Origin: Verrucomicrobiota bacterium
GTDB lineage: Bacteria > Verrucomicrobiota > Verrucomicrobiia > Chthoniobacterales > UBA10450
Assembly (NCBI GenBank): GCA_003220155.1
Contig: QHRO01000220.1
Location: forward strand, 1-33,458
Length of the DNA: 33,458 bases
Reading direction: 5' to 3'
Every line of letters begins with the position of its first letter. Position 1 is the first letter of the stretch. Positions 1 through 33,458 of the stretch are shown piece after piece. Below the pieces are notes generated by a model. It did not search any database, was not told the DNA's origin, and saw only the letters and a list, made by a program, of their open reading frames with translations. Both the position numbers and the translations under genes were made by a program.

Positions 1-1308
1 CATGAGCCAGAAGGTCCATCTTCCGAGCCGCTCCGAAAGAAACCGCCCGCTCATCTTCGGAAACCAATATTGAGTGGCTGCCAGGACCGCGAAGACGATC
101 GCGCCCACCGCGACGAAATGAAAATGGGCGACAAGATAATAGCTGTTCTTTGTCTGCCAATCGAGGGGCACGACCGCATGGCTAATTCCGGTGATTCCGG
201 CGCAGAGGAACTGAATAAGAAACGCGATGCAAAATAACATCGGCACTTGAAGGCGAATCCGGCCACCGAGCATCGTCGCCGTCCAATTGAGTACCTTTAC
301 ACCGGTTGGAATCGCGATCAGCATTGAGGCAATGGCGAAAAACAGATCAAGTGGCCGACCCATCCCGACCGTAAACATGTGGTGCCCCCAAACACCCAGG
401 CTGAGCACCGCAATCGCCATGCTTGAAGCGGCAACGAATTGGAAACCAAAAATCGGTTTCCTGGAAAAAACTGGGATCATTTCCGAAACCATTCCGAAGG
501 CCGGAAGAGCCAGGATGTAGACTTCGGGATGACCGAACGCCCAAAAGATGTGTTGCCACAGAACCGCTGAGCCACCGCGCGCGGGCAGGAAAAAATGGCC
601 CTCGAGTAATCGATCGATCAGGAGCATTGCCAGCCCGGCGTTTAAGACTGGAAGGACAAAGATGATGATGAAAGCATTGACGAAATTGATCCAGGTAAAG
701 AGCGGCAGCCGCCGCATCGTCATTCCCGGAGCCCGCCCCGAGATAACCGTCGCGATGATATTGATGGCCAGGCTGATCGATCCGATGCCAAGGACGAAGA
801 TCGCGATCGCCCAGTAATCGACACCGAGATTTGAGGAATAAGGCGTCTCGCTCAAAGGCGCATAGGCAAACCACCCGACCGCGGGAGCGCCACCGGCAAG
901 CACGCTGAAGTGCAAAAGAATTCCGCCAAGGGGGACCAGCCAGAAACCAAACGCGTTTAAACGCGGGAACGCCATATCGCGCGCGCCGATCTGCAAGGGG
1001 AGGACGTAATTTACGAACCCGAACACTACCGGCATGACGACAAGGAAAATCATCGTCGTGCCATGCATGGTAAAAAGCTGATTAAACGTGTCCGGATGGA
1101 GAAAATGATTGTTCGGCAGGGCCAGTTGCAGCCGCATGAAGAGCGCTTCAACCCCGGCGACGACAAAAAAGAACAGAGCAGTCAGAAGATAAAGGACGGC
1201 GATGCGTTTGTGATCAACCGTGGAAAGCCACGCCAGTCGATAGTGTGCGCGCTTGGCCGGATCGAGAATTGCCGCGCGGAACATCGCGGTGGTTGTGGTG
1301 CCGTTCAT
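1..1308 (-). CDS. coxA: cytochrome c oxidase subunit I (partial, C-terminus off the left edge)
   Basis: Catalytic heme-copper subunit of the aa3-type terminal oxidase in the inner membrane; it reduces O2 to water and pumps protons. The frame is open for 436 codons and has no stop before the window edge; the family is usually about 530-600 residues. Visible ligands are His82 (low-spin heme), the GHPEVY motif with His260 and Tyr264 (Cu-B and the cross-linked Tyr), His309-His310 (Cu-B), and His395 and His397 in AHFHF (the two hemes). GHPEV with the YILALPAFG continuation places it in the A1 branch. The ATG overlaps the coxB stop by four bases (ATGA), showing translational coupling with the upstream gene. 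An odd point is that the usual His-Asp pair before TYY (the Mg/Mn site) reads Lys387-Asn388 here. Confidence 0.95.
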   Translation of the reverse strand, partial: MNGTTTTAMFRAAILDPAKRAHYRLAWLSTVDHKRIAVLYLLTALFFFVVAGVEALFMRLQLALPNNHFLHPDTFNQLFTMHGTTMIFLVVMPVVFGFVNYVLPLQIGARDMAFPRLNAFGFWLVPLGGILLHFSVLAGGAPAVGWFAYAPLSETPYSSNLGVDYWAIAIFVLGIGSISLAINIIATVISGRAPGMTMRRLPLFTWINFVNAFIIIFVLPVLNAGLAMLLIDRLLEGHFFLPARGGSAVLWQHIFWAFGHPEVYILALPAFGMVSEMIPVFSRKPIFGFQFVAASSMAIAVLSLGVWGHHMFTVGMGRPLDLFFAIASMLIAIPTGVKVLNWTATMLGGRIRLQVPMLFCIAFLIQFLCAGITGISHAVVPLDWQTKNSYYLVAHFHFVAVGAIVFAVLAATQYWFPKMSGRFLSERLGRWTFWLM

Positions 1309-2237
1309 CGTAGCGTCTCCAGATATTCTGCAAGCTGGTCGAACTGCTCGTCAGTGAAATTGAAGTCCGGCATGAGGGCGCCCGGCTTGATGTGCTGCGG
1401 ACTCTTAAGCCAGAGGCGCATGTTGGCCGGAGTATTTTCCAGAATACCAGCGCCAAGCTGTTTGCGGCTGGCGACGTGTGTGAGATCCGGCGCGACACCC
1501 GCATCAGCACCGGTCACGCCGCGGATGGCATGGCAGCTTATGCAGGTCGATGTCTGAAACAATGCGAGTCCCTTGACTGCGACATCACGGGTCGGCGCTT
1601 GACTTGGTTGTAATTGAGCCTGTTGCCATCGCTCAAACTTCGACGGCTCTTCCGCGACAACGACAATTCGCATCCAGGCGTGCTGCGTTCCGCAGAACTC
1701 CGAGCAAGTACCGAGGTAAACGCCGGGCTTGTCGGCTTGCAACCAAATGTGGTTGTTCTGGCCGGGCACGGTCGTCATTTTGCGATTTAATTTCGGCACC
1801 CAGAATTCGTGAAGCACATCCTTTGAATCCAGGCGCATCGACAAAGCTTTACCAGCCGGAATATGGATTTCGTTTGCGGTCACAACTCCAGACGCCGGAT
1901 AATTGGCCTGCCACCAGAATTGGTGCCCGGTCACGACCAAATCAGGCGAAGGCGGCGGCGGTGGATCAGCCAGATTCATCGCCCGGATCGTTAGCCCGAA
2001 AAGGAAGACCACGATCAGGAACGGGATCACCGTCCAAGTGATCTCGATTGCTTTGTTCTCGGCGATTTGCTTCGGGTCAGGCTCGCCCGCGCGCCCGCGG
2101 AATCGAAAGAGCGCGTAGAGGATCGCGCCCGTTACAATGACAAAAATAAGAACGAAGATGACTGTGGAAATGACACCGACCCCGCCGATTACGTGTGCCT
2201 GCGGCGACTGCGGATCGAGCGCACTGGAGTTGTTCAT
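1305..2237 (-). CDS. coxB: cytochrome c oxidase subunit II fused to cytochrome c (caa3 type)
   Basis: Subunit II takes electrons from cytochrome c and passes them through the binuclear Cu-A centre to subunit I. The 310-residue protein has two membrane helices (about residues 20-44 and 68-88) and a periplasmic cupredoxin domain with Cu-A ligands His143, Cys178, Glu180, Cys182, His186 and Met189. A class I cytochrome c domain follows, with heme motif CISCH at 232-236 and a likely axial Met289. The fused heme domain defines the caa3 subtype. A short proline-rich linker lies at 91-98. There is no obvious cleavable signal; the first helix probably acts as the anchor. It is the first visible gene of the operon and overlaps coxA by 4 nt. 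No convincing promoter could be picked in the 420 bp upstream. Confidence 0.95.
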   Translation of the reverse strand: MNNSSALDPQSPQAHVIGGVGVISTVIFVLIFVIVTGAILYALFRFRGRAGEPDPKQIAENKAIEITWTVIPFLIVVFLFGLTIRAMNLADPPPPPSPDLVVTGHQFWWQANYPASGVVTANEIHIPAGKALSMRLDSKDVLHEFWVPKLNRKMTTVPGQNNHIWLQADKPGVYLGTCSEFCGTQHAWMRIVVVAEEPSKFERWQQAQLQPSQAPTRDVAVKGLALFQTSTCISCHAIRGVTGADAGVAPDLTHVASRKQLGAGILENTPANMRLWLKSPQHIKPGALMPDFNFTDEQFDQLAEYLETLR

Positions 2238-2523
2238 GCCGAAACCTTAGCTTTTCCTTACTTGATCTGCGCGATAGCTAGTGAATCGGTCAAGCTTCTC
2301 TTTTCACGGTACGCTTCATCTTGGTTGCCAAAGAAGGCACAGACGTGTCAGCAACGACCCAAGGATGATCTGGCCAATCGGATTGGCTTTGGTTCGCTGT
2401 GACCGGTCCCCCTTTGTCGTTAGCGGGGCTCGTATCACCTTCTTTTAAGTCGCGATATTACTCCGAAACCCGCTGGCGGTTTACTGCTTCGCTGGGTTCA
2501 GAAGACCCTTATAAATCAGTAGC

Positions 2524-2602
2524 GTATCTGGTCGCGGTCCCATCTTGCGCTTGGAATGTCATAGTTAAGAGTCAGCTGCTCTGCTAATGGAGCTAACGAT
2601 AC
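2524..2602 (-). other. tRNA-Lys(CUU)-like relic, 5' half only
   Basis: Read on the minus strand, the first 38 nt match the 5' half of a bacterial tRNA-Lys: a 7-nt acceptor strand GTATCGT, TA, a D-arm GCTC/GAGC around CATTAGCA, then anticodon stem GCTGA and loop CTCTTAA with anticodon CTT. The 3' half fails: the strand after the loop (CTATG) does not pair with GCTGA and there is no GGTTCGA-type T-loop. About 41 nt after the loop a GATAC can pair with five acceptor bases, giving a tRNA-sized 79-nt unit. Best read as a decayed tRNA or attachment-site scar. It could also be chance similarity. Confidence 0.3.
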
Positions 2603-2611
2603 GGCTTCGCA

Positions 2612-2646
2612 ATTTTAGATTTTAGATCGCCGATTTTCGATTTCCA
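2612..2646. repeat. phased heptamer array (unit like ATTTTAG)
   Basis: Five consecutive 7-bp units: ATTTTAG twice, ATCGCCG, ATTTTCG, then ATTTCCA. The phase holds although the units are degenerate. The array ends 14 bp from the stop codon of rpmH. Similar 7-bp phased arrays occur at 28127-28147 and 30270-30311. Confidence 0.5.
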
Positions 2647-2660
2647 GAGAAACCAGAAAA

Positions 2661-2834
2661 TTACGCCTGGGTGTGACGCGCGTAATGATTCTCCACACCT
2701 TTGGGCAGCAGACGCTTGCGGCCACGTTGTCGCCGGCGCGCGAGAGTGGCACGGCCACCCTTCGTTTTCATGCGCGCTCGAAAACCATGCTGGCGTTTGC
2801 GCGTTCGTTTTGATGCCTGATAGGTGCGTTTCAT
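2661..2834 (-). CDS. rpmH: 50S ribosomal protein L34
   Basis: A 57-residue, highly basic protein beginning [18 protein letters not shown], followed by [17 protein letters not shown], which is the L34 signature. L34 sits in the large ribosomal subunit near domain I/III of 23S rRNA. The length is slightly over the usual 44-50 because of a C-terminal tail ending HYARHTQA. In many bacteria rpmH is followed by rnpA, yidD and yidC next to dnaA. Here the sequence after the stop is a tRNA-like relic and then the cox operon, so rnpA is not adjacent. The ATG has no clear Shine-Dalgarno; a candidate promoter lies just upstream. Confidence 0.95.
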
Positions 2835-2847
2835 GCAGCGGACGGGA

Positions 2848-2875
2848 ACACTAAAAGTGACGCTTTAATTGTCAA
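2848..2875 (-). promoter_or_regulatory. candidate sigma-70 promoter of rpmH
   Basis: On the minus strand a perfect -35 TTGACA (2870-2875) is followed after 16 nt by TAGTGT (2848-2853) as a weak -10. The start point would fall about 7 nt before the rpmH ATG, implying a very short leader. Inferred from sequence only. Confidence 0.35.
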
Positions 2876-2885
2876 TGTCCGCGTC

Positions 2886-2962
2886 TTACAGCCGCGGTCT
2901 ATGACCACAGGACCTCGACCCGACAACAAGAAATCTTCGGCGGTCGTAGACCGCCGCTACAG
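2886..2962. repeat. palindromic repeat, CTGTAGCGGCGGTC family
   Basis: The right part, 2938-2962, is CGGCGGTC/GACCGCCG with a small loop followed by CTACAG. It is the reverse complement, with one change, of the element at 22595-22624. The left part, about 2886-2907, is a decayed copy in the opposite orientation (ACAGCCGCGGTCTATGACC), so the pair forms a larger imperfect inverted repeat. Confidence 0.6.
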
Positions 2963-3002
2963 AAGAGAATCCCGCGCTCCAGAGTCATACGTGCTCCCAG
3001 TT

Positions 3003-3065
3003 TGTCATTCCGAGCGCAGTCGAGGAATCTGTTGCTCCTGATTCGCGAATCCGCTCGACATGACA
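3003..3065. repeat. TGTCATTCCGAGC-type interspersed element, 63 bp
   Basis: Imperfect terminal inverted repeats: TGTCATTCCGAGCG at the left and CGCTCGACATGACA at the right (12 of 14 positions match). The inner sequence contains GTCGAGGAATCT. The same family occurs at 4433-4553, 12963-13072 and 26082-26164. No ORF lies inside, so it is non-autonomous if mobile. Confidence 0.7.
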
Positions 3066-3172
3066 AAAAAAGAAGCTCTGGATGACCGTGCGGTCGTGAA
3101 CGCGGTTACAACGTCCCCGGCCAAAAACCGCGAGTTGCCACTGCCCCCATTTTCGATGATAAGACTTGCGAG

Positions 3173-3658
3173 ATGAATCATGTCGTCATTGAGCCGGCGA
3201 CGGCCGAAGACTTGGACGAATTGTCCGATCTGCTCGGCGAGCTTTTCAGTGAAGAAAGCGATTTCCGGCCGAACAAGGAGAAGCAACTACGCGGGCTGCG
3301 ATTGATTTTCGAGCAGCCGAACCGCGGACGTGTTTTTGTTCTCCGACGCGATCATTCCATCGTCGGGATGATTAATTTGCTCTTTACCATCAGCACGGCG
3401 GAAGGCGGCTTCGTTATTTTGCTGGAGGACCTTGTCATCCATAAATTGTTTCGCGATCACGGCTACGGCTCGCAATTGCTCGAATACGCCATCGACTTTG
3501 CCCGCAAGAAAAACTTCCTTCGCATCACCTTGCTGACCGATCGACCCGAAATCAAATCGCAAGCCTTCTTCAGACGCCACGGTTTCTTCGAATCGGCCAT
3601 GATTCCGATGCGCCTGCTCATCACGCCGGAAACTCCGCAAAGCGACGTAACACTTTAG
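3173..3658 (+). CDS. GNAT-family N-acetyltransferase
   Basis: A 161-residue single-domain protein of the GCN5-related acetyltransferase fold; such enzymes move an acetyl group from acetyl-CoA to an amine. The N-terminus (IEPATAEDLDELSDLLGELF) is the usual strand 1-helix 1 start. The acetyl-CoA binding motif A is at about residues 96-113 (VIHKLFRDHGYGSQLLEYA), followed by the C-terminal strand-helix TDRPEIKSQAFFRRHGF typical of motif B. The substrate cannot be told from sequence. It lies 39 bp upstream of the site-2 protease gene on the same strand and could be cotranscribed. Start ATG chosen because the IEPATAEDL strand follows at once. Confidence 0.85.
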   Translation: MNHVVIEPATAEDLDELSDLLGELFSEESDFRPNKEKQLRGLRLIFEQPNRGRVFVLRRDHSIVGMINLLFTISTAEGGFVILLEDLVIHKLFRDHGYGSQLLEYAIDFARKKNFLRITLLTDRPEIKSQAFFRRHGFFESAMIPMRLLITPETPQSDVTL

Positions 3659-3697
3659 GCGGTTTGCAACGGACTCAGTTTCGGCGGAATAACTCCG

Positions 3698-4432
3698 ATG
3701 CGGAGCGGCGTAATTCGTCTTTTTCGTTTTGCGGGGATTGAAGTTTTCCTGCATTTCAGCTGGTTCCTGGTGGCGGCGATCTACATCTCCGGATACATCC
3801 GTCGTTACGAATCGCCGGTCTGGGGCGTGCTCGAATATGTCTCGGTGTTTGTCATCGTGCTCATGCATGAATTTGGACACGCGCTTGCTTGTCGCCAGGT
3901 TGGGGGAATAGCAAATCGGATCGTGCTCTGGCCGTTGGGAGGCATTGCGTTCGTAGATCCGCCCCGCCGGCCCGGCGCTTATCTATGGAGCATCGCAGCT
4001 GGTCCACTCGTAAACGTCATCCTCCTTCCCGTGCTCGCCTTCGTGTCGATGATGGCGCAGGCCTCATTGCCTGGGAGCGACGTTGCGGTTTTCTTTCGCG
4101 ATTTGAACTTCATCAACGCCGTTCTTCTCGGGTTTAATCTCCTGCCGGTATTTCCACTCGATGGCGGACAAATCGTACGGGGTTTGCTCTGGTTTCCATT
4201 CGGTGAAATTCGAAGTCTGCAAATTTCCAGTGTCATTGGTCTCGTCGGCGGAGCCATTCTCGGGATCGTGGGATTAATGGCCGGGTCGGTATGGTGGGCC
4301 GTGTTGGCGTTTTTCCTTTTAAGCCGTGCCTGGTACGGCTGGCAGCAAGCCAAAGCGATGATTGTTGCGTCAAAAATGGGAATTCCAATTTCACCTTCGC
4401 CAACCGCGCCAGAAAATCCGGTGCCGCGGTAG
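3698..4432 (+). CDS. site-2 protease-type membrane metallopeptidase (M50)
   Basis: Polytopic intramembrane zinc protease, 244 residues. The zinc/catalytic motif HEFGH is at 57-61 within a membrane helix, and the third ligand Asp155 lies in NLLPVFPLDGG (147-157), both diagnostic for S2P/M50B. Further hydrophobic helices at about 20-34, 98-118 and 170-212 fit the compact bacterial form without PDZ or CBS domains. Relatives cleave transmembrane regulators or process membrane proteins; the substrate here is unknown. The soluble C-tail is short and proline-rich (SPSPTAPENPVPR). The stop codon is followed directly by a repeat that fills the convergent gap to the aminopeptidase gene. An anti-sigma factor with one membrane helix is encoded 3.4 kb away, but a functional link is only a guess. 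Confidence 0.9.
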   Translation: MRSGVIRLFRFAGIEVFLHFSWFLVAAIYISGYIRRYESPVWGVLEYVSVFVIVLMHEFGHALACRQVGGIANRIVLWPLGGIAFVDPPRRPGAYLWSIAAGPLVNVILLPVLAFVSMMAQASLPGSDVAVFFRDLNFINAVLLGFNLLPVFPLDGGQIVRGLLWFPFGEIRSLQISSVIGLVGGAILGIVGLMAGSVWWAVLAFFLLSRAWYGWQQAKAMIVASKMGIPISPSPTAPENPVPR

Positions 4433-4553
4433 GTCATCCCGCGCGCAGTCGAGGGATCCCGCGATGAAACCTTAAAGCTCCCGCGACGGGATTCCTCGGC
4501 TGTCGCTCGGAATGACAAGAGGGCGCATCCCTCGGCTCACGCTCGGGATGACG
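4433..4553. repeat. compound TGTCATCCCGAGC-type repeat filling a convergent gap
   Basis: GTCATCCCGCGCGCAGTCGA at the left matches in inverted sense the arms ending GCTCGGAATGAC (about 4506-4517) and GCTCGGGATGAC (4541-4552). The element begins at the base after the protease stop and ends one base before the aminopeptidase stop. Its hairpin arms could serve as a bidirectional terminator (inference). Confidence 0.65.
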
Positions 4554-7184
4554 TTATTGCAGTGTGTGCATCTGCTCGATCAAGCGTTTGCGGAAATCTG
4601 CGCGGAATAGAATTTCATCCGAAGCAATCTCAACCGGTTTCCGGCTCGGTCCCGAGAGATTTTTCTGTGCAAACGCTTTTAATTCCTCGATTCGGGCTGG
4701 ATCGTAGAAAAAAGTGAAAAGACTTGGCAGATAGCTGTTGGCATTGAGGGCATCGACCTTTGCCACTATCGCTTTCAGGTTCTTTTCGGCGAATTCCCAG
4801 GCGAGGTCTGGCCGGTCGCTTTCACGGGCAACTTTGGAGACCATGAAAACAGCGCGGCTGGTCGGGAGCTCATCCGTTAAGGCAATGGCTAACGATTTTT
4901 GGATCAGCTTCGGATCGCTGGCAAAGGCGAGCGCATCGTAATAATTTTGTTTTTCTTCGGTGCTCGTCGTTTTCAAACCGAGCTCGTGCAACTTCTGCCA
5001 GGTGGCTGCGTCGCCGTAGCGCATCGCTATGGCAAAGGTTGGCGCCCGCAGATCGGCCGGAACGCTCGATCGGTCCTTCAAATAGTTCTCAAAGTTCTGC
5101 CGGCACATTTTGATGACTTCTTCGTCCCCCAACCATCCCAGGTCCTGGACTAGGCTTGCGCGCAACAACGAAGCTGTCATCGGTTCGCCGGGCTTTGGCT
5201 GCAAAGTGAGCGTATCGAGAGTGGGTCGCAAAACTCGCCGCGCATAGCCCCGGAATTGTTCCTGCTCTGGTGCGCCGGCAAGCAGATGATCGATTGAATT
5301 AAAGGCGCTGATGATTTGTTCGCGAACGGCAAGCGCAGTGCTTGGCGGCAGCCGATCAATCAGACCAGTGTAGAAGGTGAAGGGTTGCCGGCCAGCCTGA
5401 AAAAACGCCCACGCATCGCTCAGTAAATTTACCTGATCGGGCACGTTCATCCCGGGCAGACTCGCGAGCAGCAGTTTCCACGACGCCTCATCGTAGGCGA
5501 CGCGATAATTGCCCGCCCCTTCGACGTTCAGTTTCAGCGCCCGATCAGAAGGAACATCTTCAAGCGTCGCCATTTTCCCCGACATCAAAAGCGTGGCCGG
5601 CGCGCTCTGGCCATCAATGAAATAGGTGAGGGGAATTTCCCAAGTGGCGTCCGTGTTATCGCGAAAATTAACGGTGAAACGCTCTTGTGAGAGCGCGACT
5701 TTGCCATTGGATTCGCGGCTCACATTCACGACTGGAAACCCGGGCTGCTCGGTCCAGCCGGCCGCAATTTCGACAATGGGCCTGCCGGAAGCTTCGGTCA
5801 GCGCATTCCACAAATCAGCCGTAGTCGAGTTGGAATATTTGTGGGCCTGCATGTACCGCCGTATCCCATCGCGGAAAGGTTCTTCGCCGAGAAAACTTTC
5901 GAGCATCCGCAGAAAAGACTGCCCTTTTTTGTAGGTTATATCGTCGAAGGCGCTGTTGGCCTCGGCTTCGGTGGCGACCTTCTGCTGGATTGGATGGGTG
6001 GTCGCGCGAGCGTCGCCTTCCATTGCCTGTTCCTTGGCAATCCCAATCCGCCGCGCGGGATCTCGTGGAATCCCTTTCTCCAGCCAGACTTCCCATTGCG
6101 GATTAAAACGAGCGGTGCATTTCGTGCCCATCCAGGAAGCGAACCCTTCGTTGAGCCAGAGATTGTCCCACCACGCCATGGTAACGAGATCACCGAACCA
6201 TTGATGGGCGACCTCGTGTGCGATCACTTCATAAACGCGTTGTTTGGTCGCGGCCGATGAGTTTGCCGGATCAAATAATAATGCCGTTTCGTAGTAGGTG
6301 ATCCCACCCCAGTTTTCCATCGCGCCGCCGAACCCGCCGGGAATCGCAAGTTGGTCAAGCTTTGGCAGCGGATAAGAAATCCCAAAGTATTCGTTATAAT
6401 AATGCAAAATCTGGGCAGTAGCTTCCAATGCGTAACGCCCGCTCTCAGCCTTTCCCTTTGTGGTGGTGATGCGCAGCTTTACTCCGTCCACTTCGGATTC
6501 GATCGCGTCGAATTCCCCTGCGCAAAACACATTCAAATAGCTGGACATCGACGGCGTCGGTTGAAATTCCACCTCGCGACCGCCCGCGACTTTTTTTTCA
6601 CTGACAATCGGCATGTTCGAAATCGCCATCCAATTTTCCGGCACGAACGCGGTTAACTGAAAACGCGCACGAAAAACGGGCTCATCCCAGCAGGGGAAAA
6701 GTCGCCGCGCATCAGTAGCCTCGAATTGCGTTCCGAGGAACATCTTCTTCGCGCCTGTCCCTTGTTCCTGATATTTGGCGTAGAAGAGGCCGCGGCCAAA
6801 TTGATTGATTTTGCCAGCAAACCTAATCGCCAGTGTGTGCTCTCCCGGCGTTAATTCTTCAGGCGTCGCAATTGTCAGCAGTTCGTTTTTGGCATCAAAT
6901 TTGATTGCCGTTTTTGGAACCGTTTTGCCGTCAATCTCCGCATCAGTAATCGTGAGATCGAGCGCATTCAGAATAAGCTCACGAGTCGGTTCCGCGACAT
7001 TCAGCTTCACCGTCTCCCGGCCAGCGAAGGCGAGCTTTTTGAGGTCGGGTTTAACCCAGATCGCGTATTCAGTCGGCCGAACCTGTTTGGGCAATTTGCC
7101 GGGTGTGCTGGCGAAATCGAAAGGTTTTTCGGCGTGGAGAGAAGTCACAGAGGCAAAAAGGTAAATCAGAAACGCGAAGCGCAT
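4554..7184 (-). CDS. exported M1-family aminopeptidase
   Basis: Zinc aminopeptidase of 876 residues that removes N-terminal residues from peptides. The ATG at 7184 is preferred over an upstream in-frame codon at 7208 because it starts a clean signal peptide (MRFAFLIYLFASVTSLHA), so the enzyme is probably periplasmic. Domain order matches ERAP/aminopeptidase N relatives: N-terminal beta domain (about 20-220), thermolysin-like catalytic domain with exopeptidase motif GGAMENWGG (about 286-294), zinc motif HEVAHQWFG (323-331) and the third ligand in NEGFASW (about 345-351), then a long alpha-helical C-terminal domain. It is the last gene before a convergent gap. An inverted repeat separates its start from the gene upstream. 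Confidence 0.95.
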   Translation of the reverse strand: MRFAFLIYLFASVTSLHAEKPFDFASTPGKLPKQVRPTEYAIWVKPDLKKLAFAGRETVKLNVAEPTRELILNALDLTITDAEIDGKTVPKTAIKFDAKNELLTIATPEELTPGEHTLAIRFAGKINQFGRGLFYAKYQEQGTGAKKMFLGTQFEATDARRLFPCWDEPVFRARFQLTAFVPENWMAISNMPIVSEKKVAGGREVEFQPTPSMSSYLNVFCAGEFDAIESEVDGVKLRITTTKGKAESGRYALEATAQILHYYNEYFGISYPLPKLDQLAIPGGFGGAMENWGGITYYETALLFDPANSSAATKQRVYEVIAHEVAHQWFGDLVTMAWWDNLWLNEGFASWMGTKCTARFNPQWEVWLEKGIPRDPARRIGIAKEQAMEGDARATTHPIQQKVATEAEANSAFDDITYKKGQSFLRMLESFLGEEPFRDGIRRYMQAHKYSNSTTADLWNALTEASGRPIVEIAAGWTEQPGFPVVNVSRESNGKVALSQERFTVNFRDNTDATWEIPLTYFIDGQSAPATLLMSGKMATLEDVPSDRALKLNVEGAGNYRVAYDEASWKLLLASLPGMNVPDQVNLLSDAWAFFQAGRQPFTFYTGLIDRLPPSTALAVREQIISAFNSIDHLLAGAPEQEQFRGYARRVLRPTLDTLTLQPKPGEPMTASLLRASLVQDLGWLGDEEVIKMCRQNFENYLKDRSSVPADLRAPTFAIAMRYGDAATWQKLHELGLKTTSTEEKQNYYDALAFASDPKLIQKSLAIALTDELPTSRAVFMVSKVARESDRPDLAWEFAEKNLKAIVAKVDALNANSYLPSLFTFFYDPARIEELKAFAQKNLSGPSRKPVEIASDEILFRADFRKRLIEQMHTLQ

Positions 7185-7258
7185 CCGCTCACTAAACAAT
7201 AGTGGCAATAAATTGCATCTTCCGCGGTAGAACCAATCTCATACCAATCTGCAGGGGC

Positions 7259-7303
7259 GAGCTCCTGCGAGCCCCTTTTATCGCTCGAGCGTCGCAGGAG
7301 CTC
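7259..7303. repeat. inverted repeat, GAGCTCCTGCGA arms
   Basis: Perfect 12-bp arms GAGCTCCTGCGA (7259-7270) and TCGCAGGAGCTC (7292-7303) with a 21-nt loop. It lies in the 173-bp gap between the aminopeptidase start and the stop of the upstream gene, and could end the sigma-factor operon's transcript. Confidence 0.6.
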
Positions 7304-7357
7304 CGCGCTCCAACTCGCCAAACGCGTTCCGTAGGATCCGAAATAGCCCGATTGGGT

Positions 7358-7801
7358 CTACTGTACGACCAGCACGATGACAAGCTGGCCATCGCCTACC
7401 TGCGGGCCGCGAATCACCAGCGGGCTCGCTTTGCTTAACCTGGCTTTGGTTTCCAACAACAGCTTTTGTTCCTGAAAAAGTTTCAGATTCAGAACATAGG
7501 CATCGGCCTTTTCACCCCGAGAGTCGACATGCAGCGAAAAATATTTACTAGTCGCGAGCCAGTCTTCTTCACCGGTTTTTAACGTCTTGCGCGCTTCTCC
7601 GATGAGTTGAAACTGGGAATAACCAAAGAGTTTCCGTAACGTTCCTTCAATTTGCGTTACTTCCGCGGGCGTCGGTTCGGTCGGTGGCGAATTGGTCGCG
7701 ATAATTAATCCACTCCAGACCGTTTGTTCCGGAAGTGACGCTCCCCCGATACTAAACGCGACGGACAGGATCGCGATTAGCAACGGGAGACGGAGTCTCA
7801 T
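7358..7801 (-). CDS. secreted protein of unknown function in sigma-factor operon
   Basis: Not recognised. 147 residues starting MRLRLPLLIAILSVAFSIGGA, a signal peptide with likely cleavage after the GGA segment. The rest is soluble: TPAEVTQIEGTLRKLFGYSQFQLIGEARKTL suggests helix-strand elements, and the C-terminus ends in beta-like repeats (SPLVIRGPQVGDGQLVIVLVVQ). The frame is open upstream to 8056, but that extension is out-of-frame overlap with the anti-sigma gene; the ATG at 7801 gives a proper signal and lies 2 nt after the anti-sigma stop. The tight spacing indicates cotranscription and possibly coupled translation with the sigma/anti-sigma pair, so it is likely an effector or sensor of that envelope response (inference). 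Confidence 0.75.
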   Translation of the reverse strand: MRLRLPLLIAILSVAFSIGGASLPEQTVWSGLIIATNSPPTEPTPAEVTQIEGTLRKLFGYSQFQLIGEARKTLKTGEEDWLATSKYFSLHVDSRGEKADAYVLNLKLFQEQKLLLETKARLSKASPLVIRGPQVGDGQLVIVLVVQ

Positions 7802-7803
7802 TT

Positions 7804-8322
7804 TTATTTTGCCGCGTATTCGGGCGGCAACGATTGCAGACCATCCACCCAAAGTACAGTCACGTGATCGTCCTTTTTCTCGAACATCGAAATGGTCGCG
7901 TTCGGACTCACGGTCGGATCGACCCGATACTCTAAAATCTGGGTCAGATACTGGGACTGACTGGACGGCGTTCTGTCGTGAAATACCAGCACTGTGCAAA
8001 TCGCGAAGACCGCGAGCGAAGTGATGCCGCCCCAAAGTAGCCGGCGAATGGTCCACCAGCCGGCCTGCATCGCGTCAACCTCCGATCGTACCGGCACGTT
8101 CTCACGATCCAAACGTTCCCGTAATTGATGGCTGAAGAAATCAGCGTTGCTTAGCGCCATCGCTTGGTCGCGCAAGAGGGAACCAACTTGTTTCGCATTT
8201 TGCTTTTCCGCTTCCGCTGCAGCTCTATCCGGGAGCGAGGCCAGGAACTCCGAGAGCTCACGACCCGTTAGCTGGTCGTCGACCCAGGCTGTCCACTTTT
8301 CCTCAAACGTTTTCATAAACAT
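7804..8322 (-). CDS. single-pass membrane anti-sigma factor
   Basis: 172 residues encoded directly downstream of an ECF sigma factor, with a 20-nt overlap (14 nt if the second ATG at 8316 is used). The N-terminal cytoplasmic part (about 1-85) begins with FEEKWTAWVDDQLTGRELSEFLASLPD, a helical segment like other anti-sigma domains. No His-x3-Cys-x2-Cys zinc motif is present, so it is not a ZAS-type factor. One membrane helix lies at about residues 93-112 (LLWGGITSLAVFAICTVLVF), followed by a periplasmic tail of about 60 residues ending PPEYAAK. Assigned mainly by gene order and topology. Release by regulated proteolysis, possibly by an S2P-type protease, is a family-level inference. Confidence 0.8.
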   Translation of the reverse strand: MFMKTFEEKWTAWVDDQLTGRELSEFLASLPDRAAAEAEKQNAKQVGSLLRDQAMALSNADFFSHQLRERLDRENVPVRSEVDAMQAGWWTIRRLLWGGITSLAVFAICTVLVFHDRTPSSQSQYLTQILEYRVDPTVSPNATISMFEKKDDHVTVLWVDGLQSLPPEYAAK

Positions 8323-8914
8323 CTCTCAATAGGTTCTGCAGTTTTTTGCGCGCGTAAAATAGTCGCGACATCACCGTGCCGATGGAACAACCGAGCGCTT
8401 CCGCGATCTCGTGATATTGCATGTCTTCGGTTTCCTTCATCAAAATTACCGCCCGATGTTCCGGCGAAAGTTGTGCAATCGCCTGATCGATCCTGGTCCG
8501 CACCTCGCGCCGCTCCATTCGTTGGTGCGGCAATGGCTCGGCTCGCGGGACGGTTTTCGAGGCCGGATCGATTTCTCGCAGCTGAACATTGTCATCGAAT
8601 TCCGTCCCGCCTCCTTTAACCTGTTTTTTGCGGAGCCAATCGATCGTCACATTCATCACGATCCGATAGAGCCAGGTATAAAATGAGGACTTCCCGCGAA
8701 AGCGATCGATAGATTTCCACGCCTTCACGAAGCTGTCTTGAGCAAGATCCCAGGCATCCTGCTCGTTATGGACCATGTTGTAAATCATTCCAAAAACTCG
8801 GGTTCGGTAGCGTCCTACGAGCTCATCAAATGCCGCGCTGTCACCTTTCTGGCACCGTTTTACCAGCTCCAGTTCGGAGACATCGGGTTGAGCCACAGAC
8901 GCTTCCGTTTGCAT
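8303..8914 (-). CDS. ECF (RpoE-like) RNA polymerase sigma factor
   Basis: 203-residue sigma-70 family factor with only regions 2 and 4. Region 2 spans about residues 15-85, including DELVGRYRTRVFGMIYNMV and the -10 binding segment DAWDLAQDSFVKAWKSIDRFRGKSSFYTWLYRI. Region 4 (about 138-192) has LSPEHRAVILMKETEDMQYHEIAEALGCSIGTVMSRLFYARKKL, a helix-turn-helix for the -35 element. ATG at 8914 is chosen; the in-frame upstream start is TTG and would add seven residues. It directs RNA polymerase to a small regulon, probably including its own operon. It is followed by the anti-sigma gene in an overlapping arrangement, then by the secreted protein. No autoregulatory promoter motif was evident upstream. 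Confidence 0.93.
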   Translation of the reverse strand: MQTEASVAQPDVSELELVKRCQKGDSAAFDELVGRYRTRVFGMIYNMVHNEQDAWDLAQDSFVKAWKSIDRFRGKSSFYTWLYRIVMNVTIDWLRKKQVKGGGTEFDDNVQLREIDPASKTVPRAEPLPHQRMERREVRTRIDQAIAQLSPEHRAVILMKETEDMQYHEIAEALGCSIGTVMSRLFYARKKLQNLLRDVYENV

Positions 8915-8945
8915 AATTGGACGGAGGCGGAGCAATTTAATTCAT

Positions 8946-9590
8946 TCAACCCCGAAAGCCTTCGGAGCCGAAGCGCCGCCGCCATTCGCAGCGATATTCC
9001 CCGATCAGCGTGATAATTCCATCGCGCACCTGGAAAAGCCGCTGCAAAAGAACCGCATGCTGGGGGGCGGCGATCCGCTTCTCGCGCAGGAGCGCGGCGG
9101 CCGCATCCATCGAAAGGGTGATCGCTTTCAGCGCTCGTTTCAAATAGGCGATCGTCATTCCGATTTCATCGACGTCTTCGCCGCTCAAGGCAGCAGCCAG
9201 TTTTGCGCTGGCCAGCGCGGCGTGAGTGGCCAGTTTCACCGCCGAGGGCTCGTTTTGCAGGGTCGCGTCCTGATCGAACATATGATCGATCCAGACAGTT
9301 AAGGCAAAGGCGGCGCGATAAAGGCTGTGGTCTTCGAAGGAATCCGGCGGCGGCGGTTTTTCCTCCTCCTCTTCCTCCAGTAACGCGTCTACCTCCTGGG
9401 TCCAGTCGTGCCCATCGAGCAGCTGGGTCCAACCCATTTCACGCGCGATGATTTGGTCGCGATTTGGATCATCCAGATACCTCTCTAGCAATTCCATATA
9501 TTTCTCGGTCTTATGATCCTGCTGCTGGAGAAAACGCTCCCAATCGTATTCGTCCCAAGCGCGTTCCGGCTGGTGATCGAATCCGGCCAT
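8946..9590 (-). CDS. uncharacterised acidic helical protein
   Basis: Not recognised. 214 residues from the ATG at 9590 (a TTG eight codons upstream also fits the frame). The N-terminal half is acidic and Trp/Tyr rich (ERAWDEYDWERFLQQQD), with a run of glutamates and prolines at about 81-90 acting as a linker. The C-terminal half is alpha-helical and Ala/Leu rich (LATHAALASAKLAAALSGEDV), followed by an Arg-rich end. There is no signal peptide, membrane segment or Cys cluster. It lies 39 nt after rlmN and 31 nt before the sigma-factor start on the same strand, so it may belong to either unit. Confidence 0.75.
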   Translation of the reverse strand: MAGFDHQPERAWDEYDWERFLQQQDHKTEKYMELLERYLDDPNRDQIIAREMGWTQLLDGHDWTQEVDALLEEEEEEKPPPPDSFEDHSLYRAAFALTVWIDHMFDQDATLQNEPSAVKLATHAALASAKLAAALSGEDVDEIGMTIAYLKRALKAITLSMDAAAALLREKRIAAPQHAVLLQRLFQVRDGIITLIGEYRCEWRRRFGSEGFRG

Positions 9591-9629
9591 GAAGAAATAA
9601 ACGCCAGCTTGCAAGGCGGCGCAATTGAT

Positions 9630-10817
9630 TTAGCCGCTTGACTCGAGAACAGGCAAACCGCGTTCTGTTTGCAAGCGCAATTGCCCGCAGGCCGCGGCGA
9701 TGTCATCGCCTTTTTCGCGGCGAAGGGTCGCACGCACGTCGGCCGAACGCAGAATGGCAAGAAATTTTTTCTGACGATCTATGGAAGGCTTCGTCCAATC
9801 CAGACCTTCAACCCTGTTGTATGGGATCAAGTTGACTTTTGCTTCCAGTGCGCGCGCATGCTTTGCCAGCTGGCGCGCTTGTTCGTCCGAATCGTTTACT
9901 TGAGCGATTAAAATATACTCGAACGTGATCCGCTGCTTCTTCCGTGAAGTAAAATAGCGGCAGGCATCAAGCAGCGCGCCCAAGTTGTACTTGCGATTGA
10001 CCGGCATGATCCGGCTCCGTATCTCGTCGCTGGCGCTGTGCAATGAAACCGCGAGCCGGATTTGCAGTGGTTGGTCTGCCAATTTGCGAATTTGTGGAAC
10101 CAATCCACTAGTCGAGATCGTAATGTTGCGTGCACCGATCCCGATTCCCCACGGCGCATTGATGATCTGAATCGCGCGCAGAAGATTATCATAATTCGCC
10201 AGCGGCTCGCCCATTCCCATAAAAACAATGTTGTCGATTCGTTCGCCGCTTTCTTCTTCGACCGCCATGATCTGATTTACGATTTCATTCGCGCGGAGGT
10301 TTCGCTTCCAACCATCCAGCCCACTCGCGCAAAATTTACAGCCATAGGCACAGCCGACCTGAGTCGAGACGCAAATCGTCCGACGATCCGAGGGCGATCC
10401 ATAAAGCGCGGGCGATGCCGGGATCAGGACCGATTCGATGAGATTGTTGTCGCTTAATCGAAAGAGAAATTTTCGCGTTGTATCTTTGGATCCGAGGACG
10501 CGAACAACCTCGATTTTGCCGAAGCAGAGATTGTCCGCGAGCTTCGTGCGCAAGGCGTGCGGCAAATTGGTCATTTCGGCGAACGAGGTGACGCGCTTCT
10601 GGTAAAGCCAATCGACGATTTGACCGGCACGATACGATGGCTGGGCAATCCGGCGCAGCTCGTCGAGATGCAACGATTTAATGTCGGTTAGGGGAACGAC
10701 GTGCACAGAGAAATCTAGCTGATTACCGGCGAAATGCAGCCGGACGAGGATTTCCTGGTCTCGTTCCGAGATGCGTACGTGTTTAGCTGTGCTATATCCC
10801 TTTTCATTAAGGTGCAT
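9630..10817 (-). CDS. rlmN: 23S rRNA (adenine-2503-C2)-methyltransferase, radical SAM
   Basis: Methylates C2 of A2503 in 23S rRNA and A37 of some tRNAs, using two S-adenosylmethionines and a 4Fe-4S cluster. The cluster motif CxxxCxxC appears as CAYGCKFC in the STQVGCAYGCKFCASG stretch. Other family marks are NIVFMGMGEPLANYDN, ITISTSGLVPQI and the late segment ITFEYILIAQVND. The conserved N-terminal part begins at SLHLDELRRIAQPSYRAGQIVDWLYQ. The ATG at 10817 gives 395 residues with about 40 non-conserved N-terminal residues. An in-frame GTG at 10706 just before VVPLTDIKSL would give a more usual length, so the start is uncertain. It lies next to a set of palindromes at its 5' side. Confidence 0.94.
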   Translation of the reverse strand: MHLNEKGYSTAKHVRISERDQEILVRLHFAGNQLDFSVHVVPLTDIKSLHLDELRRIAQPSYRAGQIVDWLYQKRVTSFAEMTNLPHALRTKLADNLCFGKIEVVRVLGSKDTTRKFLFRLSDNNLIESVLIPASPALYGSPSDRRTICVSTQVGCAYGCKFCASGLDGWKRNLRANEIVNQIMAVEEESGERIDNIVFMGMGEPLANYDNLLRAIQIINAPWGIGIGARNITISTSGLVPQIRKLADQPLQIRLAVSLHSASDEIRSRIMPVNRKYNLGALLDACRYFTSRKKQRITFEYILIAQVNDSDEQARQLAKHARALEAKVNLIPYNRVEGLDWTKPSIDRQKKFLAILRSADVRATLRREKGDDIAAACGQLRLQTERGLPVLESSG

Positions 10818-10835
10818 GGCCGAGTCTGCTACCAC

Positions 10836-10933
10836 AACCGCTTTAGCGGTTTACTCGTTGGCTCACAAAAAACCGCTGAAGCGGTTGCGGCTCGCTCGGC
10901 CGTCGTTAACACCCAGCTAAAGCAGGGTGTTAA
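10836..10933. repeat. cluster of three palindromes upstream of rlmN
   Basis: Two copies of a 16-bp palindrome (AACCGCTTTAGCGGTT at 10836-10851 and AACCGCTGAAGCGGTT at 10871-10886) are followed by a hairpin with 9-bp arms TTAACACCC/GGGTGTTAA around AGCTAAAGCA-type sequence (10906-10933). The cluster lies in the divergent gap between rlmN and the Mpv17-like gene. It probably belongs to dispersed repeat families rather than a unique operator. Confidence 0.6.
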
Positions 10934-11014
10934 TGAGTGGGTCAGTCGACGCTAAACTATATCTAAACTCAGTTTTCGCCTTGAAGCGCTGCGCAGGCTC
11001 GCCAGTTTGCGCGC

Positions 11015-11761
11015 ATGTCGCGTCAGCGAACGCCATGGCTGATTGGCTGGGAAGCGGCCAAAGCAAACGCAGCGCCGGCGTTTGTTCTGCAAAGCATGAT
11101 GCTGGCGATCTTGCTCGCCTATTACTTTCATCCGCCGAGCGCAGCGTTCCTGAATGCGCTGGCTGGTTTCAAGGAGCGGCACGGGCTCGCTTTTGTTTTG
11201 ATCGCGTCGGCAATCGTGGGCGCGATTTTACCCGAGCTGTTCGTTATCGTCTTTTTTCAGCGCGGTCCCATTCGGCTACAAAATGCGCGCAATTTTGTTT
11301 TTAACGCACCATTCTGGGCGTTTGATGGCTTTCTCGTTAACCTGATGTATCGCGGCCTGGCGGAGTGGCTAGGTGATCGCACAAGCGTGCCGATTGTGGC
11401 CGCTAAAATCTGTGTCGACCAGTTTGGTTACAATCCGCTTTTTGCCACGCCCTACGGGATCTGGGGATACGCATGGAAAAATAGTGGGTATTCCTTCGCG
11501 AAACTGCGCTCACTGCTTACGTGGCAATATTATCGCGAGCATGCTTTGCCGGTCCTGATCGCGACCTGGGCAGTTTGGATCCCGTTAATGGCGGTTATCT
11601 ATTCGCTGCCATTGGCGCTGCAATTTCCGCTCTTCGCCCTCGCCCTTGCTTTCTGGGTTCTGATGATGACCTATATCACCAACCGGTTCGCCGGAAAGAT
11701 CGAAGCTGACGCAGAGTTGCCGATTTCTGTGGTAGGTGATGTTGAAGAGTTAAAGAGTTGA
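11015..11761 (+). CDS. Mpv17/PMP22-like integral membrane protein
   Basis: 248 residues with about four to five hydrophobic segments (about 22-38, 57-80, 96-113, 181-200, 202-220). The middle reads AKICVDQFGYNPLFATPYGIWGY, matching the K-x-x-x-DQ-x-x-x-x-P segment of the Mpv17/PMP22 family, and the C-terminal half (YYREHALPVLIATWAVWIPLMAVIYSLPLALQFP) corresponds in order and spacing to the family's W-x-x-W-P-x-x-Q ending. The family is best known from mitochondrial and peroxisomal membranes, with channel activity reported for some members; bacterial homologues are less studied. The last residues (VEELKS) are encoded by an 8-bp repeat array, so the true C-terminus may have been altered. The assignment rests on pattern recognition. 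Confidence 0.6.
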   Translation: MSRQRTPWLIGWEAAKANAAPAFVLQSMMLAILLAYYFHPPSAAFLNALAGFKERHGLAFVLIASAIVGAILPELFVIVFFQRGPIRLQNARNFVFNAPFWAFDGFLVNLMYRGLAEWLGDRTSVPIVAAKICVDQFGYNPLFATPYGIWGYAWKNSGYSFAKLRSLLTWQYYREHALPVLIATWAVWIPLMAVIYSLPLALQFPLFALALAFWVLMMTYITNRFAGKIEADAELPISVVGDVEELKS

Positions 11762-11824
11762 AGCGGCAGCGAACCATTGTGTGCCTACTCTCTTCAATCC
11801 TTTAACGGTTCAACGCTTCAACCC
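11741..11824. repeat. 8-bp phased repeat pair across a convergent gap
   Basis: Left arm 11741-11764 is three octamers (GTTGAAGA, GTTAAAGA, GTTGAAGC). Right arm 11793-11824 is four octamers of TTCAATCC / TTTAACGG / TTCAACGC / TTCAACCC type. The arms are inverted relative to each other and could form a hairpin of roughly 23 bp with mismatches. The stop codons of both converging genes (11759-11761 and 11810-11812) lie inside the arrays. A related array is at 28982-29013. Confidence 0.6.
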
Positions 11825-12604
11825 ATTTCCGTTCAGAAAATGCAGCAACGCTTCGTGAACACCGGCACCGAATTCGCGCGCGGCTACGTAGCCACCGGCG
11901 GAGCGCACTGCGTCTTTCACCTGGTCGATCGCATTCGCGGGGCAAGCTGGCATCGCAGCGAACCGACCGTCAAGCATTGAAACGTCATTGTGATGATCGC
12001 CTGCCGCGAAAATCTCTTCGCGCGGAATATTGATCAACCGCGACAGTTCGGCTAGCGCAGCGCCTTTGTGGTAATCGGCGTGACAGAAACGCAAATAGAT
12101 CGTGTTGCGCTGATAATTAAATTCGGGCTGTCGGGTTCGCACCCACTCGACGAATTCCGTGATCCGATCCATTTCTTCCTCGCTCGTTGCAGCCACGCCT
12201 TCGGCCGCAGCGCCGAGGTAGATCACGCGTGCTTTCGTTTTTCGGTTTACGAAATCGATGATCTCGGTGAGAACGGATTGGGCGGAATTGAACAACTCCG
12301 CATGAGCTTGCGCACAACGATCGTTCCAATCACCGAATGGCTCCCACTTGCCGCCATTGCGCGATGGGCGGAAGACATCGCGTTCGCTGGTGAGGATGAA
12401 ATCGGGCCGAATGGGAAATTCGAAATCGAGCAAACCTGATTCGAGCAGTTCCACCGAGCGACCGGTGTTGATGGTCCAAAGCGCGCCGTCTTGCTGCAAC
12501 TGCCCGATCAGCTCGATGCAAGCCGGGTCGAGTACCGGATCGTTGTCGTGAGCGACGAGAGTGCCATCGAAGTCGGTGCTGATCAAACGAACGTTTTGGT
12601 CCAC
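11810..12604 (-). CDS. HAD-superfamily (Cof/IIB type) phosphohydrolase
   Basis: 264-residue phosphatase. Motif I DFDGT at 11-15 holds the nucleophile Asp11 and the acid/base Asp13; motif II is INTGRS (45-50); the C-terminal motif IV is AGDHHNDVSML. A cap domain of the C2 type sits between. The general reaction is hydrolysis of a small phosphorylated metabolite, often a sugar phosphate; the actual substrate is not deducible. The first codon is GTG (12604), immediately followed by DQNVRLISTDFDGT, so no later start is possible. Divergent from the small gene at 12653. Its 3' end runs into an 8-bp repeat array, so the last few residues are repeat-encoded. Confidence 0.85.
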   Translation of the reverse strand: MDQNVRLISTDFDGTLVAHDNDPVLDPACIELIGQLQQDGALWTINTGRSVELLESGLLDFEFPIRPDFILTSERDVFRPSRNGGKWEPFGDWNDRCAQAHAELFNSAQSVLTEIIDFVNRKTKARVIYLGAAAEGVAATSEEEMDRITEFVEWVRTRQPEFNYQRNTIYLRFCHADYHKGAALAELSRLINIPREEIFAAGDHHNDVSMLDGRFAAMPACPANAIDQVKDAVRSAGGYVAAREFGAGVHEALLHFLNGNGLKR

Positions 12605-12652
12605 AGGCTAACTTAGAAATTGATTTCGCCAACGCAACGCGCAACGGTTTTG

Positions 12653-12943
12653 ATGATGAAGTCCGCTTACGAGTTAGCAATGGAACGGCTCCAAAAGGGC
12701 TCGCCCAGTGTGATCTTGACGGCCGAGCAGAAGGCGGAGCTGGCGGAAATCGATTCCTCATTCAAGGCAAAGATTGCGGAAAGGAGAATTTTCTTAACCG
12801 ACGAGATTAGGAAGGCTGTTGCCGCCGGAAAATTTGATGATGTAGAGTCGCTCGAGAAACAACTGACGGCGGACGTAATTCGGCTTCAGGAAGATTGCGA
12901 GCACAAAAAGGAAAAGCTGCGCGCGACGTTTGGAGCGAGGTAG
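12653..12943 (+). CDS. small charged coiled-coil protein, unknown function
   Basis: Not assigned to a function. 96 residues (95 if the second of two adjacent ATGs is used). It starts MKSAYELAMERLQK and continues with helix-forming, Glu/Lys-rich sequence such as LTAEQKAELAEIDSSFKAKIAERR and DVESLEKQLTADVIRLQEDCEHKKEKL, which should form a long coiled coil. Proteins of this look are, to my recollection, common in Verrucomicrobiota. Cytoplasmic, no signal or membrane segment. An upstream TTG extends the frame to 12620 but would overlap the HAD promoter region. The gene is divergent from the HAD gene (48 bp between starts) and convergent with the desaturase across a repeat. Confidence 0.75.
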   Translation: MMKSAYELAMERLQKGSPSVILTAEQKAELAEIDSSFKAKIAERRIFLTDEIRKAVAAGKFDDVESLEKQLTADVIRLQEDCEHKKEKLRATFGAR

Positions 12944-12962
12944 CGGCGCTTGTCATCACTGC

Positions 12963-13072
12963 TGTCATCCCGTGCAAATGCGAGGGACCTCTCAGTTGGT
13001 ATTGCTTACACAAGTTTGGATAGAGCGTGACCAGCTGTGAGGTCCCTCGCCGTCGTTGCGGCTCGGAATGAC
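12963..13072. repeat. TGTCATCCC-type repeat, 110 bp, in a convergent gap
   Basis: Ends are TGTCATCCCGTGC and GCTCGGAATGAC. Internal perfect 10-bp arms GAGGGACCTC (12982-12991) and GAGGTCCCTC (13039-13048) can form a hairpin. It starts 19 nt after one stop codon and ends 6 nt before the other, again filling a convergent gap. Confidence 0.65.
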
Positions 13073-13078
13073 GCCGCC

Positions 13079-14104
13079 TTAACTTTGGATTGCGTGGCAG
13101 CGAAGTTCGGAAATCTTCGAGAGTGATGCGGCCCCGCGCGCCCCGCGGTTAGGAAACTGCCTCCGTCGTTTGCGCTGCGCGCGTTTGGGCAAGTTGGGAT
13201 CGAGGAAGCCCAGCATATGGGCATGATTGATGACGCGGACGCCTTCCCGTTTCTGTAGCTCAGCGATCTGCCGCTGAAATTGTTCCATTTTTGTCCAATG
13301 CACTTTCGGACGGAAATGATGCTCGGCGTGGTAGCCGTTGTAGAAGAAAATCCAGTTGTAAATCTTCCCGTAGCTACTTACGCCCCACGCGATCGGCTTG
13401 TCCGGGTTAGCGCCATAGTGACGGAAATATCCATTCAAGTAGCTGAAGCAATGGCCCAAATAGAAGAAGGGCAAAAAGAACAGCATGTATCGCCAATTAA
13501 TAAAGGCGATTGGGTTTGTCGGAACAATAAGCGCCATCAAAAGTAACACGCTAATAAACGCGGTGAGCTCGATTGTTCCCCAACGGACATCGGCATTTCC
13601 GCGCTTTGCTAGTTCGCGTTTGATCGCTGCTGGATTGTCGCGAAAAAAGCTGAGAAAGACATAGCCCCACGGATTTTCTGCCTCCCCATCATGGCCATGC
13701 TTGTAAATGGAAATCCAATCCACGGTCTCGCCGTGTTCATCGGGTCGATCAGCGTTTCCCTTGTGATGCTGCATGTGCACGGCATCATAGTAAGTCTGCG
13801 AAAAACAGCAGGCGATTGATTCGATCACACCAAAGACGCGGTTCATCCAATCCGGCCGAAAGAACGGGTTATGGATGAAGTTGTGAGCGACACCGTTGAT
13901 ATTGGCGTTGATCATGAGCGCGTAAGCGAAACCCATGATCAGCATCACCCACAGAGGGGTGAACGGGAAAAGGAGATACATCGCCAGCAAGTAGAAAAAG
14001 TGAAATAACCCGGCGAGCGCGGGCACAATGTCCCAACGCGTATGCGCGAAAATCTTCGAATCGGTTGCTGGCCGTTCGATATGGATGGTCTCGGCTGCAT
14101 TCAT
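13079..14104 (-). CDS. membrane fatty acid desaturase
   Basis: 341-residue integral membrane di-iron desaturase that introduces a double bond into acyl chains of lipids. The three histidine boxes are HNFIH (74-78), HMQHH (110-114) and HAEHH (259-263), with hydrophobic segments at about 27-48, 50-70, 178-195 and 203-222. The length fits acyl-lipid or acyl-CoA desaturases. The ATG at 14104 is followed by a hydrophilic N-terminus with ERPATDSK. The C-terminal 30 or so residues (after KRAQRKRRRQFPNRG) look non-conserved, and the stop lies 6 bp from a repeat, so the tail may be degraded. The position of the introduced double bond cannot be inferred. A similar fold also serves carotene or sphingolipid modification. 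Confidence 0.88.
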   Translation of the reverse strand: MNAAETIHIERPATDSKIFAHTRWDIVPALAGLFHFFYLLAMYLLFPFTPLWVMLIMGFAYALMINANINGVAHNFIHNPFFRPDWMNRVFGVIESIACCFSQTYYDAVHMQHHKGNADRPDEHGETVDWISIYKHGHDGEAENPWGYVFLSFFRDNPAAIKRELAKRGNADVRWGTIELTAFISVLLLMALIVPTNPIAFINWRYMLFFLPFFYLGHCFSYLNGYFRHYGANPDKPIAWGVSSYGKIYNWIFFYNGYHAEHHFRPKVHWTKMEQFQRQIAELQKREGVRVINHAHMLGFLDPNLPKRAQRKRRRQFPNRGARGAASLSKISELRCHAIQS

Positions 14105-14791
14105 AAGAGCCAGTAAATTATGTCGCCGTCCGAATGCAAACGCAACTCCGACCCGACCCGGGTGCTAGTGCTCAAGCAGTCTCACGAGCACGGACTTAAC
14201 ATTCTGATGTTGCAGGTGCGACACCCAAATGTTAACTCGCAAATATCGCATTAGGTGCAGTATTGAAGGACGGGCGTTTCAACCGCACTTCATGACCCGA
14301 GCCGCAATAATCTTATCCGCCACGGCGTGCGGAAGGTTTACCTACTCTTACCTTGGAAAAGCTTGTTCCGGGGGGAATAGCCGAGGTAAGCCCATTGTAT
14401 GGCGGGGCGGGTGAAGGGGTGGGCGCTCCGGTCTGCCGGAGTGGCTCAGACCCACGGGCAGATGTCGATGACCTATGGTTACTACGGGCAATCATAATAA
14501 TTATGAAAGCAAGCGTTATACCCCCCACGATCGTACCCTCTCGAAACCTAGATGGGTTCTAAGTTGCTAAATTACAATAGATTGCATGGTCTCGAGTCAA
14601 CTCTTTGACCCTAAGCCGACATACCTATCGCCTTTATGAAACAATCCGGTTACAGCCATAGCAAATTACCGTTTTTGACTTAGCCGGCACGGAATTTGTC
14701 GTTGACGTTGCGACGCATTTATGAGAATTGTGGCCTAAGCCGAGCTTGAAACGCTATTTAGGTCACGTTTGAAGCCGGACAATGGGACCAA
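14105..14791. other. 687-bp gene-free region with two dyads
   Basis: No credible coding frame on either strand; composition is patchy. Dyad 1 (14196-14235) has arms TTAACATT/AATGTTAA enclosing a small GGTG-CGA-CACC hairpin. Dyad 2 (14419-14455) has outer arms GTGGG/CCCAC and an inner 6-bp stem CTCCGG/CCGGAG with a TCTG loop. CTAAGCCGA occurs at 14612-14620 and again near 14734. It may hold regulatory DNA, a structured RNA leader for the exported protein gene, or a decayed gene; the sequence does not decide. Confidence 0.5.
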
Positions 14792-15544
14792 ATGATTGCT
14801 CGCAGCATCGTTCTCATCGTCGCCATTATCATTTGTACCACCGTTGGTTATGCCACGGTTGTAGACCTCACCGGATCCAATGACAGCGGCACTATTAACG
14901 ATGCGCAGTTCGTCTTCACAACGCCGCAGCCCACTGGTACTGGCGTCATCCAACCGTTCCTACGGTTGGAGAACACTCCGATTGAGCAGGGGTATAATAC
15001 TTCTGGCGGAACTCCCTTTGACGATAAAGCCGGACCGTGGACTCATAACCTGACGTTTGGTGATCTTCAGAACACCGAAGTAACCCTTGGCGGGGCCAGT
15101 TACTTCAAACTCTTGCTCGACGTCAACGAACCCGGCGGCAAAAGATCACTGATATCGCTGGATCAGCTGCAATTTTATACCTCTAGTGTCGGCGGTCAGA
15201 CGACTAGCAACGTCGCCTCGCTCGGAACTTTGCGCTACACCTTTGGCTCCGGGGACAGCGTCATCCTCGATGCCTCACGTAATCACGGGAGCGGCTCCGG
15301 CGATATGTATGCGTATATTCCGACATCCGATTTTGCCGGCACCAAGACGAACGACTTCGTCTATTTATATGCGCACTTCGGTAATACCGATGACAGCCAA
15401 GCCGGGTTCGAAGAGTGGACACTGGTTAATGTTGCGCCCATTCCCGAGATGAACGCACTTTTTCCTATCATCGGTTTTTTTGCGGTGGCCTTTGCCACGC
15501 GCCATTTGTGGCGACGTCATAAGCGGCAGGTGAGCGACATCTAG
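14792..15544 (+). CDS. exported protein with PEP-CTERM-like C-terminal anchor
   Basis: 250 residues. N-terminal signal peptide MIARSIVLIVAIIICTTVGYA, then a Gly/Ser/Thr-rich beta-type region (about 25-210) without recognised catalytic motifs. The C-terminus has three parts: a short PIPEMN motif, a hydrophobic helix (ALFPIIGFFAVAFATRHLW) and a basic tail (RRHKRQ). This is the architecture of exosortase substrates (PEP-CTERM), although the motif reads PEM rather than the usual PEP. If genuine, the protein is processed by an exosortase and delivered to the cell surface or matrix; no exosortase is in the window. Middle section resembles PEP-CTERM secreted proteins in style only. Expressed from a long upstream region and ended by a strong terminator, so probably monocistronic. 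Confidence 0.72.
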   Translation: MIARSIVLIVAIIICTTVGYATVVDLTGSNDSGTINDAQFVFTTPQPTGTGVIQPFLRLENTPIEQGYNTSGGTPFDDKAGPWTHNLTFGDLQNTEVTLGGASYFKLLLDVNEPGGKRSLISLDQLQFYTSSVGGQTTSNVASLGTLRYTFGSGDSVILDASRNHGSGSGDMYAYIPTSDFAGTKTNDFVYLYAHFGNTDDSQAGFEEWTLVNVAPIPEMNALFPIIGFFAVAFATRHLWRRHKRQVSDI

Positions 15545-15573
15545 TTTTCACAAGCTAACATTGCGGTGTTTGG

Positions 15574-15608
15574 CGGAGGCGACGGCAATTGTCGCCTCCG
15601 TTTTTTTT
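15574..15608 (+). terminator. intrinsic terminator
   Basis: Perfect 10-bp stem CGGAGGCGAC/GTCGCCTCCG with a 7-nt loop (GGCAATT), followed by eight T residues. It lies 30 bp after the exported-protein stop and before prs, insulating the two. Confidence 0.93.
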
Positions 15609-15670
15609 GCTGAATCAGATGGCGCGGTGTTGCAAACGGTCCCGCGTCACGCGTAATCTTGCGCCCGCTT

Positions 15671-16633
15671 ATGTTCGCGCTTCAACCGGAGATGAAGATA
15701 TTTAGCGGTTCGGCCAACCGCGAGCTAGCCCAGCGCATTTGCAATTATATTGGGGTGCCGCTTGGTCAGGCCACGATCAGTGCGTTTCCCGACGGCGAGA
15801 CCTACGTCAAAATCGAGGAGAACATTCGTGGGCGCGATGTTTTTATTATTCAGCCCACTTGTCCCCCGACCAACGATCATTTGATGGAGTTGCTCATCAT
15901 GGTGGATGCGGCGCGACGAGCCAGCGCTGATCGCATCACCGCGGTGATCCCTTTTTTTGGATATGCACGACAGGATCGAAAAGATAAACCGCGTGTTCCA
16001 ATAACGGCCAAGCTGATCGCCAATCTCCTGGTGGCAGCTGGTGTTCATCGCGTGTTGACGATGGATCTTCATGCGCAGCAGGTGCAGGGATTTTTCGATA
16101 TCCCGGTCGATCACCTCTATTCCATGCCGGTATTGATCAAATATCTTCGGCAAAAATTGACGCGGCAAACGGTGATCGTGTCGCCGGACGTAGGTGGATT
16201 GAAGATGGCGTCGGCCTACTCCCAGGCGCTCGGCGCGGGCCTGGCGATCGTGGCAAAACAGCGGAAGAGCGCCACCGAAACCCAGGCCCTATATGTCATC
16301 GGTGAAGTGGAGGGTTGCGATATTTTGCTGGCCGACGATTTGACCGAAACGGCGGGCACACTCACTTCAGCAGCGACCATTTTAAAGAAACATGGCGCAC
16401 TCGATATTTATGCGGCGGTCGCACATGCGGTGCTGGTCGATGTCGCTATCCCGCGGTTGCAAAAATCCGAAATTAAGGAATTAGTAACGACCAACAGCAT
16501 TCCGGTGCGCGCGATCGAAGGTTTTCCGGTCGAGGTGCAGTGCGTTTCGGAACTTCTCGGCGAAGGGATGAAGCGGATTCATAATGATGAATCGGTTTCG
16601 TCGCTGTTCAAAATTGATAATGGCAAAGGTTAA
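15671..16633 (+). CDS. prs: ribose-phosphate pyrophosphokinase (PRPP synthetase)
   Basis: Makes phosphoribosyl pyrophosphate from ribose 5-phosphate and ATP, feeding purine, pyrimidine, NAD, His and Trp synthesis. 320 residues from the ATG at 15671 (a later ATG at 15692 starting MKIFSGSANREL is the more conserved beginning and is also possible; a TTG at 15659 is less likely). Marks include KIFSGSANRELA, ATISAFPDGETYVKIEENIRG, ATP-site FFGYARQDRKDKPR, the catalytic MDLHAQQVQGFFDIPVD segment, and the ribose-phosphate loop DDLTETAGT (usually DDMIDTAGT). Stop is 2 nt before rplY, so the two are cotranscribed. First gene of the prs-rplY-pth-rpsF-ssb unit. Confidence 0.96.
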   Translation: MFALQPEMKIFSGSANRELAQRICNYIGVPLGQATISAFPDGETYVKIEENIRGRDVFIIQPTCPPTNDHLMELLIMVDAARRASADRITAVIPFFGYARQDRKDKPRVPITAKLIANLLVAAGVHRVLTMDLHAQQVQGFFDIPVDHLYSMPVLIKYLRQKLTRQTVIVSPDVGGLKMASAYSQALGAGLAIVAKQRKSATETQALYVIGEVEGCDILLADDLTETAGTLTSAATILKKHGALDIYAAVAHAVLVDVAIPRLQKSEIKELVTTNSIPVRAIEGFPVEVQCVSELLGEGMKRIHNDESVSSLFKIDNGKG

Positions 16634-16635
16634 GT

Positions 16636-17355
16636 ATGGCTAAGCAAGTAAAACTGGCAGCGGAGCGCCGCGAGACGATCGGCCGCTCGGCGATGCGCAA
16701 GTTGAAGGGACGCGGAATAATTCCAGCCATTGTCTACGGCGGCAAGGATAAGCCGCAACCGCTGCAGGTCTCGCGTCGCGACATCAACGTGATGCTCAGT
16801 CATGCGTCCGGGGAAAACATTCTGGTAGAACTTGAGATCGCCGGCGAGAAGAGCTCGCGGATGGCGATGATCCAGGAAATTCAACATTCCCCGGTGGGCG
16901 GTGATGTATTGCACGTCGATTTCCATGCTGTTTCGATGGACGAGCAAATCGAGGCCGATATCCCACTCGAAGCATCCGGCACCGCAAATGGCGTCAAAAA
17001 TTTTGGCGGCTTGCTTGAACAAAACTTGCGTGCGCTGGCGGTGGAATGTCTGCCGCGCGATCTGCCGGACAAAATTACGGTGGACGTTTCCGCGTTGAAC
17101 ATTGGCGATTCGATTCACGTTCGCGACATCAAGTTGCCCGACGGTGTAACGGCAAAAACGCCAGTCGATCTTACGGCGTTCTCCGTGCTTGCCCCGGTGG
17201 TGGAAGAGGAGCCGGTCGCGCCGGTGGCCGAAGCGGCGGCTGGTCCGGAAGTGATCAAGGAAAAGAAAGAGGAAGGCGAGGCAGCGGCGCCGACGGCGAC
17301 CGGTGCACCGAAAGCAGCCGCTCCGGCTGCCAAAGAGAAGGAAGCCAAGAAATAA
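16636..17355 (+). CDS. rplY: 50S ribosomal protein L25/general stress protein Ctc
   Basis: 239 residues. L25 binds 5S rRNA in the large subunit. The N-terminal 5S-binding domain (about 1-95) starts VKLAAERRETIGRSAMRKLKGRGIIPAIVYGG, and the second TL5/Ctc beta domain (about 96-185) includes EADIPLEASGTANGVKNFGGLLEQ and LPRDLPDKITVDVSALNIGDSIHV. The two-domain form matches Ctc/TL5 rather than the short E. coli L25. A long Ala/Glu/Lys-rich, low-complexity tail (about 190-239) follows and is probably disordered. Gene order prs-ctc-pth is a widespread conserved linkage in bacteria and supports all three assignments. Confidence 0.95.
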   Translation: MAKQVKLAAERRETIGRSAMRKLKGRGIIPAIVYGGKDKPQPLQVSRRDINVMLSHASGENILVELEIAGEKSSRMAMIQEIQHSPVGGDVLHVDFHAVSMDEQIEADIPLEASGTANGVKNFGGLLEQNLRALAVECLPRDLPDKITVDVSALNIGDSIHVRDIKLPDGVTAKTPVDLTAFSVLAPVVEEEPVAPVAEAAAGPEVIKEKKEEGEAAAPTATGAPKAAAPAAKEKEAKK

Positions 17356-17385
17356 TCCGTGTTTATTGGTTAGTTTTTACACGGT

Positions 17386-17967
17386 GTGGAAGAAAAGATT
17401 CCGCAGATTCGTTTAATTGCGGGCTTGGGGAATCCCGGACCAGAATATGCGGGCACGCGCCACAACGTCGGCTTCATGGTGGTCGATCATCTTGCCGCCC
17501 AGTTTGGATCAAGCTGGGAGAAATCTACCAAGTGGGGCGCGCTCACGTCGAAACACGGCGATACTTTGTTGGCGAAACCGATGAGTTTCATGAATCGAAG
17601 CGGTTATCCACTCGTCGCCATCGCGCAGTTCTACAAAATTGCGCCATCGGAAATTCTGGTGGTGCTGGATGACCTGGCCTTGCCTCTCGGCCGCATTCGG
17701 ATTCGGCCCGGTGGTGGTACCGGTGGCCATAACGGGTTGGAATCAATTATTATGCAATTTGGAACGGAGGAAATTCCGCGACTCCGCATCGGGATTGGCG
17801 CAGCGCCTCGCGACAGCGGAGTCGATTATGTGCTTGGCCGGTTTTTCGAGGAAGAACGACCGCTATTGAAATCGGCGATCGAACGTGGTGCCCAAGCGAT
17901 CGAATGCGCCGTTGACAATGGCGTCGTTTCCGCGATGAACACGTTCAACCAAATTCAAGAACCATGA
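17386..17967 (+). CDS. pth: peptidyl-tRNA hydrolase
   Basis: Releases peptides from prematurely dropped peptidyl-tRNA so that the tRNA can be recycled. 193 residues from a GTG codon. The conserved start LIAGLGNPGPEYAGTRHNVGFM carries the catalytic His26. Other marks are KPMSFMNRSG with Asn and VVLDDLALPLGRIRIRPGGGTGGHNGLESI with the catalytic Asp and the substrate-binding Gly-rich loop, plus RLRIGIGAAP. Length is normal. The TGA stop overlaps the ATG of rpsF (ATGA), indicating translational coupling, and the gene lies 30 nt after rplY. Confidence 0.96.
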   Translation: MEEKIPQIRLIAGLGNPGPEYAGTRHNVGFMVVDHLAAQFGSSWEKSTKWGALTSKHGDTLLAKPMSFMNRSGYPLVAIAQFYKIAPSEILVVLDDLALPLGRIRIRPGGGTGGHNGLESIIMQFGTEEIPRLRIGIGAAPRDSGVDYVLGRFFEEERPLLKSAIERGAQAIECAVDNGVVSAMNTFNQIQEP

Positions 17968-18293
17968 TGAATCGTTACGAAGCACTGGTCGTCCTTAATA
18001 CCCAGGGGAAAGACGACACCGTAAAAGAGGTGGTCGACCGGCTGGAATCGGAGTTTGAAAAAGAAGGGGCCAAGATCGAGCAAGTGCAAAAGATGGATAA
18101 ACGCCAATTTTCCTACGCCGCCGGCGAACTGGACGCGGGGCACTACGTGAATTTCGTTTTCAATGCCGATCCGCGGCTGATTGCGAAGTTGCGGGCGAAA
18201 TGCAAACTCGATCCCGAGGTTTATCGCCAGCACTTTCAACGGTTGAAGCCAAAAAGTGAAAAGACACCGAAAAAGGTCGCGGCCGAACAATAA
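17964..18293 (+). CDS. rpsF: 30S ribosomal protein S6
   Basis: 109 residues. S6 forms a dimer with S18 on the platform of the 30S subunit. It starts [44 protein letters not shown], followed by [26 protein letters not shown], the ferredoxin-like S6 fold. The second of two adjacent ATGs (17967) may be the true start; the first overlaps the pth stop. In many bacteria rpsF is followed by ssb, rpsR and rplI. Here ssb follows, but rpsR and rplI do not, so the S18 partner and L9 are encoded elsewhere. C-terminus is Lys-rich. Confidence 0.95.
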
Positions 18294-18310
18294 CTTCGCT
18301 AAAAGGAGGC

Positions 18311-18766
18311 ATGGCGAGTTTTAATAAAGTCATTTTGCTTGGAAATCTTACCCGCGATCCCGAAGTGCGTTATACGCCAAAAGGAAGCGCGGTGGCGGAT
18401 CTTGGAATTGCGGTGAATCGGCAATACACGTTGGAGAACGGCGAGAAGCGCGAGGAGGTCACATTTGTGGATGTCACTTTCTGGGGACGCACGGCGGAAG
18501 TCGCCGGTGAATATCTGAAAAAAGGGCGGCCGGTTTTTATTGAGGGCCGCCTCCAGCTCGATACCTGGGACGACAAACAGTCGGGACAAAAGCGGAGCAA
18601 GCTGAAGGTAATCGGGGAAACGATGCAAATGCTGGGAAGTCCTCGCAGTGGTGGTGCTGCTAATGGCGGCGATGAGGGTGATCGCGCTGGGCGCGTTGGC
18701 AAACCGGTTGCGCCGCCGAAATCCGCTGCGGCTGCCGAGGCGGACGAAGACGAAATTCCATTTTGA
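18311..18766 (+). CDS. ssb: single-stranded DNA-binding protein
   Basis: 151 residues. Binds ssDNA during replication, recombination and repair. The OB-fold covers about 1-110: [37 protein letters not shown], then [45 protein letters not shown] disordered Gly/Ala/Pro linker follows and the acidic tip reads EADEDEIPF, the docking tail for partner proteins. AAAAGGAGG ends only one base before the ATG, an unusually close Shine-Dalgarno spacing. Cotranscribed after rpsF (17 nt gap), and followed by dprA, whose product also handles ssDNA. Confidence 0.96.
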
Positions 18767-18833
18767 TCGACGGGCCGCTTGCGGTGTGGGTGCAACATAG
18801 AAGCGATTGACCTCAATCGCCCGCTCACACTCT

Positions 18834-19931
18834 ATGAATTCCACCGAAGCCTGTATCGCGCTCAACATGTTGCCGACGATGGGGCCCGTGCGGTTGCGCA
18901 GGCTCCTCGAAGTCTTTCGTCAACCGGAGCGCGTCCTCGCAGCCAAACGTGACGAACTGCGCAGAATCGAAGGGATTGGCAACGAAGTCGCGGAACAGAT
19001 TTCGAACTGGGAGTCGATTGTCGATCTGACCGCGGAGTTAAAAAGAATCTCCGATTTTGGTGCGAGCGTAATCACGCAGGAATTGCCGCTATATCCGAAG
19101 TCGCTGCGCGAAATTCATTCGCCACCCATTGTACTTTACGTTTCGGGCGAGTTACAGGAACGCGATCAACACGCCATTGGCATCATTGGCTCAAGACGGA
19201 CGACCCATTATGGGACCGAATCGGCTAAGAAACTATCTTACCAGCTGGCCTACGCCGGTTTGACAGTCATTAGCGGTCTGGCGCGTGGCATTGACACAGC
19301 GGCGCATCAGGGCGCGCTCGCGGCTAAAGGCCGCACTATCGCCGTGATCGGCTCGGGATTGTCGAAACTTTATCCTCCGGAAAATGCTGCACTCGCCGAA
19401 AAAATCCGCAGCGGAAATGGTGCGATCCTTTCCGAATTCTCGATGGAAATAGAACCCGATCGCCAGACATTTCCAATGCGCAACCGAATCATCAGTGGTT
19501 GGAGTCAGGGAATTTTAATTGTGGAAGCCGGTTTGAACAGCGGCGCTTTGATCACGGCGTCGCAGGCGATTGAGCAGGGCCGCTCGGTTTACGCCGTGCC
19601 AGGGCACATCAACGCCCCGAGCGCGATGGGATCCAACCGCTTGATTCAGCAAGGCGCAAAGCTTGTGATGGACGCCTCCGATATTCTGGATGATTTGCAG
19701 ATTCTCTTGCCCGAATCAAAACCAATCGCCGCTGCTACGCGGCCGTTGCCCGAATTATCGGAGTCGGAGCGCAGCGTCTATGACGCGATTGAAGCGAGTG
19801 AAACGGCCATCGATGCCATCGCGGCTAGATGCAACCTGCCGAGTCCGACGGTCTCTTCCGTTCTTTTGCGTCTGGAATTGAAACGGCTGGTTAAACAGTT
19901 GCCCGGCAAATACTTCGTAAAGTTGGGATAA
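18834..19931 (+). CDS. dprA: DNA-processing protein DprA/Smf
   Basis: Loads RecA onto incoming ssDNA in natural transformation. 365 residues from the ATG at 18834; a TTG upstream fits the frame but would add nine residues. N-terminal helical SAM/HhH-like part includes LRRLLEVFRQPERVLAAKRDELRRIEGIGNEVAEQI. The Rossmann-type domain begins GIIGSRRTTHYGTESAKKLSYQLAYAGLTVISGLARGIDTAAHQGAL, with AVIGSGLSKLYPPENAALAEKI, FPMRNRIISGWSQGILIVEAGLNSGALITASQAIEQGR and the VPGHINAPSAMGSNRLIQQGAKLV signature. A winged-helix DML1-like domain forms the C-terminus (about 305-365). The gene follows ssb by 67 bp. Confidence 0.95.
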   Translation: MNSTEACIALNMLPTMGPVRLRRLLEVFRQPERVLAAKRDELRRIEGIGNEVAEQISNWESIVDLTAELKRISDFGASVITQELPLYPKSLREIHSPPIVLYVSGELQERDQHAIGIIGSRRTTHYGTESAKKLSYQLAYAGLTVISGLARGIDTAAHQGALAAKGRTIAVIGSGLSKLYPPENAALAEKIRSGNGAILSEFSMEIEPDRQTFPMRNRIISGWSQGILIVEAGLNSGALITASQAIEQGRSVYAVPGHINAPSAMGSNRLIQQGAKLVMDASDILDDLQILLPESKPIAAATRPLPELSESERSVYDAIEASETAIDAIAARCNLPSPTVSSVLLRLELKRLVKQLPGKYFVKLG

Positions 19932-20015
19932 GCCTTCTGATCCGGCATCTCGCCCGGGTCTTGCTTTTACCAATTTGCAATTCGGGCGAAGCTGAGCTTC
20001 GATTCCACCCTTTTC

Positions 20016-22496
20016 ATGTCCAAAACTCTGATCATCGCCGAAAAGCCAAGCGTGGCCATTGACCTCGCCCGCGTTCTCGGAGTCAAGAAATCAGGCGATC
20101 ACTACGAGAACGATCGTTATGTGATCTCGTCGGCGGTCGGCCACGTGGTCGAAATGATTCCGCCAGAGGGCGCGGAAGTGAAACGGGGAAAGTGGAAGCT
20201 CGAGAATCTTCCAGTGTTGCCTGACCACTTTGATCTCGTGCCGAAGGAAAAGACCAAAGACCGTTTGTATTTGCTCAAGAAACTGGCCAACCGGCCGGAT
20301 GTGACCGAGATTATCAATGCCTGCGATGCTGGTCGTGAAGGCGAGCTGATTTTCCGCAATACCATGCGCTGGATCGGAGGGAAAAAACCGACGCGCAGAC
20401 TTTGGTTACAATCGATGACGGCCGACTCAATTCGGGCCGGATTTGAGCATCTTCGTTCGGAACAAGAGATGCGGCCACTGGCCGACGCCGCCCGGTCACG
20501 GGCGGAGAGCGACTGGCTCGTCGGCATCAATGCCACCCGTGCGCTGACTTCTTTCAATTCGCGCAGCGGCGGATTTCAAATGACTGCCGCGGGCCGGGTG
20601 CAGACGCCGACGCTGGCCATTCTGGCTGGTCGTGAAGAAAAAATCCGCGGGTTCAAGCCACGGTCATATTTCGAAGTTCATGCTGAATTCGGTGTCGAGG
20701 CAGGAAGCTATCGTGGCCGCTGGTTCGATGAGAACTTTAAGAAAGATGGAGACGAAGACGCGCGAGCGGAGCGGATTTGGGGTCGGGAAAGAGCCGCGGA
20801 AATCGAACAGAAATGCACCGGTAAGACCGGCGTCGTCACCGAGGAGAAAAAGCCATCTACTCAGCTTTCGCCACTTCTTTATGACCTAACGACTCTCCAG
20901 CGGGAAGCGAATAACCGTTTTGGTTTGCACGCTCGACGGACATTGCAATTGGCCCAGGCACTTTACGAGAAGCACAAGGTGCTGACTTATCCGCGGACCG
21001 ATTCGCGTTATTTGCCGGAGGATAATCTCGCCCAGGTCCGCAAAGTGATGTCGACTTTCAACGACCCGACATTGGCCCGGCATGCCAAGAAGGCATTGAA
21101 CAACGATTGGGTGAAGCCAACCAAGCGCGTCTTCAATAACGCAAAGGTCAGCGATCACCACGCTATTATTCCAACGGGCGCTTCGCCTGCGCGTCTCGAC
21201 GAATTTGAGCGAAAGATTTACGATATGGTCGCGCGTAGGACCATCGCGGTTTTTTATCCGGCGGCACAATTCGAGGTGACCACGCGCATTACCCGAGTCG
21301 AAGGTGAGCCTTTCAAAACCGATGGAAAGATCATCGTCGATCCAGGTTGGCTCGCGGTTTACGGCAAAGAGGCGGGCAGCGAAGACGATCAGGCGATCGT
21401 TCCCGTTACGCCTAACGAATCGGCCAGAGTGCTTGCCGGTGAGATCAAGGAAAATGAAACGAAGCCACCGGCACGTTTCACCGAAGCGACTCTACTCTCA
21501 GCGATGGAAGGCGCGGGAAAATTGGTCGAGGACGAAGAACTGCGCGAGGCGATGCGCGAACGCGGGCTCGGTACTCCAGCGACGCGCTCGCAAATCATCG
21601 AAGGTCTGATTCACGATGGTTACATCGAACGCAAAGGGAAGGAGCTGATCGTCACTGCCAAGGGGTTGTCCTTGATCACGCTGCTCCGAAATCTGCACAC
21701 CGATGTGCTATGCACACCGGAAATGACCGGCGAATGGGAATCGCGTCTCAAACAAATGGCGCACGGCAAACTCGATCGCCGGCATTTCATGGAAGGCATC
21801 CGCGATCTAACGCGCGAGATCGTCGAGAACGTCCGCAATTTTCGCGGCGAAACAATCGAGGGCGAATACGCCACCATCGACGCCAAATGTCCCAACTGTG
21901 GCGGAGGCCCGATCAAGGAAGATTACAAAACCTTCCGCTGCCTAAACTGTGATTGGTTGATGTGGAAGACAATGGCCTCGCGACAATTTGAGCCGGAGGA
22001 AGTCCACGAATTGTTAGCAAAAGGGCGAGTGGGGCCGCTCCAGGGTTTCCGCAGTAAAATGGGGCGACCTTTCGAAGCTGTAGTTAAGCTTGGGGCGGAG
22101 AAGAAACCACTGTTCGATTTTGGTGAGAACGGTCTCGATGCCGAGCAAAAGATCGACACGGAAAAACATGAAGCGCTCGGATTGTGCCCGGTCTGCCACA
22201 AGGGGCGGGTTTATGTTCTGGATCGTTCCTGTGCCTGCGAGAACGCCATCGCAACACCCAAGACATGCAACTTTCGCATTAGTAAAAACATCTTGCATCG
22301 CGAAATTCCAAAAGAACAGGTGCAGAAACTGATTACGACCGGAAAAACCGATCTTCTGCACAAATTTATTTCCAAAAAAGGCCGCGCCTTTTCCGCTTAC
22401 CTCAAACTGGAAAACGGAAAAGTTGGTTTCGAGTTCGAAGAAAAAAAGGCGAGACCAAAGAAAAAAATTGCCGCGCCCAGAGCTGCTCCAGCCTAA
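20016..22496 (+). CDS. topB: type IA DNA topoisomerase (topoisomerase III family)
   Basis: 826 residues. Cuts one DNA strand through a 5'-phosphotyrosine link, relaxing or decatenating DNA. TOPRIM domain at about 1-140 with KTLIIAEKPSVAIDLARVLG and ACDAGREGELIFR; active-site Tyr325 in LTYPRTDSRYLPED; the motif GRVQTPTLAIL at about 193-203. After the core (about 600 residues), a zinc ribbon CPNCGGG...CLNC follows, then C-terminal Topo C repeat modules, including LLAKGRVGPLQGFRSKMGRPFEA, a second Cys cluster (CPVCHKG...CAC) and LITTGKTDLLHKFISKKGRAFSAYL. Domain order is that of TopB proteins with extra C-terminal repeats. It follows dprA by 84 bp. Distinction from TopA rests on the AEKPS start and tail modules. 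Confidence 0.92.
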   Translation: MSKTLIIAEKPSVAIDLARVLGVKKSGDHYENDRYVISSAVGHVVEMIPPEGAEVKRGKWKLENLPVLPDHFDLVPKEKTKDRLYLLKKLANRPDVTEIINACDAGREGELIFRNTMRWIGGKKPTRRLWLQSMTADSIRAGFEHLRSEQEMRPLADAARSRAESDWLVGINATRALTSFNSRSGGFQMTAAGRVQTPTLAILAGREEKIRGFKPRSYFEVHAEFGVEAGSYRGRWFDENFKKDGDEDARAERIWGRERAAEIEQKCTGKTGVVTEEKKPSTQLSPLLYDLTTLQREANNRFGLHARRTLQLAQALYEKHKVLTYPRTDSRYLPEDNLAQVRKVMSTFNDPTLARHAKKALNNDWVKPTKRVFNNAKVSDHHAIIPTGASPARLDEFERKIYDMVARRTIAVFYPAAQFEVTTRITRVEGEPFKTDGKIIVDPGWLAVYGKEAGSEDDQAIVPVTPNESARVLAGEIKENETKPPARFTEATLLSAMEGAGKLVEDEELREAMRERGLGTPATRSQIIEGLIHDGYIERKGKELIVTAKGLSLITLLRNLHTDVLCTPEMTGEWESRLKQMAHGKLDRRHFMEGIRDLTREIVENVRNFRGETIEGEYATIDAKCPNCGGGPIKEDYKTFRCLNCDWLMWKTMASRQFEPEEVHELLAKGRVGPLQGFRSKMGRPFEAVVKLGAEKKPLFDFGENGLDAEQKIDTEKHEALGLCPVCHKGRVYVLDRSCACENAIATPKTCNFRISKNILHREIPKEQVQKLITTGKTDLLHKFISKKGRAFSAYLKLENGKVGFEFEEKKARPKKKIAAPRAAPA

Positions 22497-22594
22497 GAAC
22501 ACCTCGTACCGCGGGCACAAGATTTGGGTCGTGTCCTTATTTGAATTGAGGCGACGGAACATAGGAAGTCCAGCCTGTAGCCTGCTGAGATTTT

Positions 22595-22624
22595 CTGTAG
22601 CGGCGGTCTATGACCGCCGGACAG
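22595..22624. repeat. palindromic repeat, CTGTAGCGGCGGTC family
   Basis: Palindrome CGGCGGTC/GACCGCCG with a 3-nt TAT loop (22601-22619), flanked by CTGT at the left and ACAG at the right. A second hairpin-like stretch, GGGGACGAAGTCCTCC, follows at about 22640-22655. Same family as 2938-2962. It lies in the 241-bp gap between topB and nrdR, which has no other feature I could identify. Confidence 0.65.
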
Positions 22625-22737
22625 GCGGGCTGTTTTCGCAGGGGACGAAGTCCTCCCTCGCCGGAAGCGGAGTCGTGCGATTGTTATTCGTGCATTGACG
22701 CCACAAGTTGTTGTGTGATACTGAGTGCTCCGACACT

Positions 22738-23235
22738 ATGCGTTGTCCAAAGTGCGGGTCGCGGGATGATAAGGTGATCGATTCGCGCCAGTCCCGGGAA
22801 GGCCTTAGCATTCGACGCCGCCGCGAATGTCTGAAATGCGCTTATCGTTATACCACGTATGAAGAAATCGAGCGCACCGATCTCCGTGTGATCAAGCGCG
22901 ATCGTTCTCATGAGCCTTTCGATCGGCGTAAGCTAGTCAACAGCTTGGCCAAGGCCTGTGAGAAACGTTCAATCGGTCTCGTCCTTCTGGAACAAGCGGT
23001 GGACGATGTCATTCACGAAATCGAGACCGGCGGGCGCGAAGTCACTTCGGCACAGATCGGCACGCACGTGATGGCAAAATTGCGCGATATCGATGAAGTC
23101 GCCTATCTCCGTTTCGCGTCGGTCCATCGCCGCTTTGAGCAGGCCGATGAGTTTGTCGACGCCATCCAGGCGTTGGGCCGTCGGGTGAAAACGAATGCGC
23201 AGCAGCGAGAACTTTTTCCCACGGAGAAACGCTAA
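22738..23235 (+). CDS. nrdR: transcriptional repressor NrdR
   Basis: 165-residue regulator of ribonucleotide reductase genes; senses (d)ATP. The zinc ribbon is at the very start (MRCPKCGSRDDKVIDSRQ, then CLKCAYRYTTYE), followed by an ATP-cone domain from VIKRDRSHEPFDRRKLVNSLAKACEKR to about residue 140 (YLRFASVHRRFEQADEFVDAI). The ATG at 22738 is exact for the family; an upstream TTG in frame is not. Its stop is 2 nt before the next gene, so the unknown protein that follows is cotranscribed and may share its control. No ribonucleotide reductase gene or clear NrdR-box pair is seen here. Confidence 0.96.
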   Translation: MRCPKCGSRDDKVIDSRQSREGLSIRRRRECLKCAYRYTTYEEIERTDLRVIKRDRSHEPFDRRKLVNSLAKACEKRSIGLVLLEQAVDDVIHEIETGGREVTSAQIGTHVMAKLRDIDEVAYLRFASVHRRFEQADEFVDAIQALGRRVKTNAQQRELFPTEKR

Positions 23236-23237
23236 GA

Positions 23238-23798
23238 ATGGTCGCGTTCAAGGAAGAATTTCCCTATTTGAAAGCTGAAACCGGCCAGCTTTTCGAATTT
23301 GATCGCGGGTGGTTGCGAGAAGCAATTACACGCGCAGCGAACGACGCGGGCTATCCCAGCTGGTGGCTGACCGATCACGTGACCGAAAGCATTGCCTTTT
23401 ATCTTCGGCTGCGGAATGACGAGAGCTTTATTGCTTTCAACCAGCTATCACAAACCGTGCGCTACGTTTTGAAAGTGATTGGCTACAAAGAAATCGTACC
23501 GCATTTCAGCCCCACGCCGCCGCCAGTAACGATTTCATTGTTTGAAATCGCTTACAGCGCCGGCGGCGGATATGAGCTGGCGTTTTTTGAAATGTTAACG
23601 CGCCGGCTGGAACTGCTCTTGCAAACCCAGGTTACCTCGGTGCAGCTGGTCGCGCTCAATCCCTGCGTGAAACATTTGCGCGGTACGCGCGTCTGGTCTC
23701 GGGCCTGCGATGTTTTGCGCGCGGAGATCGTTTGTTTCGTTCGCGAAAAACTTTCCGCGGTAAAAGGTTTGCCCGAATTAAACTGCTCGCTTCGTTAA
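23238..23798 (+). CDS. unknown protein cotranscribed with nrdR
   Basis: Not recognised. 186 residues, starting 2 nt after the nrdR stop. N-terminal part reads as a helical soluble protein (FDRGWLREAITRAANDAGYPSWWLTDHVTESIAFYLRLR). The first third, with REAITRAANDAGYPSWWLTDHVTESI, superficially resembles the helical part of an ATP-cone. The rest has FEIAYSAGGGYELAFFEMLTRRLELLL and a region with two Cys (LVALNPCVKHLRG; SRACDVLRAEIVCF). There is no signal peptide or membrane helix. The tight link to nrdR suggests a role in dNTP or stress control, which is only inference. Confidence 0.75.
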   Translation: MVAFKEEFPYLKAETGQLFEFDRGWLREAITRAANDAGYPSWWLTDHVTESIAFYLRLRNDESFIAFNQLSQTVRYVLKVIGYKEIVPHFSPTPPPVTISLFEIAYSAGGGYELAFFEMLTRRLELLLQTQVTSVQLVALNPCVKHLRGTRVWSRACDVLRAEIVCFVREKLSAVKGLPELNCSLR

Positions 23799-23801
23799 AT
23801 C

Positions 23802-24137
23802 GTGACGATTTTCGAGAAAATCATCGCTCGCGAAATTCCAGCTGACATTGTGCTGGAAAAAGAAAACCTGATTGCGTTTCGCGACGTCAACCCGCAGGCA
23901 CCGGTCCACGTTCTGATTGTTCCGAAGCGGGTGCTGCCGCGTTTGCTCGATGCCAAGGCAAGTGATCGTGAGCTATTGGGTGACCTGTTGTTGGCCGCGG
24001 CTGAAGTTGCAAAAAAACTCGAACTCAAAAACGGTTTTCGTGTCGTAGTTAACAGCGGGCCCGATGCGGGGGAAAGCGTGCCGCATTTGCACGTGCACGT
24101 GCTCGGGCAACGACAAATGAGTTGGCCGCCGGGCTAA
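23802..24137 (+). CDS. HIT-family (HINT-type) nucleotide hydrolase
   Basis: 111 residues from a GTG codon (MTIFEKIIAREIPADIVLEKENLIAFRDVNPQAPVHVLIVPK). Carries the histidine triad HLHVHVLG near the C-terminus (about 96-103) and the conserved NSGPDAGESVPHLH segment. HINT enzymes hydrolyse adenosine phosphoramidates and related AMP conjugates; the physiological substrate in bacteria is poorly known. It follows the unknown gene by 3 nt, at the end of the nrdR operon. Its stop codon overlaps, tail to tail by 4 bases, the stop of the VOC pseudogene on the opposite strand. Confidence 0.92.
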   Translation: MTIFEKIIAREIPADIVLEKENLIAFRDVNPQAPVHVLIVPKRVLPRLLDAKASDRELLGDLLLAAAEVAKKLELKNGFRVVVNSGPDAGESVPHLHVHVLGQRQMSWPPG

Positions 24138-24549
24138 TCTTCGGCACTCTTCCAAGGATCGTAGGTGCCGATGGTCCAAAGATGGCCTTCAAGATCGCGA
24201 CAGGAAAAACTACGCCCACATACTCTTCATCCCTGACTGGAATTAAGATTTCGGCGCCGGCGTTTTTTGCTCGTTCGTAAATAACATCGGCATCGGGCAC
24301 GACTAGGTAAACAGATTGCGTTGCCGCTTCGCCGATTTCGTCCGGCTGTTTGATAAAGCGTCCCTACTGGTTGTCACGCACAGATCCGAGCATCATCATT
24401 CCATCGCCAAAGCTCAATTGAGCGTGAGCGATGCCGCTGCTGGCATCAGACACGACAAGATTTTTCCGGAGTCCGAAAACGCGGCCAAGCCATTCAATTG
24501 CCGCCGGCGCATTCCGATAGCGAAGGCTGGGCATAACCGTAGCCGGCAT
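24134..24549 (-). pseudogene. VOC/glyoxalase-superfamily protein, nonsense and frameshift
   Basis: Frame 1 from the ATG at 24549 reads MPATVMPSLRYRNAPAAIEWLGRVFG and HAQLSFGDGMMMLGSVRDNQ, then meets an in-frame TAG at 24364-24366, where relatives usually carry an aromatic residue. Past the stop the same frame continues GRFIKQPDEIGEAATQSVYLVVPDADVIYERAKNAGAEIL, then loses homology after DEEY. One base is missing near 24218-24220: adding it restores GGRSFSCRDLEGHLWTIGTYDPWKSAED and a stop at 24134. Two independent lesions in about 416 bp mark a decayed gene of the PhnB/glyoxalase type (about 138 codons originally). Sequencing error cannot be fully excluded, but it would need to strike twice. 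Confidence 0.85.
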
Positions 24550-24600
24550 TGATATGAGGGTACACGCCTTCGTCTCCGGCTCAATCGCGAGGGAACTGGC

Positions 24601-25191
24601 TTATTCCCTAACGATTACAGGCGTATCGTCGGGGGTGTTCTCGAAAAAATGCCGCGCCATTCGCGCCGGCAAGCGGATGCAGCCATGCGAAGCGCGAAAT
24701 CTCGGAACATAGCCTGCGTGCATTCCATAGCCGCCGTTGAATCGCATGAAGTAAGGCATCCGGGCGCCATCGAAATGAGTATCTGCGGGTTGTGCGTCTT
24801 TGCGCACATCAATGTTGGCTTTGACCACTTGGCCCCAGTCATTGACATAGTCGCCAAATTCACTCGAGACATGGGTCTTGTCCTTTTCGATTACATGATA
24901 ACGACCCGGCGGCGTGTCGAAGCCTCGCTTTCCAGTTGAAACCGTGCTTTCCCCAACCAGCCTGCGGCCCTTGTAAAAGTAGGCACGTTGTTCGTGGACG
25001 TGGACGACGATCTTGGCCGGGCCAGGAAAATGACCGCCGTGCCAGTAGCCTTCGGACGTAGCGGCACCGGGAAAAAAATCGGGCAGCCTTTGCGCGCCGG
25101 CAGTGAGCTCCTGCTGAAAATCTGCGCAGCCGCCGAAGATAATTACGGAGCCAATCGCGGCAAAGATTGGGGTGATCTTCGGGACCTTCAT
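24601..25191 (-). CDS. L,D-transpeptidase lipoprotein (YkuD domain)
   Basis: 196 residues from the ATG at 25191, which gives a lipoprotein signal MKVPKITPIFAAIGSVIIFGGC with a lipobox FGGC; an upstream in-frame start at 25242 would bury the signal. Mature part carries a YkuD catalytic domain (about 70-195), including KIVVHVHEQRAYFYKGRRL, STGKRGFDTPPGRYHV and the active-site block HAGYVPRFRASHGCIRLP, with nucleophile Cys and the upstream His. It makes 3-3 cross-links in peptidoglycan or attaches proteins to it, acting in the periplasm from a membrane anchor. It is divergent from the dioxygenase gene (194 bp) and lies upstream of the VOC pseudogene on the same strand. Confidence 0.93.
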   Translation of the reverse strand: MKVPKITPIFAAIGSVIIFGGCADFQQELTAGAQRLPDFFPGAATSEGYWHGGHFPGPAKIVVHVHEQRAYFYKGRRLVGESTVSTGKRGFDTPPGRYHVIEKDKTHVSSEFGDYVNDWGQVVKANIDVRKDAQPADTHFDGARMPYFMRFNGGYGMHAGYVPRFRASHGCIRLPARMARHFFENTPDDTPVIVRE

Positions 25192-25385
25192 CCGGCGGCG
25201 GACGCTAGTCGTATCATGAGAGAGTGCAACGGGAAGCGGCATTGGTGAAATTACGGGAAATCGGTGGATTCAAACGAAGCAATCTCGATGCCGTTGCCGA
25301 GCTTGCCAGAGGACGACCGCTTTCTTCCATGCTTGGGCGATTCTTCCGGGTTTGACGCTGCGCGCGGGTGGAATACGCTCGGTTG

Positions 25386-25967
25386 ATGGCCACGATTACT
25401 GAGCAGGCAACATCATCGTCTGTTGGCAAGAACGCGCCCGCCGTGCAGCCGCCGATCAACCTCGAGCAGTGGATCGAACGGAATCGTGAAAAGTTTAGGC
25501 CGCCGGTGAGCAATCGTTACCTCTATGATGGGCGCGATTTTTTTGTGATGGTGATCAAGGGTCCGAATGCCCGGAATGATTTTCACCTGGTCGATTCGGA
25601 AGAATATTTTTACCAGCTCAAGGGGGACATCAAAGTGCGTATTCGCGAAGGCGATCGCATCATCGATCATCTCGTGCGTGAAGGAGAGACGTTCTTCATT
25701 CCGCCCAACGTCCCGCATGCACCGGTGCGGCCGCCGGACACCTTGGGGGTGGTAGTCGAGCGTCGCCGGCCGCCGGGTGAGCACGAGCACGTCATTTTTT
25801 ACTGCGACAATTGCGGGGCGTTAGTGGAGGACATCGATTTCGACTGCGGCGACATTGTTGAACACTTCAGTCAGGCGATGCTCGATTTTTGGAACGATGA
25901 TGCTCGGCGCACCTGTAAAAGGTGCGGCCAAAAAGTCCCGCAGCCCGAACCAGTAAAACCGTTCTAA
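25386..25967 (+). CDS. nbaC: 3-hydroxyanthranilate 3,4-dioxygenase
   Basis: Opens the ring of 3-hydroxyanthranilate to 2-amino-3-carboxymuconate semialdehyde in tryptophan breakdown (the kynurenine pathway). 193 residues from the ATG at 25386. Cupin core with the substrate/iron segment FFVMVIKGPNARNDFHLVDSEEYFYQLKGD and PPNVPHAPVRPPDTLGVVVERRRPPGEHE, holding the His/Glu/His iron ligands. The C-terminus has a rubredoxin-like metal site, CDNCG (about 140-144) and CKRCG (about 180-184), as in bacterial enzymes with the extra Fe centre. Followed after a repeat-rich gap by the ACMS decarboxylase, the next enzyme of the pathway, which supports the assignment. Confidence 0.95.
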   Translation: MATITEQATSSSVGKNAPAVQPPINLEQWIERNREKFRPPVSNRYLYDGRDFFVMVIKGPNARNDFHLVDSEEYFYQLKGDIKVRIREGDRIIDHLVREGETFFIPPNVPHAPVRPPDTLGVVVERRRPPGEHEHVIFYCDNCGALVEDIDFDCGDIVEHFSQAMLDFWNDDARRTCKRCGQKVPQPEPVKPF

Positions 25968-25982
25968 CGAAAACAATTGTAG

Positions 25983-26001
25983 GGCGTTTCTGTCAAACGC
26001 C
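25983..26001. repeat. palindrome GGCGTTT / AAACGCC
   Basis: Perfect 7-bp arms around a CTGTC loop, sitting 15 bp after the dioxygenase stop. A second imperfect GGCGT...ACGGCG element follows (about 26016-26036). Looks like another dispersed palindrome family and may end transcription. Confidence 0.55.
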
Positions 26002-26081
26002 GGTCTAAAGTATATGGCGTCTGACCTAGAACGGCGAAGGCGCCGCCACAATGCAGGTTCATGTCAGCCGAGCGTCCTCCT

Positions 26082-26164
26082 TGTCATTCCGAGCGAAGTC
26101 GAGGAATCTCTAATTTTTAATAGAGAAATAGCAGGAGATGTCTCGACTTTCGCTCGACATGACA
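26082..26164. repeat. TGTCATTCCGAGC-type interspersed element, 83 bp
   Basis: Left end TGTCATTCCGAGCG and right end CGCTCGACATGACA match the ends of the 3003-3065 element; the internal GTCGAGGAATCTC is also shared. The internal part differs in length, as expected for a non-autonomous family. Confidence 0.7.
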
Positions 26165-26187
26165 AAACGGGTACCGACGCCCTCCAA

Positions 26188-26222
26188 ATGAAGATCGACC
26201 TGCACACCAACATTCTTCCACC
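26188..26222 (+). pseudogene. diverged partial duplicate of the decarboxylase 5' end
   Basis: Encodes MKIDLHTNILPP, nearly identical to the true N-terminus MKIDLHTHILPR 121 bp downstream. The DNA differs mostly at synonymous third positions and the second metal-binding His is Asn here. After the match the frame runs into a repeat and stops at 26319. Taken as an old start region left by a repeat-associated rearrangement. Confidence 0.6.
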
Positions 26223-26238
26223 GGGGTGCTTATCGGAA

Positions 26239-26281
26239 CACGGGCCTCTGGCCTGTGCGCCCGACGGGCATGTTGCCCGTC
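26239..26281. repeat. double hairpin repeat between the two start copies
   Basis: CACGGGCC/GGCCTGTG arms with a TCT loop (26239-26257) followed by GACGGGCA/TGCCCGTC with a TGT loop (26263-26281). It lies between the duplicated 5' end and the real decarboxylase start, 27 bp before the ATG. Confidence 0.6.
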
Positions 26282-26308
26282 GATTTCAAGAGAGAGCTAT
26301 AACTGTGC

Positions 26309-27349
26309 ATGAAGATTGACTTGCATACGCACATTTTGCCGCGGGAGTGGCCTGACCTCGACGCCAAATACGGCTATGCGGGATTCGTCCGGCTCGATCA
26401 CTACAAACCATGCTGCGCGCGGATGATGATCGGTGACCGCGTCTTTCGCGAAATCACGGACAACGTTTGGGATCCAAAACGGCGGGTCGAAGAAATGGAT
26501 CGCGAAAAAATTTCTATGCAGGTCCTCTCGACCGTGCCGGTGATGTTCAGTTATTGGGCGAAACCACACGACGCGCTCGATCTTTCACGGCGGCTGAACG
26601 ACCACATCGCGGATGTAGTCCGCGACCACCCGAAACGATTCGCTGGGTTAGCGACTATCCCGCTTCAGGATCCGGATTTGGCGGCTCAAGAGTTGGAACG
26701 TTGCGTCCGCAAGCTGGGATTGCGCGGCGCACAAATCGGCACGCACGTGGACGCAAATCCGCACTCCGGACGCATCGATACTTTGAATCTCGATAATGCG
26801 TCGCTTCAGCCTGTTTGGAGCGCGGCGGAACAACTCAACGCTGCCATCTTCGTTCATCCCTGGGACATGCTCGGCAAGGAACGCATGCCAAAATATTGGT
26901 TGCCGTGGCTCGTCGGAATGCCAGCTGAAACGTCACTCGCGATTTGTTCGATGATTTTCGGCGGCGTTCTCGAACGCTTCCCAAAGCTGCGCGTAGCTTT
27001 CGCCCACGGCGGTGGCGCGTTTCCATTTACCATCGGACGAATTGAACACGCCTTCCACGTGCGTCCCGACTTATATGACACCGATAACCTCGCGACCCCC
27101 CGCAGCTATCTCGCGCATGGTCACACCCCGGCGCGATTCTACGTTGATTCACTCGTGCACGATAAAGAAGCCTTGAAGCTTTTGCTTAAGCTATTCGGCG
27201 TAGCGCGCGTCGCCCTGGGCTCCGACTACCCGTTCCCGTTAGGCGAAGCTCATCCGGGCAAAGTCATCCAATCGCTGAAACTCACGGCGAAAGAAAAGAC
27301 ACGATTATTTTCCGGTAATGCCTGCGATTTCCTGGGCATTAATCCGTGA
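26309..27349 (+). CDS. nbaD: 2-amino-3-carboxymuconate-6-semialdehyde decarboxylase-type amidohydrolase
   Basis: 346 residues of the ACMSD branch of the metal-dependent amidohydrolases. Decarboxylates 2-amino-3-carboxymuconate semialdehyde, drawing the pathway toward the glutaryl-CoA route instead of quinolinate/NAD. Metal ligands His6 and His8 in KIDLHTH, a middle His in IFVHPWDM, a later His in AFAHGGG and an Asp in LGSDYPFPLGE are all present. Typical ACMSD segments are WDPKRRVEEMDREKISMQVLSTVPVM and LNDHIADVVRDHPKRFAGLATIPLQ. Its upstream neighbour makes its substrate. The start ATG is the second of two similar start regions; only this copy is followed by the conserved frame. Confidence 0.93.
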   Translation: MKIDLHTHILPREWPDLDAKYGYAGFVRLDHYKPCCARMMIGDRVFREITDNVWDPKRRVEEMDREKISMQVLSTVPVMFSYWAKPHDALDLSRRLNDHIADVVRDHPKRFAGLATIPLQDPDLAAQELERCVRKLGLRGAQIGTHVDANPHSGRIDTLNLDNASLQPVWSAAEQLNAAIFVHPWDMLGKERMPKYWLPWLVGMPAETSLAICSMIFGGVLERFPKLRVAFAHGGGAFPFTIGRIEHAFHVRPDLYDTDNLATPRSYLAHGHTPARFYVDSLVHDKEALKLLLKLFGVARVALGSDYPFPLGEAHPGKVIQSLKLTAKEKTRLFSGNACDFLGINP

Positions 27350-27387
27350 TCGAAGCCTAGCGGTTTCTTCTTTGGAAAAATCACCGG

Positions 27388-28014
27388 CTATATATCCGTC
27401 GGGTTCAGGAATTTGAAAGTCACTCCGGCGAGGAAGCCGCCTGCAAGCTCAGCCACGATGTGAATCCAAATGTCCCGGAAGTTGACGAGTTTCATCACTG
27501 CCGCACCGATGGCGACTGCCGGATTGAACGCGCCGCCAGAAATCGATCCGACTGCGAATATGCCGGCCAGGACCGTGAAACCGATCGCCAGGCCGTAAAA
27601 GCTGTTGTCCAGAGTGCCTTTCGCGGTCGCGCAATTCACAACGACGTATGCGAGCGCGAAAGTAAAGAGAAACTCGGCGACGAACGCGGCGGGGACATTC
27701 GTAATTTCCATCGGCGCCCCGCTTTTTCCAACGAGAAACATGGCGACGAGCGCTGCGGCAATACCGGCAGCGATTTGAGCCAGCCAGTATGGAACAACGT
27801 CTTTCATCAGCAATTTTCCACGGATGAAAACGGCGAACGTGACTGCCGGATTGAAGTGCCCGCCCGAAATGTGACCGCCGGCGAAGATCATGACCATGAG
27901 CACTGCGCCAATGGCGAGCGCAGGGATGACACCTGCCGGGGCGGGGATAACAGTGCAGCCGACGGTAAGGACGAGGAAGAAGGTGCCAATAAATTCCGCA
28001 ATATATTTTCTCAT
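27388..28014 (-). CDS. MIP-family channel (aquaporin-like), atypical filter
   Basis: 208 residues, six membrane helices (starting IAEFIGTFFLVLTVGCTV) and two half-helices. NPA motifs are at 55-57 (GGHFNPAV) and 164-166 (GGAFNPAV). Members pass water, glycerol or small solutes down gradients. In AqpZ and GlpF the residue after the second NPA is Arg, the selectivity-filter arginine (NPAR). Here it is Val, so the pore should be less polar and its selectivity cannot be taken as water. It sits convergently between the decarboxylase (38 bp from its stop) and the tryptophan dioxygenase gene, which runs in the same direction as the channel, so it may belong to the same catabolic group. Confidence 0.85.
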   Translation of the reverse strand: MRKYIAEFIGTFFLVLTVGCTVIPAPAGVIPALAIGAVLMVMIFAGGHISGGHFNPAVTFAVFIRGKLLMKDVVPYWLAQIAAGIAAALVAMFLVGKSGAPMEITNVPAAFVAEFLFTFALAYVVVNCATAKGTLDNSFYGLAIGFTVLAGIFAVGSISGGAFNPAVAIGAAVMKLVNFRDIWIHIVAELAGGFLAGVTFKFLNPTDI

Positions 28015-28126
28015 TTTAGTTTCCTGGATAATGAAAGAATGCGTTCAGATTGACTGAGCGAAATTCTGTATCGGAACGGAGCGGAGCGGGGAAGCTATTT
28101 TTCCCGTTCGCAGAATTTTGGGCTTA

Positions 28127-28147
28127 ATTCGGCATTCGACATTCGGG
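28127..28147. repeat. phased heptamer array (ATTCGGC-like)
   Basis: Three 7-bp units: ATTCGGC, ATTCGAC, ATTCGGG. Located in the 166-bp gap upstream of the channel gene and downstream of the tryptophan dioxygenase. Confidence 0.45.
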
Positions 28148-28180
28148 CTTCATTATTCCGCGGCGCGCTAGCGACCGCGG

Positions 28181-28975
28181 TCACATCTTGTGCCTGATGG
28201 CCCACAGATCGTGGAAAATCGGTTTGAACAACGACTCTTTCAGAAATGGCACGCCAGGCGATCCGCCAGTGCCGTGTTTCGCGCCGATCGTTCGCTCGAC
28301 AAGCTTGATGTGTCGATAACGCCACTCCTGCAATCCTTCATCGAAATCGGTCATCAATTCGAAAAGGATAGTGAGTTCGGGTGAGCCTTGGTAAAGCCGA
28401 AGAATTTCTTTCTGCACTTGCTCGTCAGGGCCGTTCGCCTGTAAAAGGTCGCGATTTTTGAGCTCCGCTGGAATCTGGGCGCCGCGAGTCGCGAGGAAAT
28501 CGTAGAAATGGTCGATTACGGTGCGCTCGCCGAGTCGCTGTTGTAAACGATCGTGACCGGGAAAATCTGGGCGAACGTAATTAAGCGTCGAGGCCCGTTT
28601 GTATCCGAGCACAAATTCAATTTCTCGAAACTGGATCGACTGAAACCCCGAGGCGGTTTCGAGCCGGTCGCGAAAGCTGGAGAAGGACGCCGGAGTCATC
28701 GTCTCAAGAATGTCTACCTGTGCAACCAGCGTCTTCATGATGGTCCGAGTGCGCTTGAAGGAATGAATCGCGCCGAAGAGATCGCCTGCGGAAAAATCCT
28801 TCTTAATTTTTTCAAACTCATGCAGTAGCTGCTTGAACCAGAGCTCGTAAGTTTGGTGAATGATGATGAAGAGCATTTCATCATGTTCCGCTGGCGTTGA
28901 GCGCGGTTTCTGAAGAGTCAAGAGCTTCTCCAAGTCCAAATAGTTAGCATACGTGAGCGGAGGCATACCGCTCAT
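28181..28975 (-). CDS. kynA: tryptophan 2,3-dioxygenase
   Basis: Heme enzyme that opens the indole ring of tryptophan to N-formylkynurenine, the entry step of the kynurenine pathway. 264 residues. It has YANYLDLEKLLTLQKPRS, the active-site HDEMLFIIIHQTYELWFKQLLHE with His40, the family block ETMTPASFSSFRDRLETASGFQSIQFREIE and, near the C-terminus, YRHIKLVERTIGAKHGTGGSPG with His222 as heme ligand. Start ATG at 28975; a second ATG three codons on is equally possible. Formamidase, kynurenine monooxygenase and kynureninase are not in the window. An 8-bp repeat array lies immediately upstream, between this gene and the Rieske gene. Confidence 0.96.
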   Translation of the reverse strand: MSGMPPLTYANYLDLEKLLTLQKPRSTPAEHDEMLFIIIHQTYELWFKQLLHEFEKIKKDFSAGDLFGAIHSFKRTRTIMKTLVAQVDILETMTPASFSSFRDRLETASGFQSIQFREIEFVLGYKRASTLNYVRPDFPGHDRLQQRLGERTVIDHFYDFLATRGAQIPAELKNRDLLQANGPDEQVQKEILRLYQGSPELTILFELMTDFDEGLQEWRYRHIKLVERTIGAKHGTGGSPGVPFLKESLFKPIFHDLWAIRHKM

Positions 28976-28981
28976 GCTCGC

Positions 28982-29013
28982 TTCAACGCTTTAACGTTTC
29001 AACGATTTAACGC
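28982..29013. repeat. phased octamer array (TTYAACGN)
   Basis: Four consecutive 8-bp units: TTCAACGC, TTTAACGT, TTCAACGA, TTTAACGC. It begins 6 bp upstream of the tryptophan dioxygenase start codon (minus strand), where the ribosome-binding site or leader should be. The same unit occurs in the 11741-11824 arrays. A second imperfect palindrome, CCGCCTTCGCTAAGGCTCCGGCG, follows at about 29059-29081. Confidence 0.6.
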
Positions 29014-29101
29014 GTGACGCGCCGAAGCCATTCGGCGATTCCTGCTCCTACGAACATCCGCCTTCGCTAAGGCTCCGGCGTGGTAGGCGAGCACGAGGGT
29101 G

Positions 29102-30226
29102 TTAATGCATCATGCTAAGATAATACCTGTCCCACGCCGCAGGAATACTTTCGCGCGAACTATACGGCCCCGGCTCATACACACGCGACGCGATTCCTTG
29201 CTGGCTCAACTCGCAGACGTGCCAATCCTGTGTGTTCGTCATGTTCCAGAATTCGATCGCGTCATCGGGTTTGAAATCGGATCGATTGAACGCGTCCGGA
29301 TGAAATAGCCAATCGCACACAATCAGTGTTCGTTCTGGTGAGTGGGGCCAGAGCTGATGCACCATCACGTATTCGGGATGCAGACTGAGAAGCATGTTCG
29401 GGAAAATCGAATAATAAAAAACCTGCTGAAGATTCTCGATCTTGCCGACGAACGCTGCGCAAGCGTTTCCGCTCATGGTCAGGCTCTTGCCAGGATTGAT
29501 CTTCATAAATCCGCCGAGGAACGGCCCTTCGCGCAGGTCGTTCTCCGCCGAATCGTACGGTGAAACTTTCTGTAATTGCGGATGCACACCCGGGCAGTGG
29601 TAGCACTCCGAATAATTCTCGAACATCAACTTCCAATTGGCTTGCACGTCGTACTCAACCCGTTTCGCCGGGCGCAAGATCGACATATTCCAATGCGAAA
29701 ACTTCCCGTTCAACTCCGCGAACCATTCTTCCAGTGGCATCGCGTTCTCATCGAGATTGATGAAGATGAATCCTTCCCAAAGCGCGAGATTCACCGCGCG
29801 CAAGGAATAATCAGCCTTATCGAACCCCGGCACTTCATCCATGTGCGGCGCGCCGATCAGCCGACCATCGAGCCGGTAGGTCCAGGCGTGATACGGACAC
29901 TGAATCGCGGACGCGTGGCCGCACGCGTCTTCCTTCAAGCGCGTCCCACGATGCCGGCAGACGTTGAAGAATCCGTGAATTCTTCCGTTTTTATCCCTGA
30001 CAACAATTAACGATTCTCTATTAACTTCAGCGACGAAGTAATCTCCGTTGCGGACAATCTGACTCTGATGCCCGACCAATATCCATTGCTTTGAGAAGAG
30101 TTGTTCTTGTTCCTGCCGAAAAATTTCGTCCGAGACAAAGTATTGTTGCGGCAAAGTTTTTGCCGCGGCGGCGAAAGTATCCGCAGTTTTCCTAAAAACG
30201 GCGGGGACTGAAGCAACTTTATTCAT
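29102..30226 (-). CDS. Rieske non-heme iron oxygenase (ring-hydroxylating alpha-subunit type)
   Basis: 374 residues from the ATG at 30226 (MNKVASVPAVF); the frame is open further upstream but without a conserved start. N-terminal Rieske domain with CRHRG (first Cys-x-His) and CPYHAWTY (second Cys-x2-His). The catalytic domain carries the mononuclear iron motif NYSECYHCPGVHP and a distal acidic ligand region. It resembles the GbcA/choline- or carnitine-monooxygenase branch as much as aromatic dioxygenases, so the substrate is open. A quaternary amine, an aromatic acid and a pathway product are all possible. A separate reductase would be required; none is visible here. Lies upstream of kynA on the same strand (126-bp gap). 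Confidence 0.88.
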   Translation of the reverse strand: MNKVASVPAVFRKTADTFAAAAKTLPQQYFVSDEIFRQEQEQLFSKQWILVGHQSQIVRNGDYFVAEVNRESLIVVRDKNGRIHGFFNVCRHRGTRLKEDACGHASAIQCPYHAWTYRLDGRLIGAPHMDEVPGFDKADYSLRAVNLALWEGFIFINLDENAMPLEEWFAELNGKFSHWNMSILRPAKRVEYDVQANWKLMFENYSECYHCPGVHPQLQKVSPYDSAENDLREGPFLGGFMKINPGKSLTMSGNACAAFVGKIENLQQVFYYSIFPNMLLSLHPEYVMVHQLWPHSPERTLIVCDWLFHPDAFNRSDFKPDDAIEFWNMTNTQDWHVCELSQQGIASRVYEPGPYSSRESIPAAWDRYYLSMMH

Positions 30227-30269
30227 CCTTTGCGTGCCATAGTGATTCTTGCTACCTAAGGCGGCTAAA

Positions 30270-30311
30270 ATCCAGCATCCAGCAGGCAACATCGACTATC
30301 AAGTATCGGCC
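30270..30311. repeat. phased heptamer array (ATCCAGC-like)
   Basis: Six 7-bp units: ATCCAGC twice, AGGCAAC, ATCGACT, ATCAAGT, ATCGGCC. Lies upstream of the Rieske gene and downstream of the permease gene. Confidence 0.45.
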
Positions 30312-30355
30312 GTCACGGCGCGAGCCGGATTCCAAACTTGCAATATTCTCGAGGA

Positions 30356-33025
30356 TTAAATCCGCAAGGCGCGGACGGGATCGACGCGGGTGGCGCGGCG
30401 GGCCGGGAGGAAGCAGGCGAGCAGCGCAACCGCGATCAAAATAATCAGAGCTGCGCCGAATGCGATTGGGTCGCGCGGGCTGACTTTGTAAAGCAGGTTC
30501 CCCATCAAGCGCGTCAGCAGCAATGCCGCGGCGGCGCCGACCACGACTCCGGCGATGGTTAATCGCAAACCGCGTGACATGACCAATCGCAAAACATCTC
30601 GCACACCAGCGCCGAGCGCCATGCGGACGCCGAGCTCGCGCGTGCTTTGCGAAACCGAATACGACATGACGCCGTAAAGTCCGATCGCGGCGAGAAACAA
30701 CGCCATCCCGCCAAAAATCGCGAGCAACGTGGCCGCGAGTCGCTGAGTGTAGCCCCGTTGGTCCACTTGCTCTTGCAAACGATCCGCGGCGTATGGCGCC
30801 AAGGTCGGATCGAGCGCGTGGACTTCGCGCGACAGCGCATTCGTGATCGCGCCCGGAGTTTCCCGTGTGCGGATGAGCAAAGTGTTCCCGACAAAAAAGT
30901 TCTGGCGAACCGGCACATAAAAGAACGACCTCGGAGCTTCAAGCTTTGTTTCGTAGTACACATTTTTTGCGACACCGACGATTTGCATCCAGGTATCTTT
31001 CACTTTGAGCCGTTGGCCGAGAGGATCTTTTCCCTGCCAATATTTCGCCGCCATCGTTTCATTGATGATCGCGACTCGCGGCGAATCCTCGTCGTCATTT
31101 CGAGTAAACTCACGGCCGGCGACCAGCGGGATCCCGAGAGTGGAAAAATAATCCTCGCTGACCTGAACATAATCCGCGTTCGGTTGCTCATCAGGTGCGG
31201 GCTGGTAGCGATCGATCTCGATCGGCGCGGAAGAAGGAGGGTTGTAACTGAACGGCATTACCCGTGTCAAAGCCGCGGACTCAACACCGGGGAGCGCGCG
31301 GACGCGATCGAGCAACTGCGTGTGAAAAATTTTAGCGCGATCGAGTTTGTAACCTGCCGAAAATAAATCAACGACTGACACAATCACATTGTTGGTCAAG
31401 AAACCGGGACTCGTGTTTTGCATTCGCTGCAGGCTTTGCAAAAGCAAGCCGGTGCCGGCGAGGAGAACAAAACTGAGCGAGATCTGGACCAGCACCAAAG
31501 TCGATCGCAATCGCGATCGCCCGTGCCCACCGATGACTCCGGCGCCTTCGCTTTTGAGTGCGCCGGAAAGATCGACATGGCTCGCTTGGACGGCGGGCAT
31601 GAGCGCGAAAAGCATTGTCGATCCAATGCAGATCGCGATGCTAAGCAGGAGAACGCGCCAATCCATGCTTCCGGGATAATCAATCGTGATCCCGGGCACC
31701 GATGGCGGAAACGCGAGCACGAGCGCGTTGCGGCTCCAATAGGCGACTGCGATTCCGCCGAGAGCGGCGATCAACGAAAGAAGCAAGCCTTCGGTGAAGA
31801 GTTGCTTGATCAAACGGCGGCGTCCGGCGCCGAGCGCAAGCCGCATCGTCATTTCATGTCGGCGCAAGAGTGATCGCGCGAGCAAAAGATTGCTCACGTT
31901 GGCGCAAGCGATGAGGAGGACAAAGAAAACGACGGCCGCGGTGATGCCGAGCGTCGTCGAAATCCCGCCCGCTGCGTTGAACGGCGTTTTCCACAATGGC
32001 AAAAGCGAAATCTCGTGGCCGCGATCTGTTTCGGGATAATCGTTCTCCAATCGTTTTGCGATCGCCGAAAGTTCCGCCTGCCCTTGCTGCCGCGTAACGC
32101 CCGGTTTCAAAAACGCGTAACCTTCAATCCAACGCGCGCCCCGATCTTCGAGTTTGTAGCCCGTGTTATCGAACGTCTCCTGCATCGACGTCGGTACCCA
32201 GAAGTTGAACGAGTAGCCGATGAACGTGCCGTGGAATTTTTCCGGCGCCACGCCGATGATCGTGTGCTGAACGCCGTTCATAAACTGCGTTTTGCCAATG
32301 ATGTCGGGATCGCTTTTGTAACGATTCTTCCACGTCATGTAACTTATGACTGTGACCGGGTGCGCGTTGCGTCCGGTGCCTTCTTCGGGTCGAAAGCCGC
32401 GGCCGAGAATTGGCCGCACGCCGAGGGCGTCAAAATAATTCGCGGACACCATTCCTCCGACCGCACGCTCGGCGCGGTCGCCACTGCTCAGCGTTGTGCC
32501 TGTGATTTTATCGACAATGAATGACTCAAAAAGCGTCGAGTTCTTTTGGAAATCGAGAAGGTCCGGATAAGAAAGGCCTTTGTAACCCTCGGTGCCGCGG
32601 ATGGTGGCGTTGAGCGCGAACATTCGATCCTGGTGCGCGACGAGCGGATAGGGGCGGATGAGAATCCCTTCGATCCAACTTAAGGCGGCTGCGTTGGTGC
32701 CGATGCCGAGGGTCAGACAAAGAATTGCCAGAATGGAAAATCCCGGCGTGCGCCAAAGCATTCGCGCACCGAAGCGAACGTCCTGAACAAATTCATCCGC
32801 CCATCGCCAGAGCCGTTGTTCGCGCGCGACTTCTTTGATCTGCTCGACGCCGCCGAACTGCCGCAGCGCTGCGTTGCGGGCCTCGTGAGGCAACATGCCT
32901 GCGGCGATATTTCGCTCAGTCAGAAGATCGAGATGTTGTTGTATTTCTTCGGCCATCTCGGCATCCCGACTGTTTTTGGAAAACAGTCCGAGGAGTCGAG
33001 AAAACCAGGCGCGGAGTCGCGGCAT
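30356..33025 (-). CDS. ADOP-family (MacB-like) ABC transporter permease
   Basis: 889 residues from the ATG at 33025 (MPRLRAWFSRLLGLFSK); a longer in-frame extension overlaps the PadR gene. The N-terminal segment AEEIQQHLDLLTERNIAAGMLPHEARNAALRQFGGVEQIKE is the extra domain typical of acidobacterial duplicated orphan permeases. Two MacB_PCD plus FtsX modules follow: helices near LRTPGF-like FGARMLWRTPGFSILAILCLTLGIGTN, a periplasmic domain, then AVVFFVLLIACANVSNLLLARSLLRRHEMTMRLALGAGRRRLI, and a second FtsX block ALFLAAIGLYGVMSYSVSQSTRELGVRMALGAGVRDVLRLV, ending RRATRVDPVRALRI. No ATPase gene is adjacent, as is usual for these orphans. The transported substrate is unknown; a role in export or tension sensing is speculative. 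Confidence 0.92.
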   Translation of the reverse strand: MPRLRAWFSRLLGLFSKNSRDAEMAEEIQQHLDLLTERNIAAGMLPHEARNAALRQFGGVEQIKEVAREQRLWRWADEFVQDVRFGARMLWRTPGFSILAILCLTLGIGTNAAALSWIEGILIRPYPLVAHQDRMFALNATIRGTEGYKGLSYPDLLDFQKNSTLFESFIVDKITGTTLSSGDRAERAVGGMVSANYFDALGVRPILGRGFRPEEGTGRNAHPVTVISYMTWKNRYKSDPDIIGKTQFMNGVQHTIIGVAPEKFHGTFIGYSFNFWVPTSMQETFDNTGYKLEDRGARWIEGYAFLKPGVTRQQGQAELSAIAKRLENDYPETDRGHEISLLPLWKTPFNAAGGISTTLGITAAVVFFVLLIACANVSNLLLARSLLRRHEMTMRLALGAGRRRLIKQLFTEGLLLSLIAALGGIAVAYWSRNALVLAFPPSVPGITIDYPGSMDWRVLLLSIAICIGSTMLFALMPAVQASHVDLSGALKSEGAGVIGGHGRSRLRSTLVLVQISLSFVLLAGTGLLLQSLQRMQNTSPGFLTNNVIVSVVDLFSAGYKLDRAKIFHTQLLDRVRALPGVESAALTRVMPFSYNPPSSAPIEIDRYQPAPDEQPNADYVQVSEDYFSTLGIPLVAGREFTRNDDEDSPRVAIINETMAAKYWQGKDPLGQRLKVKDTWMQIVGVAKNVYYETKLEAPRSFFYVPVRQNFFVGNTLLIRTRETPGAITNALSREVHALDPTLAPYAADRLQEQVDQRGYTQRLAATLLAIFGGMALFLAAIGLYGVMSYSVSQSTRELGVRMALGAGVRDVLRLVMSRGLRLTIAGVVVGAAAALLLTRLMGNLLYKVSPRDPIAFGAALIILIAVALLACFLPARRATRVDPVRALRI

Positions 33026-33032
33026 AAACGAT

Positions 33033-33305
33033 TCAGGTTCCGGAAAGGACGAGATCGATTCCCTTGGTAATGCGCAGCCAGTGGTCCTTTTCCGCTGCAA
33101 GCTGTTTGCGTCCGGCCGAGGTCAGTTTGTAATAACGGGCTTTACGATTGTTATCAGACACGCCCCATTCTACACGCAAAATGTCCTGAGACATCTGCTG
33201 GATCCGATCGGCGATCGCGAGGCCGTGCCGCGGGTCGTGTTGGAGCGCCTTCAAGATCAACATGTCGAGCGTTCCGTAAACCAAGTCTGGTTTCTCTTTC
33301 GCCAT
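33033..33305 (-). CDS. PadR-family regulator with an internal deletion
   Basis: 90 residues from the ATG at 33305 (MAKEKPDLVYGTLDMLILKALQ); a TTG four codons upstream also fits. PadR regulators are winged-helix dimers; members beside ADOP permeases usually repress them. The N-terminal helices (HDPRHGLAIADRIQQMSQDILRV) and the second wing (EWGVSDNNRKARYYKLTSAGRKQL) are clear. Between RV and EW the normal NQGSLYPALHRLEQQGWI-type segment, about 20 residues with the recognition helix and the start of the wing, is missing without a frameshift. DNA binding should be impaired. The gene is 7 nt upstream of the permease gene and starts just after a promoter with a repeated operator-like motif. Confidence 0.85.
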   Translation of the reverse strand: MAKEKPDLVYGTLDMLILKALQHDPRHGLAIADRIQQMSQDILRVEWGVSDNNRKARYYKLTSAGRKQLAAEKDHWLRITKGIDLVLSGT

Positions 33306-33317
33306 AAAATCTTTCAA

Positions 33318-33368
33318 GCCTAGACAGTCTTGGTAAAGAATTGTTCAATCTTTTGCCTAGACGGTCAA
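33318..33368 (-). promoter_or_regulatory. promoter of the padR-permease operon with paired operator motif
   Basis: On the minus strand, TTGACC (33363-33368) and AACAAT (33340-33345) are separated by 17 nt, a good sigma-70 pair. The 12-mer GACYGTCTAGGC occurs twice in the same orientation: at 33355-33366 (overlapping the -35 and spacer) and at 33318-33329 in the leader, 37 bp apart, with 11 of 12 bases identical. Such placement fits a repressor site, presumably for PadR. No further feature was recognised from 33369 to the right edge. Confidence 0.6.
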
Positions 33369-33458
33369 GAGTAAGTTCCGGAGCTAAGGCAAGCTTGATT
33401 CTTTGCTCGAGGGCCGAGGTTTCAACCGGCACCCACCGGGATGGATGCGCGTTTCTCC

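Follow-up and report, generated by a model that had tools for sequence, protein, structure and literature searches.

The window, a 33,458-nucleotide stretch of DNA from a soil bacterium of the Verrucomicrobiota, carries a gene for a MIP channel next to genes assigned to tryptophan degradation. The features of the locus are listed below; the coordinates of the NPA boxes and of the Val167 codon were computed from the open reading frame.

25368..25967, plus strand: 3-hydroxyanthranilate 3,4-dioxygenase (3-HAO; PF06052, 3.3e-43; TIGR03037, above cut-off)
26309..27349, plus strand: Amidohydro_2 protein, ACMSD-like by context (PF04909, 8.2e-42), convergent with the MIP gene
27388..28014, minus strand: MIP channel gene, ATG start, 208 aa (PF00230, E 3.7e-35)
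27514..27516, minus strand: Val167 codon at LE2, the position of Arg in Arg-type MIPs (alignment to AqpZ)
27517..27525, minus strand: second NPA box, residues 164-166, NPAVA (sequence and alignment)
27844..27852, minus strand: first NPA box, residues 55-57, NPAVT (sequence and alignment)
28181..28975, minus strand: tryptophan 2,3-dioxygenase (PF03301, 2e-56; TIGR03036, 7.3e-73, 245.2 bits, below the cut-off of 390.7)

The dioxygenase gene is co-directional with the MIP gene and lies 166 bp upstream of it. These flanks agree with the location between ACMSD and tryptophan dioxygenase genes given in the original prediction, the ACMSD label being taken from context; no NCBIfam model matched the Amidohydro_2 protein at 0.001. 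Beyond the dioxygenase come a Rieske oxygenase (29102-30292), which resembles GbcA but scores under the NCBIfam cut-off, and a permease of the ADOP family (30356-33100). Several members of the genus have homologues of both in the corresponding position. Positions 1-22000 were examined as open reading frames only. No promoter or terminator signal around the MIP gene rose above shuffles.

The protein belongs to the MIP superfamily by its score against Pfam PF00230 (122.2 bits, cut-off 25) and by an AlphaFold2 model made with 107 aligned relatives (mean pLDDT 95.0, pTM 0.92), in which six helices and two half-helices are predicted in the MIP order (residues 2-22, 29-50, 56-65, 70-95, 107-129, 140-159, 165-173 and 179-203). 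Its closest fold in the PDB is AtTIP2;1 (5i32; TM 0.86 by query length), which is also its best PDB sequence match. Both NPA boxes are intact, as had been claimed, and the Val noted after the second box was confirmed as V167 at filter position LE2. Alignment to E. coli AqpZ (from MG1655) places F43, H174, T183 and R189 of that channel against I35, I152, G161 and V167, and the selectivity filter of the window MIP thus reads I35-I152-G161-V167 (IIGV). Because all four positions are small or aliphatic, a less polar filter can fairly be inferred from the sequence. The pore may be wider as well as less polar, as proposed earlier. The Froger positions P2-P5 are A168, A172, H185 and I186. Compared with five genomes of the same gene order, dN/dS is 0.06-0.13, so the gene is a product of neither chance nor decay, and purifying selection acts on it. 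The same genome encodes a second MIP, which bears the Arg (L001).

Gene order at the tryptophan locus

Among the 83 genomes of the window's family (its own included), 37 have a MIP match at E 1e-30 or better, the match in G079 containing three stops. Seven of these 37 (G000, G011, G012, G013, G014, G016 and G017), all of one genus, have the MIP flanked by the dioxygenase and ACMSD-like genes, the match at this locus being only partial in G011. The fetched MIP flanks of 14 other family genomes contain no dioxygenase, HAO, ACMSD-like or Rieske gene. For the remaining 16, either the MIP falls on a separate contig from the dioxygenase and HAO genes or no match to the latter was obtained, and a few cases may be hidden by contig breaks. 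The tryptophan locus was also found without a MIP in 20 relatives (20 loci fetched).

In four of those 20 (G009, G010, G001 and G038), an arylformamidase-like gene takes the slot that follows the dioxygenase, between it and the ACMSD-like gene (seen at L133 737-1835, L134 2004-2693, L135 936-1826 and L136 1862-4173). The copy in G010 reaches 194.4 bits against TIGR03035 (cut-off 223.05), that in G009 is 77% identical to it, and those in G001 and G038 were identified by sequence likeness. A diverged homologue, 35-38% identical, is found elsewhere in six of the seven genomes with a MIP in the slot; none was found in G011. Each of the genus's 11 genomes has a kynureninase match, which is above cut-off in 10. 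Since the MIP occupies a slot where some relatives have kynB, it is read as a replacement or insertion in one lineage. Its place between the two genes would then be a genus-level event, which looks like a local accident and not a role in the pathway. The window offers a caution in this respect: even where a whole genus has a gene embedded in a metabolic cluster, the gene may have no part in the pathway.

An Arg-less clade of bacterial MIPs

A contig scan with the window protein confirmed at least 519 stretches as relatives. The best 80 of these, taken forward as loci, are 56-99% identical to the window MIP, carry Val at LE2 without exception (80/80), and come from Verrucomicrobiota, Planctomycetota, Acidobacteriota, Nitrosomonas, Actinomycetota, Chloroflexota, Bacteroidota and others. 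As the window protein served as the query for all relatives, the sample describes its own clade and not MIPs at large. Among 175 aligned MIPs, LE2 is Val or Ile in 138 and Arg in 36, and one sequence (L219) is truncated. The filter Ile-Ala-Gly-Val (IAGV) is found in 115 of the 138 Val/Ile sequences; within the tree set, IIGV is limited to the window MIP, L003 and L004.

A phylogeny of NPAV-type MIPs had been proposed as a check. In a FastTree phylogeny of 172 of the 175 sequences (L016, L219 and L270 were left out), the 136 Val/Ile sequences all fall into one clade (SH-like support 0.852, stem 0.60) apart from the 36 Arg-bearing MIPs. With Val at LE2 and its placement in this group, the window MIP belongs to the Arg-less I-x-(G/A)-V clade. 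The possibility that an Arg is supplied from another position, raised in the original prediction as a refutation, found no support: a search of the 136 sequences for an Arg conserved in more than 80% gave a single residue, R65, present in 136/136. It lies 10 residues beyond the first residue of NPA1, where the half-helix ends. By MIP topology, this half-helix is directed towards the cytoplasm and not towards the filter. By sequence, the missing filter Arg is a trait of the whole clade.

The clade is monophyletic and patchily distributed among bacteria. Members were detected in 13 of 199 genomes of Acidobacteriota (E 1e-35 or better, G083 included) and, at E 1e-45 or better, in 4 of 296 of Actinomycetota (G084 included), 4 of 246 of Planctomycetota (G090 included) and 6 of 247 of Bacteroidota (G091 included). 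A phage or plasmid origin was considered and rejected: no relative was confirmed in viral contigs, the eight phage records with a match all had less than 60% identity, and one of 112 matching plasmid records was more than 60% identical.

Several individual loci may be recorded here. Two Val-type relatives (L119 6335-6814, in G011, and L162 8001-8625) match partly or in several pieces, for which frameshift, decay or assembly error are all possible. The acidobacterial MAG G083 has at least four Val-type MIP genes (L051, L062, L203 and L204), three of them preceded by catalase. Two plasmid MIPs (L219 476-3630 and L217 1632-3639, about 34% identical) lie beside a gene for a radical SAM protein with an RCCLKC tail, and the Alicyclobacillus plasmid MIP is also beside a gene annotated as a putative arsinothricin-biosynthesis ArsM. 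LE2 is Arg in L217, and L219 reads as truncated.

Arsenic and peroxide genes beside relatives

Across 135 Val-type loci, ars genes (ACR3, ArsC or ArsJ-type GAPDH) lie within 1.5 kb of the MIP in nine, of which L066 has no more than a GAPDH of 42% identity, and peroxide/iron genes (catalase, ferritin/DPS, rubrerythrin-like, peroxiredoxin, MsrA) in 14. Either context is found in 23 and neither in 112. The order acr3-arsC-MIP runs in line in L264, L071 and L253, and acr3-MIP in L058; in L254, L081 and L049 the MIP and arsR point away from each other, and L049 also carries ArsJ, the ArsJ-associated GAPDH and an ACR3 homologue. These relatives (L049, L058, L071, L081, L253, L254 and L264) belong, fully or nearly, to the ars-operon MIPs. 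In L118, from the window's own family (74% identical), an ACR3 gene is convergent with the MIP (TIGR00832, 279.3 bits, cut-off 282.8). Catalase genes overlap the MIP start in L051, L062 and L203, the matches running 10-16 bases into the MIP (L044 and L204 were not counted as catalase loci), and a DPS-like gene lies 19-31 bp downstream in L046, L047, L060 and L068. Other neighbours of this kind are ferritin-like (L196), a peroxiredoxin (L029), MsrA (L070) and, on plasmid L161, a gene of the "ferritin family" (rubrerythrin-like, below cut-off) together with VIT. The scanned neighbours of the window MIP itself include neither an ars nor a peroxide gene, and it is not an AqpS-like ars-operon MIP. 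In L081 (3498-6624), besides the Val-type MIP that diverges from arsR, the ars cluster has another MIP, of 289 aa, located after arsC.

Pfam scans covered 180 of 191 neighbour genes and then 78 of 80 more, duplicates L201 and L202 and plasmids L161 and L162 having been left out before the 80 were counted; L270 was omitted from one set of 20 loci. Near the MIPs, catalase was tallied at 4/92 and 2/78, ferritin at 4/92 and AhpC/TSA at 2/88, in tallies that cover the first 25 families each and so may hide singletons. No single neighbour family common to most of the clade was found. Among the far genes (more than 2.5 kb from MIPs), a random 145 of 260 were scanned; these gave two matches to the ArsC family PF03960 and no catalase or ferritin within their first 25 families.

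Both contexts are concentrated near the MIP: nine loci have ars genes within 1.5 kb against one with such genes only beyond (p 8e-5, binomial), and 14 against three have peroxide genes (p 5e-6), in a near/far test that is partly circular because the panel was drawn from the same loci. At the 19 loci not used to build the panel, ars genes were near at three and far at one (p 0.06), and no peroxide genes were detected; in a Pfam scan of 54 genes beside these loci, ACR3-type SBF, low-molecular-weight ArsC and ArsR were each seen two times and ArsP_1 a single time. Relatedness among loci is not taken into account by the binomial tests; going by record titles, every catalase locus is acidobacterial and each of the four DPS loci is from an actinomycete. 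On the tree, Fitch parsimony counts five changes for ars (nine loci, L252 taken and L066 not) and nine for peroxide (14 loci).

Arg-type MIPs served as controls. Either context occurs at 23 of 135 Val-type and 1 of 20 Arg-type loci, a non-significant difference (Fisher p 0.32), and the ars context alone at 9/135 and 1/20 (p 1.0); the panel thus gave one ars and no peroxide locus among the 20. Their Pfam scan gave one AhpC/TSA protein, FGGY kinases twice and one ammonium-transporter family. FGGY kinases are expected beside glycerol channels. The Arg-type MIP of L276 (5401-6541) is beside an arsenate-reductase-like gene (TIGR02691, 143.6 bits, cut-off 174.3).

Candidate solutes and known channels

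Altogether, the window MIP may be best explained, tentatively and at a little less than an even chance, as a passive channel for small neutral solutes, with As(OH)3 and/or H2O2 as the best candidates. As a member of a monophyletic, patchy clade of Arg-less bacterial MIPs, with a filter that is mostly Ile-Ala-Gly-Val, it would be driven by gradients and would pass solutes that are small, uncharged and somewhat larger or less polar than water, and its functional place would probably be with detoxification. We infer both the solutes and the direction of flux, the former from the neighbours of relatives, and the lack of an ars or peroxide neighbour at the window MIP is the weakest link of the explanation. 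A more specific version, possible but doubtful, holds the clade to be a dedicated detoxification channel, which would carry As(OH)3 and H2O2 towards or away from the products of adjoining genes (ArsC/ACR3, catalase, DPS) and work with an ACR3 pump, not replace one as in S. meliloti. The two contexts involve different solutes, which argues against one fixed substrate.

Three other roles rank behind an As(OH)3/H2O2-type channel, in the order water, gas/ammonia or unspecific passage, and a tryptophan-pathway solute. An ordinary osmotic water channel, with Val merely in place of Arg, would accord with the MIP fold and the two intact NPA boxes, and plant TIPs with HIA/GR/V filters are counted among the AQP families in PMC8355241. 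However, IIGV has no residue in common with the FHTR filter of AqpZ, the genome already has its Arg-bearing MIP, and water passage by IAGV channels is called unclear in PMC6912568; this role appears unlikely. It also seems rather improbable that the protein conducts gases or ammonia, or that it passes neutral solutes broadly and unspecifically, its neighbours saying little. The hydrophobic filter, a top fold match titled ammonia-permeable and the 112 of 135 loci without panel neighbours speak for such a role; the concentration of ars and peroxide genes near the MIP does not, and no ammonium-transporter family appears in the first 25 families of any Val-type neighbour tally.

Passage of a neutral metabolite of tryptophan breakdown (or of formic acid or ammonia), with the MIP functionally part of the dioxygenase operon, was the role originally raised and is now very unlikely. 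The gene is co-directional with the dioxygenase at a short distance, is kept in seven genomes of the genus and under purifying selection in the five compared, and stands in a slot that holds a kynurenine-pathway gene (arylformamidase-like) in four relatives. Against this, the neighbourhood is limited to seven genomes of one genus, the lack of conservation that the original prediction had named as a refutation, so the link to tryptophan degradation fails and this transport role was rejected on synteny: 20 relatives have the locus without the MIP, 14 family MIPs have no tryptophan genes in their fetched flanks, and in the other 16 the two were on different contigs or the pathway genes were not found. 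Kynurenine intermediates are, moreover, charged or zwitterionic.

Among known systems, the arsenic setting recalls AqpS of Sinorhizobium meliloti, which has Val at LE2. Like AqpS and the other ars-operon MIPs (PMC4435449), several relatives in the clade are located in ars operons; the window MIP is not beside ars genes. In the survey of PMC4435449, all 18 ars-operon MIPs were without another transporter, whereas clade relatives sit beside ACR3, a setting in which a MIP without the filter Arg may work beside an arsenite pump. The MIP fold and NPA boxes are common to the window MIP and to E. coli AqpZ and GlpF, but the filters are FHTR in AqpZ and WGFR in GlpF, and IIGV fits neither the water-type F(H/I)XR nor the glycerol-type WG(F/Y)R as given in PMC6912568. 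The plant TIPs, nearest in the PDB through AtTIP2;1, differ by having His at H2 (HIA/GR/V, by the summary in PMC8355241), where the window MIP has Ile.

Other likenesses are offered by the AQPX/AqpX grade, in which many members are described by Tesan et al. 2021 (PMC8355241) as having Val at LE2 and an aliphatic filter. The window MIP has the Val (V167), an aliphatic TM2 residue (I35) and the Ala at Froger P2 in common with this grade; set against the published description, its P2-P5 residues (A-A-H-I) are not the AQYW of kinetoplastid AQPX. No link of the Arg-less clade to ars or catalase genes was found among the top-ranked matches of a literature search. The IAGV filter of Planctomycetes and Verrucomicrobia is already in print (Tong et al. 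2019, PMC6912568), where it is reported, without a settled function, for an aquaporin of Singulisphaera, Isosphaera, Methylacidiphilum and Opitutus. Judged by that description, the window MIP has in common with these channels Ile at H2, Gly at LE1 and Val at LE2 and differs by Ile at H5, and its relatives are for the most part exactly IAGV. For this IAGV group, the neighbourhoods described here suggest arsenite and hydrogen peroxide as substrates.
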